A DNA stretch of 64,000 nt from contig NZ_CP047242.1 of the NCBI RefSeq assembly GCF_009856605.1, forward strand, positions 618,001-682,000, written 5' to 3'. Shown piece by piece: positions 1-64,000 of this stretch (position 1 is the first letter of the stretch; each line of letters begins with the position of its first letter). Both the position numbers and the translations under genes were made by a program. The notes under the pieces were generated by a model. It was not told the DNA's origin. It searched no databases and saw only the letters and a list, made by a program, of their open reading frames with translations. The DNA is from Trichormus variabilis 0441 (lineage in GTDB: Bacteria > Cyanobacteriota > Cyanobacteriia > Cyanobacteriales > Nostocaceae).

Positions 1-502
1 AATGCCGTGGGGTATAAACAAAGCCGATTCCTGTTTGTGCAAATACTTCTTGGGTTTTTTCTAGCGATAGGGTAGTCCAATTTACTCCTAACCCTTGCCA
101 AATCTCAGTTAAGGGTAAACCATATTTCGTCGGTAGGCGATCGCCTCCGTGCATTACCACTGGTTGTCCGACTGCGGATAGTAGTAGTGCTGTTACCGGA
201 CTGATTGGTGCGGTGCGTGTTCTGCCATCATAAGGTATACCAAAAACTATAACTGGGCGTTGAGACGAGATTGGTTGCAGTTTTGGCCCCAGTTCATCGA
301 AAGCATCTAACATTCCCGCTAACTCTTCTCCCGTTGGGCGCTTAATCCGGTGAGCGATCAAAAATGCGCCTATCTGGGCTGGTGTAGCTTCACCCAAAAA
401 CATCATCTTAGTGGCGGTGGCGGCTTCAACACGGTTTAAACTTTCTCCCGTATGGTTCCCACTCCCTACTTTTTTCAGCAGATCCCTGAATACAATACTC
501 AT
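1..502 (-). CDS. cnaT: CnaT-like anthranilate phosphoribosyltransferase homologue (3' part off the left edge)
   Basis: The minus-strand frame is open from an ATG at 502 (MSIVFRDLLKKVG) to the window edge, so about 167 residues are visible and the C-terminus is missing. It resembles the TrpD2/anthranilate phosphoribosyltransferase family: an N-terminal helical domain (EAATATKMMFLGEATPAQIG, then IAHRIKRPTGEEL) followed by the start of the nucleoside-binding domain (RTRTAPISPVTALLLSAVG, then VMHGGDRLPTKYG). In Anabaena PCC 7120, cnaT lies next to ntcB and is needed for nirA operon expression rather than for tryptophan synthesis. The same position beside ntcB here supports that identity. Its biochemical activity is not known to me. 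It runs in the same direction as ntcB but lies downstream of it, separated by about 320 bp of repeats. Confidence 0.85.
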   Translation of the reverse strand, partial: MSIVFRDLLKKVGSGNHTGESLNRVEAATATKMMFLGEATPAQIGAFLIAHRIKRPTGEELAGMLDAFDELGPKLQPISSQRPVIVFGIPYDGRTRTAPISPVTALLLSAVGQPVVMHGGDRLPTKYGLPLTEIWQGLGVNWTTLSLEKTQEVFAQTGIGFVYTPRH

Positions 503-506
503 AAAA

Positions 507-614
507 GTCATTAGTCAATGGTCAATAGTCAATAGTCATTCGTCATTGGTCATTCGTTGTGTTGTTGCTTTGGACTGTGGACTTTTGACTGTGAACTATG
601 AACTATTGACTAAT
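507..614. repeat. STRR array (7-bp GTCAATA/GTCATTN units)
   Basis: Heptamers of the GTCAATA / GTCATTC / GTCATTG type run tandemly from about 507 to 557 and then decay into related heptamers on the other strand (GACTGTG, GAACTAT). This is the short tandemly repeated repetitive DNA typical of heterocyst-forming cyanobacteria. It lies just upstream of the cnaT start, so it is transcribed only if cnaT is read from further upstream. No protein-coding meaning is apparent. Confidence 0.8.
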
Positions 615-654
615 CCTATACCTTATATAGGAATCCGATTAGATTTGTGTTAGC

Positions 655-812
655 GCAGCCTTTCCTGCGGAACGCTACCGCGTTCGCCAAAGGCGTTCTC
701 GCAGAGTACCCGCAGGGTATGAGGGAATTTTGTTGGCGTACCCCTTCGGGGAAGCAAGCTACGCGGTAGCGTCTCGTAGAGAAGCCTTCCCGTAGGGTAT
801 TTTGAATTTTGA
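655..812. repeat. Composite of short palindromic repeats between ntcB and cnaT
   Basis: Several overlapping imperfect palindromes can be read, for example GCGGAACGCTACCGCGTTCGCC, the pair around TACCCGCAGGGTA, and CCCCTTCGGGG. The block ends in TTTGAATTTTGAATT, a tail seen beside many Nostoc repeats (also near 10910, 14035 and 43140 in this window). It fills the gap downstream of the ntcB stop. It could act as a terminator or RNA-processing structure, but no T-run follows a stem, so I call it only as a repeat. Confidence 0.6.
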
Positions 813-819
813 ATTGGTA

Positions 820-1758
820 CTACGATGCCGATCGCTGCCGCTCAACTACTGGCGGAATATTTTCTCTCACTAGTTGCCAAAAATGTTTGATAGGAGGAAT
901 TTGTAGACGGTCTTGAGTTGTGACCATAACTACTCGACGCGTTAAGCCAGAATTTTCCGGTAATGCACTATTAGCTAGGGGACGCACTGCTAAGGTGGGG
1001 TCAAGGCGCGCTTCTACTAATGCGGAAGTAGGAAGCAAAGCAATTAATTCCCCTTGGCGCACAACTCCTCGGAACGCATCTAGGGTGTTGACTTCTAAAG
1101 CCGCTTGTAGGGTGGCTTCCAATCGCTCAAATTTTTCCTGCACTAGGCGTTGCATCCCATAGCCATCTTTAAAAACCACCTGGGGATAACGTACCAACTC
1201 CGACCAAGGGACGCGCTCATATTCCGCTAAGGGATGATTGGCTGCGGTTAAGAGTTCTATCGGTTCATCATAAAGGACTTCCACCACCATATCCCTACCA
1301 GTGGTGAGGAAGCGATTATTCATGACAATTGCCAAATCTACCAAGCCATCTTTGAGGACTTTGAGTGCGCGATCGCTACCTAAGGATGTTACCCGTAATT
1401 GTACTTCTGGATAATCACGGCAAAATTTTTGTAACACTGGTGGTAAATAAGAACCACATAGGGAATGAATCGCCGCAATACACAATTCTGGCTGCTTACC
1501 GGCGATTAAATCTCCTAACTCCTGTGTAGCAGTTTCCCACTCCAGGCAAATTTTGCGGGCGCGCGGTAACAAACGCTCACCACCCAAGGTTAGCTTGGCA
1601 TGATTTGTTCTGTGAAACAGTTCTAAACCCAAATCAGCTTCTAATGACTGGATTTGACGACTAATTGTCGATTGGGTGACACCACATTTACCAGCAGCTT
1701 TTTGAAAGCTGCCAGTTTCCGCGATCGCCAAAAAAGCTTGCAACTGCTCTAGTCGCAT
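820..1758 (-). CDS. ntcB: NtcB, LysR-type activator of nitrate assimilation
   Basis: A 312-residue LysR-type regulator. The N-terminal winged helix (residues 1-60, MRLEQLQAFLAIAETGSFQ, then TQSTISRQIQSLE) is followed by the periplasmic-binding-like effector domain (about 90-300). Length and layout are typical for the family, and the ATG at 1758 gives the canonical LysR N-terminus with no extension. NtcB is the nitrite-responsive co-activator of the nirA operon in cyanobacteria. The presence of cnaT, nirB and nirA in the same island supports that assignment. A GTA-N8-TAC palindrome lies 7 bp upstream of the start codon (1765-1778), compatible with NtcA control, although its position is unusual. 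The nearest TrpR or CbbR-like paralogues would look similar, so the name rests largely on context. Confidence 0.9.
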   Translation of the reverse strand: MRLEQLQAFLAIAETGSFQKAAGKCGVTQSTISRQIQSLEADLGLELFHRTNHAKLTLGGERLLPRARKICLEWETATQELGDLIAGKQPELCIAAIHSLCGSYLPPVLQKFCRDYPEVQLRVTSLGSDRALKVLKDGLVDLAIVMNNRFLTTGRDMVVEVLYDEPIELLTAANHPLAEYERVPWSELVRYPQVVFKDGYGMQRLVQEKFERLEATLQAALEVNTLDAFRGVVRQGELIALLPTSALVEARLDPTLAVRPLANSALPENSGLTRRVVMVTTQDRLQIPPIKHFWQLVRENIPPVVERQRSAS

Positions 1759-1764
1759 TTGTAT

Positions 1765-1778
1765 GTAGCCTGAATTAC
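1765..1778. promoter_or_regulatory. Candidate NtcA-binding palindrome overlapping the ntcB start region
   Basis: The sequence GTAgcctgaatTAC is a perfect GTA-N8-TAC. It ends 7 bp before the ntcB ATG. A class-II NtcA promoter built on it would start transcription inside ntcB, so if real it may act differently, for instance as a repressor or autoregulatory site. The motif is short enough to occur by chance several times in 64 kb. Confidence 0.4.
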
Positions 1779-1880
1779 ATTTATCGCACTAATTTAAGTT
1801 AGCGGATTTTGTTCCCCAATTTGGTAGATTCTGCTACATATTTGGTCAATAGTTACCTTCCCTTATGTTCCTCATCTCCC

Positions 1881-1977
1881 TTAAGGGACTTCCAGATAAA
1901 AAATGTCCCAATGTAGGGTGCGTCAGTATGAATAATTTCTTGGTACAGCTAGGTTTTCTCGTACTGACGCACCCTAC
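1881..1977. repeat. Mobile-looking hairpin repeat, copy 1
   Basis: Two perfect 14-bp arms (GTAGGGTGCGTCAG at 1913-1926 and its complement at 1964-1977) flank a 37-nt loop containing AATAATTTCTTGGTACAGCT. To the left lies a 30-nt flank starting TTAAGGGACTTCCAGATAAA. A second copy at 33848-33946 has the same loop orientation, but the flank is on the other side and inverted. A diverged third copy lies at 39114-39177. The element fills the gap between the porin and ntcB. Confidence 0.75.
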
Positions 1978-2013
1978 TAACTTGCGGTTAGCGGCGAGAG
2001 AATGTCAATTTTT

Positions 2014-3888
2014 TTAAAAGGTAAAAGTAGTTCGCAGTACACCTACAGTTGTCGTTTCATTTCGGCTGTCACCTTCTGGGTTAAACAAAATAAATGCACC
2101 AGGAGTAATACTGATGTTATCGCTGACCCTGACGCGATAATATGCTTCTAAATGGTAAGGCGTAGCGCGATTTGAACCAAGTACAGCCGCACCGCTAGCA
2201 TCAGTACGGTAAAGTGGCTGACCAAAAATAATCCCTCCATTATTCCCAGATTTGAATAAATCTTTGAAGTGAACTCCCGCCATCCAACTTGTAAAAGTGG
2301 TGGAAGCATCAACGTTATTAGCAGAATCATCAACAAACAGTGCTGCACCATAGCCGGACAAGGCTACTTTAGGAGAAAATCGCCATGTTACAGTACCCCC
2401 AAAAGAGTTGAGTTTCACTGGTGTGCCAGGAGAAACACCAGATAAAGCACCGATGTCACCGCTAATTAATCCTGTACCTAAAATATTAATTTCGTGGTAG
2501 CTGTTGGCATAGTTTAGACCAATATCAATGTCACGGCTGGGCTTGAAGGTTAACTGTGCAGCAATAACGCTACTACCACTAAAGAACCCTGCACCTAAAG
2601 GTGTAGTAGATACTCCTGGTAGCGCTTCAGTTGGAGATTTTTGAGGAAGGTTGGCATTAACACTGCCATATAAAGCTCGGAAATCCAAATTTGGGGAAAT
2701 GCTATAAATAAATCCCGCCGCCGATGCTAAACCAGAACCAGAAGTTCCACCAGAAACTCGTACTACTGGATTCAAACCTGCAAAACGAGAAATTGATTCT
2801 TGTCCCTCGCCGTAAAAAGGTGTAATTGCAGGGAAAGCATCTGATGTTTCCGCCGCAGTTCCCACAAATAAAGTCAATTTATCAGCGACGGGAAAAATAT
2901 ACAACAACTTGTAAAGCTCTAAACTATTCGCCCCAACGCTGGACAAATTCTTGACATTAAGACCAGGAAACTGTGGTTCAAAACTAGTACGAGCGCTACT
3001 AGAACTTAGTATGGGCGAACCTAGTCCTAAGCTATTTTGCACACTACCTTCGCCCGTAGCTCCACCTAAAAAGTTGTAAGCTTGCAGACCAGTAATTAAT
3101 AAATCTTTGCCTGTAAAGCTAGTAGTCAGATTTAACCGCACTCTATTGACGAGAATGAGATTAGAATCATTGCTTCCAGGAGCGCCGCCTGTCGCACCAA
3201 TAGCGGCAATAATTGCTTCACCATTGAGTTTGGTGGTAGTAGAAAACTGATTTGCTTCTAGTTCTGTGGTACGCGCTTCTAGGGCATCTACTCGACCCCG
3301 CAAGGTTGCCAATTCCGCCGCAAATTGTTCTTGCAGTTTTTGCAGGGTTGCTAAATCTTCTTTTTTGACTAAATCAGCAGTTGCTGTAGCAATTAATTCG
3401 TTGATTCTATCAAGACACGCATTTAAGCCAGCCGCAAATTCATAGCGAGTCATCGCCCGATTACCACGGTAGGTAAGATTGGGATAACCCGCTATACAAC
3501 CATAGCGCTCCACCAAGGATTGTAATGCGCCAAATGCCCAATCAGTAGGTTGTACATCAGATAATTGGGATACAGATGTGACTTGGGCCAATTGGTCTGA
3601 TGGTGGAGATGAATTTGTGGATTCTTGTATGATTAATGGTAAAGAATTAATAGTGTTATCTGAGTCTAAATTTTCACTTTTTTGTGGTTGATTACTTGAG
3701 GTTAAATCTTTTTGGGTTAATTCCTGAGATACAAGAGAATCAATATTTTTATGGTTGATATTATTTTGAGCAATTTCGAGATTTTTATCTGAATTATTTA
3801 AATTGGTAATGGCTTGTACAGGAAATAATCCACAAAATAACCATAAAAAACCTGCTCCACCAGCAGAGGCTAGTAGATATTTTGCCAT
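2014..3888 (-). CDS. SLH-domain outer-membrane porin (OprB/SomB type)
   Basis: A 624-residue protein. An N-terminal signal sequence (MAKYLLASAGGAGFLWLFCG, cleavage likely near VQA) is followed by a low-complexity Asn/Gln/Ser linker. An SLH domain spans about 105-170 (LSDVQPTDWAFGALQSLVER, then YPNLTYRGNRAMTRYEFAAG). A short coiled coil covers about 170-215, and the C-terminal two thirds is a beta-barrel of the OprB carbohydrate-selective porin family ending in Phe (TTFTF), as expected of an outer-membrane protein. Cyanobacterial members form the major slow porins; some are called iron-uptake porins. Its place between ntcB and nirB suggests a role in passage of nitrate or other anions across the outer membrane, which is inference. 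It is about 330 bp downstream of nirB and may have its own promoter. Confidence 0.9.
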   Translation of the reverse strand: MAKYLLASAGGAGFLWLFCGLFPVQAITNLNNSDKNLEIAQNNINHKNIDSLVSQELTQKDLTSSNQPQKSENLDSDNTINSLPLIIQESTNSSPPSDQLAQVTSVSQLSDVQPTDWAFGALQSLVERYGCIAGYPNLTYRGNRAMTRYEFAAGLNACLDRINELIATATADLVKKEDLATLQKLQEQFAAELATLRGRVDALEARTTELEANQFSTTTKLNGEAIIAAIGATGGAPGSNDSNLILVNRVRLNLTTSFTGKDLLITGLQAYNFLGGATGEGSVQNSLGLGSPILSSSSARTSFEPQFPGLNVKNLSSVGANSLELYKLLYIFPVADKLTLFVGTAAETSDAFPAITPFYGEGQESISRFAGLNPVVRVSGGTSGSGLASAAGFIYSISPNLDFRALYGSVNANLPQKSPTEALPGVSTTPLGAGFFSGSSVIAAQLTFKPSRDIDIGLNYANSYHEINILGTGLISGDIGALSGVSPGTPVKLNSFGGTVTWRFSPKVALSGYGAALFVDDSANNVDASTTFTSWMAGVHFKDLFKSGNNGGIIFGQPLYRTDASGAAVLGSNRATPYHLEAYYRVRVSDNISITPGAFILFNPEGDSRNETTTVGVLRTTFTF

Positions 3889-4219
3889 GATAACTCCTAA
3901 GATATTATGAATTGGAAAAACTTTAATTGTGATGTTTAAATATGATTGATAAGTAAATATAAAGTGTATTTAATCAGCTAACACTGCTTAACTTTAAATC
4001 TCAGGAAATTAATTCACTGAAATGGCTTATCAATCTATAAATTTCATCGCAAGTAGTAAATTCTAGTAAATACTATTTTCGAGAACAAATTAACATCGAT
4101 ACTATTGGGTAATTCTATAATTACTATTGACTAATACCCACCATAATGATGACTATTTATGGTATTTGACGGGAGAGAAAGATCACGTTAAGTCTGTATT
4201 TGCTTATTGTGGTTTCAAC

Positions 4220-5422
4220 TTATACAGCAGCAGGGGCTAGCTTATTGAGTGCAGCGATCGCATGGACTCGGACAAGTTCATCTGTATCTTGTGACAGCAT
4301 GGTTAAGCTTTCCGTTGCTTCTGGACTACCTAGCTGACCCAAAGATAAAGCGATCGCACTTTTCACACTATTAGTTTTTATAGCTGGATGTGGCGAGTTC
4401 AGTATCTCTAACAGAATGGCTGTGGCTGGTATTTTTAACTCAGGCTTTTGTGTTCTTCCTAGAACTGTGACAACTTCTTGGCAAAGAGTTATGGAAGTGA
4501 CTTGATTTAAAGCTTGTCGTAAATACTCCAGCGCCTTTAGTGACTCTAGCCAATTCAAAGCGCGAATAATTTCCAGTTGTAAGGTAATAGGTGTGTGAGG
4601 TGATATCAAACCTGTGAATAGGTGCTTGGCTGCGTCATCACCACCCATCCGGGCAAGAGCATTGGCAGCTGCACAACACACCTCCACACTAAAGTCGTAC
4701 AATTTGGGTTGTAATGTGGCGACTAAATTTAATTCTGAAGATAAATCAGAGCGAAAACTTAAACCCTGAATCGCTGTACGTCTGACTGCGGCAGATAAAT
4801 CATTTAAAGCGTTCAACAGTATGGGTGGTACACGTTCATCATGAAAACTGCTGAGGGCTTCGAGTGCGGCAGCGCGGACGGAGGCTTGAGTATCTTGCAC
4901 CACACTCAATAAAGGCGCAATAGTTTCTGTACGCCGAATATAAGCAAGCGATCGCACTGCCAAAAGTCTTGTATTTTCTTGTGTTAGCAGTTCTACAAGC
5001 ACAGGAATAGCCATACTACCCATTTGCGCTATTGCGGATGAGGCGATCGCTTTCAGTTCATCCTCCTCACTAGTTTTCAATAGTTCTACCAGAGGCATAA
5101 TCGCATCTGGGTGCTGTAATTCACCTAAAATTCGGGCAGCAAACCAGCGCAATTCATCCTCTGTATCTTCATCTTCTAGGATGTCAATTAATGGGTTGAT
5201 GGTCGCAGTTCCCAAATGAACTAACACCTTGGCAATATCCCAACGTTGCTGAAAATCTCCCATCTCAAAAATAGAGAGGGCTAATTTCAGCAGTTGTTCT
5301 GAGTGACCTATTTCATTGCTATCCACTAAAATCAACTGTTGCAGATCATTAATCACCAATGACAAATCATCTGCACTATGCGCCGCCTGCGCTTGTACTA
5401 AAAGTTGACCGATATTATTCAC
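4220..5422 (-). CDS. nirB: NirB, HEAT-repeat protein needed for full nitrite reductase activity
   Basis: A 400-residue all-helical protein made of HEAT/PBS-lyase-like repeats from about residue 65 to the end (units such as DEDTEDELRWFAARILGEL, DTQASVRAAALEALSSF and DTDELVRVHAIAALNKL). There are no membrane segments and no catalytic motif. This architecture is shared with bilin lyase subunits and NblB. The position, divergent from nirA with one gene between, matches NirB of Anabaena PCC 7120, a protein shown there to raise nitrite reductase activity and to interact with NirA. The name rests on that context, since a HEAT protein cannot be identified from its repeats alone. The start is ATG at 5422. 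The Rieske gene lies 136 bp upstream in the same direction, so the two may be cotranscribed. Confidence 0.75.
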   Translation of the reverse strand: MNNIGQLLVQAQAAHSADDLSLVINDLQQLILVDSNEIGHSEQLLKLALSIFEMGDFQQRWDIAKVLVHLGTATINPLIDILEDEDTEDELRWFAARILGELQHPDAIMPLVELLKTSEEDELKAIASSAIAQMGSMAIPVLVELLTQENTRLLAVRSLAYIRRTETIAPLLSVVQDTQASVRAAALEALSSFHDERVPPILLNALNDLSAAVRRTAIQGLSFRSDLSSELNLVATLQPKLYDFSVEVCCAAANALARMGGDDAAKHLFTGLISPHTPITLQLEIIRALNWLESLKALEYLRQALNQVTSITLCQEVVTVLGRTQKPELKIPATAILLEILNSPHPAIKTNSVKSAIALSLGQLGSPEATESLTMLSQDTDELVRVHAIAALNKLAPAAV

Positions 5423-5558
5423 AATACCTTTGGAATGGTGAAGTTATGAGTGCTGTAAAGCCCTGTGGGCATAGCTGCGGCGTTTAGCCAGTGCTGAGTC
5501 GGGAGTGATAAGTAATAAATTTATTCTTCCCCTGCTCCCTGCTCTCTGCTTGCTTACA

Positions 5559-5969
5559 CTAGCTTTGCTTAACTACAACTGAATCACCCTCAATCTTGGC
5601 GGCGTAAGTTTTGAGTGGTTTTGTAGCTGGGTCTTTCTGCACTTTACCATCAACTCCATATTCTGCGCCATGACATGGGCAGACAAATTTTTTGGCTTGG
5701 GCTTGCCATGCTACAGTACAGCCTTTGTGGCTACAAGTAGGATTAACAGCAATCAGATTTGCGTCCTTCGATGTACCCACCACCAAAACCGGGCCAATAG
5801 GTGAATTTTCGTTGAGTAATTGACCAGTTTTATCTAATTCGGCAACAGTCCCGATCGCTTGCCCCTCTGTAGATGTTACAGGCTGGGAAGAACAAGCAGC
5901 GATCGCTACAGGTAAGCTACTTGCTATCCAACCCAAACCTACCCAATTGATAAAATCCCGACGTTTCAT
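5559..5969 (-). CDS. Small Rieske [2Fe-2S] protein with Tat/lipoprotein-like signal
   Basis: A 136-residue protein. The N-terminus has a twin-arginine-like motif (KRRDFINWVG), a hydrophobic stretch and a lipobox-like AIAAC with Cys26. The Rieske domain fills residues 40-136. Cys79 and His81 (CSHKGC), with Cys97 and His100 (CPCHG), are the expected cluster ligands, and Cys84/Cys99 are the usual disulfide pair. It is a minimal Rieske domain without the PetC transmembrane architecture, so it is unlikely to be the cytochrome b6f subunit. It is the first gene divergent from nirA, and its upstream region includes the nirA promoter. A redox role beside ferredoxin-dependent nitrite and nitrate reductases is possible but not shown. 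STRR heptamers begin a few bases upstream of its start. Confidence 0.85.
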   Translation of the reverse strand: MKRRDFINWVGLGWIASSLPVAIAACSSQPVTSTEGQAIGTVAELDKTGQLLNENSPIGPVLVVGTSKDANLIAVNPTCSHKGCTVAWQAQAKKFVCPCHGAEYGVDGKVQKDPATKPLKTYAAKIEGDSVVVKQS

Positions 5970-5975
5970 AGTTTT

Positions 5976-6003
5976 TAGTCAATAGTCAATAGTCAATAGT
6001 CAG
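5976..6003. repeat. Short STRR run (GTCAATA x3)
   Basis: Four tandem heptamers (AGTCAAT repeated, then AGTCAGT) sit immediately upstream of the Rieske start codon, in the position where a ribosome-binding site would be expected. Confidence 0.75.
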
Positions 6004-6120
6004 TAAAATCTCATGACACCAATCTAGGAATGAGGTATTAGAGCATATTCACTAACAACTGAGATGGAAAGTGTAGCAATGCTTTACAGGCATTTTGGGC
6101 TACTTGTTTAAGTATATGTG

Positions 6121-6135
6121 ATGCAGAAAACGCAT
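6121..6135 (+). promoter_or_regulatory. Candidate NtcB-binding dyad upstream of nirA
   Basis: ATGCagaaaacGCAT is an inverted repeat of the type described for NtcB sites upstream of cyanobacterial nirA operons (a LysR-type dyad with an A-rich centre before CGCAT). It lies 38 bp upstream of the NtcA palindrome, the expected order for an NtcA-NtcB co-activated promoter. The NtcB gene is in the same island. Confidence 0.6.
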
Positions 6136-6172
6136 GTTAATTATTTAATTTAAGCATTAATACTAGAATTCT

Positions 6173-6214
6173 GTAGCTACTTATACTATTTTACATTAGA
6201 TCCCAACATAACCT
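6173..6214 (+). promoter_or_regulatory. NtcA-activated nirA operon promoter
   Basis: A perfect GTA-N8-TAC palindrome (GTAgctacttaTAC, 6173-6186) is followed after exactly 22 bp by TAACCT (6209-6214), a TA-N3-T minus-10 box. This is the canonical class-II NtcA promoter. Transcription would start near 6220, giving an untranslated leader of roughly 575 nt before nirA. Similar long leaders are known for this operon in Anabaena. Confidence 0.8.
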
Positions 6215-6356
6215 TAGAAGTATCGAAATTGTTACATAAACATTCACACAAGCCACTTGACAAATTTAGCCAATGTAAAAGATTACAGTTTCCCCCCGGT
6301 TTAGTTCTAGAGTTACCTTCAGTGAAACATCGGCGGCGTGTCATTCATTGAAGTAG

Positions 6357-6510
6357 CGCGATGTGCAACTTATTTTTGAAACCCCTCTCCAAACCTCTCC
6401 CCGAAGCGGAGAGAGGCTTTGAATCTTACTCCCCTTCCCTGCGTTCGCGTAGCGTGTCGAAGACAGGGAAGGGTTTGGGGGTTAGGTTTGAGAGAAAGTT
6501 GCACACGGTG
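6357..6510. repeat. Dispersed palindromic repeat in the nirA leader (copy A)
   Basis: The block is bounded by an inverted pair (GATGTGCAACTT at the left, AAGTTGCACAC at the right) and contains complementary C-rich and G-rich halves (AACCCCTCTCCAAACCTCTCC against GGGAAGGGTTTGGGGGTTAGG). A copy in reverse orientation lies at 22676-22854. In this copy a 25-nt palindrome (GCGTTCGCGTAGCGTGTCGAA region, about 6440-6465) interrupts the CTTCCCT/AGGGAAG stem. Transcribed as leader RNA, it would fold into a long hairpin upstream of nirA. Confidence 0.75.
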
Positions 6511-6612
6511 TGAAGCAGCATAAATCAATTCAAAATACCCTGCGGGAAGGCTGCGCCAACAAAATTAAATATTTCGTTTTTCACTATTAGAACATCGATT
6601 CATTAATCAAAA

Positions 6613-6706
6613 ACTTAACCCCCCAGCCCCCTTCCCTTGTGAGGAAGGGGGAGCCAAACTCCCCTCTCCGCGTCGGAGAGGGGTTGGGGGAGAGGTTCTT
6701 CCAGAA
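6613..6706. repeat. Second C/G-rich hairpin repeat in the nirA leader
   Basis: Two stem-loops, CCCCCTTCCC...GGAAGGGGG and CCCCTCTCCGCGTCGGAGAGGGG, followed by TTGGGGGAGAGGTT. It belongs to the same family as the repeats at 6357-6510, 24541-24650 and 35404-35469, and ends about 90 bp before the nirA start codon. Confidence 0.7.
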
Positions 6707-6796
6707 TTACTGAATTGCTATCACTAGACCTCGTAGAACCAGCAAGACTACGGGTGGATTTATCTTGAGCAAATAAAAATTTATGAGAACCAGCTC

Positions 6797-8407
6797 ATGA
6801 CAGATACAGCAACTACCCCCAAAGCCAGTCTCAATAAGTTTGAGAAATTCAAAGCCGAAAAAGATGGCCTTGCCATCAAGTCAGAGATTGAAAAAATTGC
6901 CTCTTTGGGATGGGAAGCAATGGACGAAACAGACCGAGACCATCGCCTCAAATGGGTGGGTGTATTCTTTCGTCCAGTCACCCCTGGCAAATTCATGATG
7001 CGGATGCGGATGCCTAATGGTATTCTCACCAGCGATCAAATGCGTGTTTTAGCTGAAGTGGTGCAGCGTTACGGAGATGATGGCAACGCTGATATTACAA
7101 CTAGGCAGAATATCCAACTACGGGGAATCAGAATAGAAGACTTACCGCACATATTCAATAAATTTCATGCAGTAGGTTTAACTAGTGTGCAGTCGGGGAT
7201 GGACAATATCCGCAATATTACAGGCGACCCCATAGCAGGGTTGGATGCAGATGAATTGTATGATACCCGTGAGTTAGTGCAGCAAATCCAAGATATGCTC
7301 ACCAACAAGGGAGAAGGTAATCGAGAGTTTAGTAATTTACCACGGAAATTTAATATTGCGATCGCTGGTGGACGGGATAATTCAGTTCATGCAGAAATCA
7401 ACGATTTAGCTTTTGTTCCCGCATTCAAAGAAGGGATTGGGGATTGGGTATTGGGAGGTGGTGAAGAATCTTCTACTCACCAAAAAGTCTTTGGATTTAA
7501 CGTGTTAGTTGGTGGCTTCTTTTCTGCCAAACGTTGTGAAGCGGCAATTCCTTTAAATGCTTGGGTAACAGCTGAAGAAGTCGTAGCCTTATGTAGAGCA
7601 GTTCTGGAAGTCTATCGTGACAACGGACTTAGAGCTAATCGGCTTAAGTCTCGCTTGATGTGGCTAATTGATGAATGGGGTATAGATAAGTTCCGTGCAG
7701 AAGTCGAACAGCGTTTGGGTAAATCCTTACTATACGCTGCACCCAAAGACGAAATTGATTGGGAAAAACGCGACCATATCGGAGTCTATAAACAAAAGCA
7801 AGAGGGATTGAACTATGTAGGCTTACACATACCCGTAGGTAGATTGTATGCCGAAGATATGTTTGAACTAGCTCGGATAGCCGATGTTTACGGTAGCGGT
7901 GAAATCCGTATGACTGTTGAACAAAACATCATCATTCCCAACATTACCGACTCGCGGTTAAAGACTTTGTTGACAGATCCTTTACTAGAGAGATTTTCTC
8001 TTGATCCGGGAGCATTGACGCGATCGCTAGTTTCCTGCACAGGCGCACAATTTTGCAACTTCGCCCTCATCGAAACCAAAAACCGCGCCCTAGAAATGAT
8101 TAAAGGCTTAGAAGCAGAGTTAACATTCACCCGTCCAGTGCGAATCCATTGGACAGGTTGCCCCAACTCCTGCGGACAACCCCAAGTTGCAGACATCGGT
8201 TTAATGGGAACAAAAGCCCGTAAGAACGGTAAAGCCGTCGAAGGTGTTGACATCTATATGGGGGGCAAAGTCGGCAAAGACGCACATTTAGGTAGTTGTG
8301 TACAAAAAGGCATCCCCTGCGAAGACTTGCACCTAGTATTACGAGACTTGCTGATTACTAATTTTGGAGCCAAACCCAGGCAGGAAGCCTTAGTTAGTAG
8401 CCAGTAG
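6797..8407 (+). CDS. nirA: Ferredoxin-nitrite reductase
   Basis: A 536-residue assimilatory nitrite reductase. It catalyses the six-electron reduction of nitrite to ammonium with reduced ferredoxin in the cytoplasm. Two ferredoxin-like half-domains flank the sirohaem-binding region. The [4Fe-4S]/sirohaem ligands Cys414 and Cys420 (SCTGAQFCNFA), with Cys455 and Cys459 (TGCPNSCGQPQ), are all present. Substrate and sirohaem arginines occur in GDDGNADITTRQNIQLRGIR. Length is normal for the cyanobacterial enzyme, and the C-terminus lacks the ferredoxin-like extension seen in Plectonema. The ATG at 6797 follows a weak Shine-Dalgarno (GAGAACCAG). It is the first gene of the operon, expressed from the NtcA/NtcB promoter around 6173-6214. 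Confidence 0.98.
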   Translation: MTDTATTPKASLNKFEKFKAEKDGLAIKSEIEKIASLGWEAMDETDRDHRLKWVGVFFRPVTPGKFMMRMRMPNGILTSDQMRVLAEVVQRYGDDGNADITTRQNIQLRGIRIEDLPHIFNKFHAVGLTSVQSGMDNIRNITGDPIAGLDADELYDTRELVQQIQDMLTNKGEGNREFSNLPRKFNIAIAGGRDNSVHAEINDLAFVPAFKEGIGDWVLGGGEESSTHQKVFGFNVLVGGFFSAKRCEAAIPLNAWVTAEEVVALCRAVLEVYRDNGLRANRLKSRLMWLIDEWGIDKFRAEVEQRLGKSLLYAAPKDEIDWEKRDHIGVYKQKQEGLNYVGLHIPVGRLYAEDMFELARIADVYGSGEIRMTVEQNIIIPNITDSRLKTLLTDPLLERFSLDPGALTRSLVSCTGAQFCNFALIETKNRALEMIKGLEAELTFTRPVRIHWTGCPNSCGQPQVADIGLMGTKARKNGKAVEGVDIYMGGKVGKDAHLGSCVQKGIPCEDLHLVLRDLLITNFGAKPRQEALVSSQ

Positions 8408-8474
8408 AGGGGGTAGGGGAGTAGAGGAGCAGAGGAGCAGGGGAAGCAGGGGGAGCAGGGGAAGATTAATGAGT

Positions 8475-8545
8475 AATGACAACTGACAACTGACGACTGA
8501 CAACCGACAACTGACAACCGACAACTGACAACCAACAACCGACGA
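8475..8545. repeat. STRR array between nirA and nrtA
   Basis: About ten heptamers of the type ACTGACA / ACCGACA / ACCAACA run up to roughly 20 bp before the nrtA start. The preceding 60 bp is a purine-rich GGAGCAG/GGGGAAG repeat. Both would lie within the operon mRNA. Confidence 0.85.
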
Positions 8546-8563
8546 ATTAACAACATACAAAAA

Positions 8564-9886
8564 ATGACACACGTTTCCAGAAGAAAATTTCTTTTCACCA
8601 CAGGTGCGGCGGCGGCGGCTTCTATTTTGGCTCATGGTTGCACTTCCAATGGTTCTCAATCAGCTACCACCGGAGAACAAGCACCTTCAGCAGCACCAGC
8701 CGCTAACGTCTCAGCCGCTAACGCACCCAAGGTAGAAACAACCAAAGCCAAGCTAGGATTCATCCCGCTTACTGATGCTGCACCCCTCATCATTGCTAAA
8801 GAGAAAGGCTTCTTTGCTAAATATGGCATGACCGATGTTGAAGTCATCAAGCAAAAATCTTGGCCTGTCACCCGCGATAACTTAAAAATTGGCTCATCTG
8901 GTGGTGGTATTGATGGCGCACATATCCTTAGTCCCATGCCTTACCTCATGACCATCAAAGATAAAGTGCCAATGTACATTTTGGCTAGATTAAATACTAA
9001 TGGCCAGGCTATTTCTGTAGCTGAAAAATATAAAGACCTGAACATTAATTTAGAAAGCAAAAACCTTAAAGACGTAGCCGCCAAAGCCAAAGCTGATAAG
9101 AAAGCCTGGAAAGCTGGTATTACCTTTCCTGGTGGGACACATGATTTATGGATGCGCTATTGGTTAGCGGCTGGTGGTATTAATCCTGATCAAGATGTTG
9201 TGTTGGAACCTGTTCCACCGCCACAAATGGTAGCAAACATGAAAGTTGGGACTGTCGATTCCTTCTGTGTTGGAGAACCTTGGAATGCTCAGTTAGTCAA
9301 CCAAAAATTAGGTTATTCCGCTTTAGTTACAGGCGAATTATGGAAAGATCATCCAGAAAAAGCCTTTACCATGCGGCAAGATTGGGTTGATCAAAATCCC
9401 AATGCAGCCCAGGCAATTTTGATGGCAATTTTAGAAGCACAACAATGGTGCGACAAGGCAGAAAACAAAGAAGAAATGTGTAAAATCTGCGCTGACCGTA
9501 AATACTTAAATGTTGCTGCCGCAGATATTGTAGAAAGAGCTAAAGGCAATATCGATTATGGTGATGGTCGTAAGGAAGAAAACTTTGCTTATCGGATGAA
9601 ATTCTGGGCAGATAATGCTTCCTATCCCTATAAGAGTCACGATATTTGGTTTTTAACTGAAGATATTCGCTGGGGTTATTTACCAAAAGATACTAAAGTT
9701 CAAGACATTGTTAACCAAGTTAATAAAGAAGACTTGTGGAAGAAAGCAGCGAAAGCAATTGGTGTGGCTGATGCGGAAATTCCTGCTAGCAGTTCCCGTG
9801 GGGTGGAAACTTTCTTTGATGGCGTGAAATTTGACCCAGAAAAGCCAGAAGAATACTTAAATAGTTTGAAAATCAAAAAAGTTTAA
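8564..9886 (+). CDS. nrtA: NrtA, nitrate/nitrite-binding lipoprotein of the ABC transporter
   Basis: A 440-residue periplasmic substrate-binding protein. The N-terminus carries a twin-arginine-type sequence (SRRKFLFTTGAAAAA) and a lipobox ending at Cys26 (SILAHGC), then an Ala/Ser/Pro linker. The mature domain begins at KAKLGFIPLTDAAPLI, the NrtA/SsuA-type fold, and includes YWLAAGGINPDQDV and GEPWNAQLV as family hallmarks. It binds nitrate and nitrite in the periplasm and delivers them to NrtB. The same fold recurs as the C-terminal half of NrtC, encoded about 1 kb downstream. Confidence 0.97.
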   Translation: MTHVSRRKFLFTTGAAAAASILAHGCTSNGSQSATTGEQAPSAAPAANVSAANAPKVETTKAKLGFIPLTDAAPLIIAKEKGFFAKYGMTDVEVIKQKSWPVTRDNLKIGSSGGGIDGAHILSPMPYLMTIKDKVPMYILARLNTNGQAISVAEKYKDLNINLESKNLKDVAAKAKADKKAWKAGITFPGGTHDLWMRYWLAAGGINPDQDVVLEPVPPPQMVANMKVGTVDSFCVGEPWNAQLVNQKLGYSALVTGELWKDHPEKAFTMRQDWVDQNPNAAQAILMAILEAQQWCDKAENKEEMCKICADRKYLNVAAADIVERAKGNIDYGDGRKEENFAYRMKFWADNASYPYKSHDIWFLTEDIRWGYLPKDTKVQDIVNQVNKEDLWKKAAKAIGVADAEIPASSSRGVETFFDGVKFDPEKPEEYLNSLKIKKV

Positions 9887-9921
9887 TTAGGCTGTAAATT
9901 TTGAATTTGGAGTAAGGCGAA

Positions 9922-10761
9922 GTGACAGCTATTTTAGGGAATCGCGCTAGGGTAAGGAAATCTCAAAAAGCCATCAATAATTTCTTGTGGAAAAAAGTTG
10001 TACCACCATTAGTAGCATTAGGAATTTTTCTGGTAATTTGGCAACTGCTTTGTTTGAATCCTAACTTTAAATTACCAGGGCCTATAGAAACCTTTTCGGA
10101 AACTTGGGACCCTTTTATTATCAATCCATTTTTTGATAACGGTGAAAGCGATAAAGGCTTAGGCTGGCAAATTCTGAGTAGTTTGGGAAGGGTTGGTTTA
10201 GGTTTTTCTTTGGCGGCGATCGCCGGAATTATATTAGGCATTTTAATCGGTGTAAATCCCTTAGTTTACAATGCTGTAGATCCTATATTTCAAGTGTTGC
10301 GAACTGTACCGCCCCTAGCATGGCTACCCATTTCACTGGCAGCATTTCAACAGGCGAATCCCTCAGCAATTTTCGTTATTTTCATCACCTCAATTTGGCC
10401 GATTTTGATTAACACTACAGTCGGTGTACAACAAATTCCCCAGGATTATATCAATGTAGCGAAAGTGTTACGGCTGAAGGGGGTAAAGTACTTTTTTAAG
10501 ATAGTGTTTCCTGCGACGGTTCCATATATCTTTACAGGATTAAGGATTGGTATCGGTTTATCTTGGTTAGCAATTGTGGCGGCGGAAATGTTAGTTGGTG
10601 GTGTGGGGATTGGTTCGTTTATTTGGGATGCCTATAACACAACTACTGAAACTAATTTGAGTGAGATTATTTTGGCATTAATTTATGTTGGGTTGGTGGG
10701 GTTGTTGTTAGATAGATTGGTCGGTTTTGTTGCTAGTAAAGTTGTGGCGGAGCAGAAGTAG
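9922..10761 (+). CDS. nrtB: NrtB, nitrate/nitrite ABC transporter permease
   Basis: A 279-residue inner-membrane permease of the BPD-transport type, with about six hydrophobic segments. The EAA-type cytoplasmic loop is visible as VAKVLRLKGVKYFFKIVFPA. It starts at GTG 9922 (GTGACAGCTATT), preceded by AGTAAGG, a reasonable Shine-Dalgarno. It follows nrtA by 35 bp, so it is cotranscribed. The dimeric channel would pair with the NrtC and NrtD ATPases. Confidence 0.96.
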   Translation: MTAILGNRARVRKSQKAINNFLWKKVVPPLVALGIFLVIWQLLCLNPNFKLPGPIETFSETWDPFIINPFFDNGESDKGLGWQILSSLGRVGLGFSLAAIAGIILGILIGVNPLVYNAVDPIFQVLRTVPPLAWLPISLAAFQQANPSAIFVIFITSIWPILINTTVGVQQIPQDYINVAKVLRLKGVKYFFKIVFPATVPYIFTGLRIGIGLSWLAIVAAEMLVGGVGIGSFIWDAYNTTTETNLSEIILALIYVGLVGLLLDRLVGFVASKVVAEQK

Positions 10762-10942
10762 TTAATTAAGATTTAAACGCGGAGGGGCGCGGAGGTTGGC
10801 GCTGAGGTGCGCGGAGAGGTGGGAGAGGGAAGAGAGGGAAGGAATTAGTTAAGGACTAATGACCTCTTTAACTTTGAATTTTGTTGGCGCAAGCCTTGCC
10901 GAAGGCTATTTTGAATTTTGAATTCCCCAAAGGGGTTGAGTA

Positions 10943-12916
10943 ATGCCTACTTTTGTTGAAGTTGATCACGTTGATCGGATATTTGATTTACCTAATGGTG
11001 GTAGATATATTGCACTGAAAAATATTGAGTTGAAAATTAAGCAGGGGGAGTTTGTTTCTTTAATTGGACATTCTGGTTGTGGTAAGTCTACTTTGCTCAA
11101 TATTATTGCTGGGTTGGATCGAGCTAGTATTGGCGGTGTGACTTTGGAAGGGCGGGAAATTCGAGAACCTAGTCCAGATAGGATGGTGGTTTTTCAAAAT
11201 TATTCGCTGCTTCCTTGGTTAACTGTGCGGGAAAATGTTGCTTTGGCCGTGGATGAGGTTTATCAAGGTAAGTCTAAGGGTGAGCGTCGGGCAATTGTTG
11301 AAGAACATATTGATATGGTGGGGTTGCGTCTAGCGGCGAATAAACGTCCTCGTGAGTTATCGGGGGGGATGAAACAACGGGTGGCGATCGCCCGCGCTTT
11401 AGCTACTCGTCCCAAGTTGTTGCTGTTAGACGAACCTTTTGGGGCTTTGGATGCTTTGACAAGGGGGAGTTTGCAAGAACAGTTGATGAAAATCTGCAAT
11501 GAACATCAAATTACTTGTGTGATGGTGACACATGATGTGGATGAGGCGCTGTTGTTGAGCGATCGCGTGGTGATGCTTACCAACGGCCCAGAAGCTCACA
11601 TCGGGCAGATTCTCGAAGTCCCTATCCCCCGTCCCCGTCAACGTTTGGAGGTTGTCAAACATCCCAGCTATTACAATCTGCGGAATGAGATAATTTACTT
11701 CCTCAACCAACAAAAGCTAGCTAAGAAACGTCAAACACAGCAGGCTTCTGCACCACTGGGGACAGCCAAAGCCGTCATCGAAATCGGCTTTATGCCTTTG
11801 ACTGACTCTGCACCTTTAATTGTTGCCAAAGAAAAAGGCTTCTTTGCCAAGTATGGCTTAGATAATGTTATCCTCAACCGGGCAAACAACTGGCAGGCGA
11901 TCGCTACTGGTGTGGTAACGGGCAAATTAGATGCAGCCCAAATGGTTGCAGGAATGCCGATTGCGTTAACTTTAGGTGCTGGGAGTCAAACACCAACTCC
12001 TGTCATCAACGCCTTAAATCTTTCTCGCAACGCTAACGCCATCACCTTCAGCAAAAGACTATACAGCCAAGGCGTGAGAAGCCTAGCTGACTTAAAAGCA
12101 GTAATTGATAGTTCCCCAGACAAAATCCTCACCTTAGGGGTAGTTCATTCCGCCTCCATGCAAAACCTAATTCTGCGTTACTGGTTAGCAGCCGGCGGTA
12201 TAGATCCCGATAGAGATGTTAGCTTGACAGTCATTCCCCCAACCCAAATGGTGTCTCAACTCAAAGCCGGCAACATTGACGGTTACTGTGCAGGAGAACC
12301 TTGGAACTACCAAGCAGTCCACGATGATTTAGGCTTCGTTGCAGCTACAGCTTTAGAAATCTGGTCAGGACAGCCGAAAAAAGTCTTGGGAGTGCGGGAA
12401 GATTGGGCGCAAAAATATCCAGAAACTTATCTTAACCTCGTCAAAGCACTAATAGAAGCCTGCAAATATTGTGACGACCTCCGCAACCGTGAAGAAATCC
12501 TCGAAATACTCTGTCGTCCCGAATATTTAGATGTGAATCCCGCCTACGTCCGCCCTGGCTTCATCGACCCCTACGATCGCGGGGACGGTACACCACCCCA
12601 ACAACTCACAGCCTACAACCAGTTTTACCTCAACAAAACCAACTATCCCAACCGCACCGAAATCTTGTGGATGATCACACAAATGGCACGTTGGGGCTTA
12701 ACACCATTCCCCAAAAACTGGGTAGAAATCACCGAAAGAGTTTGCCGCACAGACATATTTGGTGCAGCAGCCCGCGACCTCGGCTTACTAGATATCGGCG
12801 AAGACGACCCCATTCACCTATTCGACGGTAAACTATTTAACCCATCAGAACCAATCGAATACCTCAAAAGCTTAGAAATTAGACGACAAATACGTATTGA
12901 AGAAGTGTTTATTTAG
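10943..12916 (+). CDS. nrtC: NrtC, ABC ATPase fused to an NrtA-like solute-binding domain
   Basis: A 657-residue two-domain protein. Residues 1-260 form an ABC ATPase with Walker A (GHSGCGKST), signature (LSGGMKQRVAIARA) and Walker B (LLLLDEP). After a short linker, residues 280-657 repeat the NrtA fold (IGFMPLTDSAPLIVAKEKGF, YWLAAGGIDPDRDV and GEPWNYQAVHDDLG). This fusion is a known feature of cyanobacterial nitrate transporters; the C-terminal domain is regulatory and is needed for ammonium-promoted inhibition of uptake. The ATG at 10943 follows AAAGGGGTTGAGTA. About 180 bp separate it from nrtB, filled by GC-rich repeats and TTTGAATTTTG tails. Confidence 0.97.
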   Translation: MPTFVEVDHVDRIFDLPNGGRYIALKNIELKIKQGEFVSLIGHSGCGKSTLLNIIAGLDRASIGGVTLEGREIREPSPDRMVVFQNYSLLPWLTVRENVALAVDEVYQGKSKGERRAIVEEHIDMVGLRLAANKRPRELSGGMKQRVAIARALATRPKLLLLDEPFGALDALTRGSLQEQLMKICNEHQITCVMVTHDVDEALLLSDRVVMLTNGPEAHIGQILEVPIPRPRQRLEVVKHPSYYNLRNEIIYFLNQQKLAKKRQTQQASAPLGTAKAVIEIGFMPLTDSAPLIVAKEKGFFAKYGLDNVILNRANNWQAIATGVVTGKLDAAQMVAGMPIALTLGAGSQTPTPVINALNLSRNANAITFSKRLYSQGVRSLADLKAVIDSSPDKILTLGVVHSASMQNLILRYWLAAGGIDPDRDVSLTVIPPTQMVSQLKAGNIDGYCAGEPWNYQAVHDDLGFVAATALEIWSGQPKKVLGVREDWAQKYPETYLNLVKALIEACKYCDDLRNREEILEILCRPEYLDVNPAYVRPGFIDPYDRGDGTPPQQLTAYNQFYLNKTNYPNRTEILWMITQMARWGLTPFPKNWVEITERVCRTDIFGAAARDLGLLDIGEDDPIHLFDGKLFNPSEPIEYLKSLEIRRQIRIEEVFI

Positions 12917-12969
12917 TCATTAGTCATTAGTCATTAGTCATTAGTCATTGGTCATTAGTCAACAGTCAT
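12914..12969. repeat. STRR array between nrtC and nrtD
   Basis: Seven or more near-perfect GTCATTA heptamers begin at the nrtC stop codon, followed by a C-rich TCTCCCCTCTCCCTCCGCG stretch. They lie within the nrt transcript. Confidence 0.88.
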
Positions 12970-13042
12970 CTCTCCCCTCTCCCTCCGCGTCTCTGCGCCT
13001 CTGCGTGAGCCAATCATAAATCCAATCACCACCGAAAATAAT

Positions 13043-13876
13043 ATGCAAATAATCAATAGAAATAATCAAACCAACCCAAAACCCCAAAAAACAGATAACT
13101 TCCTAGTAGTTGAAGGCGTAAGCAAAATTTACCCCACCCCCGAAGGCCCCTACACCGTCCTCGATGGAATTGACCTAAAAGTCCGTGAAGGCGAATTTGT
13201 CTGCCTAATCGGTCATTCCGGCTGCGGTAAATCAACCCTACTCAACATGATTTCCGGCTTCAACACCCCCAGCGAAGGCGTAGTTCTCCTACAAGACAAA
13301 CCCATCACCGAACCAGGCCCCGACCGGATGATGGTCTTTCAAAATTATTGCTTACTCCCTTGGTTGAGTGTTTTTGAAAACGTTTACCTAGCCGTAGATG
13401 CAGTATTTCCCCACAAACCCCAAGCCGAAAAACGCGCCATCGTCAGAGAACATTTAGCAATGGTGGGGCTGACAGAAGCCGCAGAGAAGAAGCCTAGCCA
13501 AATTTCCGGCGGGATGAAACAACGAGTGGCGATCGCTCGCGCTTTATCCATCCGCCCCCAAGTATTGATTCTCGATGAACCTTTCGGCGCATTAGACGCA
13601 ATCACCAAAGAAGAATTACAAGAAGAACTACTACAAATTTGGAGTGATCATCAAGTCACCGTCCTGATGATTACCCATGACATTGATGAAGCTTTATTCC
13701 TAGCTGACAGAGTTGTGATGATGACCAACGGCCCAGCAGCCCAAATCGGCGAAATCCTCGATATTCCCTTCGATCGCCCCCGCAACCGTCGCCGCATCAT
13801 GGAAGACCCCGAATATTACAACCTCAGAAATTACGCCCTAGATTTCTTATATAACCGCTTTGCTCATGAGGAGTAG
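13043..13876 (+). CDS. nrtD: NrtD, nitrate/nitrite ABC transporter ATPase
   Basis: A 277-residue ABC ATPase, the single-domain partner of NrtC. It shows Walker A (GHSGCGKSTLLN), Q-loop (VFQNYCLLPWLSV), signature (ISGGMKQRVAIARALS) and Walker B (VLILDEPFGALD). It powers nitrate/nitrite import at the cytoplasmic face of NrtB. Sequence and length match the family, and there is no C-terminal solute-binding extension. The start is ATG 13043; its first 20 codons are Asn-rich and poorly conserved in type. Confidence 0.97.
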   Translation: MQIINRNNQTNPKPQKTDNFLVVEGVSKIYPTPEGPYTVLDGIDLKVREGEFVCLIGHSGCGKSTLLNMISGFNTPSEGVVLLQDKPITEPGPDRMMVFQNYCLLPWLSVFENVYLAVDAVFPHKPQAEKRAIVREHLAMVGLTEAAEKKPSQISGGMKQRVAIARALSIRPQVLILDEPFGALDAITKEELQEELLQIWSDHQVTVLMITHDIDEALFLADRVVMMTNGPAAQIGEILDIPFDRPRNRRRIMEDPEYYNLRNYALDFLYNRFAHEE

Positions 13877-13954
13877 TCATTAGTCATTAGTCATTAGTCA
13901 TTGGTCATTGGTCATTGGTCATTAGTCATTGGTCATTAGTCCATAGTCCATAGT
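13873..13954. repeat. STRR array between nrtD and narB
   Basis: About ten heptamers of GTCATTA/GTCATTG followed by GTCCATA units start at the nrtD stop. A pyrimidine-rich CTCCTGCTCCTC tract (13960-14020) and a TTTGAATTT tract (14031-14056) fill the rest of the gap to narB. Confidence 0.88.
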
Positions 13955-14070
13955 TATTCTTCTCTGCTTCTCCTGCTCCTCCTGCTCCTCTGCTTCCCCT
14001 GCTCCCTGCTCACTACCCCACTCTTTTTTTGAATTTTGAATTTTGAATTTTGAATTCGGAGCGCAGCGAC

Positions 14071-16254
14071 GTGACTGAATCTACCAAAACCCTATGTCCT
14101 TATTGTGGTGTCGGCTGTGGACTAGAAGTAACACCACCAGCCCAACTCAACAAAGCCACAAATCGAGATAGCCAAGGAAATCCAATTTGGCGGGTGCGGG
14201 GTGATAAAGCCCATCCATCTAGCCAGGGGATGGTTTGTGTCAAAGGGGCGACGATCGCTGAGTCTTTGGATAAAAATAGATTACATTACCCAATGGTGCG
14301 GGACTCACTAGATCAAGAGTTCCGCCGTGTGAGTTGGGATGAAGCTTTTGACCTCATCACCAAGCGTATTCAAACTGTGCGCCTTACTCAAGGGGCGGAA
14401 GCTATATGTATGTATGGTTCCGGTCAATTTCAAACTGAGGATTATTACATAGCCCAAAAACTGATGAAAGGTTGTTTGGGTAGCAATAATTTTGATGCTA
14501 ACTCCCGCTTATGTATGTCCAGTGCTGTCTCTGGGTATATTCAAAGTTTTGGGGCTGATGGGCCTCCCTGTTGCTATGAAGATTTGGAGTTAACTGACTG
14601 TGCATTTTTAATTGGGACAAACACCGCCGAATGTCACCCCATTGTTTTTAACAGACTGGAGAAGTACCACAGAAAAAACCATCAGGTAAAGATGGTTGTG
14701 GTTGATCCTCGACGCACACCTACCGCCGAAGCAGCTGATTTACATTTGGCGATTAAACCGGGTACAGATATCGACTTGTTAAATGGTATCGCCCATTTAT
14801 TGATGCGTTGGAACATGATTGATGTCGGTTTCATCGATGACTGTACCAGCAACTTTTCGGCTTACGCTGAGGTAATTCGCCACTATTCGCCGGAGGTAGT
14901 AGCTCGTCAATGTGGTATCACCGTTGAGGATTTAGAAATAGCCGCCCGTTATTGGGGTGAATCGCAGCGTGTGTTGTCTTTGTGGTCGATGGGTGTGAAT
15001 CAATCGAGTGAAGGTACAGCCAAAGTTAGAACGATTATCAACCTACATTTAATGACCGGACAAGTCGGAAAACCAGGGATGGGGCCTTTTTCTCTCACTG
15101 GTCAACCGAATGCAATGGGAGGACGGGAAGCAGGTGGTTTAGCTCATTTATTACCGGGTTATCGATTGGTGAAAAATCCCCAACACCGGGCGGAAGTGGA
15201 AGGATTTTGGGGATTCCCATCAGGACAAATTTCACCCCATCCCGGTTTAACTGCGTGGGATATGATCACTGGCTTGGAAGACGGTAATGTGGGTTTACTG
15301 TGGATTGCAGCTACTAACCCAGCTGTAAGTATGCCAGATTTGGAACGGACGAAAAAGGCATTATTGCGATCGCCTTTCACAATCTACCAAGATGCTTACC
15401 ACCCTACAGAAACTACAGCTTACGCTCATGTTCTGTTACCAGCAGCCCAATGGGGTGAAAAAACTGGGGTCATGACCAACTCAGAACGCCGAGTCACACT
15501 ATGTCAAGCCTTCCGCCAACCACCACGAGAAGCCAAGCCAGATTGGGAAATTTTCGCGGAAGTGGGACGGCGATTAGGTTTTGAGGACAAGTTCGCTTTT
15601 GGAAACTCAGATCAAGTCTACGCCGAGTTTGCCCAACTGACCAAGGGTCGCCCTTGTGATATGTCTGGTATTAGCCATCAAAAATTACAAGCCCAAGGCC
15701 CCACCCAATGGCCATATCCAGAAATGGGGAATGGGGATAAGAATAAAAGACTCTACACTGACTTACGCTTTCATACCCCTGATGGTCGCGCACGTTTTGG
15801 GGCTTATTATTCTCAAGGACTAGCAGAACCACCAGACCCGGCTTATCCTTTTGTGTTGACTACTGGACGATTATACGGACATTGGCACACCCAAACCCGT
15901 ACAGGTCGGATAGAAAAAATCCGCGCCATGCACCCCGAACCATTTATCGAAATTCATCCTCGTGATGCGGCGAAGTTAGGCATTATAGATCATCAGGTGG
16001 TAGAAGTGCGATCGCGTCGAGGTAGTGCTAAGTTTCCCGCCAAGGTGACAAAAGCTATTTCCCCAGGTACAGTTTTCGTCCCTATGCACTGGGGTACACT
16101 CTGGGCAGAGGATGCGGAAGCTAATGCACTCACCCATTCAGAATCTTGCCCCGATTCATTACAACCAGAGTTAAAAGCCTGTGCAGTCCAATTAATCCCA
16201 ATTTCTGTAGAAATTACAGCCGAAAATTATCAACTCCAGTCATCTCAGTGGTAA
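14071..16254 (+). CDS. narB: NarB, ferredoxin-dependent assimilatory nitrate reductase
   Basis: A molybdenum bis-MGD enzyme of about 727 residues that reduces nitrate to nitrite with ferredoxin. The N-terminal [4Fe-4S] site is CPYCGVGC plus a fourth Cys in GMVCVKG. The Mo-bis-MGD domains follow, with [10 protein letters not shown] carrying the probable Mo-ligand Cys, [12 protein letters not shown], and a C-terminal molydopterin-dinucleotide domain ([18 protein letters not shown]). I place the start at GTG 14071, preceded by GGAG at 14057-14060. The upstream in-frame TTG at 14050 lies inside the TTTGAATTT repeat and is unlikely. It is the last structural gene of the operon. Maturation probably needs NarM, encoded at 17045. 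Confidence 0.96.
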
Positions 16255-16289
16255 GCTTCTAGGTATCGATAATCAATAATAGAATAAAA

Positions 16290-16330
16290 CCAATAGTTAC
16301 CATTAGTATTTAATATGTAATAACTATTGG
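16290..16330. other. Inverted repeat 3' of narB
   Basis: CCAATAGTTA (16290-16299) and its exact complement TAACTATTGG (16321-16330) flank a 21-nt AT-rich loop. No T-run follows. It could attenuate the operon before the downstream membrane-protein gene, but the function is not evident. Confidence 0.45.
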
Positions 16331-16496
16331 GATATCAGCTTTATTTGATTACTGTTACTGAATAGTAAGAGTTATAGAAAAGTCAATTTTTCTCTTTTTC
16401 TTATTTTTTATAAGAGAGAACTTTTAATCCTCTAGATTAATCTACGGGATTTTTATTTTGACTGAATCAAGGCTTACCAAAACTGGGGTGTAGGTG

Positions 16497-16955
16497 ATGA
16501 AGAGATTAATTAAAAGAATTGTGGGAATTGCTAGCGATGAGAACTTCATGCACATTATTGAAAATGTAGAAGTGCTTGTTTCTAAAGTTCTATCTCTTTT
16601 TATGGTATTAGTAATTTTGGTGGCGATCGGTGATTTAGGAATCTTTATTGTTAAAGAAGTTTTTACTGTCCCATATGGCAAAATTAACACTACCCTATTC
16701 AAGGTTTTTGGTCTATTCCTAAATATTCTCATTGCTTTAGAAATTTTAGAAAATATCACCGCTTATCTCAAAAGACATGTTTTTCAGGTTGAATTAGTAA
16801 TTGTTACCTCTTTAATTGCCGTTGCCAGGAAAATCATTATTCTTGATTTAGAAAAGGTCAATGGTATTGATATTATTGGTTTAGGTGTTGCCGTACTAGC
16901 ACTTTCAATTAGCTATCTAATTATTCGTTCCAGTAATTATGGAAATAGAAATTAA
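16497..16955 (+). CDS. PsiE-like small membrane protein
   Basis: About 152 residues with four hydrophobic segments (around 30-50, 65-85, 95-115 and 125-145) and a basic N-terminus (MKRLIKRIVG). The pattern, including VEVLVSKVLSLFMVLVILVA and LFLNILIALEILENITAYL, fits the PsiE family of phosphate-starvation-inducible membrane proteins, whose function is unknown. GTG at 16494 and ATG at 16497 are adjacent; I prefer the ATG. The equivalent small gene in PCC 7120 (alr0613) can be cotranscribed with the nirA operon. It lies between narB and narM, 240 bp after narB. A link to nitrate metabolism is by position only. Confidence 0.8.
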   Translation: MKRLIKRIVGIASDENFMHIIENVEVLVSKVLSLFMVLVILVAIGDLGIFIVKEVFTVPYGKINTTLFKVFGLFLNILIALEILENITAYLKRHVFQVELVIVTSLIAVARKIIILDLEKVNGIDIIGLGVAVLALSISYLIIRSSNYGNRN

Positions 16956-17044
16956 ATATTTAATTGTATTATTATGCTGATATAATTATAGTCTGACAAG
17001 ATTGATAGATTTTGGTGTTGAAATTATAGTTTCAATCGCTAATT

Positions 17045-17497
17045 ATGGCAGACTTCTTTAAATTTGAAGCAGACTTTGTTGATTCTCTACGTTGCATACC
17101 CATGCAGGTGCGCTACAAACTTGATACCTGCGGCATTAAACTTAAATTATCTGATTGGAACCAAATGACTCAAGCCGAAAGAGAAGCTTTAGTCGAACTA
17201 CCATGCACTACAACCGCAGAAATTCAATATTATCAAGAATATATCCAGCAGCTGATTGTAAATCGAACTGGCACACTACCCACAACGCTACCGATTGAGT
17301 CTGAACCTGCATGGCTAGACTCTAAGGCCATACCAATTAGTATTCAGGATAAAGCTCAAGAAACAGGCGTGATTGTAACTTTATCACAGTGGGAGAATTT
17401 AAGCCCATTACAGCGTTTTGCCTTGATTAAACTCAGCCGTTCAGGACATGAAAACAAAAATTTCCCCAAGGCGATCGCAGAGTTTAATATAGTTTAA
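17045..17497 (+). CDS. narM: NarM, nitrate reductase maturation protein
   Basis: A 150-residue soluble protein of the nitrate-reductase-associated family. The N-terminal motif FEADFVDSLRCIPMQVRYKL and the duplicated helical segments (IKLKLSDWNQMTQAEREALV and VIVTLSQWENLSPLQRFALI) are characteristic. In Anabaena the orthologue (alr0614) is required for nitrate reductase activity and interacts with NarB. It is preceded by 89 bp of AT-rich DNA that may hold its own promoter. It is the end of the nitrate island; stem-loops at 17686-17706 and 17887-17925 follow. Confidence 0.92.
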   Translation: MADFFKFEADFVDSLRCIPMQVRYKLDTCGIKLKLSDWNQMTQAEREALVELPCTTTAEIQYYQEYIQQLIVNRTGTLPTTLPIESEPAWLDSKAIPISIQDKAQETGVIVTLSQWENLSPLQRFALIKLSRSGHENKNFPKAIAEFNIV

Positions 17498-17953
17498 TTA
17501 GTTACTGGTAGGCTAACGCACATCTACATGACATAACGGCTGTTAGCTGTTGATTTTGCTGTATAAAAGATTACGAATTAAGTTGCTGTTACGGAGCATA
17601 TTTGAATAACATTTAGTTGAGTTGATGATTACTTAAATACTGAGCATTTGCGACTAAAGAAATAATCAGCAACGCCGAAAAATAAAACCCCGTTTATTCA
17701 ACGGGGTAATATCTGCGGCAATTTTGTAGTGCTGCCACTGTATGAAATTTTTAAAGCACAGCAATTATCTTCATTCAAATAAGATTTTATCTCATATATC
17801 AAGGTATCTTTTATATCTTTATAAATATATAAATATCTATCAAGCGGCTGAGTTCTATCAAGCGGCTGAGTTTTTGAGATTGGACAAAGGGGAAAAGATA
17901 CTTACAACATCTTTTCCCCTTGCTTTTACCTTAGTTTACTTTTGGCGATCGCA
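17498..17953. other. Intergenic region after narM with two stem-loops and a tandem duplication
   Basis: No convincing gene. A stem ACCCCGTT/AACGGGGT (about 17685-17706) follows narM by about 190 bp. Near 17837-17873 there is an exact tandem duplication of an 18-nt unit (TATCAAGCGGCTGAGTTC). A 71-codon frame across this stretch ends just inside the next gene and is probably fortuitous. Confidence 0.6.
17887..17931. terminator. Hairpin between convergent narM and the DUF892 gene
   Basis: AAGGGGAAAAGAT and its complement ATCTTTTCCCCTT flank a 9-nt loop, with GCTTTTACCTT after it. The 13-bp stem lies between convergent genes and could terminate both directions, although the T-run is interrupted. 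Confidence 0.6.
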
Positions 17954-18505
17954 CTAGCGAGACTTACTAGTCTTGGAACCACCTGCTGATTGGGCTTCTT
18001 GAATTAACTGCGGCAGATGTTGTTCTATTTTTTGAGCTGTTTGTTCCTCTTGCTGTAAGTTTTGCCGTAACAATTGTACAACTTGATCTTGTCCCATCTG
18101 TTCGGCAGCTCTAATCAAACCACGGTAGCAGGCAATTTCTAACTGTTCTACCTTAGCTTGACCACCAGCCAACCCCAAATTAAGAATTGGTTGATTCTCT
18201 GAAGCTAGGAGCATTAACTTTTGACCGTCACTGACAAGACCAGCCGCAGCATCACAAGTGACCCGCGTTGGTTGCTGTCCCAAAGCGTTGAACACCTGTT
18301 CTAGATTCCGAATTTGTTGTTCTGTTTCTCGGATGTGAGTTTCAATCAAAGACCTGAGTTGATTATTTTGGCAACACTGCAACATTGTCTGCTGGGCCTC
18401 CCAAAAGCGATGTTCCGCGTCATAAATCGCCCCAACTTCGTAGATAAACTTTTCTTGGAAGTTGTTGATTCTGGCAGTCCCTGGACGTTCGCTTAGTTGA
18501 ACCAT
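17954..18505 (-). CDS. DUF892 (YciE/ferritin-like) protein
   Basis: A 183-residue helical protein of the DUF892 family. The characteristic opening (FQEKFIYEVGAIYDAEHRFW) and later helices (LRSLIETHIRETEQQIRNLE and EQLEIACYRGLIRAAEQMGQ) give the four-helix ferritin-like bundle, with Glu/His residues that could bind metal (E28, H30, E62 region). Members are often stress-induced; the exact role is unknown. The C-terminus is a basic Ser/Gly/Lys tail. The start is ATG 18505. It converges on narM and is divergent from the HEAT gene at 18742, with 236 bp between. Confidence 0.8.
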   Translation of the reverse strand: MVQLSERPGTARINNFQEKFIYEVGAIYDAEHRFWEAQQTMLQCCQNNQLRSLIETHIRETEQQIRNLEQVFNALGQQPTRVTCDAAAGLVSDGQKLMLLASENQPILNLGLAGGQAKVEQLEIACYRGLIRAAEQMGQDQVVQLLRQNLQQEEQTAQKIEQHLPQLIQEAQSAGGSKTSKSR

Positions 18506-18741
18506 TGTTCTTCACCTGAACTTCGGTTGACCCCTCTAAACTACGTTTGTCACTCAAGGCTTCTCGTCTTACCTAAGACACAACAGACATTAAATACTGT
18601 TAATTCTCAATGCTAAGACAGATACAAAAAACTCTACGGAGGCGGAAAACACTCTACTCTCATTCCTGAACCCCCGACCAAGCCACATGAGACATCAGGT
18701 AAAGTAAAGTAAAGATACATTAAGAATGCGCTGAGAATTAA

Positions 18742-19422
18742 ATGACTGTTTCACAATTGCAGGAAATTTCTGCTCAGTTAGAAAGTCCAGATTTGCGCGA
18801 TCGCATGGTAGCTCTTGCTAATTTGCGAAATATAGCTGCTGAAGATGCTGTACCTTTAATTAAAAAGGTATTGGATGACGAATCTTTGCAGCTGCGATCA
18901 ATGGCAATTTTTGCTCTAGGCATCAAACAAACAGCAGAGTGTTACCCAATTTTGGTAAAGATTCTCCAAAATGACCCAGATTATGGCATTCGTGCTGATG
19001 CGGCTGGCGCATTGGGATACTTGGGTGATATTAGAGCCTTTGAAGTGCTGTCACGAGCATTTTATGAAGACACCGATTGGTTAGTCCGTTTTAGTGCGGC
19101 GGTTTCTCTTGGTAATCTCAAAGACCCACGCGCCCATCAAGTCTTGATGCAGGCGTTAGACAGCAAAGAAGGAGTCATCCAACAAGCTGCTATCTCTGCC
19201 TTAGGTGAAATACAAGATATTGAATCTGTTGATAGTATCCTGCGCTTCGCTCAGTCAGATGATTGGTTAGTTAGGCAACGTTTAGCAGAATCCTTGGGTA
19301 ATCTTCCCACCCCCAAAAGTGTATCAGCTTTAAAATATTTAGAAAAAGACAGCCATCCTAATGTTGCTGAAGCTGCAAGGATTGGTCTGAAAAGACTTGA
19401 GGAAATGGGTAATCAAGCTTAA
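18742..19422 (+). CDS. HEAT-repeat protein next to a CpcS-type lyase
   Basis: A 226-residue protein made almost wholly of HEAT/PBS-lyase repeats (for example DPDYGIRADAAGALGYLGDI, DTDWLVRFSAAVSLGNLKD and QSDDWLVRQRLAESLGNLP). The repeats resemble CpcE/CpcF/NblB proteins that act in phycobilin attachment or phycobilisome turnover. The next gene, 71 bp downstream, encodes a CpcS-type bilin lyase, so a role with phycobiliproteins is likely by context. It may be an adaptor without catalysis. The start is ATG 18742, before a regularly repeating helical pattern that begins at about residue 20. Confidence 0.75.
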   Translation: MTVSQLQEISAQLESPDLRDRMVALANLRNIAAEDAVPLIKKVLDDESLQLRSMAIFALGIKQTAECYPILVKILQNDPDYGIRADAAGALGYLGDIRAFEVLSRAFYEDTDWLVRFSAAVSLGNLKDPRAHQVLMQALDSKEGVIQQAAISALGEIQDIESVDSILRFAQSDDWLVRQRLAESLGNLPTPKSVSALKYLEKDSHPNVAEAARIGLKRLEEMGNQA

Positions 19423-19493
19423 TATCACGTCCCATACTAGCTTTTAATAATAATAAGTGGGATTTTTAAATTAAGACTCAGGGAATTTAATTC

Positions 19494-20060
19494 ATGAATA
19501 TTGAAGAATTTTTTGAATTGAGTGCAGGTAAATGGTTTTCTCATCGCACTAGCCATCATTTAGCTTTTAAGCAATCGGAAGATGGCAAATCTGATCTGGT
19601 AATCGAGTCACTAGCCGCAGATCATCCAGAAGTCATCAAGTTGTGCGAATTATACGAAGTTCCTGCTAGTGCTGCTTCATGCGGTGCGAGGGTTAGCTGG
19701 AACGGTACTATGGAATGGGATGAAGAAAAACATACCGGATCTACAGTGTTAGCTACTGTACCCGATGTGGACAATCCCAACGAAGGCAGATTACTGCGGG
19801 AAATGGGTTATGCCGAGAAAGCCCCTGTAGCTGGACGTTACAAGATGGGTGATGATGGCGCTTTAACTCTCACGACAGAGTACGAAACCATGTGGTCTGA
19901 AGAACGCTTATGGTTTGCTAGCCCTAATTTACGGATGCGTGTCAGTGTGTTAAAGCGGTTTGGTGGCTTTAGTATGGCTTCCTTTACTTCTGAGATTCGT
20001 ATGGGCGGAAGTCCAGCTACAGCAAAAGCTGAAGAAGCGGCTAATTCTGCATCCAGTTAA
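19494..20060 (+). CDS. cpcS: CpcS/CpeS-type phycobiliprotein chromophore lyase
   Basis: A 188-residue protein of the CpcS/CpeS lyase family with a lipocalin-like beta-barrel. Family signatures include the opening [20 protein letters not shown], then [20 protein letters not shown] and [20 protein letters not shown]. Such lyases attach phycocyanobilin to the conserved Cys-84-type site of phycobiliprotein subunits. In Anabaena PCC 7120 the orthologue appears to be alr0617, the near-universal Cys-84 lyase. It probably forms an operon with the HEAT gene upstream. ATG 19494 is preceded by an AT-rich leader with CAGGGAATT. Confidence 0.9.
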
Positions 20061-20150
20061 GAATAGGCAGGGAATGGGGAATGGTAAGGCTTGTGAAACT
20101 TCCTTAATCATGACTCCTCCCGCCTCCTGCCCCCTTAAATCAGGCTAATT

Positions 20151-20867
20151 ATGCAGGCCTCCCTAGAACAACTTTCACAAATTATGGTGTTTGTAGGTAT
20201 AGAAACCTCAGACAAGGAAAGTTTGCAACCTTACACTCAGGTGCAAGGCTACAAAAAAGGAGAGATTATTCTGCATGAGGGCGATCGCCTGCCTGCTAAG
20301 TTATATGCTGTAGTTAGTGGCTCAATTCAAGTCACCAAAACAGCAACCACAGGAAAAGAAACGATTTTGCGGGGACTGAATGCTGGGGAAATTTTCGCCG
20401 CCCCTGCATTGCTAGGAGATAGCATTGCGCCTGCAACTGTGACTGCTGAATCTGATTGTGAAATTCTCACTGTCCAACGTGATGCTTTATTACAAGCCAT
20501 CCAAAGTAATCCAGAAATTGCTTTACGAATGTTGATGGTTTTTAATACTCGGATTCAGCAACTCCATGAAACAGTTCACGGGTTAGTTTCGGAGAGGGCT
20601 ATTGTTCGTCTGGCTAGGTTAATCGAATATTTCGCCACGGAATCGGGAACTGAACCAAGTCCACAAGGTCAGATTTTAAAAATCAAGTTATCTTACTATC
20701 GGATGGCTCGCAGCATTGGTATTACCTATGAAGAATGCGTGCGGTTAATTAAAACACTCAAGTCAGTTGTTGCCTATAGTCGAGGTGGCAAAATCATTAT
20801 ATTGGATGTTGAGAAATTGAATGCGATCGCCTGTGGTCAGTCAGAGACCATCACCTGTGGAACATAG
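20151..20867 (+). CDS. Crp/Fnr-family transcriptional regulator
   Basis: A 238-residue regulator. The N-terminal cyclic-nucleotide-binding-like barrel (about 15-130, YKKGEIILHEGDRLPAKLYA, then GEIFAAPALLGDSIAPATVT) is followed by a dimerisation helix and a C-terminal winged helix (about 160-225, LSYYRMARSIGITYEECVRL). There is no Cys cluster of the Fnr type. The effector pocket departs from the cAMP-binding consensus, so the ligand is unknown. It is not NtcA: the recognition helix differs. It lies 90 bp after cpcS in the same direction and converges on the gene at 20884-21387, leaving only 16 bp between them. Confidence 0.85.
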   Translation: MQASLEQLSQIMVFVGIETSDKESLQPYTQVQGYKKGEIILHEGDRLPAKLYAVVSGSIQVTKTATTGKETILRGLNAGEIFAAPALLGDSIAPATVTAESDCEILTVQRDALLQAIQSNPEIALRMLMVFNTRIQQLHETVHGLVSERAIVRLARLIEYFATESGTEPSPQGQILKIKLSYYRMARSIGITYEECVRLIKTLKSVVAYSRGGKIIILDVEKLNAIACGQSETITCGT

Positions 20868-20883
20868 ATGAAATTTGACATCT

Positions 20884-21387
20884 TTAGGAATTTGCTAAAG
20901 CTCCTAAATTTAATCTATCCTGTTCACGAGATGCGACAACTAAAACTAAACACAGCGCTGCAACAGCTTTTTGCCATTCTTGCCTGATTTGTTCGTCTTC
21001 CACACCTGCGAACACCCCTACTAAGCGAGGAACAGAAGCTTCTAACGCTGGACGCGGGACAGGACGGTGTAATTCAACTAAATGAGTGAGACTTTCCTGA
21101 TTATTTACAAAACCCACGACCCATTTTGTTGTATGGTCTGGACTATCAGGAACCCTCTTGACTCCTAACTCATTTTTTAACCAGTTGTAAAAAGGTGGGA
21201 GTTCCTTAGCTAAAACTGCTCCGGCCGTGGGTAAGGTTTCTTTGAGCAAATCGATATCTAAACTATTTAGTTCTTGTTGCAATTTGGGTGAATTGAGAAC
21301 CTCATACAGCGATTTTGAGAGGATAACTTCTAATTCAATGGAGGTAACATCTAAGTGTTGGGTGAATGTGGAAAATAAGGCTGACAT
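20884..21387 (-). CDS. Conserved-looking protein of unknown function
   Basis: A 167-residue soluble, mainly helical protein that I do not recognise. Notable features are a long N-terminal amphipathic helix region (HLDVTSIELEVILSKSLYEV) and a central segment with Trp/Pro (ELPPFYNWLKNELGVKRVPD). A hydrophobic C-terminal helix (QKAVAALCLVLVVASREQDR) is also present. There is no signal peptide and no known catalytic motif. It is the last gene of an apparent three-gene minus-strand operon with a cupin and a methyltransferase. The gap to the cupin stop is about 26 bp. Confidence 0.7.
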   Translation of the reverse strand: MSALFSTFTQHLDVTSIELEVILSKSLYEVLNSPKLQQELNSLDIDLLKETLPTAGAVLAKELPPFYNWLKNELGVKRVPDSPDHTTKWVVGFVNNQESLTHLVELHRPVPRPALEASVPRLVGVFAGVEDEQIRQEWQKAVAALCLVLVVASREQDRLNLGALANS

Positions 21388-21413
21388 TGTACAAAAACCC
21401 CAAAAATTATTGA

Positions 21414-21788
21414 TTATTTATCTGTATTTTTTTCAGAAAGTGTGAGCAGAAAAGCTAGATTTTCTTCAGACTTTAGAGCATGAGGTGCATTAGCAGGAAT
21501 CAAGACAAAAACACCAGGAATGAGAGTAATATCTTGACCTGATAAATTCAAAATTCCTCTGCCTTCTAAAACATTGATAGTGGCGTTGCGAGTAGAGGTA
21601 TGCTCAGAAATCTCTGTTGTAGCTGCCAGACAAAACAGAGTGTATTGGCAAGCTGTATCTTGAAATATGACTTGGCTTTTAATTCCTTTACGGGGATATT
21701 CAATTTGTTCTTGTAGTTGGATAACAAGAGATTTGTTAGTTATGGTTTGGTTAGTCATAGTTGATAAAATTTGATGATTGTGTGACAT
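21414..21788 (-). CDS. Small cupin-domain protein
   Basis: A 124-residue single-domain cupin. The barrel motifs are TTEISEHTSTRNATINVLEG (motif 1, with His and Glu candidates) and PGVFVLIPANAPHALKSEEN (motif 2, with His). Such proteins often bind a divalent metal, but the substrate is unknown. An ATG at 21788 and an in-frame ATG 10 codons later are both possible starts. It lies 11 bp downstream of the methyltransferase gene and so is probably cotranscribed with it. Confidence 0.8.
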   Translation of the reverse strand: MSHNHQILSTMTNQTITNKSLVIQLQEQIEYPRKGIKSQVIFQDTACQYTLFCLAATTEISEHTSTRNATINVLEGRGILNLSGQDITLIPGVFVLIPANAPHALKSEENLAFLLTLSEKNTDK

Positions 21789-21799
21789 TTATTGTGCTA

Positions 21800-22585
21800 T
21801 CAATTATCCTCTTGAGCTACAGCACAGAGAATGATATAGCCTAATTCGTGGCGGTATTTGTTAAAGATGTGACGCATTGCTAAAACTCTTTCACGGATAG
21901 ATTTATGCGTCAAGATATTAACTAAAATCTGTATCGTGTTGAAAATACCTTCATCTTGGAACATCCGCCATAAGTTCAATAAATTCATCGAGCCGATTTG
22001 ATGTTTCTCTACTTTTAATCCTGCTGTTTCACAAGCTGCAATCCAGTTAGTCTCTGAAAGTGGTGTAGAATTTACTCGAATTACTCTTGCTAAATCAGCA
22101 CGAATTTGTTCTTCTTTGTCATTAGCTAATAATTCATGGGAGAGAAACTTACCCCCCGGTTTGAGTCGATTGTGAATTTCCGCTAACAGCTTGGCTTTCC
22201 CTAATGGGGATTGCATTGTGAGAATGGCTTCGGCTAAAACATAATCAAACTTTCCTGGTATTACATCCAGATGGAAAATATCGCCTTCGATAATTTCAAT
22301 TTGATTTTCTAAACCAGCCACGCGGACATTTTCACGCGCACGAACTACGCTATCAGGATTTTTTTCTACCCCGACTACTTTCACACCATAGCGTTGAGCA
22401 AGGGATATTGCACTGTATCCAAAGCTAGAAGCTAACTCTAAAACTGTTTCGCTAGGCTGGAAATTCGCCCACCGGCATAATTGTTCTGTAGCTATTCGTC
22501 CACCGGGACGCAGATATTTTTTACCGACTGCTGCGAGAACTTCGTGTCCAGAAGCGTTTTGGAAATTGAGGGTTGTATTGGTCAT
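21800..22585 (-). CDS. Class I SAM-dependent methyltransferase
   Basis: A 261-residue methyltransferase. The Rossmann SAM motif is ETVLELASSFGYSAISLAQR (motif I, with Ala/Ser/Ser replacing the usual Gly pattern), followed by VKVVGVEKNPDSVVRAREN, IEIIEGDIFHLD and FDYVLAEAILTMQS. The C-terminal part is a helical substrate cap. It resembles methyltransferases related to UbiE/cyclopropane synthases, but the substrate is unclear. It is the first gene of the minus-strand operon with the cupin and the unknown protein. A dispersed repeat starts about 90 bp upstream of its start. Confidence 0.85.
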   Translation of the reverse strand: MTNTTLNFQNASGHEVLAAVGKKYLRPGGRIATEQLCRWANFQPSETVLELASSFGYSAISLAQRYGVKVVGVEKNPDSVVRARENVRVAGLENQIEIIEGDIFHLDVIPGKFDYVLAEAILTMQSPLGKAKLLAEIHNRLKPGGKFLSHELLANDKEEQIRADLARVIRVNSTPLSETNWIAACETAGLKVEKHQIGSMNLLNLWRMFQDEGIFNTIQILVNILTHKSIRERVLAMRHIFNKYRHELGYIILCAVAQEDN

Positions 22586-22675
22586 TTCTTTGACCCTCTG
22601 AATTTGTTATACCCTCAATTTGCCAGAAATTTATAATGCTGTCTCTGAGGTAGCTCAAAGAAGGAGATAAAATAA

Positions 22676-22854
22676 CGCCGTGTGCAACTTTCTCTCAGAC
22701 CTAACCCCCAACCCCTTCCCTATAAGGGAAGGGGAGTAATAATTGAAGCCTCTAACGCCACTTGCTACAACGCGGGTAACCCGCGCAACGCAGTGGCTCC
22801 TCCTTGCAGGGGAGAGGTTTGGAGAGGGGTTTTAAGAATAAGTCGCACATCGCG
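22676..22854. repeat. Dispersed palindromic repeat (copy B, reverse of 6357-6510)
   Basis: The bounds CGCCGTGTGCAACTTTCTCTC and AGTCGCACATCGCG match the ends of copy A in reverse orientation, with shared CCTAACCCCCAACCCCTTCCC and GAGAGGTTTGGAGAGGGG halves. This copy has an extra palindromic insertion (about 22757-22800, around CAACGCGGGTAACCCGCGCAA) that copy A lacks, whereas copy A has a different insert elsewhere. Confidence 0.75.
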
Positions 22855-22895
22855 TAAAATAAGGTAAAATCATCAAAAAACTCGCAGAACTATAA

Positions 22896-24539
22896 ATGGA
22901 CTGGATTACGCTACTGCGATCGCTACAGTCTGATTTTATTAAAAGGTTATCATCTGGTTGTCTGCTGCATTGCGAAATCGAAGGTCAATATAGTGAGTTA
23001 ACAGTCATCTCTGGCGAAAGATTAAAAACCCTACGAGATTTTTGCTGGCTGATGGCTGAAAAATACAAGCGGGTTTCGCCAGTTCGTGATGTTTTTATTA
23101 GCTACCTCAAGGGGAAATTAGGTGAGGAAGTTGTTAAAGAACGTTTAGCTGATTTGATTACCGAAGTAGATTATGAGAAGCGGCTTGGTGGCGATGGCAA
23201 GATAGATTTTACTTTAACTGCTAACCCTGCAATTGGCATTGAAGTTAAATCTCGTCATGGCAACATTGATAGAGTGAGATGGTCAGTTAGTGCCGAAGAA
23301 GTGGAAAAAAATGCAGTTGTAGTTTGCATTTTTATTAAAGAAGATGTTAATGAAGCACAATCATCATATCATCTGTTATTAGCTGGCTTTTTACCTACTC
23401 AAATGATTAAATTAAAGACAGGTAATATCTCATTTGGAATAGAGCAATTACTTTATGGTGGCGGCTTATGGGGTTATTTGGAACAGTTGCAAGCTTCCAG
23501 CAACTATCATCAGTTCCAGCAATCTCCGCCAATTTATGAATATCAACCCCAGCCAGAATTTTCAACTAAAATCAATCAAAGTCAATCAATCAAACCAGCT
23601 TTATTTACTGGTATCAAAAATATTCTATCTTATAGACGAGAAGAAGATATAAATATAGATTATATAAAACTTGGTGATGAGTGTTTTGCTCAAGGTGAAT
23701 ATACTGCATCTATTAAGAATTATAGCCAAGCTTTACAAGCAAGTAGTAATAATGGTGAATTATATTATAAACGAGGTTTAACTTATTATCAATTGGGAGA
23801 TTATGAGGCGGCGATCGCTGATTATTCTCAAGCCATAAATCTCAACTTTCACGATGCTAAATCCTATCATAAACGTGGCTTGGCTTTATCACAACTAGCA
23901 GCTTATGAAGCGGCAATTGACGATTATAACCAAGCAATTAGAATTAATCCTCATGCTGCTTCTATTTATAAAAACCGAGCAGAAGCACGCTCTCATTTAG
24001 GAGATAATCAAGGAGCGATTGAAGATTATACCCAAGCGATCAAGATTAATCCCCAATATGCAGATACATATAAAAATAGAGGCATATCTCGTTATTTATT
24101 AGCAACACAACCAGGATTTACCCAAGCAATTAAGATTAATCCCAATGATGCTAATGCTTACAAAAATCGTGGTAATGCGCGTGCTGATATTGGTGATTAT
24201 GCAGGAGCGATTGAAGATTATAATCAGGCAATCCAAATTAATCCCAAGGCGGCTGATGCTTATTATAACCGTGGTAACGCCCGTTATGATTTAGGGGATG
24301 AAGAAGGAGCGATCGCTGATTACACCCAAGCAATCCAAATTAATCCCAGCTATGCTGATGCTTATTATAACCGTGGTAATGTGCGTGCAGGCATAAAAGA
24401 TAAACAAGGCGCGATCGCTGACTTTCAAAAAGCAGCAGATATATATCGTAAAGAAGGTAAATTAGCAGAACTCAAAGATGCAACAGAAAGAATTGTAGAA
24501 TTGGAAATAGAAGAATCCATTGATATTTTAAATTTTTAA
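22896..24539 (+). CDS. Putative PD-(D/E)XK nuclease-like domain fused to TPR repeats
   Basis: A 547-residue protein. Residues 60-190 contain a PD-(D/E)XK-like core: Asp104 in GGDGKIDFTL, then Glu116-Val-Lys118 in GIEVKSRHG, with an upstream Glu pair (GKLGEEVV, 77-78) and a downstream strand NAVVVCIFIK. This spacing fits restriction-like nucleases and their non-catalytic relatives. Residues 250-530 are about eight TPRs (units such as YYNRGNARYDLGDEEGAIAD). One TPR near residue 400 is shortened by about 14 residues (SRYLLATQPGFTQAIKINP). There is no membrane segment. The substrate and partners are unknown. It is monocistronic and sits between two repeat elements. The nuclease call is from the motif alone. 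Confidence 0.65.
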   Translation: MDWITLLRSLQSDFIKRLSSGCLLHCEIEGQYSELTVISGERLKTLRDFCWLMAEKYKRVSPVRDVFISYLKGKLGEEVVKERLADLITEVDYEKRLGGDGKIDFTLTANPAIGIEVKSRHGNIDRVRWSVSAEEVEKNAVVVCIFIKEDVNEAQSSYHLLLAGFLPTQMIKLKTGNISFGIEQLLYGGGLWGYLEQLQASSNYHQFQQSPPIYEYQPQPEFSTKINQSQSIKPALFTGIKNILSYRREEDINIDYIKLGDECFAQGEYTASIKNYSQALQASSNNGELYYKRGLTYYQLGDYEAAIADYSQAINLNFHDAKSYHKRGLALSQLAAYEAAIDDYNQAIRINPHAASIYKNRAEARSHLGDNQGAIEDYTQAIKINPQYADTYKNRGISRYLLATQPGFTQAIKINPNDANAYKNRGNARADIGDYAGAIEDYNQAIQINPKAADAYYNRGNARYDLGDEEGAIADYTQAIQINPSYADAYYNRGNVRAGIKDKQGAIADFQKAADIYRKEGKLAELKDATERIVELEIEESIDILNF

Positions 24540-24540
24540 A

Positions 24541-24650
24541 TTCAAACCTCTACCTGGAGGAGAGGCTTTGACAGCGTTATTTTTCTAACAGAAGCAAGAT
24601 ATTCAAGCCCCTCTCCGCGTCGGAGAGGGGTTGGGGTGAGGTCTATCGAA
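24541..24650. repeat. C/G-rich hairpin repeat between convergent genes
   Basis: It contains ACCTCTACCTGGAGGAGAGG and CCCCTCTCCGCGTCGGAGAGGGGTTGGGG, a GC-rich stem like that at 6655-6690. It lies between convergent genes and could double as a terminator. Confidence 0.65.
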
Positions 24651-24661
24651 ATCACTTTAAA

Positions 24662-26014
24662 TTACGTCAACTTAATTCCCCTGATTGAATAATCTAACAA
24701 CTCCATCGGGTGCATAACACCCATTTTCTTACCTTGCAATTCTAAATGTTTAGTAATTTGCAAAGCACAGCCAGGATTAGGAGAAGCAATCAATTCAGCA
24801 CCAGTATTCAATAAATTTGTGACTTTTTGCTTGCCTAATTCTTCAGCAACTTCCGGTTGCAACATATTATAAACACCAGCACTACCACAACACAAAGCTG
24901 CATCTAATGGTTCTTTAATTTGCACCCCTGGTATTTGTTTTAATATCTGACGAGGTTGCACACTAATTTTTTGTCCATGTAATAAATGACAAGCATCTTG
25001 ATAAACCAAATTCAAAGGTTTATCTTTCAATGGTGAAAGTTTAGCGGTTAATCCTACAGTAGCTAAAAACTCTTGTGCATCTTTAACTTTAGCAGCGAAA
25101 TTTTTGGCTTTCTCTCGATATTCGGCATCATCTTCTAATATATGACCATATTCTTTTAAAGTATGACCACACCCAGCCGCATTGATAATCACATAATCAA
25201 CATCAGTATCAGCAAAGCTATCAATCATCTGTTTAGCTAAAGCTTTGGCTTGTTCTGTTTGTCCTTGGTGTTCGGGAAGTGCTGCACAACAACCTTGAGA
25301 TTTAGGAATAACCACTTCACAACCATTCGCGGTTAAAACCCGTACCGTTGCTTCATTAACTGGGGAGAAAAATAACCGTTGTACGCATCCTAAAATCATG
25401 CCGACTCGATAGCGTTTCTTACCCTGTGCAGGAATAATAGTTGGTAGATTGTCTTGGAAAGTTTTGATAGTAATTTTTGGCAGAATCGATTCCATTGCTG
25501 CCAATCTTGGAGATATTTTTTTGAGTAAGCCTGTAGCACGAATAACTTGGGAAATTCCCGACTTTTGATAAAAGAATAGGGGGATTAATAGAATGCGTAA
25601 AATATCTGGGTTGGGGAATAAAGAAAATATTAATTGACGTACTAACTTATCAGATAAAGTCCGAGGATAATTACGTTCTACTTGATGGCGAGTTGCAGAA
25701 ATTAACTTGTCATACTGCACACCAGAAGGACAGGTTGACACACAAGCAAGACAACCTAAACAAGAGTCGAAATGCTCTACTGTAGCTGTATTTAGAGCAA
25801 TTTCCCCCTCATTGATGGCATCCATTAAATAGATGCGTCCTCTGGGAGAATCCATTTCCTTCCCAATCACCCGATAACTGGGACAAGTTGACAGACAAAA
25901 ACCACAATGTACACAACTATCAATTAATTTTGGGTCTGGTGGATGGCTAGCATCAAATCCTTTTAAATTCTTTATACTGGCGGTATTATTGGTAGAATCT
26001 TCTGAAACCTGCAT
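24662..26014 (-). CDS. glcF: Glycolate oxidase iron-sulfur subunit (GlcF-like)
   Basis: A 450-residue iron-sulfur oxidoreductase. Two [4Fe-4S] motifs near the N-terminus (CVHCGFCLSTCPSY, about 35-48, and CLGCLACVSTCP, about 85-98) are followed by two CCG domains (GCCAALPEHQGQ and ALCCGSAGVYNML, with cysteines elsewhere). This is the GlcF/LldE/GlpC pattern. With the GlcE-like gene just upstream in the same direction (gap 36 bp), it probably forms glycolate dehydrogenase with a GlcD encoded elsewhere, feeding photorespiratory glycolate into glyoxylate. A lactate or other 2-hydroxy-acid dehydrogenase role cannot be excluded. Confidence 0.85.
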   Translation of the reverse strand: MQVSEDSTNNTASIKNLKGFDASHPPDPKLIDSCVHCGFCLSTCPSYRVIGKEMDSPRGRIYLMDAINEGEIALNTATVEHFDSCLGCLACVSTCPSGVQYDKLISATRHQVERNYPRTLSDKLVRQLIFSLFPNPDILRILLIPLFFYQKSGISQVIRATGLLKKISPRLAAMESILPKITIKTFQDNLPTIIPAQGKKRYRVGMILGCVQRLFFSPVNEATVRVLTANGCEVVIPKSQGCCAALPEHQGQTEQAKALAKQMIDSFADTDVDYVIINAAGCGHTLKEYGHILEDDAEYREKAKNFAAKVKDAQEFLATVGLTAKLSPLKDKPLNLVYQDACHLLHGQKISVQPRQILKQIPGVQIKEPLDAALCCGSAGVYNMLQPEVAEELGKQKVTNLLNTGAELIASPNPGCALQITKHLELQGKKMGVMHPMELLDYSIRGIKLT

Positions 26015-26050
26015 CTTCTTCTGTTCCCCTGTATATCTCTGGTAAGTAGC

Positions 26051-27346
26051 TTAAATCCCACCTACAAACCGACCCGGACTTAAGATATTCTTACTATCAA
26101 ACTGTTCTTTAATGCGTCGCATCAATGGTAAAGCATTGCCAGTGTATCCCCATACATCTATTTGTTGTTTTACTGGTACAGGGGCTTGTAGAACTGTTAA
26201 AAAACCCTGGTGAGATTGACAAAGCGATCGCACTGGCAAAACTTGATTCTTATCCTCAACTTGTAACACACCTAAACCGCTACCAATATGAATTAAACCA
26301 ATTTTTACTTGATGTAAAATCTCCACAGCAGCATTAGGTAATACTCCTATTTTGCAGGTAATTGCCGATTCTGTGACAGGAGAATGTATTTGTTCTGACA
26401 ATCTCTCCCATAGATGACTTTCATCTGCACCAGAAACAACTACTCCTGTTAAACCTAATTTTTCCCCTACTTCTAGCAACCGATTTGATTGTTCCTGCAC
26501 ACTTTCACTAATACTTTGAAAACGGGCAATCAATCCTAGACCCTGACCCAATTCTAAACTAGATACTAATTGAGTAGAGATTAAATCAGCTTGGGTTGGG
26601 GTTAATGCTGAACCGCGCAAGGTTGTAGCTGCTTGAGATATTGCTTCGGCTGCACCAGTCAATACTACCGTTCCCGATGTCTCCTGAATTGGATACACAC
26701 GGAAAGTTACTTGAGTAATAATTCCTAATGTACCGTATGAGCCGGTAAATAACTTCATCAAGTCATAACCAGCGACGTTTTTGACCACCCGTCCCCCAGC
26801 TTTGGCAATTTGACCATCAGCACGTACAAAAGTGATACCTAAAAGCTGGTCACGCACACTACCATAACGTTGTCGGAGGGAGTTGGTATCAGATGTGGCG
26901 ACAATACCGCCGATTGTGGCTGATGCTGGTGTGGAGGGGTCAAGGGCGAGAAATTGCCTAGCATCTGCCAAAATCTTCTGGAGATGGGAAAATTTCATTC
27001 CCGCTTCGACGGTGACAGTCAAATCACCAACGGCGTGTTCAATGAGTTGATTGAGGCGTTCTGTACTCACTACCACATCAACATCTTTTGCTAAACCACC
27101 CCAACGAAGTTTACTTCCACAACCACAGGGTAGAACGCGCCAGTTATTACTGTAAGCTGTGGCGATAACTGCGGCTAGTTGTTCTTGGTTTTGTGGATAG
27201 ACAACACAACTGGGGAGATTTCCACCAGCTATTGCTTGACTAAGTTGGAGATTGTTTCCTTGGTAAACGGTGTTTTCTTCACCTACGATAGATGCAAAAG
27301 TCGTAGCGTAGATGCTTGGTGGCTTGTCGTTAGACATCACGGTCAT
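26051..27346 (-). CDS. glcE: Glycolate oxidase FAD-binding subunit (GlcE-like)
   Basis: A 431-residue FAD-linked oxidase of the PCMH type. The FAD domain shows PQNQEQLAAVIATAYSNNW, PCGCGSKLRWGG and GGIVATSDTNSLRQRYGSVR, and then GGRVVKNVAGYDLMKLFTGS, all typical of GlcE rather than the longer GlcD. The C-terminus ends in FDSKNILSPGRFVGGI, the usual family tail. It precedes the GlcF-like gene in a two-gene operon. GlcD is absent from the window. The start is ATG 27346; an ATG four codons in (SNDKPP) could also be used. Confidence 0.85.
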   Translation of the reverse strand: MTVMSNDKPPSIYATTFASIVGEENTVYQGNNLQLSQAIAGGNLPSCVVYPQNQEQLAAVIATAYSNNWRVLPCGCGSKLRWGGLAKDVDVVVSTERLNQLIEHAVGDLTVTVEAGMKFSHLQKILADARQFLALDPSTPASATIGGIVATSDTNSLRQRYGSVRDQLLGITFVRADGQIAKAGGRVVKNVAGYDLMKLFTGSYGTLGIITQVTFRVYPIQETSGTVVLTGAAEAISQAATTLRGSALTPTQADLISTQLVSSLELGQGLGLIARFQSISESVQEQSNRLLEVGEKLGLTGVVVSGADESHLWERLSEQIHSPVTESAITCKIGVLPNAAVEILHQVKIGLIHIGSGLGVLQVEDKNQVLPVRSLCQSHQGFLTVLQAPVPVKQQIDVWGYTGNALPLMRRIKEQFDSKNILSPGRFVGGI

Positions 27347-27456
27347 TCAGTTTATTTTTGAGTCCCTACATCCCATTCTCTGTGATGATGACATAAATTA
27401 GCCCACAGCAGTTACCAAAAGCGCGGCTGATGTGTGCTGTTGGATAAAACTAATTT

Positions 27457-27515
27457 GCAATTCGCAATTCGCAATTGCCTGCGGTAAGGCTAACGCCAAT
27501 GCAATTCGCAATAAA
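27457..27515. repeat. Small palindromic repeat with CAATTCG units
   Basis: Tandem CAATTCG heptamers flank a palindromic GCCTGCGGTAAGGCTAACGCC core, then the unit recurs (GCAATTCGCAAT). It is a nested STRR/palindrome arrangement in the gap between the methyltransferase and glcE genes. Confidence 0.6.
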
Positions 27516-27532
27516 AATACATAAGCATATTG

Positions 27533-28222
27533 CTAAGACTGCATATGACATCTGCGATATTCAATTCGCACTTGCTTAACATCAACTTGCTCAGACTCTA
27601 AAAATACAAGTTGTTCTATTGGTTGTAATCCCAAATTTTCCAATTGTTTGAGTTCCGATTCAGATAATGGCCAAGGCGGGCCAGAGGGTTCAGCTTCCGT
27701 TTCCCGCACACGATTAATTAATAAAAGTGTCCCATCAGGAGCAACGACGGAGGCAACTGAGGTGATAACTTCAGCACGGACATTTAATGGTAAAGCTTGA
27801 ATATTACGACATTCAAAAACAAAGTCAAAGGAAAGATGCCATTGTGGGGGGATCGCTAATAAATCGGCAACTATGTAGTTAACATTTGAGTTGGGGAATC
27901 TTTCACCACACCAAGCGATCGCTGTAGGAGAAATATCAAAGGCAGTTACCGCAAATCCCAGCTTGGATAAAGCTTCTGCATCATCTCCCAAGCCACAACC
28001 AATTACTAAGGCTTTTTGTCCAGATGGGAATGGTTGATGATTTGTCAACCATTCTTGTAGATAAGGGTGGGGGGTTAATTTTGCCCAAGGAATTTGTGTT
28101 GTATCTCCTTGAGCTTCAGCATATACAACTTCAAACCATGCTAATGGTTCTGATTTTTGTACGGCTTCGTTCGCTAACTGTTGAATATGAAACCGTAAAT
28201 TTTCTTTTTGTTGTTCTAGCAT
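27533..28222 (-). CDS. Class I SAM-dependent methyltransferase (TPMT-like)
   Basis: A 229-residue methyltransferase. SAM motif I is KALVIGCGLGDDAEALSKLG, followed by FAVTAFDISPTAIAWCGERF (motif II acidic), VNYIVADLLAIPPQW and FDFVFECRNIQALP. The order and the conserved LTPHPYLQEWL opening suggest relatives of thiopurine-methyltransferase or tellurite-resistance TehB-type enzymes. The substrate is unknown. The start is ATG 28222. The upstream gap of 107 bp has an inverted repeat built on HIP1 sequences. Confidence 0.8.
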   Translation of the reverse strand: MLEQQKENLRFHIQQLANEAVQKSEPLAWFEVVYAEAQGDTTQIPWAKLTPHPYLQEWLTNHQPFPSGQKALVIGCGLGDDAEALSKLGFAVTAFDISPTAIAWCGERFPNSNVNYIVADLLAIPPQWHLSFDFVFECRNIQALPLNVRAEVITSVASVVAPDGTLLLINRVRETEAEPSGPPWPLSESELKQLENLGLQPIEQLVFLESEQVDVKQVRIEYRRCHMQS

Positions 28223-28260
28223 AAAAACTGACGCGGTTTTCTATTATTTTCCAGATAAAA

Positions 28261-28305
28261 AGCGATCGCTCTCTATTTACTAGTAACAGATTCAGAGCGA
28301 TCGCT
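28261..28305. other. Inverted repeat built from two HIP1 sites
   Basis: AGCGATCGCTCT (28261-28272) and AGAGCGATCGCT (28294-28305) form a 12-bp stem with a 21-nt loop, between the cax stop and the methyltransferase start. It could terminate cax transcription, but no T-run is visible. Confidence 0.5.
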
Positions 28306-28329
28306 GTAAAATTTACCTTGGCAAATACC

Positions 28330-29421
28330 CTACCCCAGTCCGCCCACATCTGGGTGAAAGTAAAAAGCGAATCCTAGTACTGCATAAGCAGCTAAAAGTA
28401 ATGTGCCTTCTAACCAGTTGGACTTACCATCAGAACTGATACTGTTGGCAATGAGTACAGATACAACTACAGCCACTAATTCAAAGGGTTGGAAATCCAA
28501 ATCCATTGGCTGGCCTAGTATCCATCCAGCAATGACTAACACCGGGGCCACAAATAGGGCAATCTGCATACTGGAACCCACCGCCACGGAAACGGAGAGA
28601 TCCATTTTATCTTTCATGGCGACGGTGACGGCTGTGGCGTGTTCGGCGGCGTTACCGACAATAGGAACGAGTATCACCCCGGTAAACAATGCGGTTAAAC
28701 CTAATTGGGAGGTGGCGACTTCCAACGCATCAACTAGTAATTCCGACTCCACCGCTACCAGTAGGGTACAGACTAGCAGCACACCAGACCATAAGAAAAT
28801 ATTTGGCTTCGGGTGAGGATTTTCCTCTGTTTCTATTTCCGCCACACCCACATCGTATAAATAGGCGTGGGTTTTCATGGAAAATATCAGCGTCAAGACA
28901 TAAACCAAAATCAAGACTACAGCCACCGCTACAGATAAATATTGCAGGGTTGCTTCCCCAATTCCCTTGGCGGTGTAGTTCATCGCTGTGGGGAGCAAAA
29001 TGGCAATGACAGCCAAATTCATTGCTGAGGCGTTGACCCTGGCTACAATTGGCTGAAAGGTCTGTTCTTTGTGGCGTAGTCCACCCAACAGCATGGAAAG
29101 ACCCATCACCAGCAATAAGTTACCAATAATTGAGCCAGTGATGCTGGCTTTGACGACATTCACCAGCCCAGCGTTTAAAGCCACTAAAGCGATGATTAAT
29201 TCTGTGGCGTTACCAAAGGTAGCGTTTAACAAGCCTCCTAAGGTCGGCCCGACAACTACAGCGATTTCTTCAGTTGCTGCACCCATCCAGGCGGCTAAGG
29301 GCAGAATTGCCAAGCCTGCGGTGACGAAAACAATTAGATCCCCCCACTCTAAATAGTGTGCTGCCAAGGACACCGGGATAAATAGCAATAGGACGAGAAA
29401 AACAATATTTTTGCCTGACAT
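28330..29421 (-). CDS. cax: Ca2+/H+ antiporter (CaCA family, Cax type)
   Basis: A 363-residue inner-membrane protein with about 11 hydrophobic segments. The two alpha-repeat motifs are GGLLNATFGNATELIIALVA and PIVGNAAEHATAVTVAMKDK (each with the Gly-Asn-x-x-E pattern), the hallmark of CAX exchangers. An acidic loop (VAEIETEENPHPKPN) separates the halves. It exports Ca2+ or other divalent cations in exchange for protons. It appears monocistronic. Confidence 0.93.
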   Translation of the reverse strand: MSGKNIVFLVLLLFIPVSLAAHYLEWGDLIVFVTAGLAILPLAAWMGAATEEIAVVVGPTLGGLLNATFGNATELIIALVALNAGLVNVVKASITGSIIGNLLLVMGLSMLLGGLRHKEQTFQPIVARVNASAMNLAVIAILLPTAMNYTAKGIGEATLQYLSVAVAVVLILVYVLTLIFSMKTHAYLYDVGVAEIETEENPHPKPNIFLWSGVLLVCTLLVAVESELLVDALEVATSQLGLTALFTGVILVPIVGNAAEHATAVTVAMKDKMDLSVSVAVGSSMQIALFVAPVLVIAGWILGQPMDLDFQPFELVAVVVSVLIANSISSDGKSNWLEGTLLLAAYAVLGFAFYFHPDVGGLG

Positions 29422-30039
29422 TTGTTACTTTTGGTTGAGTGATTACTCACAGTTGTCTGTGATAAATCAATATGTACAAAGAGTTGACAATCAGACTCTA
29501 GGATACTCTCAAGCGTAAGCAAAATAGCTCAGAAATTCTACTGTCCATGCTCTACAATGAGATTTGTAACTGATAATTGCAGTTTATAAAGTATTTGCAA
29601 TCTTTCGTTGCAAAACTATTAGTTGGAGGCGCAATTTTACACCCGAAATTCGGTTTAATATATTAAAAGACAATTAAATTTTTCGATTGGCATTGCCAAG
29701 GAAAAAATTCTTAACTAAAATACCCCGTTGAACAAACAATCCGACAGGTTGATTCCCACAACCCAGATATAGGAACTAATTACCAATCAAAATCTAAAAT
29801 TCAAAATCTAAAATGGTACAAGGTGTTGTTCAATTGCTGATATTTTTGTTACCTTGATCAAACAACTTGACGATAACGCAGATTTATTACCATAGTGAGA
29901 CAGTTTTTTTCAGAATTAAGCTGTATCCTGTATCCATTAGTTTTCTCTATACCGGATTTTGGGTGCAAATCGTTGTAGAAGGATTTGACTCAAGCATTTC
30001 CGGCATACGTATAAGTTTTTTGAGTTGGAATAAATATAC
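29422..30039. other. 618-bp divergent intergenic region between cax and GH57
   Basis: AT-rich with no convincing ORF, RNA gene or GTA-N8-TAC site that I could see. A CAAAATCTAAAATTCAAAAT short repeat (about 29788-29814) is present. It presumably holds promoters for both divergent genes and a leader for the GH57 gene. Confidence 0.5.
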
Positions 30040-32763
30040 ATGACATCTGCTGAAATGCCGGCTAACCCTGGCTCAATATCAACATCCCATATAACTAGCA
30101 AAGATACGCACCACAGCGATCCCCGGAATCAAGCTGTAGGCGTATATGTGACGGTGCATGGTCACTTTTACCAGCCACCGCGCGAAAACCCTTATCTAGA
30201 CTCCATTGAACGTCAACCCAGCGCTGCGCCTTTCCACGATTGGAATGAGCGCATCCACTGGGAATGTTACCGTCCCAATGCTTTTGCTAGGGTGTTGAAT
30301 GACCAAGGCGAAGTGACGGGGATCGTCAATAATTACGAATATATGAGCTTTAACATCGGCCCGACGCTGATGTCATGGCTGGAACGGTATGATGTCGAGG
30401 TTTATCAACGGATTTTGGAGGCGGACGCAAAAAGCTGCCAACGTCTGCAAGGTCATGGCAATGCGATCGCGCAAGTATATAATCACATCATCATGCCCTT
30501 GGCGAACGAACGGGATAAACGCACCCAAATTCGCTGGGGTAAAGAAGACTTCCGCACCCGCTTTGGCCGTGATCCCGAAGGAATGTGGTTGGCAGAAACA
30601 GCCGTAGATTACGCAACCTTAGAAGCTTTAGTGGCTGAAGGTATTCGCTTTATTGTCTTAGCACCATCCCAAGCGCAAAGGTGTCGTCCTTTCCCCACAG
30701 CCAATGATCCCCAACCAGAATGGCATGAAGTAGGCGGGAGTCAAATTGATCCCACCCGTCCTTATCGTTGCTATCTGAAGTCTAGACTTAGCAATAAATC
30801 TGCTGTTTTGAGTTCAGTAAAAGATAGGGCAATTGCGGACACCAATCCTCAATCTCTGCAAGATTTACCTTATATAGATATCTTCTTCTACGATGGCCCA
30901 ATTTCACGGGATATGGGTTTTAGTGATGTTGTCTATAACTCCCACCACTTTGCCGGACGGATTGGTTCCGCAGTCCGTGGGGATCATCGGCAATCACAAC
31001 TGATTTCCGTCGGTACTGATGGGGAAACCTTCGGACACCACAAAAAAGGCACAGAAAAAACTCTCGCCTATGCCTTTATCAAGGAGTTTCCTAGTCAAGG
31101 TTGGACTGTAACCAACTTTGCCCATTACCTCAGCTTATGTTCTCCTACCTGGGAAGTAGAAATCAAGCCTGTGACAGCTTGGAGTTGCGCCCACGGTGTA
31201 GATAGATGGCAAGAAGATTGTGGTTGCGGTGGTGAAGGCGGTATTTGGCATCAAAAATGGCGGCGGCCGTTGCGGAATGCTTTAAATTGGCTGCGGGATC
31301 AATTAGTTGAAGTCTTTGAGGAATATGGTAATCAATTATTCCGTGATCCCTGGCAAGCACGAGACGAGTATATTCAAGTCATCCGCGATCGCTCTCCTGC
31401 CAATATTAGCCGTTTTCTCTCCCGTCATCAAACCCACAAACTCACCGCCGCCGAACAAGTAGACGCTTTGCGCTTATTAGAAATGCAGCGTCACGCTTTA
31501 TTTATGTTCACCAGTTGCGGTTGGTTTTTTGAAGAACTTTCTCGCCCCGAAGGAACCCAGATTCTGCGTTACGCCGCCCGCGCTTTGGAACTGGGTGGGG
31601 ATGTAGCTGGTGTGCAGTTGGAAAAAGGCTTCCTCAAACGTTTGGGTTTAGCACCTAGTAATGTAGATTCTTTTAAACACGGTGGAGAAGTTTACCGCCA
31701 ACTAGTACAAACAGCCCAGATTAGTTTTAAACAAGTAGCCGCCCATTACGCGATTTCCTCCCTGTTCAACAATCACAAACAGGTAGAGACACTGCATACC
31801 AAGCCTCTACCTGGCACAAAACAACCCCATCCTCACCAAAAACGGGTTTATTGCTACACCGTCAATGAGGTAGATTACCAACTACAACGCATGGGATCAT
31901 TAACCCTAGCAGTTGGTAACTTAAAACTCGTGTCGGAAATTACCTGGGAAAGCGAAAATTTAGTCTTTGCTGTCCTGCATTTAGGCGGTTGGGATTTCCA
32001 CTGCTGCATTCAACTATTTACTGGACGACGTGATTACAGCCAATTAAAAGAAAAGCTGTTTACATCACTGCAACAGGCTAGCGCCGCCCAAACTATTTTG
32101 GCGATGACCCAAGTATTTGGTGATGAAACCTTCAACTTGCAAAATCTGTTTGCGGAAGAACGTCATCGGATCATGCGCTTATTGAGTCAAGAAACCCTGA
32201 CAAGGTTAGACCAGTTATATACTCAAGCATACCGGGATAATTATGGTGTGTTGATGGCATTTCACCGTGATGAACTAGCCGTACCACAAGAATTACAAGT
32301 GGCGGCGGAGATTGCCTTGGGTTATCGCTGTATGACAACATTGCGATCGCTAGACCAAGATATCACCGAACCCCAACTGAGTTGGAATCACATAGTAGAA
32401 TTAGAAGCGATCGCCACTGAAGCTAAACATCTGCGTTGCCAATTAAATATTCCTGAAGGTAAGCAGATGCTGGAACAGCTGATTCTGCGCTTGCTTTGGA
32501 GATTACTACATGATACTAATGGCAATTTTGCCATAGAGATGCAATGCTTAGAACGGCTAATTAACGTTAGCTATCAGCTAAATATTGGCATTTCCTTACA
32601 TCAATCCCAAGAACTGTACTTCAGTTGTCTACAAAATCAAATACTACCTTTGTGTTTGACTACTCTTTCTGATAAAGAAGAAACGAGTCAATGTCTACAA
32701 TTGCTGAAATTGGGACAGAAATTAGCAGTTGATGTTAGTGCAATTCTCAACCAATTCAAGTAG
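30040..32763 (+). CDS. Glycoside hydrolase family 57 protein with DUF3536
   Basis: A 907-residue protein. The N-terminal GH57 catalytic domain opens with YVTVHGHFYQPPRENPYLD (His of the metal/substrate site) and continues with YEYMSFNIGPTLMSWLE, GMWLAETAVDYATLEALVAE and VGTDGETFGHHKKGTEKTLA. The region after about residue 430 matches the DUF3536 extension. GH57 enzymes act on alpha-glucans (amylases, branching enzymes, 4-alpha-glucanotransferases); the specific activity here is not evident. WLAETAVD carries the family Glu nucleophile candidate and SVGTDGET the acid/base Asp. It is cytosolic with no signal peptide and is monocistronic, ending in a strong hairpin. Confidence 0.88.
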   Translation: MTSAEMPANPGSISTSHITSKDTHHSDPRNQAVGVYVTVHGHFYQPPRENPYLDSIERQPSAAPFHDWNERIHWECYRPNAFARVLNDQGEVTGIVNNYEYMSFNIGPTLMSWLERYDVEVYQRILEADAKSCQRLQGHGNAIAQVYNHIIMPLANERDKRTQIRWGKEDFRTRFGRDPEGMWLAETAVDYATLEALVAEGIRFIVLAPSQAQRCRPFPTANDPQPEWHEVGGSQIDPTRPYRCYLKSRLSNKSAVLSSVKDRAIADTNPQSLQDLPYIDIFFYDGPISRDMGFSDVVYNSHHFAGRIGSAVRGDHRQSQLISVGTDGETFGHHKKGTEKTLAYAFIKEFPSQGWTVTNFAHYLSLCSPTWEVEIKPVTAWSCAHGVDRWQEDCGCGGEGGIWHQKWRRPLRNALNWLRDQLVEVFEEYGNQLFRDPWQARDEYIQVIRDRSPANISRFLSRHQTHKLTAAEQVDALRLLEMQRHALFMFTSCGWFFEELSRPEGTQILRYAARALELGGDVAGVQLEKGFLKRLGLAPSNVDSFKHGGEVYRQLVQTAQISFKQVAAHYAISSLFNNHKQVETLHTKPLPGTKQPHPHQKRVYCYTVNEVDYQLQRMGSLTLAVGNLKLVSEITWESENLVFAVLHLGGWDFHCCIQLFTGRRDYSQLKEKLFTSLQQASAAQTILAMTQVFGDETFNLQNLFAEERHRIMRLLSQETLTRLDQLYTQAYRDNYGVLMAFHRDELAVPQELQVAAEIALGYRCMTTLRSLDQDITEPQLSWNHIVELEAIATEAKHLRCQLNIPEGKQMLEQLILRLLWRLLHDTNGNFAIEMQCLERLINVSYQLNIGISLHQSQELYFSCLQNQILPLCLTTLSDKEETSQCLQLLKLGQKLAVDVSAILNQFK

Positions 32764-32785
32764 TAAAATTTAACTAACCAAAGCA

Positions 32786-32820
32786 AAGATCCCCAACTTC
32801 TTAAAGAAGTCGGGGATCTT
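32786..32820. terminator. Strong hairpin after the GH57 gene
   Basis: AAGATCCCCAACTTCT pairs with AGAAGTCGGGGATCTT (one mismatch), a 16-bp stem with a tiny loop, 22 bp after the stop. The gene on the other side is convergent (32838-33086), so it may work bidirectionally. Similar GGGGATCTT stems recur in Nostoc genomes. Confidence 0.7.
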
Positions 32821-32837
32821 AAACTGGGTATCTTCAA

Positions 32838-33086
32838 CTAATTCACCTTTGGACGCTCTTCACAATGGTAAGGATAAAGCCATTCACACTTAAATAGTCC
32901 GCCAGATTTTTGCTCAAAAAATGTCCCAGCGTGACGACTCTTGGATATATTTATGCCTGCCTTTGTTTTAATTTCATATAACCAAGGAAAAGCTGCGAGC
33001 AAAACAGCGACAATAGCAAAAGAATACAAAACTTTGGTTTTAAAGTTGTGGAGTTTACGGGAGTTGCTGTTACGGTTTAGAGGCAT
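32838..33086 (-). CDS. Small single-pass membrane protein, unknown
   Basis: An 82-residue frame with a basic N-terminus and one transmembrane segment (about 23-41, VLYSFAIVAVLLAAFPWLYE). A polar C-terminal part with two Cys (KCEWLYPYHC) follows. I do not recognise a family. No strong Shine-Dalgarno precedes the ATG. It is 40 bp after the HNH gene stop in the same direction, so it may be cotranscribed. It could be a real small protein or a fortuitous ORF. Confidence 0.5.
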   Translation of the reverse strand: MPLNRNSNSRKLHNFKTKVLYSFAIVAVLLAAFPWLYEIKTKAGINISKSRHAGTFFEQKSGGLFKCEWLYPYHCEERPKVN

Positions 33087-33125
33087 AATTCTATAACTGA
33101 CAGTTCATCCAAGCTCCATATTAGC

Positions 33126-33371
33126 TCAAATTTCAAAATGTCGCCGGAAGCGTGAATCCAGTTTATCAGTCTTGCGTCGGTTGCAGTCAAAACATAAAGT
33201 ATGTAAGTTACTCATATCATTTTGACCACCACGAGCCAAAGGAATAATATGGTCAATAGTTAAGTCAGCTTCTAAACCCGTTTTACCACAACTTTGACAT
33301 TGAAATTTATCTCTTTGAAATACATATTGTCTAACTTCTGGTGGTATACGAATCCGAGGAGTTTTGCTCAT
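33126..33371 (-). CDS. HNH endonuclease
   Basis: An 81-residue minimal HNH domain. CQSCGKTG and CFDCNRRK supply the zinc-binding cysteine pairs, with the catalytic segment ADLTIDHIIPLARGGQNDMS containing Asp-His and Asn. All key residues appear intact. The start codon ATG overlaps the stop of the KGK gene by 4 bp (ATGA), indicating translational coupling. Its target is unknown. Small HNH genes are often found beside phage or restriction genes, but none is seen here. Confidence 0.88.
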   Translation of the reverse strand: MSKTPRIRIPPEVRQYVFQRDKFQCQSCGKTGLEADLTIDHIIPLARGGQNDMSNLHTLCFDCNRRKTDKLDSRFRRHFEI

Positions 33372-33754
33372 GATGTTTCCTCATTTATCATCCGACGTAA
33401 ATCATCAAGAGGAGATTGAGTTTCACTAATTTCCGAATGCGCGTTGTTATCCATTTCTGCTTCTTCTTCAATGTAGAACTCAACACTAATATTAAACTTT
33501 ACTTTGCCTCTTTTCCAACCTTGTGAACCAATATTTAATATCTGACAATCCAGACCTTCATTAAACCAAGTTTTAGAATGTTGCTGTTGTATAACTATGC
33601 CATTTTCATTAAGTTGCTGCTGTAATTCACACGCTAAATCAGAACGATTTGCTTGATGAAAAGCTTGTAAAAATTTAGAAATTTTGTAAGTATAATCTCC
33701 AATTTCCAAAACATCATTATCATTACATTCTGCTTGTTTAAATCTATCTTCCAT
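33368..33754 (-). CDS. KGK-domain protein (copy 1)
   Basis: A 128-residue protein with a KGK-type domain: NDNDVLEIGDYTYKISKFLQ at the N-terminus and GSQGWKRGKVKFNISVEFYI towards the C-terminus. It ends in SPLDDLRRMINEET, nearly identical to the tail of the copy at 34016-34408. The function of this cyanobacterial family is unknown. It is translationally coupled to the HNH endonuclease gene (ATGA overlap), which suggests the two act together. An acidic linker (EEEAEMDNNAHSEISE) precedes the tail. Confidence 0.78.
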   Translation of the reverse strand: MEDRFKQAECNDNDVLEIGDYTYKISKFLQAFHQANRSDLACELQQQLNENGIVIQQQHSKTWFNEGLDCQILNIGSQGWKRGKVKFNISVEFYIEEEAEMDNNAHSEISETQSPLDDLRRMINEETS

Positions 33755-33847
33755 CTCAACCTCAACTTAAAAAACTCTCTTTCTCTCTCTTCTTTGCGTC
33801 TCTGCGCCTCTGCGTGAGACAATAAAAACCTATTTAACAAAAAGTTA

Positions 33848-33946
33848 GTAGGGTGCGTCAGTATGAATAATTTCTTTGTACAGCTAGGTTTTTTCGCACT
33901 GACGCACCCTACATTTTGGACATTTTTTTATCTGGAAGTCCCTTAA
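33848..33946. repeat. Mobile-looking hairpin repeat, copy 2
   Basis: The arms GTAGGGTGCGTCAG and CTGACGCACCCTAC (33848-33912) flank a loop nearly identical to that of copy 1 (ATGAATAATTTCTTTGTACA). The TTAAGGGACTTCCAGATAAA flank, which lies left of copy 1, here lies on the right and is inverted (33913-33946). It separates the two KGK genes. Confidence 0.75.
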
Positions 33947-34015
33947 CAAAAAGTGAATTATAAACCCTCCAAAACCGGATATTGTGACCAATACCCACAT
34001 GACAGACACTAAATT

Positions 34016-34408
34016 TCATAATGTTTCCTCATCAATCATCCGGCGTAAATCATCAAGAGGGGATTCTGATTCATGAGTTAGAGGTTCATCAGGCATAAAT
34101 TCTAGAGTTACTTTGATTCTTAATCGTCCCTTTTGCCAACCTTTAGTAGCAGGCTTTAACACTTCACAATCTACACCCTCATCGAACCATTTGTGAGTAT
34201 ATCTATAAAATTTATTGCCAACTAAATAGCCACCAGGATCTATAGATATTCCATAGGAATTTAATAAAGTAAATAATTCTTCTGATAATTTACTGCGGAA
34301 AGCTTTTTTGATTGCTTCCTTAATATGAAAAATTTTAAATACCTTATCTTTAACAGACAAAGCATCATCATGACTACAATTCCTGAGGTCAAAATTTTCT
34401 TCCATCAC
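34016..34408 (-). CDS. KGK-domain protein (copy 2)
   Basis: A 130-residue paralogue of the protein at 33368-33754. It shares the N-terminal CSHDDALSVKDKVFKIFHIK, the KGWQKGRLRIKVTLEFMP segment and the tail ESPLDDLRRMIDEET. The central region differs (a Gly/Tyr-rich insert near SYGISIDPGGYLVGNKFYRY). The two copies lie in tandem, separated by a 65-bp hairpin repeat, so a local duplication is likely. No HNH gene follows this copy. The function is unknown. Confidence 0.75.
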   Translation of the reverse strand: MMEENFDLRNCSHDDALSVKDKVFKIFHIKEAIKKAFRSKLSEELFTLLNSYGISIDPGGYLVGNKFYRYTHKWFDEGVDCEVLKPATKGWQKGRLRIKVTLEFMPDEPLTHESESPLDDLRRMIDEETL

Positions 34409-34503
34409 AGAATTAGTAATAAATTTAGTGAATTTCTTATCAGTAATTATAATTCCTTTTTAAAGCGAATAAGCACACAAGTAAGAAGCGATCGCTAAAA
34501 GTG

Positions 34504-35268
34504 TTACTTCTTTTTACGCTTAGGAATGGCAGGTAAATTAATATTCTTACCATTAAAGAATCCTTGAATTTTCTTGTTCGGATAGGTTTTGTAATTCCAT
34601 TGCAAATTAGCGATCGCCGCTTCCCGGTTCCAACGTGGCTCAAATCCTACGCGCACGCCATCCCAGAACAACTCATAACCGATTTTCTGACCGTTGAAAT
34701 AGCCTTCTATTTTCCGTTTAGGATAAGTCTTTTTAGTCAATTCTAAATGAGCGATCGCCTCAGCGCGCGTTGCCTTCTTTATCTTGCCAACAAACACCCC
34801 ATCCAAAAATAACTGATATCCCCGTGAATTAATTTGACTTTTATCAGGTAACATTGCACGACTGGGGAATCTCAAGGTAATAGGTTGTGTTCGACACGTT
34901 CCCGAATTGCAGAGTTTAATCGCCCCTTGTAATTGTATCGGTCTTGAGTTTGAGAGACATCCTTCAACCCGAACCCTACCCTTTGGTGTATTGATTGCAC
35001 CAAAAACTGGACAAGTTGGTTCGCTTGCACCTCCAATCGAGACTTTTTGACTAGTCAACAACCCAGAGCGAGTGTAGAGATGATAATAACTTACGTCTGC
35101 TTCCACACAGGTGTTCACATCCATCGCAGAGATGCAATTTAGGAAATTCGATTTGGCTTTTGCAGGCTGTGTCGATGAGAGAGTTACTAAGGGAAAACTG
35201 AGACTAAAGAGTATAAGAGCTGACAGCAGTGATTTGCGGCGAGACTGGAAATTTTGTGTAATAAACAT
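34504..35268 (-). CDS. Secreted protein with two internal repeats, unknown
   Basis: A 254-residue protein. A clear signal peptide (residues 1-37, LLSALILFSLSFPLVTLSS, cleavage near AKA) is followed by a Cys-rich region (about 40-130, with cysteines at CISAMDVNTC, TCPVFG, VEGC and LCNSGTC). Two degenerate repeats follow, YQLFLDGVFVGKIKKATRAE and YELFWDGVRVGFEPRWNREA, each continuing with an AIAxLxxxxKTYPxxKIxGxFNG segment. It ends in a basic tail (KRKKK). I do not recognise a family. It probably acts in the periplasm or outside the cell. It is preceded by the palindromic repeat region that hosts the IS nest. Confidence 0.6.
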   Translation of the reverse strand: MFITQNFQSRRKSLLSALILFSLSFPLVTLSSTQPAKAKSNFLNCISAMDVNTCVEADVSYYHLYTRSGLLTSQKVSIGGASEPTCPVFGAINTPKGRVRVEGCLSNSRPIQLQGAIKLCNSGTCRTQPITLRFPSRAMLPDKSQINSRGYQLFLDGVFVGKIKKATRAEAIAHLELTKKTYPKRKIEGYFNGQKIGYELFWDGVRVGFEPRWNREAAIANLQWNYKTYPNKKIQGFFNGKNINLPAIPKRKKK

Positions 35269-35906
35269 ATATTAATACTTCGATGTTTTCTGTTGGCTTT
35301 TGAGCAAACTGACTACCGACAAAAACTATAGCGGTTTGCAATTGATTCCAATACAGACCTAACTCTCAACTGACTTTTCACGTCATGTGGAAAAGCTAAC
35401 GCCAGACCTAACCCCCCAGCCCCCTTCCCTACTAGGGAAGGGGGAGAAATCAAAGCCTCTCTCCTTGCAGGATACTGTTGGCGAATTGATAGAGGGCAAA
35501 ACCAATCATCACAAAATAGAAAATCAGGAATACTATGAGGCAGTGGGAGCAATTCGAGCAAAGTGAGAAACGCGAGTCTGACTGCGTGGGACATGTTGCC
35601 ACCAATCCCACATCCGACTGAAGTTGATAGCAGCAGCAGTAATGATATGCTGCAAGAGAGTTTTGGCAAGACCAATGTAGCGACAACGGCGTAATTGGTA
35701 GCGACCAGTAGCTTGGGAAATCAAGCCTTCAACGCCAGCACGTTGGTGATAAATTTGTTGAAAAGATTCAGTTTTTTGGCGAATGCGAGCATCATGTAAT
35801 GCAAGATGTAGTTCCTGTGGTTTGAGGGTCAGAAGACGCGGTAGTTTTTTGGAGCGAGTGCATTTTGAGCGACTTGAACAAAGCGAACAATCGGATTTGT
35901 CAAATT

Positions 35907-37453
35907 GTAAGGATTCAGGTAACAGAGTATTGACAAAGGGGACAGTAGAGGTGGAGTATCAAAAATATGAACCAAAACTTGCCTCAAGATTTAGACAGAG
36001 AAAGTTTGAGCCAGTTATCTAAAGAAGAACTGGTGGACATCATCATTGAGCAGAGCAAGGTAATACGTGAGCTACAAAAGATAATATTAGAACTACAGCA
36101 AGAAATAGAGCGTTTAAAAGTCAGCAGAGATTTAGATAGTTCTAATTCATCAAAACCTCCATCACAAGACATTCACAAAAAAAGCGAAAAAGAAAAAGTG
36201 CCTCACCTTGAGGAATCAAACCCACCGAAAAAGAAACCAGGTGGGCAACCAGGACATCAAGGTAAAACTCGAAAGGGTTTTGGCAGAGTAGATCGCTATG
36301 AAATTTTACGTCCAACGGATTGCATTTACTGTGGTCAAAAAGCATTTGCACCCCTAGCAGTAAAAGTAGAAAAACACGCGGTAGCGCAACTAGTAGAATG
36401 TCCCATAGAAATAGTTGAGTATCAACGCCATACGTGCGTGTGTGAATGCTGTGGAAATATACAAACAGCAGCCTGGCCCCAAGAAATTATTCCAGGACAA
36501 GATTTAGGAACGTCGTTACAAGCATTTTTAGGGTGGACAAATAACTATGCACATATGCCCTACGAAAAACAGCAGGAAATGCTTTGGGAACTTGGTGAGA
36601 TTGAAATTGGATTGGGAACTTTAGTCGCCACCAATGAACGAATACAACAAGCAATTGAACCGAGTATTCATGAGTTAAGTAATTGGGTAAAACAGACACA
36701 ACCTAACATCCATGTAGATGAAACACCTTGGTCAGTTAAAGGGGTTAAAGAATGGTTGTGGGTAGTGGCTAATTCTGAATTCTGCCTGTTTACTGCGGCT
36801 GATACTCGTTCTAGAGCCGAACTAGAAGCAATTTTAGGGACTGAGTATACAGGTGTACTCAGCAGCGATGATTTTAGTGTTTATAATGGCTATCAAGCTG
36901 TTGCCCAACAGAAATGTTTGGCTCATCTACGTCGTCACTTCAAAAAATTGATTCAACTTCCCGGTCTTCACAACAAAGCTATCGGCGAAACCTTTGTCAA
37001 TTTAATTGATGAAGCCTTCAGAAGTTATGCTCAATGGTTTGAAACTCTTGACTCAAACAGTTATAACGATTGGATAAATCAATTCAAATTCAAGTTGCAA
37101 TTTTCTGTTGATCAATGGATTAACTTGGCAGGAGCTACGGCTGGAAACCTTTTACGTTCTTTGCGCGATAAAGCAAGCCAATGGTGGTATTTCCTTGACC
37201 ATCCTGAAGTTCCTCCTGATAATAATCTCGCTGAACGCTCGCTGCGTTTAGCTGTGACAAAACGTAAGGTTAGTGGTGGTTCACGCTCGATGAAGCGGTT
37301 TCAACATACTGCCAATTTGTTGACGGTAGTGCAGACTTGTCGCCGTCAAGGTAGGTCTGTTATTGATTTTTTTGTGCAAGCTCTAATTGCTGATTCTAAT
37401 AATTCTCACTCTCGCCCCTCTTTACTTCCGCAATATTAGACCTGAATCCTTAC
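35907..37453 (+). mobile_element. IS66-family element (single-gene type)
   Basis: The ends are perfect 14-bp inverted repeats, GTAAGGATTCAGGT (35907-35920) and ACCTGAATCCTTAC (37440-37453). They are flanked by an exact 8-bp direct repeat GTCAAATT (35899-35906 and 37454-37461), as expected for IS66. It is 1547 bp long with one transposase gene and no tnpA/tnpB accessory genes, the ISBst12-like layout. Both ends, the duplication and the transposase are intact, so the insertion is probably recent. Confidence 0.92.
35967..37439 (+). CDS. IS66-family transposase
   Basis: A 490-residue transposase. An N-terminal coiled coil (about 20-55, IIEQSKVIRELQKIILELQQ) and a Lys-rich linker with SSNSSKPPSQD are followed by a zinc-binding region (CIYCGQ, then CVCECCG). 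The DDE catalytic domain has NIHVDETPW (first Asp), VLSSDDFSVYNG (second Asp) and PDNNLAERSLRLAV (Glu). Key residues and length are normal. The stop codon overlaps the first base of the right inverted repeat. ATG 35967 is preceded by GTGGAG. Confidence 0.93.
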   Translation: MNQNLPQDLDRESLSQLSKEELVDIIIEQSKVIRELQKIILELQQEIERLKVSRDLDSSNSSKPPSQDIHKKSEKEKVPHLEESNPPKKKPGGQPGHQGKTRKGFGRVDRYEILRPTDCIYCGQKAFAPLAVKVEKHAVAQLVECPIEIVEYQRHTCVCECCGNIQTAAWPQEIIPGQDLGTSLQAFLGWTNNYAHMPYEKQQEMLWELGEIEIGLGTLVATNERIQQAIEPSIHELSNWVKQTQPNIHVDETPWSVKGVKEWLWVVANSEFCLFTAADTRSRAELEAILGTEYTGVLSSDDFSVYNGYQAVAQQKCLAHLRRHFKKLIQLPGLHNKAIGETFVNLIDEAFRSYAQWFETLDSNSYNDWINQFKFKLQFSVDQWINLAGATAGNLLRSLRDKASQWWYFLDHPEVPPDNNLAERSLRLAVTKRKVSGGSRSMKRFQHTANLLTVVQTCRRQGRSVIDFFVQALIADSNNSHSRPSLLPQY

Positions 37454-38902
37454 GTCAAATTGTATTTTGACTACTGGATTGTCATGGCTATCGACAGTTG
37501 TACGCCAGGACTTACTTTGTTTACCCATTGGGCAATCAACACGCATCAAATCCCAATGAATAGTGAAGCAATTTTGCTCAAAGCCGGATTGTGCTGTTGC
37601 TTGCCAACTAGTTCCGGGGGGAACTTTTCCTACTAAATCAACATGAAAATGGGATTGACTATCGACTAAGTTTTGAGCATTGACATAGCCAGTATCGACA
37701 ACATGTTCTTGTGGCAAAAGATTGTTCTGGTTTAAACGAGAATGAATTACTGGTGTCATCTCAACATCCGCACTTGTGGCCACGGACGTTTCCACATTGA
37801 TAATTAAGTTTGGCAGTATGGGGTGACAAATTTCTGTCAGATGCAGATTATAACCAGTCCAGTTGATTTCTCGCTTGCTGGAATTGCGTGCATCAACATC
37901 GTAAGGAGATTCAATCTGTAGTCTATTTGGTGGTAAGTTATCTTGTTCTCGCCAATAGACTTGTTGCAATTGAATATAGTATTGTTGCACCCAAACTATA
38001 CGTAATGTTTCCACTGATGGAATCTGCCACAGCCAATTACAAGTTGAGTCTGCATACAAAGCGGATAGCAAATGATGACCATCCTCACCAATTTTTCGCC
38101 TCAATTTCTCACGTTCGGCTTTTGATTTGGGCAAGCGGTATTGCTCAAATCTCAGGGAGTAACGTTCAAACCAATCAACGTCAACTCTCGATTTGAGCCA
38201 ATCAGGGGCAAAATAAGCCAAGTCATTTAAGGTATGACGTAAAGTTTCTCCCACTAATTCCAAACGATTTAACTGTCGTACTGCGGCTAATACGTGAGTT
38301 GAATCAGTTCTGACACGGCCGCGATTTTTGAGCCAACCTAGTTCTTGGAAACGAGCTAGCATTTGGTTGAGTAACTCTCGCTCTCGTCCTGCTTTGATTA
38401 ATCGCTGACGAAATTCTGAAAGTACTGAATAATCAAACCCTGGGTCATTTAATTCCAACGATAGTGCGTATTTCCAATCAATATGACCCCTCACTGCATC
38501 CGCCGCTTGTCTATCCGTTAAACCTTCGATAAATTGCATTACTGTCACTAATGCCAGTTGTCCTGCTGATATTCCACTTTGACCACAATCTGCGCGGTAA
38601 AGTTTGACAAAATCCTCATCCTTATATAACACTCCTATTTCATCCCGCATCTTCATATATATGTTCCCTTTGGGAAATGAATTCCGGGCTACTTGCGCTG
38701 TTGTTTCAGGAATCTGCGACATATCACGCGGGTGCAGGGTCATAATCTTTGTAGATGCTACGCTCAATATACTTATTCTCTTTTTTCCACTGTTCCAAAC
38801 TCTTGAGGGGCTTAACCCCTCAATAATTCGCCAACAGTATCCTACAAGGAGAGAGGTTTGGAGAGGGGTTTTCCAGATCCCGTGAAAAGTCAGAACTCTC
38901 AA

Positions 38903-39210
38903 GGGGAACTAGGACTAAAAGCCTCTCTCTTTGCAGGAGAAAGTCAAAGTATATTGCATACAAATGAGAAGCGCTATATATCCTTTTGTGGGTGGAGTTT
39001 TTTGTTGGAAGTCACTTAATCAAGCCTTCACAGAATTACACGTTGTACTTTTTAGATTTATGCACTTCTTGTTTAAAATTAGGGCTTACGCAAGTGTCAT
39101 AATCAAACTAACTGTAGGGTGCGTCAGATGAGGAAAATTCCCGAATTGGTACGAAATTATTGGGTCTGACGCACCCTGCTATTGTACCAATTGCATAAGT
39201 CCTGAAAATC
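38903..39210. other. Gap between the IS nest and the usp gene
   Basis: It holds the right arm of the outer palindrome to about 38978 and an inverted-repeat element at 39081-39203. A 66-codon frame (38931-39131) crosses these repeats and is not credible. No gene is seen. Confidence 0.6.
39081..39203. repeat. Hairpin repeat, diverged copy 3
   Basis: The outer arms AGGGCTTACGCAA (39081-39093) and TTGCATAAGTCCT (39191-39203) pair with two mismatches. The inner arms GTAGGGTGCGTCAG (39114-39127) and CTGACGCACCCT (39166-39177) match those of copies 1 and 2. The loop GGTACGAAATTATT resembles the copy 1 loop in inverse orientation. Confidence 0.7.
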
Positions 39211-39732
39211 TCAGATGGTTGATGCTGTCTCTGTTGTTTCTGGCGTAGCGGAAATGATTCCCTGCACTGTCAAGACTGAACAGGGAGCATGATGTAAAAC
39301 ATAATTGCTAACACTACCAAGGAAAAATTCACTCAAGCCATGTAAACCCCGACGACCTAAAACAATGAGGTCGGCGTTCCAACTACGGGCAATTTCACAA
39401 ATCAAGCGACTAGGATCGCCTAGTTCTTGGGTAAAATCAGCCGTTACACCTTGAGCGATCGCCTGATTAGTGAACAGTGTCAAAAAGTCTATTCCCTCTT
39501 GCTTGAGAGCGTTCCACTTTCCCACGTAATACTCAACACTATGAACTTGAGAGGTTCCATAAGAACTTTGTGTTTCCATCTCTCCAGCAGTCAAGTAATC
39601 TTCATCGAAAGGTGAGATAACGTGTAGCAACAATAATTCAGCGTTAGTTGCTGTTGCTAATGATAAACCTCTCTCAAATACTTGCTTACCCATTTCAGTA
39701 TTTTCGACAGCAACCAAAATTTTGTTAAACAT
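39211..39732 (-). CDS. Universal stress protein (UspA family)
   Basis: A 173-residue single-domain USP. It opens with MFNKILVAVENTEMGKQVFE and ends the fold with the ATP-binding motif GRRGLHGLSEFFLGSVSNYV (G-x2-G-x9-G-S), then HHAPCSVLTVQ. An intact nucleotide-binding motif suggests an ATP-binding class member. The role (stress survival) is known only generally. It is 86 bp downstream of ppsA in the same direction, across STRRs, so cotranscription is possible. Confidence 0.9.
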   Translation of the reverse strand: MFNKILVAVENTEMGKQVFERGLSLATATNAELLLLHVISPFDEDYLTAGEMETQSSYGTSQVHSVEYYVGKWNALKQEGIDFLTLFTNQAIAQGVTADFTQELGDPSRLICEIARSWNADLIVLGRRGLHGLSEFFLGSVSNYVLHHAPCSVLTVQGIISATPETTETASTI

Positions 39733-39737
39733 AGGTA

Positions 39738-39821
39738 TTAGTCAATTGTCAGTTGTCAGTTGTCAGTTGTCAGTTGAGACTGGGTGTAAGAGTTTTACAC
39801 CCCTACACCCCTACACCCCTA
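39738..39821. repeat. STRR arrays between ppsA and usp
   Basis: GTCAGTT heptamers (39750-39776) are followed by CCCTACA/CACCCCTA heptamers (39795-39820) that run up to the ppsA stop codon. Confidence 0.85.
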
Positions 39822-42284
39822 AAGTTCTTTCTCCTCTGCGGCGGCGATTTCTAACAGCGTCTTGAGAACTGAATCGGGGTTGAGGCTGATGGAATCAATT
39901 TTTTGTTCGACGAGGAAACGGGCAAAGTCTGGGTAATCGCTTGGCGCTTGACCACAGATACCAATTTTACGTCCGTATTGTTTGACTGTGGCGATCGCTT
40001 TGGCAATCATACGCTTAACGGCTTCGTCCCGTTCATCAAATAAATGGGCGACTAACTCCGAATCTCTGTCTAACCCCAGTGTTAACTGTGTTAGGTCATT
40101 GGAACCGATGGAGAAACCATCAAATACTTGACTAAATTCGTCTGCTAGCTGCACATTACTAGGTAGTTCACACATAACGTAAACTTGTAAGCCGTTTTCA
40201 CCTTGCACCAACCCATGTTTTATCATTTCGTCCAACACGCGCCGTCCTTCATTAGGAGTGCGGCAGAAAGGAACCATTAAAATAACGTTGGTTAGACCCA
40301 TCTCATCCCGTACTCGTTTCATCGCCTGACACTCCAAGGCAAAACCTTCACGGTAGCGGGGGTCATAGTAGCGAGAAGCACCACGCCAGCCAATCATCGG
40401 GTTTTCTTCTTTGGGTTCAAACTGTTTACCGCCTAAAAGATTGGCGTATTCGTTGCTTTTGAAGTCAGAGAGACGGACAATAACGGGTTTGGGATAAAAA
40501 GCAGCTGCGATCGTGGCAATTCCTTGAGCTAGTTTATCCACAAAGAATAGGGTTTTATCCTCGTATTGAGCCGTTAACTCAGCAATTTTGTATTTAGCTA
40601 GTTCGTCTTCTAACTCATCAAAGTGAATCAATGCTAAGGGGTGCGCTTTGATGTGGTTGTTAATGATAAATTCCATCCTTGCCAATCCCACCCCATCATT
40701 AGGAATACTAGTTAAGCCAAAAGCTTCTTCGGGATTGCCCACATTCATCATAATTTTGGTGTGTGTGGAAGGTAGTTTCTCTAAAGGAATTTCTTGGACT
40801 TCGTAGGGTATTAAACCAGAATAGACTTTACCTGTTTCCCCTTCCGCACAACTAACAGTAATTTCTTGTCCAGTTTTTAAAAAAGTAGTTGCATTACCAC
40901 AACCGACGATCGCCGGTATTCCCATTTCCCTAGCAATAATCGCCGCATGACAAGTTCTACCACCAGAGTTAGTGACAATGGCGCTAGCACGTTTCATAAT
41001 TGGTTCCCAATCAGGGTCAGTACGATTAGTTACCAGCACTTCCCCCGCTTGAAACTGGCTAATTTGATGCACATCCAAAATCACTCTGGCTTTACCTTGT
41101 CCAATCATTTCCCCGACGCTGCGACCGGTAATAAGAGGGATTAGGGGTTGGGGATTAGGGATTGGGGCTGGAGATAACCTATAATTCCGTAAGACATTGT
41201 TCACCTTTTGCGATTGCACTGTTTCTGGCCGTGCTTGGACGATGAACAATTCATTAGTCAAACCGTCTTTAGCCCATTCAATATCCATTGGTGTGTAAAC
41301 ACCACGCACTTGGGAATAATGTTCTTCAATGATGCAGGCCCAATGTGCTAGTTGTAAAATATCTTCATCGTTAAGGGCAAAGACACTGCGTTCTGATGGT
41401 GTCACAGAAATGTTTTTAGTCAATTTTGAGCCACCTAAGTCATAAATCATCTTAATTTCTTTAGTACCCAGGCGTTTTTCAATAATTGAACGGTATCCCT
41501 GTTTCAGGGTTGGTTTAAATACTAAATATTCATCGGGGTTAACTGCACCTTGGACGACGTTTTCCCCCAAACCATAGGCGGCGGTAATCAAAGCTGCATC
41601 TTTAAAACCTGTTTCGGTATCAATAGAGAACATGACACCAGAAGTAGCCAAATCAGAACGTACCATTTTCTGCACGCCGACAGATAGGGCAATGTTGAAG
41701 TGATCAAAGCCTTTGATTTGGCGATAAGAGATGGCGCGGTCAGTGAAAATTGAGGCAAAACATTTATGGCAAGATTCGAGAACAGCTTGCAAACCGTGGA
41801 CATTTAAATAAGTTTCTTGTTGACCGGCAAAGCTAGCATCCGGTAAGTCTTCAGCTGTGGCGCTAGAACGGACAGCAACATCAGTATCATCACCATACTC
41901 TTGACAGAGAGTGGCGTAAGCTTGGGCGATCGCTGTTTGTAATTCCTGTGGAAAAGGAGTTTGCAGCATCAGCAACCTTGCTTGTTTACCACGCTGCCGC
42001 AAATTCTGCACATCCTCTACATCTAAATCAGCAAAAATTTCTCTTAATTTTGCTTCCAAACCAGCTGAAGTAATGAAATATCTATAAGCATTAGCAGTTG
42101 TTGCAAAACCAGTGGGAACTTTTACACCTTTGCGCCGCAACTGTTGAATCATTTCACCTAAAGAAGCATTCTTTCCTCCTACTAAAGGGATATCTGCAAT
42201 TCCCACTTGGTTCAAAGGTAAAACTAGGGCTTGTTCTTTAAAGACTGAATTAGATGTTTGTGGATCTATTATTATTTCTACCAT
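39819..42284 (-). CDS. ppsA: Phosphoenolpyruvate synthase
   Basis: An 821-residue enzyme converting pyruvate and ATP to PEP, AMP and phosphate in the cytoplasm. The N-terminal ATP-grasp domain (LVGGKNASLGEMIQQL, then AVRSSATAEDLPDASFAGQQ) is followed by the phosphohistidine domain (NSGGRTCHAAIIAREMGIPA, with the catalytic His). The C-terminal PEP/pyruvate TIM barrel (VPFCRTPNEGRRVL, GSNDLTQLTLGLDRDS and GICGQAPSDYP, with the catalytic Cys) completes the enzyme. Length and order are typical. A short Pro-rich insert near residue 375 (SPAPIPNPQPLIPLI) is unusual and resembles repeat-derived coding sequence common in Nostoc. Confidence 0.95.
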   Translation of the reverse strand: MVEIIIDPQTSNSVFKEQALVLPLNQVGIADIPLVGGKNASLGEMIQQLRRKGVKVPTGFATTANAYRYFITSAGLEAKLREIFADLDVEDVQNLRQRGKQARLLMLQTPFPQELQTAIAQAYATLCQEYGDDTDVAVRSSATAEDLPDASFAGQQETYLNVHGLQAVLESCHKCFASIFTDRAISYRQIKGFDHFNIALSVGVQKMVRSDLATSGVMFSIDTETGFKDAALITAAYGLGENVVQGAVNPDEYLVFKPTLKQGYRSIIEKRLGTKEIKMIYDLGGSKLTKNISVTPSERSVFALNDEDILQLAHWACIIEEHYSQVRGVYTPMDIEWAKDGLTNELFIVQARPETVQSQKVNNVLRNYRLSPAPIPNPQPLIPLITGRSVGEMIGQGKARVILDVHQISQFQAGEVLVTNRTDPDWEPIMKRASAIVTNSGGRTCHAAIIAREMGIPAIVGCGNATTFLKTGQEITVSCAEGETGKVYSGLIPYEVQEIPLEKLPSTHTKIMMNVGNPEEAFGLTSIPNDGVGLARMEFIINNHIKAHPLALIHFDELEDELAKYKIAELTAQYEDKTLFFVDKLAQGIATIAAAFYPKPVIVRLSDFKSNEYANLLGGKQFEPKEENPMIGWRGASRYYDPRYREGFALECQAMKRVRDEMGLTNVILMVPFCRTPNEGRRVLDEMIKHGLVQGENGLQVYVMCELPSNVQLADEFSQVFDGFSIGSNDLTQLTLGLDRDSELVAHLFDERDEAVKRMIAKAIATVKQYGRKIGICGQAPSDYPDFARFLVEQKIDSISLNPDSVLKTLLEIAAAEEKEL

Positions 42285-42621
42285 GATTGATTTTCCTATA
42301 ACTCAAAGAGGTACTTAATAGATGTGTATTCAAGTTATCTGTCTTTAAGCTTCACACTTATGTTTATAGGGAGTTATTTTGAGGAAGTTGTGAGGATTTA
42401 AGCTCTAAACACCAACATATAGACCTCATTTACCCAATAGTAATTACTGCAACTTTAATGTAGAAATATTACAACATATTTATAGTTATAATTTTTCTCA
42501 CAAATTCCTCATGTCTAATAACTATTCTTAAGATAGATACAGAATATTTGGGTATCACTACGGTTGTAAATTAACCATAATGATATGTAATCAACACATT
42601 TTTAAAAAAGGATTTGAGATT
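42285..42621. other. Divergent intergenic region upstream of ppsA
   Basis: AT-rich, with no gene or clear regulatory motif visible. It must contain the ppsA promoter and that of the zinc-ribbon gene. Confidence 0.45.
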
Positions 42622-42876
42622 ATGATTAACTGCCCTTGCTGTTCTGGGTTACTTTTGCCCCACATACGTGGTGATTCGGAAATCCACTGGTTTTGTCGCC
42701 ACTGTTGGCAAGATATGCCAGTATTTTTGTTCATCACCCCTGGCTCCTTCTCGGAAATGATTGTCAAAAGATTGTCTCGCAGTTTTCCCAACAAAGAACA
42801 AGCAAATACCGGCGACTACATCAGCCAACGTCAAACGATTAATGGATGGGTAGAATTACAGGATGTTCCAGCTTAA
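42622..42876 (+). CDS. Small zinc-ribbon protein
   Basis: About 84 residues from ATG 42622, preceded by AAAAAAGGA about 9 nt upstream; an in-frame ATG at 42580 lacks such a site. CPCCSG (4-9) and FCRHCW (about 25-30) form a four-Cys zinc ribbon (MINCPCCSGLLLPHIRGDSE, HWFCRHCWQDMPVF). The remainder is polar. The family is of the short cyanobacterial kind with no assigned function. It is monocistronic, followed by a good terminator. Confidence 0.75.
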   Translation: MINCPCCSGLLLPHIRGDSEIHWFCRHCWQDMPVFLFITPGSFSEMIVKRLSRSFPNKEQANTGDYISQRQTINGWVELQDVPA

Positions 42877-43258
42877 GGCGATCGCTGGTGGAATTTATAT
42901 TCCCCATCAATGAGAATATGTTTCTACTGCTTTTTATCTATATTTTCAAACCCTCGATCCTTACGAGGGTTTTTCATGAATATTGGTAATTTTGAGTTCA
43001 GTATTTATCGTAAATAAAAGGGTTTAAGACCCCTACGTCTATACGTAGTATCATTTTCAGGCGGGGTTTAAATTCCCCGAAGTTGCCACAACGCGGGGAA
43101 CCCGCGCAAGGCACTTCTCTTCGTCTGAAAATGTCTTTAATTTTGAATTTTGAATTTTGAATTGTTAACAAAGACGATGTTAACTTAGAAAGCCTGTAAA
43201 AGGAAGTAATGGCTATGTTACACTGCGCTAACAAAAATCAAAGCGGAATATTATGGCT
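42877..43258. other. Intergenic region with terminator and palindromic repeat
   Basis: It contains the terminator at 42949-42975. A palindromic repeat follows (about 43060-43130), with AATTCCCCG, CAACGCGGGGAACCCGCGCAA and CTTCTCTTCG, ending in TTTGAATTTTGAATTTTGAATT (43139-43162). The CAACGCGGG-AACCCGCGCAA palindrome is the same as that inserted in the repeat at 22757-22800. No gene is visible. Confidence 0.6.
42949..42975 (+). terminator. Rho-independent terminator after the zinc-ribbon gene
   Basis: AACCCTCG and CGAGGGTT flank a 7-nt loop, followed by TTT. The 8-bp GC-rich stem and T-run give a standard intrinsic terminator about 70 bp after the stop. Confidence 0.8.
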
Positions 43259-43480
43259 TTAGTCTTCTTCCCATTTTTCTTGGCTCAACAAGTCAATAAT
43301 TCTGTCTCTGAGCAAAAATTCATTTTTTTCCAACTCTAGTTCAAAAAATGGCCAGTCGCGGTCTGGAATATATTTACACAAAGTATAAATTGGCTGTTGG
43401 CGATTCACCAGACCCTTGGCAATGAGGAGACGAGCTTCATCCTTGATCACCTCAATATCATATTTGACAGCAGTATCCAT
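43259..43480 (-). CDS. DUF4327-type small cyanobacterial protein
   Basis: A 73-residue acidic protein matching the DUF4327 pattern: MDTAVKYDIEVIKDEARLLI, then NRQQPIYTLCKYIP and ELEKNEFLLRDRIIDLLSQE. The family is conserved in cyanobacteria with no known function. It is soluble, with no signal. It is preceded by AAGGAAAAAGCT, a plausible Shine-Dalgarno. It is monocistronic. Confidence 0.82.
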   Translation of the reverse strand: MDTAVKYDIEVIKDEARLLIAKGLVNRQQPIYTLCKYIPDRDWPFFELELEKNEFLLRDRIIDLLSQEKWEED

Positions 43481-43770
43481 AGCTTTTTCCTTTACTCTTA
43501 ATCAAGGAATAGAGAGTCACAGTAATAAATACTTTCGACTCCAACTTAAATTTATCAAAAAAATGTGAGGAAATTTTGAAAATTTATAATATTAAAATAC
43601 ATAGACTTTATTCATTTTTATTCCCTAAGATAGAAGCTTTTAAAAAAGCTATCTTCAAAAATCAGAGTTTAAGATAAAGCTTAAATATAGGTCGGGTAGA
43701 AGAGAGGAAAGCAACATTTATAGTGGGATGAGTAGAGCGATAGTGCAACCCATCCCGGAAATAATGTCTC

Positions 43771-45495
43771 TTAGGAAAATTGTTGAGTGTAAAACCTGGC
43801 ATAACGATTTTCCAGGGCTAACAGTTCTTCGTGAGTGCCTGATTCGACAATTTGTCCTCGTTCTAAAACTAAAATGCGATCGCATCTTCTCACTGTACTT
43901 AAGCGGTGAGCAATAATAAATACTGTGCGATTCTGCATTAGTCTTTCCAAGGCTTCCTGTACTAATGCCTCCGACTCAGAATCTAAGGCAGATGTCGCCT
44001 CATCTAAAATCAAAATTTGTGGGTTCAGCAGTACAGCACGGGCAATAGCTATTCTTTGGCGTTGTCCACCAGATAAATTCACACCCCTTTCGCCCACCCA
44101 AGTATTGTAACTTTCTGGCAGTTGGCTAATAAATTGATGAGCGTTGGCAATTTTGGCGGCGGCGGCGACTGCTTCTAAATCAAATACGTCTTGTCCAAAG
44201 GCGATATTTTGAGCAACTGTCCCAGAAAACATAATAGTTTCTTGGGGAACAATGCCAATTTGTCGCCGCAAACTTTGTAGTCTGACATCCCGAATATCTA
44301 CACCGTCAACTAAGATTTGTCCGGTAGAGGGGTCATAAAAACGGGGGAGGAGATTAACAAAAGTAGTTTTACCAGCCCCAGAAGCACCAACAAGGGCGAT
44401 CGCCTCCCCTGGCATAGCCAATAAATTAATATCTTTTAAGACGGGTTCCCCTGGTTTATAGGCAAAGGTGACACCACTGTATTCTACTTTCCCCTTAACT
44501 GGAGGTAAGGTAACAGCATTAGGCTTTTCTAAAACTGTAGGCTGTATCGCTATTAATTCAAAAATCCGGTCAACAGAGGCTTCCCCTTGCTTAAATTCGT
44601 TGTAATTATTCGTCACATGACCGATGGGGTCAATTAACAACCCTGCTGCGGCTAGGTAACTGAAAAATTCTCCCACCGTTAAATTGTTTTGCTGAATTTG
44701 CCACGCGCCCACCAAAAGCAAAGATAAGGCACTCAACGCTTCCAAAAAGCCCACAATGGGAATTTGCACTGCTTTCAGGCGTTCAGCAGAGTATTTGGCT
44801 TGGAAACTGCGTTCAGATTCTCGGCTAAATCTAGTCACCTCGTAATTCTCTGCGGCAAATGCCCTAATCAGCCGAATTCCACTGAAAACTTCTGTGAGGA
44901 TTGCCGACAAATCAGACACACGATTTTGGCTCCTCAGGGAGTATTTACGCAAGCGTTCCCCAAACCAACCAATTAAAATCCCCATGAATGGGGCAACAAT
45001 CACCGTTGCTAAGGTGAGTTGCCAATTCAGGTAAATCATGTAGATGGGGATGGCTAGCAACTGCAACACGCAGGGAATAAAGTCGTGAAACAGTTTATTG
45101 ACAACTTCACCAATGCGGTCAATATCTTCTGTGAGGCGGTAAGATAAATCACCGGCTTTGGCTGTTTCAAAATAGCTTAAATCTAGCTTTTGCAAATGCC
45201 CATATACCTGCTTGCGGAGGTAAAAAGCCACTCTTAAAGCAGCCTTAGACATATAAATATCTTGCACAGACTGAAAAAAGCCTCGGACAAGAAACACTAA
45301 GCCTAAAATAGCGGCTAATTGAGCGATCGCTGCTACATTACCTTGTCCAAAAGGATTAGCTAACTTGCCTGCAAAGTTAATTAAGGTTAAAGTCGCCAGG
45401 ACATACCCCACAATGCCGACAAGTCCTTTCGTGATATTCTGCCACTGGGGTCTAATATAGGGCAGCAGTTGCCAGTAATTAGAACGGGTTTTCAA
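43771..45495 (-). CDS. ABC exporter with fused membrane and ATPase domains (MsbA type)
   Basis: A 574-residue half-transporter. Six transmembrane helices occupy about residues 15-300, and the nucleotide-binding domain 335-574 has Walker A (VGASGAGKTTFV), Q-loop (IVPQETIMFSG), signature (NLSGGQRQRIAIARAV) and Walker B (ILILDEATSALDSE). The H-loop is FIIAHRLSTVRR. It works as a homodimer exporting a lipid or other amphipath; the substrate cannot be read from sequence. It is monocistronic, and the start MKTRSNYWQLLPYI fits exporters of this class. Confidence 0.93.
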   Translation of the reverse strand: MKTRSNYWQLLPYIRPQWQNITKGLVGIVGYVLATLTLINFAGKLANPFGQGNVAAIAQLAAILGLVFLVRGFFQSVQDIYMSKAALRVAFYLRKQVYGHLQKLDLSYFETAKAGDLSYRLTEDIDRIGEVVNKLFHDFIPCVLQLLAIPIYMIYLNWQLTLATVIVAPFMGILIGWFGERLRKYSLRSQNRVSDLSAILTEVFSGIRLIRAFAAENYEVTRFSRESERSFQAKYSAERLKAVQIPIVGFLEALSALSLLLVGAWQIQQNNLTVGEFFSYLAAAGLLIDPIGHVTNNYNEFKQGEASVDRIFELIAIQPTVLEKPNAVTLPPVKGKVEYSGVTFAYKPGEPVLKDINLLAMPGEAIALVGASGAGKTTFVNLLPRFYDPSTGQILVDGVDIRDVRLQSLRRQIGIVPQETIMFSGTVAQNIAFGQDVFDLEAVAAAAKIANAHQFISQLPESYNTWVGERGVNLSGGQRQRIAIARAVLLNPQILILDEATSALDSESEALVQEALERLMQNRTVFIIAHRLSTVRRCDRILVLERGQIVESGTHEELLALENRYARFYTQQFS

Positions 45496-45642
45496 GCTCT
45501 CACATCCACAAAAATATTGTTCTTTGTTTGACGCTACCAGCTTTTGTGTAGTTTCAGCCTATTAAAAATCCCCTAATCTAGAATCGCAGTTGTCGGCAGA
45601 CAACAAAAGTAGGGGATGAAAAATTTTATTTTATTGAATAAG

Positions 45643-45942
45643 CTACTTGACAGAGACAGCATCGACATCAACTGTTTTTTCAGTAGCGGGGGAATCTGTT
45701 GCGGTGCTAGAATCACCCTTCCGCGCTTTCCAACCTTCAAGCACCAGCCCAGATACCTCAGTAACTAAGATTGACAAAACCAAAAAATCATCAATCTGTC
45801 CCACAACAGGCAGAAAATCTGGAGCAATATCAATTGGGCTGGCAATATAAAGTATTGTTCCTAGAATTACCCACCAACGATATTTGGGGTTTTGTAGTAA
45901 ACCGCGATACCAGTTATACAGTGATTGAATGGAAAAATTCAT
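45643..45942 (-). CDS. YkvA-like (DUF1232) small membrane protein
   Basis: A 99-residue protein with the DUF1232 core PKYRWWVILGTILYIASPID, then IAPDFLPVVGQIDDFLVLSI, which carries the family Asp/Pro pattern. One or two hydrophobic segments are present, and the C-terminus is polar (TEKTVDVDAVSVK). The function is unknown. The start MNFSIQSLYNWYRG is preceded by a weak purine run. It is separated by 147 bp from the ABC exporter in the same direction. Confidence 0.82.
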   Translation of the reverse strand: MNFSIQSLYNWYRGLLQNPKYRWWVILGTILYIASPIDIAPDFLPVVGQIDDFLVLSILVTEVSGLVLEGWKARKGDSSTATDSPATEKTVDVDAVSVK

Positions 45943-46279
45943 ATTTTAACCCTCTATTTACTTTATAATTCTGGCAAATTGACTCAAGAACTTCCGGTAG
46001 GAATAACCGCCCTAGTTAGTCTGGAAGACTCTACTCGGACTTACGCACCCAGGTTATATGAGTTTCCCCGGCAGAAAGTTTTTTCGTCATAATCCCGCGT
46101 TAAGCTAATTCTCAAGTGTAAAATTCGAGTGTTCAATTCAAGAACCCCAACTTTAAATTCCAGATAGCCTCTAATTAGTCTGGAAATTTATTTTTGTCAG
46201 TTCTTAGTTGTCCATTAATCTTTAAAATTAAAATGCCTTGGGATAGTTGCTTGAGTAATGGAGGGAGGAAACTAAAATA
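45943..46279. other. Divergent intergenic region before exbB
   Basis: Two copies of TTAGTCTGGAA (about 46016 and 46177) in direct orientation are the only structure I see. It presumably holds the exbB promoter; an iron-box-like site was not evident. Confidence 0.4.
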
Positions 46280-46999
46280 GTGGATATTATAGATTTGTTT
46301 TACAAGGGTGGGCCGGCAATGTGGCCTTTGCTAGCTCTGTCGATATTATCCTTGAGTGTAATTTTTGAGCGCCTTTGGTTCTGGTTGCGACTTTTCTCAC
46401 AAGAAAAAGCGATCGTTGACCGAGTTCTAGATGCAGCTCATGATAACTGGGAAATAGCGGCGGATATTGCCAGACAGGCTACAGACCAACCAATTGGCCG
46501 ATTTCTCTATGCTCCCTTACATTTACAAAAAACTGACGCAGAAACTTTTCGATTAGCACTGGAGTCCACAGCAGAGGACGAATTAGCCGGAATGCGTCGG
46601 GGCGAAAAGTTATTAGAAGCTGTTATTGCCCTCGCTCCCCTACTCGGATTGTTGGGTACAGTTTTAGGTTTAATCCAGTCTTTACGCTCAATTCGCATTG
46701 GTGATTTGGGAACTGAATCGGCGGCTGGAGTAACAACGGGTATTGGTGAATCCTTAATTAGTACGGCAGCAGGGCTAATAGTTGCCATTGTTAGTTTGGT
46801 ATTTTACCGACTATTTCAAAGTTTTGTGGTCAATCAACTAAAAGTTTTCCGTAAAGCCGGGAATGAAATGGAATTGTTATATCGCCAGTCTCCACCTGAT
46901 TTGAGCAACCCCAGACCAGCAATTGTCCGTGATGCTTTACCTAGCAAAACTGGTAGGGGTAAGTTTTCACAACCACCTGAACCACCAAATTTACCTTAG
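46280..46999 (+). CDS. exbB: ExbB/TolQ/MotA-type proton channel protein
   Basis: A 239-residue inner-membrane protein with three hydrophobic segments: about 12-32, 115-140 and 155-180. The family core [20 protein letters not shown] and [20 protein letters not shown] are both present. With ExbD it would use the proton gradient to energise TonB-dependent outer-membrane transport. It starts at GTG 46280, 8 nt after GGAGGGAGG, a very strong Shine-Dalgarno. In PCC 7120 the gene pair at this locus has been named exbB3/exbD3 and linked to siderophore uptake. The Pro-rich C-terminal tail ([10 protein letters not shown]) is cytoplasmic. Confidence 0.9.
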
Positions 47000-47176
47000 T
47001 TAGGATTTGCGCCACAAGACTCTTCATTTTTTGAGGATGGGACTAGGGGTTTGAATCAACTCAAAATTCAAAATAAAGGGAGTGTCGCGGTTGTAAACAT
47101 GAAACATTTGCTGTGACTAGGTGTAGGGATTAGAAGAAGAACAATATTTATGAGGTATCTTGATTTAATTATTAGT

Positions 47177-47209
47177 TCCCTTACACCCTTACACCTTTAC
47201 ACCCCTACC
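47177..47209. repeat. STRR array between exbB and exbD
   Basis: Tandem CCCTTACA/CCTTTACA/CCCCTACC units; the rest of the 256-bp gap has no visible gene. Confidence 0.75.
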
Positions 47210-47255
47210 TAAGAGCCAAGAAAGCACACTCAATATTAGGCATAAGCATGAAACG

Positions 47256-47909
47256 ATGAAAGTTAATTTACATACCCCAGTTGAAGACGTACAAATCCAA
47301 ATTATTCCCTTAATTGACGTTGTTTTTTGTATTCTGACCTTCTTTTTATTGGCAGCTTTGCAATTTACTCGACAGCAGGCTATCAATGTTGACTTGCCAA
47401 AAGCCAGTACCAGTACAGCCGCCGGGATAAATTCTACAGGAGGTAGCCAAATTGTTAGTGTAGATGCTGTTGGTAATACTTATATAGAAAAAGAACTGGT
47501 GAGAAGAGACGAGTTAGCACAAAGATTGAGACAGTATGTGCAAGCAAACCCTAGTGGTGTTTTAGTACTCAATGCTTCACGCACAGCTACTTATAACGAT
47601 GTGGTTGAGGTCTTAGATTTGTTGCGGCAGGTGGGAGGCGATCGCGTATCCTTAGGAATTATCCCTACTTCTGCCCAAACCCAACCAAATTTTTCCAACT
47701 TCCCCATTAATCCTGGTGCAGCACCCATACCCAACACCGCACCAATCCCAGGAATTAATCCCCCACCTAGTGAACTTAGCCCCCAATTACCTACAGACCC
47801 TAATCAACCTCCAAGCGGACAAGGTACTATTCCCCTAAATCCTGACTTTTCTCCAGCCGTTCCCCAGGCTCCCGTAGCACCAGGTACTAATCCTGCACCG
47901 CAACAATGA
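47256..47909 (+). CDS. exbD: ExbD/TolR-type protein with long Pro-rich tail
   Basis: A 217-residue protein. The short cytoplasmic N-terminus (VEDVQIQIIPLIDVVFCILT) contains the conserved Pro-Leu-Ile-Asp motif leading into a single transmembrane helix (FCILTFFLLAALQF). The periplasmic ExbD domain follows (about 65-145, VSVDAVGNTYIEKELVRRDE, then VLNASRTATYNDVVEVLDLL). Residues 150-217 are a Pro/Asn/Gln-rich tail (INPPPSELSPQLP), longer than in standard ExbD and likely to span the periplasm. The pair with exbB supports a TonB-type energiser. The start is ATG 47256. Confidence 0.9.
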   Translation: MKVNLHTPVEDVQIQIIPLIDVVFCILTFFLLAALQFTRQQAINVDLPKASTSTAAGINSTGGSQIVSVDAVGNTYIEKELVRRDELAQRLRQYVQANPSGVLVLNASRTATYNDVVEVLDLLRQVGGDRVSLGIIPTSAQTQPNFSNFPINPGAAPIPNTAPIPGINPPPSELSPQLPTDPNQPPSGQGTIPLNPDFSPAVPQAPVAPGTNPAPQQ

Positions 47910-48287
47910 GATGTGGTAATTGGTAATTGGTAATGGGGAATACAGTCAAAATTCACCTTTTCGATTGCTCCCCTTCGACTTACCTCGACTTCACTTGGTA
48001 CAAGTCCCTCAGCGTAAGCCTATTTCCTCATCTCCCCTGAAACCTAAAGATATCTAGAATATTTTTTCATTGGAGAAAATATTTCTGGTAACTTACAAAT
48101 AATTGGTTAAGCTTCAAATTCAAATACAGCAGTTTGCAATTCAGGGAAGTTATGGAATCCATAACACGCCTTAGATGTTTAGAGTCTTTCACTTCTGACC
48201 TCTGACCTCTGGCTTCTGCTGTATTTTTCCATCGATAGACTGGGTTATTTATCGCCAAGCACCATACACGTTTCAGGGGTTGAGGCA

Positions 48288-48653
48288 ATGAACGAAATTG
48301 TGACGCTGCTAATTGTTTGGGTAGTTACATCTGTCAGCTTATTGATTATTAGTAAGTTGCCTTTAGGTGTTGAAGTTGACTCTCCACAAAAAGCATTTAT
48401 TTCTGCTGCGATTCTGGGTATTGTGACGGCAATAATCAGACCCATTTTACGGCTAATATTTGTGGTTCCCGATATCCTCACATTTAACTTGTTATCGGGT
48501 TTTTTCACCTTTATGATTGCCGTGGTTTGTTTTAGTATTGCAGCTTGGTTAGTCGAGGGTTTCCGTTTGCGCTTCGGAATCTGGAGTGCTGTGCTAGGCG
48601 CTTTCGCCCTGACTATTATTAACAGCTTAATCTACAAATTGTTGGGATTATAA
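48288..48653 (+). CDS. PF04020-type four-helix membrane protein (phage holin family IV-like)
   Basis: A 121-residue protein with four transmembrane helices. ISKLPLGVEVDSPQKAFISA and LGIVTAIIRPILRLI are typical of the PF04020 family, annotated as phage holin family 4 but widespread in bacterial chromosomes with no proven lysis role. AWLVEGFRLRFGIWSAVLGA follows. It is monocistronic, with ATG 48288 preceded by GGGGTTGAGGCA. There is no phage context. Confidence 0.82.
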   Translation: MNEIVTLLIVWVVTSVSLLIISKLPLGVEVDSPQKAFISAAILGIVTAIIRPILRLIFVVPDILTFNLLSGFFTFMIAVVCFSIAAWLVEGFRLRFGIWSAVLGAFALTIINSLIYKLLGL

Positions 48654-48660
48654 AAATAAA

Positions 48661-48730
48661 TTTGTCAGTTGTCAGTTGTTGGTTTTTACTACTGACAACT
48701 GACCGCTAGCTACTGACAATTGACTAATGA
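48661..48730. repeat. STRR array between the holin-like gene and thf1
   Basis: GTCAGTT units followed by complementary ACTGACA/GACAACT units allow a stem-loop of repeats between convergent genes, which may double as a terminator. Confidence 0.75.
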
Positions 48731-49432
48731 CTACTCATTTGGCGGAGCTACTGGGGTACTAGCTTGTTGCTGACGCTGTTCGCGTTTTTTGCGGTCTGCT
48801 GTCAACATATCAGCCATTACCGCTAGAGCTTGCGTCATTTTGTCCAGATTAGAGCGATATAACTCTAAATCTTTGCTGAGTTTATCGTCAGAGAGATGTA
48901 AGCCTGCGGCAATGGTTTTTAGTGCCTCAGTGCGTTGCTTTTCGTCCTTGACTAAATCTGGGTTGGACTGTTCGAGCAATGTAAATAAACCGATCGCAAA
49001 TAAACGACTGTATTTAAAGTTAGGATTACTCGCGATCGCTTGTAGTTGCGCTTGTAAGTCGGCATCTTGCTGTAAATGATTAGCTTGACTAAGCCACGCT
49101 ACTAAATCATTTACAGGTAAGCTTTGAGCTACAGCTTTTAACCGTTCAGCATCTTGCCTATAGCGCTGCGGTTCTTGCTCTACAGCCTGACATATAGCAC
49201 TAAAAATAGATTCCTTATCCCGTTCTGGTTGATAGCCTTGCATGAAGCGGTCAAAGGTAGTGACAACACCCAAGGCATAAATGGGATTGTAGCTAAAATC
49301 GACATTTACGGACAGCAGGTGCATTTCCACCATCAACTCTTCTACCACCCGGCGATAAATTGTGTTAATCGGTCGGGTGTGGAGGGCGTAGAAAGTTCGC
49401 TTTGTATCAGAGACAGTACGCAATAATTCCAT
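48731..49432 (-). CDS. thf1: Thf1/Psb29, photosystem II biogenesis protein
   Basis: A 233-residue protein of the Thf1/Psb29 family: VSDTKRTFYALHTRPINTIY near the N-terminus, then YNPIYALGVVTTFDRFMQGY and YSRLFAIGLFTLLEQSNPDL. The C-terminal coiled coil (ADRKKREQRQQQ) is typical. In cyanobacteria it is needed for PSII repair or assembly under high light and stabilises FtsH complexes. It is monocistronic and convergent with the holin-like gene. The start is ATG 49432. Confidence 0.93.
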   Translation of the reverse strand: MELLRTVSDTKRTFYALHTRPINTIYRRVVEELMVEMHLLSVNVDFSYNPIYALGVVTTFDRFMQGYQPERDKESIFSAICQAVEQEPQRYRQDAERLKAVAQSLPVNDLVAWLSQANHLQQDADLQAQLQAIASNPNFKYSRLFAIGLFTLLEQSNPDLVKDEKQRTEALKTIAAGLHLSDDKLSKDLELYRSNLDKMTQALAVMADMLTADRKKREQRQQQASTPVAPPNE

Positions 49433-49941
49433 ATTTACAAGGCTTTTAGGCGTTATATCTAGTATTTCTAGTAACTGTATAGTAAAACTTGGTTTTTACT
49501 GCTTAAAAACGCTTGTTTACGTACAAATGTACTAGATTGCTAGTCTAGTAATTCTCTATTTTACCATCTCTCCATGCTACTTATAGCCGCTTAAGCACTG
49601 CCTACTCTATACACCTAACCCTGAGAACTGAGATTAAGGGTGTCTTGTTCTATCTCTACCTAAAAGTTATTGGGGAAAACATAATAAACAAGCCAAAACT
49701 ATTGCTGTATAAGAATTTCGAGTTAAAAATTGATTGCTTATTTCTTGCTTAAAGATTGATTTATCTAGTATAAGCTAGAAGACTCCCACTACACCGTGTA
49801 AGCGGTTAGCAGGAGATGAATAGCCCTCAAAAACGAGACACCCTGTTGAACAATATTTCGTATAGCAAAATAAGTTCAACAAAGTAGTTGAGTTTTCAAC
49901 AGTAGACATGGTAGCTTAATTGATACTAACTATGTCAATAA
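49433..49941. other. Intergenic region containing the probable left end of the tnpB element
   Basis: The thf1 promoter must lie at its left. From about 49782 the sequence GACTCCCACTACACC through GTTAGCAGGAG resembles the left-end hairpin of an IS200/IS605-type element (compare the right-end TCTCCCGCTACAATGC at 51175). Small inverted GTTGAAC/GTTCAAC units lie at 49847-49880. No gene is seen. Confidence 0.5.
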
Positions 49942-51165
49942 ATGATAGTCTACGAAGCAAAAGCAGAAGCAACAAAAGAGCAGTTTCTCAAAGTAAATGA
50001 AGCTTTGAGGACTGCTCTTTTTGTGCGTAATTCTTGCTTGCGCTATTGGTTGGATGGTCATGCAAAGAACGGTTATGATTTGAATAAATACACGAAAGTT
50101 CTGTCAGACAATCCTGAATTTCCTTGGGTATCAAAGTTGAACTCAACGGCAAGACAGGCAATGGCAGAACGTGCCTGGGCAGCAATTGCACGCTTTTTTG
50201 ATAACTGTAAAAATAAGGTTACTTTCAAGAAAGGATTTCCTCGTTTTCGCAAGCTCCAAACTAGAGCATCTGTCGAATATAAAAAAAGTGGTTGGGTGCT
50301 ATCCCAGTGCCGTAACTACATAACATTCACAGATAAGTTTTGCATTGGAGCTATGAAACTAAGGGGAACTCGTGACCTAAATTACTATCAATTAAAACAG
50401 ATAAAACGGGTTAGGATTGTGCGTCGTGCAGATGGGATATACATCCAATTCTGCATCGACCACGAACGAAAAGAGCAGCTAGAACCTACAGGTAAATCTC
50501 TTGCTCTTGACCTTGGACTCACTCATTTCTATACAGATAGTGATGGCAACAAAGTTGAGAATCCCCGGTTCTTACGCAAATCAGAACAGGCACTAAAAAA
50601 GGTACAACGCAGATTATCTCGTTGTGCCAAAGGTTCTACAAATCGTGCCAGAGCACGAAACAGATTAGGGAGAAAACACCTGAAATTGCAACGCCAGCGT
50701 CAAGATTGGTGCATTAAGAAAGCATTAAGCGTAATTAAGTCGGCAGACTTAGTGGTGTTTGAGAATTTGCAGGTGCGGAATATGCTCAAGAATCACAATC
50801 TGGCGAAAAGTATTTCCGATGCCAGTTGGAGTATTTTCACTCAATGGTTAGAGTATTTCGGCAAAATATATGGACGAGTAGTGGTTGCTGTGTCACCTGC
50901 GTACACGAGTATTGATTGCTCAAACTGTGGGCATCAAGTTCACAAAACTCTCAGCACCAGGACGCACAGTTGCCCTAATTGTTCATACACCGCTTGTCGA
51001 GATTACAATGCCAGTCGGAACATCCTTAACAAAGGATTAGAACTGTTTAAAAATACTGCTGGGCAGGCAGGAATTCAACACGCCTCTGGAGAGTTTGACC
51101 TCTGCTCGGAGAAGGCAACTTCTAAGAGTAAGTCATCTCAAAGAAAGAGGAAAATCTCACAGTGA
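49942..51165 (+). CDS. tnpB: TnpB, RNA-guided nuclease of an IS200/IS605-type element
   Basis: A 407-residue TnpB. The N-terminal wedge/REC part (MIVYEAKAEATKEQFLKVNE) is followed by the RuvC-like domain: LALDLGLTHFYTDSDG (first Asp), LVVFENLQVRNMLK (Glu) and CRDYNASRNILNKG (last Asp). A four-Cys zinc ribbon (CSNCGHQ, then CPNCSYTACRD) is inserted. All catalytic residues are intact, and the length is full. No tnpA is adjacent, so it belongs to the TnpB-only (IS1341-like) kind. The coding end overlaps the presumed omega-RNA region. The start is ATG 49942; an out-of-frame ATG lies 9 bp upstream. Confidence 0.93.
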   Translation: MIVYEAKAEATKEQFLKVNEALRTALFVRNSCLRYWLDGHAKNGYDLNKYTKVLSDNPEFPWVSKLNSTARQAMAERAWAAIARFFDNCKNKVTFKKGFPRFRKLQTRASVEYKKSGWVLSQCRNYITFTDKFCIGAMKLRGTRDLNYYQLKQIKRVRIVRRADGIYIQFCIDHERKEQLEPTGKSLALDLGLTHFYTDSDGNKVENPRFLRKSEQALKKVQRRLSRCAKGSTNRARARNRLGRKHLKLQRQRQDWCIKKALSVIKSADLVVFENLQVRNMLKNHNLAKSISDASWSIFTQWLEYFGKIYGRVVVAVSPAYTSIDCSNCGHQVHKTLSTRTHSCPNCSYTACRDYNASRNILNKGLELFKNTAGQAGIQHASGEFDLCSEKATSKSKSSQRKRKISQ

Positions 51166-51215
51166 TGTGGGAATCTCCCGCTACAATGCTTTGCATTTAG
51201 CGGGAATGGATGTCA
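51120..51215 (+). ncRNA. Candidate omega-RNA scaffold and right end of the tnpB element
   Basis: Just after the tnpB stop, CCCGCTACAATGC pairs with the TTTAGCGGG arm (51177-51204) in a hairpin like the IS605-type right end. In TnpB systems the RNA runs from the 3' part of tnpB through this end, and the guide is the flanking DNA just beyond. Its exact bounds here are inferred, not seen. Confidence 0.45.
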
Positions 51216-51255
51216 ATATATTCTGTGAGCATATTTGCTATTGTGCCTCACATTT

Positions 51256-51852
51256 ATGAGCTTTTCGCCCCAATTAGTTAACTTAGGTAATTACTTAGCT
51301 GGAGAATTTGACAACAGAGAACAAGCCTTAGGTGAACCGATTTGGTTTGTTCACTTACGTCTATGGCAAAGACCAGTAGGTTTGTTTTCCGACGATAGCA
51401 TTACCCTGTTTGCCGAACAAGCCAACATTGTCAATCTAGACCGTCCTTATCGTCAACGTATTCTGCGGTTAATGCCCGCGCCTGACTCGGAAACTGGGCT
51501 ATATGTACAATACTATATGCCTAAAAATCCCAGTGCTTTAGTTGGTGCAGGTCGTCATCCTGAATTGCTCAAGACTTTAACTCCCCAACAGCTAGAACTA
51601 CTTCCTGGTTGTGTTCTCTCAGTTAGCCAGAAAACAGTTGCACCTAATAGCTATCAGTTTACTGCTTCCCCACTGCCAGATACTTGCTGTACTTTCAGTT
51701 ATTTGGGGAACACTGTACAAGTTTCTTTAGGCTTTGCTGTCACAGAGACAGAACTGCACACCTATGATAAGGGAATTGACCAAGAGACAGGCAAGGCAAC
51801 TTGGGGAGCAATTGTCGGCCCCTATCGCTACACTAAGCGAGAACAGTATTGA
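51256..51852 (+). CDS. CpcT/CpeT-family chromophore lyase
   Basis: About 198 residues from ATG 51256 (MSFSPQLVNLGNYLAGEFDN); a longer in-frame start at 51235 is a poorer fit. The CpcT/CpeT fold shows WFVHLRLWQRPVGLFSDDSI, PYRQRILRLMPAPDSETGLY and LPGCVLSVSQKTVAPNSYQF. These lyases attach bilins to Cys-153/155-type sites of phycobiliprotein beta subunits. Nostoc genomes often carry more than one paralogue, so the substrate is uncertain; I leave the symbol blank. The tnpB element is inserted about 40 bp upstream of its start and may affect its promoter. Confidence 0.85.
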   Translation: MSFSPQLVNLGNYLAGEFDNREQALGEPIWFVHLRLWQRPVGLFSDDSITLFAEQANIVNLDRPYRQRILRLMPAPDSETGLYVQYYMPKNPSALVGAGRHPELLKTLTPQQLELLPGCVLSVSQKTVAPNSYQFTASPLPDTCCTFSYLGNTVQVSLGFAVTETELHTYDKGIDQETGKATWGAIVGPYRYTKREQY

Positions 51853-52037
51853 GTACAGAGTGCTGAGTTAAGAGAAATGACTTGTGTTAAATAGTTTTCA
51901 GCTTGAACAGTGGCCTCAATTGTTTCTACACCAATTGATAAAAAGAACGAGACGGATACAAGCTGGGAAACTTAGCTAAAATATGACTTTCTTAATCACG
52001 AATTACAAATTCGTATCATTCAGCACTCATAACTTTT

Positions 52038-52406
52038 CTAGCTAGCCATACTACGAGGTACACCTTCTAACGCTTCCTCCTCAGTCTCAAAGATTTCAAA
52101 GACTGTATCCATCATTGTCACTTCAAACACAAGTTTAGCTTCTGGGTGAACATTACAGATACGAAAACTGCCATTTACCTTATCAGCATCACGCATTCCC
52201 GCGACTAAAGATGTAAGTCCGGAACTATCTATAAAATTTACCTGACCAAGATTCACCACTACGTGATGACTGAGTTTAGAAATACACTCTTGTAATTTCA
52301 AGCGAAATTGCCAAGCTGTGGTGATGTCTAAGCGGCCTGTTGGTTTTAAGACAATAACTGTATTACCGTCTTGGGTTGTATAGGAATTTTGTTCTATTTG
52401 AATCAC
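52038..52406 (-). CDS. STAS-domain anti-sigma factor antagonist-like protein
   Basis: A STAS-domain protein of about 122 residues. The hallmark phosphorylation-site region is VNLGQVNFIDSSGLTSLVAG, with Ser-Ser-Gly as in SpoIIAA/RsbV-type antagonists. An upstream strand is NTVIVLKPTGRLDITTAWQF. I prefer GTG 52406 as start, preceded by AAGGGGAGG, over an in-frame TTG at 52433. It is monocistronic with no adjacent kinase gene. It probably functions in a partner-switching module whose other members are elsewhere. Confidence 0.85.
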   Translation of the reverse strand: MIQIEQNSYTTQDGNTVIVLKPTGRLDITTAWQFRLKLQECISKLSHHVVVNLGQVNFIDSSGLTSLVAGMRDADKVNGSFRICNVHPEAKLVFEVTMMDTVFEIFETEEEALEGVPRSMAS

Positions 52407-52820
52407 TAGGCCTCCCCTTGGCACTGATCTCAAAATTGACTTTAGCTGGGTTAGTCCTGAAATTGATGAGCCAAAGCCTAAATCTTTGGCAGCAATTTTT
52501 ACTGATTCTCAGGCAAAAAGATTTTGAAAAAGCAGTAATTTATTTAACCCACCAATCACAGGACTGTATTTAAGTGCTGAAACTCAATATTAACAAGCTC
52601 CAGCTAAATTCATCACCTTTTTTACTAGGTGCTTACATTTAGTAGTTTAACTCACCAAAACTGAGGTGAGTACCCAGCCACAAGTACTGAAGTAGAGAAA
52701 ACAAAATTTTTTCACCCTGTATTAATGAGTTTGTTATCTTTGAGCAAAGCCAATTTGTATCCCGGAAGGGGGGATAGTACTGACTCTGGCAGAGACATCA
52801 ATGGCCCCACATTTACAGAA

Positions 52821-53864
52821 TTACTGTTTTGCTGTCCAGTTGCTCCAATCTTGGGGCTTGAGGAATGTATCATATAACTCTGCTTCTGGAGAGTTGGGTT
52901 CGGGTTGATAACCGTATTCCCAACGAACCAAAGGTGGTAAAGACATCAAAATAGATTCAGTACGTCCGTTGGTTTGCAAGCCAAAAATTGTGCCTCGGTC
53001 ATAAACCAAGTTAAATTCGACATACCGACCACGACGATAAAGTTGGAAGTTCCGTTGGCGATCGCCATACTCTATTCCATGACGGCGCTCTACAATGGGG
53101 ACGTAGGCGGGTAAAAAAGCCTTACCAGAACCTTGGACAAAACTAAACAAATCTTCCCAGTCCCGTGGTGCTGGTTCTCCTACTTGATTACTGTAATTGG
53201 CTGCTTCGCCTTTAGGGTTGGGGCCGCGATATAAAACACCTTGTCCATCTTGATAATCGAAAAATAGACCACCTACACCCCTAGTTTCATCGCGGTGTTT
53301 AAGATAGAAGTATTCATCACACCAGCGTTTAAAGACTGGGTAATACTCTGGGTGATGTTCGTCACAAGCTCCCTTCAGGGTCTGATGGAAATGAGCCGCA
53401 TCTTCTGCAAAGGGGTAATAAGGTGTGAGGTCAGCACCGCCACCAAACCACCAAACTGGGCCAGCTTCAAAATAACGGTAATTTAGGTGAACTGTGGGAA
53501 CATAGGGGTTGCGTGGATGTAAAACCAACGATGTACCTGTGGCATAAAAGCCATGTCCTTCCGCTTCAGGACGCTGGGCTAAAATTGAAGGAGGGAGATG
53601 AGAACCCCAAACTTCAGAAAAATTTACCCCAGCTTGCTCAAATATTGCACCATCACGTAGCACACGCGATCGCCCGCCACCCCCCTCAGGACGTTCCCAA
53701 CTATCTTCATGAAACTGACCCACACCATCAAGTTTTGTTAAGGCTTGTGTAATTTCATCTTGCAACTGTTTCATAAAATTACTGACTCTAGCTTTAGCGT
53801 CAGTGGCTGGTAGAGACGGGGATATTTTTGCCTTTACCGTTGGGGTTTGCGAGTTTGTCACCAT
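52821..53864 (-). CDS. hemF: Oxygen-dependent coproporphyrinogen III oxidase
   Basis: A 347-residue enzyme that converts coproporphyrinogen III to protoporphyrinogen IX with O2, in haem and chlorophyll synthesis. Family motifs are [40 protein letters not shown] (with substrate Asp), [10 protein letters not shown] and [20 protein letters not shown]. Length is typical. The start [15 protein letters not shown] has a short non-conserved extension. It is monocistronic. Oxygenic photosynthetic cells use it in aerobic growth beside HemN. Confidence 0.96.
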
Positions 53865-54371
53865 AGATTCCCGAACCTAAATTACAATTTCCTAAAAAAG
53901 CCACAAATCTCTAGTTTAAAAACTTGTGGGTCAAACGAGCCAAAAATTAGGCTCAATTTTTCCCAAGCAACTTTTTTGCTTGTTAAACGTTTACACGATT
54001 AATGGACATGACTAGAGTTATTTTCCCTCAAATGCGTATAGGCTTGTATATTGACTAAGTTTTTGTTGTACTTCTTGATGGAAACATTCTGGTGTTAACA
54101 CCAGACTCTGGTGAACTAGTCTACAAATACCTTGGCCGTGAGGTCACGTTTTCCAGTTCTCAACGAACTGTGTACAGATTCTCTAGTGTACGGATGATGG
54201 TGATACCCCACGAGTTTGAGTTTCAACCCAAGAGCAATCTTGTTGTTCTTTATGCCTAATCAAGGTTTATCATGCTGAGGGCAATTGTGAGCAAATATGT
54301 TTTAGGGTTGAATCACAGTAGCCAACTATTCCAGAGTTACCAGCAAGTGTCTAGGTAGGAGGATTAGGCAA
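53865..54371. other. Intergenic region upstream of hemF with a stopped small frame
   Basis: The left part holds the hemF promoter. On the plus strand, 54008-54259 is an open frame broken by a single TAA (see the separate entry). Nothing else is recognised. Confidence 0.5.
54059..54259 (+). other. Possible small or broken gene, plus strand
   Basis: After a TAA at 54056-54058 the plus-strand frame stays open for 66 codons, with protein-like composition (VLLDGNILVLTPDSGEL, then LGREVTFSSSQRTVYRFSSV and VIPHEFEFQPKSNLVVLYA). A 16-codon ATG frame (54008, MTRVIFPQMRIGLYID) is in the same phase just before the stop. A GTG at 54092 could start a 55-residue protein. It could be a small gene with a non-ATG start, or one broken by a single nonsense change. 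I do not recognise a family. Confidence 0.35.
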
Positions 54372-54896
54372 ATGGGAACGTGGTTATCCAAATTCGTCCA
54401 CCGCAAACGCCGTCGGTTTCGCGTTTCTCTGGCACAGACATATCGAGAAATTAGTTCTGCTTCCGTAGACGAACTGTGGCAGAAAGTAGTTGATTTAACA
54501 GATGTTTCTTGGCATCCATTACTTAAAAGTACCAATGTGCCATACGGATTAGTACCCAAACCAGGGTTAATTTACCAAGCAGTGACCCGCTTTTCTCCAA
54601 TTCCCATCCAGATTTTTGTAGAGCGTGTTAATCCCAGAGAACTACTGTGTATCCGGGTCATGGCTATTCCTGGTGTTGAGGAAAGAGTTACTTACCAAGT
54701 AGAGTCAACAGTCTGTGGCACTTGTTTATCTTATTCAGTGACACTACGCGGATGGCTATCGCCCCTAATTTGGTCATTTTCTCGCCCTTATGTAGATCGT
54801 GTGGCACGTTCTTTGGTGGAATCTGTAGAAAAAGCCACATTACAGGCAGTATCAGGGAAAGCAAAAAGTCTTAACAATAATTGTTTTGATTTTTAG
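54372..54896 (+). CDS. SRPBCC-fold (START-like) protein
   Basis: A 174-residue protein with the SRPBCC layout: REISSASVDELWQKVVDLTD, then VSWHPLLKSTNVP and a beta-rich middle (IFVERVNPRELLCIRVMAIP). The long C-terminal helix is RVARSLVESVEKATLQAVSG. Such proteins bind hydrophobic ligands; the role here is unknown. The N-terminus is strongly basic (FVHRKRRRFRV). It is monocistronic, with a strong Shine-Dalgarno (TAGGAGG) about 12 nt before ATG 54372. Confidence 0.7.
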   Translation: MGTWLSKFVHRKRRRFRVSLAQTYREISSASVDELWQKVVDLTDVSWHPLLKSTNVPYGLVPKPGLIYQAVTRFSPIPIQIFVERVNPRELLCIRVMAIPGVEERVTYQVESTVCGTCLSYSVTLRGWLSPLIWSFSRPYVDRVARSLVESVEKATLQAVSGKAKSLNNNCFDF

Positions 54897-55297
54897 GTCG
54901 GGGATGGGGGAATCTCACAAGTGTAGGTTTTTACTAAGCAGTGATTCATGGCTCTCAGACTAACGAGAGAATAATCATTTCCCTAACCCCTACACCCCTA
55001 TACCCTTGCACCCCTACACCCCAAAACCGTTGACTTTTAACATCCCTCACCCTGGATGACGCAACTTAAAAGCAGAATCACTGACAGCATCCCCAGTTAT
55101 TAGTCCCTAATTTTTAACACCTAAAGAAAGTTAAGATTTTATTAGGTGATAATAAAAAAATTTTAAATTTTATTACGCCGATCCATGAGGAAATACTCAG
55201 CAACTTTTGCTGATTGATTTTGCAGCTGGTCAAAAACCAGGTCGCATCTATCTCTAGCTTGCATTTTGAATTTTTAATTTTGAGTTTTGAATTGTAT
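54897..55297. other. Intergenic region with an STRR-like C-rich array
   Basis: CCCCTACA-type heptamers span about 54981-55023. An AT-rich stretch (55095-55170) follows, and a TTTTGAATTTTTAATTTTGA tract lies just upstream of the mrp start. No gene is visible. Confidence 0.6.
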
Positions 55298-56368
55298 ATG
55301 TACGATGTTCTCGATTCACAATCTGTCTTAGAAGTGTTGCGACCAGTGCAAGACCCAGAACTGCGTAAGAGTCTGGTAGAACTGAATATGATTCGCAACG
55401 TCAAAATTGATGGTGGTCAAGTAAGCTTCACCTTGGTTTTGACTACCCCGGCTTGTCCATTGCGGGAATTTATCGTTGAAGATTGCCAAAGAGCCGTGAA
55501 AAAGCTACCTGGGGTAACAGATGTCAGTGTAGAAGTCACCGCAGAAACACCCCAACAAAAAAGCTTGCCAGACCGTAACGGTGTTCCTGGGGTAAAAAAT
55601 ATTATCGCCATCTCTAGTGGTAAAGGTGGTGTCGGTAAAAGTACTGTGGCAGTAAATGTTGCGGTGGCTTTAGCGCAAACGGGGGCAAAAGTCGGCTTAC
55701 TAGATGCGGATATCTACGGCCCCAATGATCCTACGATGCTGGGACTGGGTGATGCCCAAATTGTCGTGCGTTCCACAGAAAAAGGGGAAGTATTGGAACC
55801 CGCGTTTAATCATGGTGTCAAATTGGTGTCGATGGGCTTTTTGATTGACCGAGATCAACCTGTAATTTGGCGTGGGCCGATGCTGAATGGGGTAATTCGC
55901 CAGTTTCTCTATCAAGTAGAGTGGGGCGAGTTGGACTATTTAATTGTGGATATGCCTCCAGGAACCGGAGATGCCCAATTAACTTTAACTCAGGCTGTAC
56001 CAATGTCTGGGGCAGTAATTGTGACTACACCCCAAAACGTAGCCTTGTTAGATTCTCGTAAAGGTCTACGTATGTTCCAGCAAATGAACGTCGCTGTTTT
56101 GGGAATAGTAGAAAACATGAGCTACTTCATTCCCCCTGATATGCCAGATAAACATTACGATATTTTTGGTTCCGGTGGCGGCTCCAAAACAGCAGCAGAA
56201 TTAGGTGTACCCTTACTAGGCTGCATACCCTTGGAAATTTCCACCAGAATTGGCGGTGATAATGGTGTACCCATCGTTGTTGCTGACCCAGATTCAGCCT
56301 CTGCCAAAGCATTAAAAGCGATCGCTTTAACAATTGCTGGTAAAGTATCAGTCGCAGCCCTAACATAA
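55298..56368 (+). CDS. mrp: Mrp/ApbC-family P-loop ATPase (Fe-S cluster carrier)
   Basis: A 356-residue protein. The N-terminal MIP18/DUF59 domain (about 1-80, SQSVLEVLRPVQDPELRKSL, then TLVLTTPACPLREFI) is followed by the ParA-like ATPase with deviant Walker A (AISSGKGGVGKSTVAVNVAV). Downstream are LDADIYGPNDPTMLG, GPMLNGVIRQFLYQVEW and LIVDMPPGTGDAQLTL. Mrp/ApbC proteins carry or transfer [4Fe-4S] clusters. The usual C-terminal CxxC cluster motif is not evident, and the tail after CIPLEISTR is short. I start at ATG 55298 (MYDVLDSQ), as the earlier in-frame start at 55214 would translate repeat-derived sequence. Confidence 0.9.
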   Translation: MYDVLDSQSVLEVLRPVQDPELRKSLVELNMIRNVKIDGGQVSFTLVLTTPACPLREFIVEDCQRAVKKLPGVTDVSVEVTAETPQQKSLPDRNGVPGVKNIIAISSGKGGVGKSTVAVNVAVALAQTGAKVGLLDADIYGPNDPTMLGLGDAQIVVRSTEKGEVLEPAFNHGVKLVSMGFLIDRDQPVIWRGPMLNGVIRQFLYQVEWGELDYLIVDMPPGTGDAQLTLTQAVPMSGAVIVTTPQNVALLDSRKGLRMFQQMNVAVLGIVENMSYFIPPDMPDKHYDIFGSGGGSKTAAELGVPLLGCIPLEISTRIGGDNGVPIVVADPDSASAKALKAIALTIAGKVSVAALT

Positions 56369-56581
56369 TCAAAAGTTATGCAGGCGGTAAATTCCTGTAT
56401 AGATGCCCTTAGAGTAGTAATAGGGCGTTGATCGTTCTTTATGGTGAGTGTTGAGTCAATAGTTTTACTCAACACTCCAGGCTTCTATTTTAAATTTTTG
56501 TCTAATTTATAGACAAAAGCCCAGGGATACCGAGTTATTAATAGTCAGTAAATCTCATAAGCTAAACCCTCAACTCATACG

Positions 56582-57898
56582 ATGTTATTAAAACGATCGC
56601 TTCCCAAAGTGCGTTGGAAATCTTGGTTTAAGCCGTGGCAACAATTAGACTGGCCATTATTTTTCTTACCTTTTGGGGTCAGCATCTTTGGCGGTCTGAT
56701 GATCTTCAGCACAGAACTCAAGCAGCCAGTAACAGATTGGTGGTGGCACTGGCTAATTGCTAGTATTGGTGCTTTTATTGCCTTATTTCTGGCTCGTTGC
56801 CGTTACGAGAATCTTTTGCAATGGCATTGGATTACCTACGCGTTGACTAATATCAGTTTGATTGCTGTGATGGCTGCTGGTACAAGTGCCAAAGGCGCAC
56901 AACGTTGGTTAACTATCGGGGGATTCAATGTACAACCTTCAGAGTTTGCCAAAATTGGCGTAATCATCACCCTAGCAGCTTTATTGCATAAACACACAGC
57001 CAGCAAGATTGAAGACGTTTTTCGCGCCCTGGCGATTACGGCTGTACCTTGGTTATTAGTATTTGTCCAACCAGATTTAGCTACATCCTTAGTGTTTGGG
57101 GCGATCGTTCTGGGAATGCTTTATTGGGCAAACGCCAACCCAGGTTGGTTGTTACTCATGATTTCACCAATCATCGCTGCCATACTGTTTACGATGTCTT
57201 GGCCTTTATCGACACCAATAATTTTATTTAAAGAAATTTTTATTACTCCCCTTGGTGTTGCTTGGGCAATCGCTATGGCTGTTTTAGGTTGGCTGACTCT
57301 TCCCTGGCGACGCTTCAATATAGGTACTATCGGTGCATTAAGCCTGAATTTACTCGGTGGTGAATTAGGTATTTTTGCTTGGAATCATGTACTAAAAGAG
57401 TATCAAAAAAATAGGTTGACCGCATTTATCAATCCCGAACATGACCCCCTTGGTTCTGGATATCACCTCATTCAATCACGTATTGCCATTGGTGCTGGGG
57501 AAATGTGGGGTTGGGGTTTGTTTAAGGGGCCGATGACTCAACTAAATTTTGTGCCTGAACAACACACCGATTTTATTTTCTCCGCCGTAGGTGAGGAGTT
57601 TGGTCTTTTCGGCTGTTTAATTGTTTTGTTTGTTTTCTGCTTGATTTGCTGGCGATTGCTGCACGTAGCGCAAACAGCCAAAGATAATTTTGGTTCTTTG
57701 TTAGCGATCGGTGTTTTATCAATGATTGTATTTCAGTTAGTGGTGAATGTGGGCATGAACGTAGGTTTAGCACCTGTAGCCGGTATTCCCTTACCGTGGA
57801 TGAGTTATGGACGTTCTGCCATGCTGACCAATTTTATTGCTTTAGGAATAGTAGAATCGGTGGCAAACTTTCGGCAGCGACAGAAATATTATTTTTGA
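56582..57898 (+). CDS. rodA: RodA-type SEDS peptidoglycan glycosyltransferase
   Basis: A 438-residue SEDS protein with about ten transmembrane helices. Characteristic motifs are GAQRWLTIGGFNVQPSEFAK and VFVQPDLATSLVFGAI. Downstream are GEMWGWGLFKGPMTQLNFVP with the catalytic-type EQHTDFIFS, and GIPLPWMSYGRSAMLTNFIA. RodA works with class B PBPs in lateral wall synthesis; FtsW is the alternative but lacks this precise pattern. It is about 210 bp after mrp in the same direction. The start is ATG 56582. Confidence 0.92.
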   Translation: MLLKRSLPKVRWKSWFKPWQQLDWPLFFLPFGVSIFGGLMIFSTELKQPVTDWWWHWLIASIGAFIALFLARCRYENLLQWHWITYALTNISLIAVMAAGTSAKGAQRWLTIGGFNVQPSEFAKIGVIITLAALLHKHTASKIEDVFRALAITAVPWLLVFVQPDLATSLVFGAIVLGMLYWANANPGWLLLMISPIIAAILFTMSWPLSTPIILFKEIFITPLGVAWAIAMAVLGWLTLPWRRFNIGTIGALSLNLLGGELGIFAWNHVLKEYQKNRLTAFINPEHDPLGSGYHLIQSRIAIGAGEMWGWGLFKGPMTQLNFVPEQHTDFIFSAVGEEFGLFGCLIVLFVFCLICWRLLHVAQTAKDNFGSLLAIGVLSMIVFQLVVNVGMNVGLAPVAGIPLPWMSYGRSAMLTNFIALGIVESVANFRQRQKYYF

Positions 57899-57994
57899 GT
57901 CAATGGCCAGTAGTTAGTGGAAAATAACTGACCGCTAACAACTGGCATCTCACAAGTATTAAGCTTAAAACAGGAAGTAAGCGAGGCAAAAACC

Positions 57995-58192
57995 ATGATC
58001 CTACCTGGAGCAACTGTTAGAGTCAAAAATCCCAACGATACTTATTATCGCTACGAAGGACTGGTACAACGAGTCACTGACGGCAAAGTAGCCGTTATAT
58101 TTGAAGGCGGTAACTGGGACAAGATCATTACCTTTCGTTTATCGGAATTGGAACCAGTAGAAATTACCGCCGGTAAGAAAAAAGGAAAATAA
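57995..58192 (+). CDS. ndhS: NdhS-like SH3-fold subunit of NDH-1
   Basis: A 65-residue basic protein with a single SH3-like barrel: [20 protein letters not shown], then [20 protein letters not shown] and [11 protein letters not shown], ending in a Lys-rich tail (AGKKKGK). This matches NdhS (CRR31-related), which gives the ferredoxin-binding site of cyanobacterial photosynthetic NDH-1. I name it from memory of that pattern; other short SH3 cyanobacterial proteins exist. ATG 57995 follows GGAAGTAAGCGAGG, a good Shine-Dalgarno. Confidence 0.75.
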
Positions 58193-58194
58193 TT

Positions 58195-58263
58195 AGATAG
58201 TTAGTAGTCAGTTGTCAGTAGCTAGTAGCAAACAACTGACAATTGACAACTAACAACTGACAA
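58195..58263. repeat. STRR array with two inverted halves
   Basis: TAGTTAGTAGTCAGTTGTCAG and later CAACTGACAATTGACAACTAA are inverted heptamer runs that can fold on each other, ending about 10 bp before the next start codon. Confidence 0.8.
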
Positions 58264-58272
58264 ATAATAATT

Positions 58273-58929
58273 ATGCGCCTCCCTTTACCACAGTTTGACA
58301 AAAGCGATCGCCAACCTAGCCACATTGCTGAGGTAGTGGAAACTGCTACAACTGAATTTTTGGCACAATGTCTGGAACCAGAAGACTTGACCTTTCCATC
58401 AATGCCACCCTTTGGTAGTTGGGTGTGTGCTGTGGATGAAGAATCCGGTAATCAGGTCTATGCTGTGGTATATCATGCTACTACTATGCCTGTAGATTCC
58501 GTCCACAGAGCCGTGGCAATGGGGATGTCACTACAAGACTTGCGCGAGGAACAACCCCAGATATTTGCTATGCTGAAGACGGAATTTAAAGCGGCGATCG
58601 TGGGATTTGCTCAGTCATCGACTGTAGCCAACGGCAATGGAAGAATGTATCAGTATTTACCACCACGTCCTCCGCAAATTCATCAGGCTGTACATCGGTG
58701 CGATCCAGAAGTTATAGTGAGATTTACCGAAGAACTAGAATTTTTGCGGACTTTGCTATCTATCAACGGCGCACCAGTGGAATCATTAACCGCCGCCGTT
58801 ATTCGGGATATCTACCAATTACGCAAAGCTGATCGAGACTGGCTCATCAAAGCTGGGCGGAATTTAAGCATATTGCTAAAGGACGACTACGATCGCCTAC
58901 GGTTCATTCTCAGCCAAATACACCCATAG
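58273..58929 (+). CDS. HAS-barrel-like cyanobacterial protein
   Basis: A 218-residue protein. The N-terminal beta-barrel part (SHIAEVVETATTEFLAQCLE, then FGSWVCAVDEESGNQVYAVV) resembles the HAS-barrel found in HerA and ATP-synthase-related proteins. An acidic middle and a helical C-terminus (AAVIRDIYQLRKADRDWLIK) follow, with no ATPase domain. The function is unknown. It is 80 bp downstream of the ndhS-like gene across STRRs, and may be in the same transcript. The start is ATG 58273. Confidence 0.65.
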   Translation: MRLPLPQFDKSDRQPSHIAEVVETATTEFLAQCLEPEDLTFPSMPPFGSWVCAVDEESGNQVYAVVYHATTMPVDSVHRAVAMGMSLQDLREEQPQIFAMLKTEFKAAIVGFAQSSTVANGNGRMYQYLPPRPPQIHQAVHRCDPEVIVRFTEELEFLRTLLSINGAPVESLTAAVIRDIYQLRKADRDWLIKAGRNLSILLKDDYDRLRFILSQIHP

Positions 58930-59074
58930 GTAGTTAGTTTAAACATATTACCTAAGTAGTTTAGATTAAGGCTTTTTTATTTTTTACAGGGTAGCTTTCA
59001 TAGTTATGTATGATTGATCGGACGATTACCTCAGGGTAATCCCCGCCTTACCGTCGCCCTTTCGCATTCCACTT

Positions 59075-61213
59075 ATGGAACCCTCATCACTAGTTCTTGC
59101 TCTAGAACAAAATTCTGAAGTTCTTGGCAAAGAACCACTTGTTCCCTTCGCAATTTTACTGGTAATCCTTTTAGTTGTACCCATCCTCTTTGAAAGGCTA
59201 AGATTACCGGGAATAGTGGGTTTAGTCCTATCTGGATTAGTATTAGGGCCATCGGGGTGGAACCTATTCCACACAAAATCACCGATGATTAGCCTGCTAT
59301 CGGATATTGGTTTAGTTTATTTGATGTTTGTCGCAGGTTTAGAGGTAGACCTAGAATTGTGGCGGCGGCGGCAAAGTCGTGCTTTGGGGTTTGGCTGCGT
59401 TAGTTTTACTGTACCATTGTTGATTGGCACTTTGGTAGGAAGATTTTTTCACTTTGGTTGGAATACTTCCGTATTAATCGGCTCACTTTTAACTTCTTAT
59501 AGCCTGTTAGCTTATCCTATTATCAACCGTTTAGGTGTCATCAGTAACCAAGCAGTCACAATTACTATTGGAGCTACACTTTTTACAGATATCAGCGCAC
59601 TTATAGTATTAGCTATTTGCATTCCAGCTTTTCAAATGGGAATGTCAAATATTTACCAGATCCTCTCAGTCTTAGTCTGGTTAATTGTTTACTCCATTGT
59701 GATTTTAGTGGGATTTGATTGGGCTGGGAGAGAATTTTTTCGGCGTTCAGGAGATGATGAAGGAAATAAATTTGTATTTGTCTTACTCACCGTGTTTCTA
59801 GCGGCTGTAGTAGCTCAAATGATTGGGATAGAAAAAATTTTGGGAGCTTTTTTAGCAGGTTTAGCAGTTAATGAGGCTGTTGGCGAGGGGCCTGTTAAAG
59901 AAAAAATAGTTTTTGTTGGTAGTGTCTTATTTATTCCGATTTTTTTTATTAACCTCGGCTTGCTGATTGATTTGCCTGGTTTAGTTAATAGTTTGTTTAC
60001 TCTCCAGTTAACCAGTTTGATTGTCATCGGCTTGATTGCTAGCAAATTTATCGCCGCTTGGTTAGCCAAAGTTTTTTATGGTTACAGTTGGCAAGAAATG
60101 TTGACTATGTGGTCACTATCTATGCCCCAGGTCGGTACAACATTAGCTGCTACTTTCGTAGGGTATCACACAGGTTTACTGTCATCGGCAGTTTTAACTA
60201 GTGTTGTTATCTTAATGCTAGTGACTGCAACCCTGGGGCCATTAATTACTAGTCGCACAGCCAGAGCTTTAACTACCGTATCCATGACCGCATCGGTGGA
60301 TGCAAATCTGCCTGAGCCACAGGTAATAGAAACCCAAAATGGTAACTTTACTATCGTTGTACCTATTTATAATCCCCATACTCAACAATATTTGGTGGAA
60401 ATGGCAGCAATGCTAGCACGTCAAGCTCAAGGGCGAATCATACCATTAACGATCGCCACAGCTGCGGCTCAGATGGATGCACCCCAACTAGAATCAACCT
60501 TGCAAAGAAGTGAGAGATTATTGGCTAAAGCCACCAGCCAAAGTCAAGCCTTAGGTGTAGAAGCATCGCCATTACTCCGCATTGACGATGCTTCTGCACC
60601 GGGAATTAGTAGAGCAGCTCGTGAGCAAAAAGCGAACTTAATTGTTATGGGCTGGGGTAAGCGGACTGGTTTAAGAGCGCGGTTATTCGGCAATGTCATT
60701 GATAACGTCTTGTGGTCATCCCATTGTCCAGTGGCGGTCACACGTCTTGTAGAATCACCCAAGAAAATTCAACGCATCCTCGTACCAGTAGAAAACTTAA
60801 TCACACCAACATTACAACCGGTGCAATTTGCCCAGATGTTAGCAGAAGCAAATCAAGCCCAGGTGACAGTGCTGAATGTGTGCGATCGCCGCACAAGTTC
60901 TAGTAAAATTGCCTGGAGGCGATCGCAACTTGCTTTATTAGTATCTAAATTAGCTTTGCCCAATTCACCAGAAGTTCAAATTATTGCTCATGAAAATGCT
61001 GCTCAAGCCATTTTGCAAGCAGCACGATTATATGACCTAGTAGTCTTACCCTTTATCCGTAACCGCACAAGTCCTGGGGGATTAGCTCTCAGCGATGTCA
61101 CCACCCAGCTAGCCAGTCAACTCACCTGCTCCATCGTCATGTTAGGAGAACCGCAAAGGCTGCAAACAGGTAATATTACGTCTGTAGCTCCTAATACTAC
61201 GACACCAGTATAA
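59075..61213 (+). CDS. CPA2-family cation/proton antiporter with two USP-like domains
   Basis: A 712-residue protein. Residues 20-400 form about 12 transmembrane helices of the CPA2 (Kef/Nap) type, with RLPGIVGLVLSGLVLGPSGW, MFVAGLEVDLELW and ILGAFLAGLAVNEAVGEGPV. Residues 415-700 are cytosolic, with two USP-like folds (NFTIVVPIYNPHTQ, then IVMGWGKRTGLRARLFGNVI, and RILVPVENLITP). This fusion occurs in cyanobacterial Na+(K+)/H+ antiporters. The regulatory ligand is unknown; an ATP-type glycine loop is seen in the first USP domain only (GWGKRTGLRARLFGN). It is monocistronic with ATG 59075. There is no KTN domain. Confidence 0.9.
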   Translation: MEPSSLVLALEQNSEVLGKEPLVPFAILLVILLVVPILFERLRLPGIVGLVLSGLVLGPSGWNLFHTKSPMISLLSDIGLVYLMFVAGLEVDLELWRRRQSRALGFGCVSFTVPLLIGTLVGRFFHFGWNTSVLIGSLLTSYSLLAYPIINRLGVISNQAVTITIGATLFTDISALIVLAICIPAFQMGMSNIYQILSVLVWLIVYSIVILVGFDWAGREFFRRSGDDEGNKFVFVLLTVFLAAVVAQMIGIEKILGAFLAGLAVNEAVGEGPVKEKIVFVGSVLFIPIFFINLGLLIDLPGLVNSLFTLQLTSLIVIGLIASKFIAAWLAKVFYGYSWQEMLTMWSLSMPQVGTTLAATFVGYHTGLLSSAVLTSVVILMLVTATLGPLITSRTARALTTVSMTASVDANLPEPQVIETQNGNFTIVVPIYNPHTQQYLVEMAAMLARQAQGRIIPLTIATAAAQMDAPQLESTLQRSERLLAKATSQSQALGVEASPLLRIDDASAPGISRAAREQKANLIVMGWGKRTGLRARLFGNVIDNVLWSSHCPVAVTRLVESPKKIQRILVPVENLITPTLQPVQFAQMLAEANQAQVTVLNVCDRRTSSSKIAWRRSQLALLVSKLALPNSPEVQIIAHENAAQAILQAARLYDLVVLPFIRNRTSPGGLALSDVTTQLASQLTCSIVMLGEPQRLQTGNITSVAPNTTTPV

Positions 61214-61557
61214 ATATTTAAACATAGTAGATCAGGAATAATTTTTCTAGTCAAAAGTCACGCGTAAAAGTATTTTTTCTGTGGTTTTCCAGTCTCTCAT
61301 CCCCAGTTCCTATAGATTGATGCTCTAACAAGACTTTATTTTGTTGAAGATTTGATGAATTCTTGAGCAAAAGACACAAATACTTCATGATGTTTGTTAT
61401 TTTGCTAAGTGAATTAACAAAAATCTAAAAAAAATGTAAACACCCCAAGCAAAAATCTGGAATGAGTCTTGTTCCTGCTGTATTGTCATATTTGGGCTAA
61501 ATGGTTTAGAACCAATATCAAAACCTACTAACAATATCTATAAATAACTGGGAAAAT
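61214..61557. other. Intergenic region before the UDP-sugar genes
   Basis: AT-rich, with no clear gene. A plausible promoter for the downstream pair lies here, but no defined binding site was recognised. Confidence 0.4.
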
Positions 61558-62493
61558 ATGAGAATTTTGGTGACTGGCGGTGCAGGATTTATTGGTTCTC
61601 ATCTTATTGATCGGCTGATACCTCAAGGCCATGAAGTTATTTGTTTAGATAACTTCTACACAGGGGACAAACGTAATATCCATAAATGGGCGAACCACCC
61701 CAATTTTGAACTCATCCGCCACGATATAACCGAACCAATTAGGTTAGAAGTCGATCAGATTTATCATTTAGCTTGTCCAGCTTCCCCAGTACACTATCAG
61801 TACAACCCAGTCAAAACCGTTAAAACTAACGTGATGGGTACACTAAATATGTTAGGGCTAGCCAAACGTGTCAAGGCGAGATTTTTCCTAGCGTCCACTA
61901 GCGAAGTATACGGCGATCCTGAAATCCATCCCCAAACCGAAGAGTACCGGGGTAACGTAAATCCTATTGGTATCCGTTCTTGCTACGACGAAGGTAAAAG
62001 AATTGCGGAAACCCTAGCATTTGATTATTACAGACAAAATAAAGTTGATATTCGAGTTGTCCGTATATTCAACACCTACGGCCCCAGAATGTTAGAAAAC
62101 GATGGACGGGTGGTGAGTAATTTTATAGTTCAAGCTTTACGAGGCACACCTTTAACTGTGTATGGTGATGGCTCACAAACTCGGAGTTTTTGCTATGTTT
62201 CTGACTTGGTGGAAGGCTTTATCCGTTTAATGAATAGCGATTACGTCGGGCCAGTTAATTTAGGAAATCCTGGTGAATACACCATTCTAGAATTAGCGCA
62301 AGCTGTGCAAAATTTGATCAATCCAGATGCACAGATCAAGTTTGAACCATTGCCTGCTGATGATCCACGTCGTCGCCAACCAGATATTACAAAAGCCAGA
62401 ACCTTACTCAATTGGGAACCAACCATTCCTCTGCAAGAAGGGTTAAAGCTGACGATAGAAGATTTCCGCGATCGCATCAAGAGTGCCGTCTAG
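61558..62493 (+). CDS. UDP-glucuronate decarboxylase-like SDR epimerase
   Basis: A 311-residue extended SDR. The NAD-binding motif is [20 protein letters not shown], the catalytic triad is Thr/Ser in [13 protein letters not shown] with Tyr-x3-Lys in [12 protein letters not shown], and the substrate segment is [14 protein letters not shown]. The [20 protein letters not shown] segment is typical of UDP-xylose synthase (UXS). It would convert UDP-glucuronate to UDP-xylose. The next gene encodes UDP-glucose dehydrogenase, which makes its substrate, so the pair forms a pathway. A UDP-4-keto-sugar epimerase function cannot be fully excluded. Confidence 0.88.
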
Positions 62494-62649
62494 GATACAG
62501 GCTACTTAGGAGCCTGGGGTACTGTTCTCAAGTGCTGGCTAACTTTATTTGAGCAGGTATTTCAGCAACAGTACAACATGAAAAAGTGTAAATGTCATTT
62601 TGACAAATCTTTGTTTTAAAAGTAACCCCCTAGTGAGGAGTTCAACAAA

Positions 62650-64000
62650 ATGCGTGTTTGTGTAATTGGTACTGGTTATGTTGGCTTGGTAACAGGAGCT
62701 TGCTTGGCTCACATCGGACACGATGTGATTTGCATAGATAACAACGAAGAAAAAGTCAAGATCATGAAGGCCGGGCAATCACCAATTTTTGAGCCTGGAC
62801 TTTCAGAAATTATGCAGTCGGCTATCCAATCCGGCAAGATTCAATTTTCTACCGATTTGGCAGCAGGTGTAGCCCACGGAGAAATTTTATTTATTGCGGT
62901 TGGTACACCACCACTACCCACCGGTGAAAGCGATACCCGTTATGTAGAAGCTGTAGCCCGTGGTATCGGTGCTAATCTCAACGGTGGTTATAAAGTAATT
63001 GTGAATAAATCTACAGTACCCATCGGCTCAGGTGACTGGGTAAGAATGATTGTTTTGGATGGGATTGCAGAACGGCAAAAAACCCTCGTAACCGCAGGTG
63101 GCGGTAGTGTTGAGGATAAATTACCAGAATTACCCCAGTTTGATGTAGTTAGTAACCCTGAGTTCTTGCGTGAAGGTTCAGCTGTATACGACACATTTAA
63201 CCCTGACCGCATTGTTTTGGGAGGTAATAGCCCTAGAGCGATCGCTTTAATGCAGGAATTATACGCCCCCATTGTCGAGCGCAAATTTGCAGAAAACCAA
63301 TCTTTACCACCAGTACCCATTCTGGCTACAGACCTCAGTTCCGCAGAAATGATTAAATATGCGGCAAACGCTTTCTTAGCCACTAAGATTAGTTTTATTA
63401 ACGAAGTAGCTAACATTTGCGATCGTGTTGGTGCAGACGTTACCCAAGTCGCCAAAGGTATTGGTTTAGACTCCCGTATCGGTAACAAATTCTTACAAGC
63501 TGGGATTGGTTGGGGTGGTTCCTGCTTCCCCAAAGACGTAGCTGCGCTGATTCACACCGCCGACGACTACGGCTATGAAGCACAGCTATTAAAATCTGCT
63601 GTTAGCGTCAACGAACGTCAACGCTTAATTGCTTTAGAAAAACTGCAACAAGTCCTGAAAATCCTCAAAGGTAAAACTGTTGGTTTACTCGGTCTTACAT
63701 TTAAGCCCGACACCGACGACTTACGTGATGCACCAGCATTGAACTTAATCGAGCAACTAAACCGTTTAGGTGCTAAAGTCAAAGCCTACGACCCCATCGT
63801 TTCCCAAACTGGTATGCGCCACGGTCTTTCTGGCGTATTAGTAGAAACCGATGCAGAACGTTTAGCTGATGGTTGTGATGCGTTGGTACTTGTAACCGAA
63901 TGGCAGCAATTTAGCGGTCTTGACTACGCCAAAATGGCCAAATTAATGAATAACCCCGTCGTGATTGACGGTCGTAATTTCCTCGATCCTGAAACTCTAG
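62650..64000 (+). CDS. UDP-glucose 6-dehydrogenase (3' end off the right edge)
   Basis: About 450 residues are visible from ATG 62650, with the last residues cut by the window edge. The N-terminal NAD domain (VCVIGTGYVGLVTGACLAHI), YVEAVARGIGANLNGG, a catalytic-type segment (GWGGSCFPKDVAALIHTADD with the conserved Cys) and LLGLTFKPDTDDLRDAPALN are all typical. It oxidises UDP-glucose to UDP-glucuronate for polysaccharide synthesis. The gap to the UXS gene is 156 bp, in the same direction. The Shine-Dalgarno GTGAGGAG precedes the ATG by about 12 nt. Confidence 0.95.
   Translation, partial: MRVCVIGTGYVGLVTGACLAHIGHDVICIDNNEEKVKIMKAGQSPIFEPGLSEIMQSAIQSGKIQFSTDLAAGVAHGEILFIAVGTPPLPTGESDTRYVEAVARGIGANLNGGYKVIVNKSTVPIGSGDWVRMIVLDGIAERQKTLVTAGGGSVEDKLPELPQFDVVSNPEFLREGSAVYDTFNPDRIVLGGNSPRAIALMQELYAPIVERKFAENQSLPPVPILATDLSSAEMIKYAANAFLATKISFINEVANICDRVGADVTQVAKGIGLDSRIGNKFLQAGIGWGGSCFPKDVAALIHTADDYGYEAQLLKSAVSVNERQRLIALEKLQQVLKILKGKTVGLLGLTFKPDTDDLRDAPALNLIEQLNRLGAKVKAYDPIVSQTGMRHGLSGVLVETDAERLADGCDALVLVTEWQQFSGLDYAKMAKLMNNPVVIDGRNFLDPETL

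Follow-up and report, generated by a model that had tools for sequence, protein, structure and literature searches.

The duplication that a mobile element leaves at its target is normally regarded as a direct repeat, fixed by the staggered cut. Small dispersed repeats and Nezha are named examples of cyanobacterial dispersed repeats and miniature inverted-repeat elements (MITEs), and Tobes and Pareja reportedly described, in 2006, insertion sequences that target REP palindromes, where dispersed palindromes likewise serve as IS landing sites. The closest described systems are IS1272 and TnSha1 of staphylococci. According to the available part of the IS1272 report (PMC5678879), IS1272 replaces or deletes its hairpin target without target duplication, and a hypothetical pathway c, not observed there, would duplicate the loop through attack 5′ of both loops; the accessible text on TnSha1 gives the same deletion mode (PMC4923244). 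As far as these portions go, both elements share with the one described here an IS1182-family transposase and entry into inverted-repeat (hairpin) targets. In contrast to IS1272, the present type of element keeps the arms on both sides and has the tip duplicated, as in pathway c: comparison of two copies (L018 and L024) with their empty sites revealed retained arms and a tip on both sides, not inverted-repeat replacement. Palindrome targeting is already known in the IS1182 family; the fixed choice of tip with two kinds of tip duplication is a new variant. The interesting part is the mirrored loop duplication, of which no report was found in the partly accessible literature searched, which excludes most subscription journals.

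The window analysed here is a 64,000-nucleotide stretch (G000:C1:618001-682000) of a 7.1-Mb genome. Four mobile elements in it are nested in one another: a dispersed repeat, R1, contains a second repeat, M1, which contains an IS1182-family element, which in turn contains the IS66-family element ISAva2. The features, with G002 denoting a relative of the same genus and L029, L030 and L031 denoting M1 paralogues, are as follows.

35327-38978: R1 outer repeat, whole span, split by M1
35327..35369, forward strand: R1 left part (TATAGCGGTTTGCAATTG...), including the left M1 target duplication; from the G002 comparison and further R1-type copies in the genome
35361..35369, forward strand: left M1 target duplication AACTCTCAA; single AACTCCCAA in G002
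35370-38893: M1, whole span, with 9-bp duplication AACTCTCAA
35370..35470, forward strand: M1 left part (CTGACTTTTCACG end); from genome copies matching query positions 44-143 and the uninterrupted L029 and L030
35420..35444, no strand: unoccupied hairpin CCCCCTTCCC-TACTA-GGGAAGGGGG inside M1, folded in paralogue L030
35456..35464, no strand: left arm CCTCTCTCC of the palindrome entered by IS1182
35464..35470, no strand: left 7-mer CTTGCAG, loop TTGCA with closing C and G
35471..35906, reverse strand: first piece of the IS1182-family element (tip GATACTGTTGGCGAATT); 1 difference in 437 bp counted from 35470
35533..35906, reverse strand: C-terminal part of the split IS1182 transposase gene
35899..35906, forward strand: left ISAva2 target duplication GTCAAATT, exact, 8 bp
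35907..37453, forward strand: IS66-family ISAva2, inverted-repeat tips GTAAGGATTCAGGT
35967..37439, forward strand: IS66 transposase gene, 490 aa (NF033517, 312.8 bits, cut-off 180)
37454..37461, forward strand: right ISAva2 target duplication GTCAAATT, exact, 8 bp
37462..38743, reverse strand: N-terminal part of the split IS1182 transposase gene
37462..38841, reverse strand: second piece of the IS1182-family element; 0 differences in 1381 bp counted to 38842
38842..38848, no strand: right 7-mer CTACAAG at the IS1182 junction
38842..38893, forward strand: M1 right part (CGTGAAAAGTCAG end)
38848..38856, no strand: right arm GGAGAGAGG of the palindrome
38894..38902, forward strand: right M1 target duplication AACTCTCAA
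38894..38978, forward strand: R1 right part (...GAGAAGCGCTATA); from the G002 comparison

The order of the layers is R1, M1, IS1182, ISAva2. At the orthologous locus of G002, the flanking genes and R1 with a single AACTCCCAA are present, and M1, IS1182 and ISAva2 are all absent; in the host genome, the M1 block is found elsewhere without the IS, for example at L029 and L030. R1 is therefore the oldest component, followed by M1, IS1182 and ISAva2. In the history that we propose, (i) R1 was already there before the host lineage split from G002; (ii) M1, a MITE-like element of the 146-bp class, entered R1 with duplication of 9 bp; (iii) the IS1182-family element landed in the apex of one of the two M1 hairpins; and (iv) ISAva2 entered the IS1182 transposase gene, duplicating 8 bp and splitting the gene. 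Nesting of mobile elements as such is commonplace. Four successive insertions, with the IS1182 step targeted to C-rich palindromes with a five-base tip, are the best explanation of the locus and, in our judgement, a likely one.

The original prediction had distinguished three levels, a single palindromic repeat (halves at 35327-35469 and 38843-38978) split by IS1182 and then by IS66. The order that it gave was correct, the outer ends do come from one repeat, and the block as a whole has a palindromic nature, but the halves comprise two elements, M1 inside R1 with the AACTCTCAA duplication, and the M1 layer between repeat and IS1182 had been missed. G002 has R1 without M1 or any IS, which contradicts a single split repeat, and the occurrence of M1 alone elsewhere with its own 9–10 bp flanking repeats also speaks against it. 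We regard the three-level history as very improbable. M1 is short and multicopy, has terminal inverted repeats (CTGACTTTTCACG ends) and a target duplication, and lacks a transposase gene, all of which are MITE characters. Its flanking repeats, read by eye, were seen in several of the 8 copies inspected (L034 and L047 being partial matches), and some were imperfect. As single-stranded DNA, the uninterrupted copy L030 folded into two hairpins at −36.5 kcal/mol (z −4.98 versus 200 shuffles), with the IS1182 site of the window corresponding to the apex of the second hairpin. R1 and M1 resemble REP-type palindromes and cyanobacterial MITEs in being short dispersed palindromic repeats, a class described in Anabaena variabilis in the available part of the source (PMC3733652).

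The innermost element was confirmed as an IS66 element at 35907-37453 with an exact 8-bp duplication, as had been predicted. Both the transposase score above the family-model cut-off and the 8-bp target duplication place it in the IS66 family, and its identity to two ISAva2 copies from plasmids of Trichormus variabilis ATCC 29413 is 100.0% and 99.9%, so that the host belongs to that species or is very close to it. Five other full-length copies occur in the genome, all at 100% identity, and exact 8-bp duplications flank all 6 full-length copies, the window copy included. Compared with known ISAva2, the window element has nothing notable and is an ordinary insertion.

A DNA search of the host genome with the IS1182 element gave 19 matches, 17 of which are element copies; the remaining matches are a 68-bp remnant and one inside copy L025. 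Fifteen uninterrupted copies compared over 1818 bp differ from L009 at 0–2 positions. The window pieces 35470-35906 (437 bp) and 37462-38842 (1381 bp) correspond to positions 1-437 and 438-1818 of uninterrupted L009, with a single difference in 1818 bp, at 35646, so that the joined sequence agrees with an intact copy, the comparison on which the original prediction had staked its reconstruction. Its statement that removal of IS66 and one repeat restores a transposase of about 551 residues in frame also holds, intact copies encoding 551 aa; the reading frame is unbroken in 16 copies, and the window copy is the split one. An intact copy scored 304.8 bits against NF033551 (cut-off 270) and also matched DDE_Tnp_1_6, whereas the ORF of the window copy reached 214.2, below the cut-off because the gene is split. 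The family model, the terminal inverted repeats (GGATACTGTTGGCGAATT at both ends) and the palindromic target, which is reported for some members, assign the element to the IS1182 family.

We initially took GGATACTG as the IS1182 tip and abandoned it after copy L021 pointed to a 7-bp duplication. L021 has A instead of the outer G of the left tip, the same base as that following the tip on the right, and the real duplication is therefore probably 7 bp, C-N5-G. The mobile unit is probably 35471-38841, the outermost G/C belonging to the target duplication; the limits first proposed, 35470-38842, located the element correctly and are probably one base too wide at each end.

Entry into a palindrome is the rule for this IS1182 element in this genome. 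In 17 of 17 copies, both IS ends are separated by five bases from a C-rich half-palindrome, and the entry can no longer be read as the incidental history that the original prediction took it for. Each of the 14 simple copies occupies a palindrome tip (for example in CCCCTTCCC-N5-GGGAAGGGG), with arms matching at at least 8 of 10 positions, a threshold that was chosen after the sites had been seen and that 51 of 63,975 window positions reach; L015, L023 and L025, which have rearranged flanks, match at 7, 7 and 6 of 10 positions. The occupied arms are all close variants of CCCCTTCCC, CCTCTCTCC or CCTCTCCCC, and the occupied tips vary (TTGTA, TACAA, TGCAA, GCGCC, TACCA and GACGA) at a constant spacing of five bases. 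Unoccupied palindromes are also present in the genome, 43 of the form CCTTCCC-N5-GGGAAGG (0 for the reversed control) and 16 of the form CTCTCC-N5-GGAGAG; TTGTA/TACAA is the commonest tip (28 of the 43). The window contains 9 perfect hairpins with an 8-bp stem and a 5-base loop, only 4 of which are of the C-rich kind, so hairpin shape alone is no explanation and sequence matters too.

The junctions of the 14 simple copies are of two kinds. Nine have a direct 5-base repeat (L009, L013, L014, L016 and L018-L022), and four have an exactly inverted one (L010, L011, L012 and L024); the window copy completes the set. For L018, the empty site in G002 is CCTCTCTCC-TACAA-GGAGAGG with a single tip, its right arm two bases shorter than in the host, and the occupied site reads TACAA-IS-TACAA. 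For L024, the only mirrored case with an orthologous empty site, G002 has CCTCTCTCC-TACAA-GGAGAGAGG with a single tip and perfect arms, and the occupied site reads TACAA-IS-TTGTA with both flanks in place. The G002 sites for L009, L010, L012, L013, L016 and L022, and likewise the G012 site for L021, lack the whole repeat and thus provide no test of the junction; empty palindrome sites for L011, L019, L020, L015 and L023/L025 were not recovered among the relatives searched.

The window IS1182 lacks a direct duplication (TTGCA on one side, TACAA on the other), a point overlooked in the original prediction. The central five bases of its junction differ at 3 positions from a direct copy and at 1 from a reverse-complement copy. 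The M1 paralogues L029-L031 carry TTGCA at this position, and L029 and L030 have the right arm GGGGAGAGG, compared with GGAGAGAGG in the window.

In the mechanism that we propose, the IS1182 transposase selects C-rich palindromes with a five-base tip, probably giving a 7-bp C-N5-G duplication in simple cases; the palindrome would be recognised as an extruded hairpin or cruciform and attacked in a staggered manner on the 5′ side of both loops. Pathway c of the IS1272 report fits the nine direct junctions as well as the empty site of L018. The mirrored junctions do not follow directly from it. In mirrored copies (TTGTA-IS-TACAA), a strand that was still folded onto the palindrome arm may have closed the insertion gap; this strand would copy the loop of the other one and yield a mirror-image tip. 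Such copying could also have given the window copy its right arm GGAGAGAGG, a mirror of the left arm, instead of GGGGAGAGG, and it requires one extra base change there. The complete account, in which the element reads an extruded hairpin, copies its tip on insertion and uses the folded-back arm as a repair template for mirrored duplications, is tentative and, on our estimate, rather unlikely.

The mirrored or mismatched junctions, including that of the window, could instead reflect recombination or gene conversion between near-identical IS1182 copies after an ordinary direct duplication. The near-identity of the 15 uninterrupted copies compared would permit it, and, with TTGTA/TACAA as the commonest tip, both forms would often be brought together by random exchange. 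Rearrangement does occur: hybrid flanks are seen at L015, L023 and L025, and a 4-kb segment lying between L023 and L025 adjoins, in G002, what is now the flank of L015. However, the flanks of L024, L010 and L012 remain together in G002, so no flank crossover took place at these copies. The sole other copy with the right flank TACAA-GGAGAGAGG, L018, differs from the window copy at IS position 1795 (T in L018, the C form in the window), so only a very short conversion tract could have come from L018. Furthermore, all four rare-tip copies (L013, L014, L020 and L021) are direct, and mirrored flanks also occur in elements with 1–2 strong matches per genome (L127 and L177). Exchange between copies is a serious candidate with a somewhat less than even chance of being correct.

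How the palindrome is read is a separate matter. The transposase may recognise a C-rich sequence by its symmetry in normal double-stranded DNA, hairpin or cruciform not being involved, in line with the narrow range of occupied arms, the other strong hairpins left unused and the entry of some distant relatives into non-palindromic sites. Against this, the tip sequence varies at fixed five-base spacing, and IS1272 is reported, in the available part of its description, to use structure rather than sequence (PMC5678879). We consider duplex reading plausible, at slightly worse than even odds.

Relatives of the element were compared at increasing distance. A full-length relative was absent from the 12 other genomes of the genus that were examined at E ≤ 1e-20, and partial or diverged matches were present in 4 of them, including an 88-residue match at 95% in G003, whose remnant has the same five-base spacing to C-rich arms. 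Across the order, 31 of 243 genomes, the host included, matched at E ≤ 1e-80, the best outside match being 61% identical. Among 11 loci obtained by scanning named genomes, those of Cyanocohniella sp. LLY (95%) and Calothrix elsteri (85%) are the closest. Such arms lie at exactly five bases at 4 of 7 IS ends in Cyanocohniella (L153, L157, L160 and L163) and are absent at the other three (L156, L161 and L162); the Calothrix loci L154 and L158 do not fit the arm pattern.

Among distant elements, 35 loci were tried and 30 analysed, L110, L126, L128, L181 and L182 being dropped with one tip not found. A direct duplication of 6–7 bp was present in 18 of the 30, which include L122, whose right flank is empty and whose duplication value is meaningless, and the non-independent loci L170/L171, L174/L175 and L115/L121. 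Palindromic arms (at least 6 of 8 matches) occurred in 9 of 30, compared with 34 of 870 swapped control pairs, and several sites had the direct duplication without a palindrome; palindrome targeting is thus not universal among relatives. A mirrored flank of 16–18 bp was found in 4 of 30 (L109, L127, L168 and L177). The arm GGGGTTTGAGT is common to L123 and L127, which belong to different genera, L123 being direct and L127 mirrored; no unoccupied form of their flanking palindrome was found in 5 genomes.

If mirrored junctions are real products of insertion, they have no direct repeat and would escape standard duplication searches, and if mirroring also explains the 16–18 bp flanks, it would be a general outcome in the IS1182 family. 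Landing in hairpin tips with direct or mirrored copies would be sequence evidence for transposition and repair on folded DNA, and the hypothetical loop-duplication pathway of IS1272 would become testable in a harmless cyanobacterium. Dispersed palindromes may act as shared landing pads that concentrate mobile DNA where harm may be small.

In addition, the ∼4 kb bracketed by L023 and L025 is partly found in G002 contig C130, immediately ahead of the sequence that now flanks L015, and its middle (L099 6144-7769) matches G002 weakly. The outer flanks of the pair carry TTGTA on both sides, and the arrangement suggests that a segment bounded by two IS1182 copies moved as a composite.

The C-rich palindromes whose 5-base tips are landing sites of the IS1182-family element (IS1182) also accommodate a MITE other than M1, the MITE-like element with 2 hairpins in the window nest. 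This different MITE was found at the following loci:

L195, 1834-2047, in the relative G002
L218 and L220, in the own genome (G000)

The MITE has CTACGGTGTACACA ends and a length of about 167 bp, and it is located, with a 9-10 bp repeat, at the apex of the same kind of palindrome as the IS1182 sites. The palindrome holding IS1182 at L014 is occupied in G002 by this MITE instead. Among the 8 matches to the MITE pattern in the own genome, at least 2 (L218 and L220) are at C-rich palindrome apexes, and L217 is not at one. The window itself holds four empty palindromes of the C-rich kind, each with a 5-base tip (at 6670, 22721, 24617, and 35430), and these are possible future targets.

The C-rich palindrome next to the IS1182 copy L024, which belongs to the same repeat, is split here by a transposase-like element and is intact in G002. 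This transposase-like element lies in the right flank of L024, about 30–1270 bp past IS1182.

IS1182 is also hosted by a second repeat family (L009, L012, and L022), which has ends near CGTGARTTCGA and is bordered by repeats of about 9 bp. The corresponding G002 sites have neither the repeat nor the IS.

An inverted-orientation pair of IS1182 copies surrounds a segment of about 4 kb; the loci concerned are:

L099, G000:C1:2486000-2499000
L100, 1760000-1769500

The enclosed segment appears to have originated from the L015 locus by relocation.

Long mirrored flanks, most of which begin with a G run, were observed in the distant IS1182 relatives L168, L177, L127, L109, L117, and L114; for L117 and L114 this is a reading by eye, in a shifted register. 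In the M1 copies L031, L033, and L040, the hairpin holds inserted short palindromic sequences, that is to say, a palindrome inside a palindrome.
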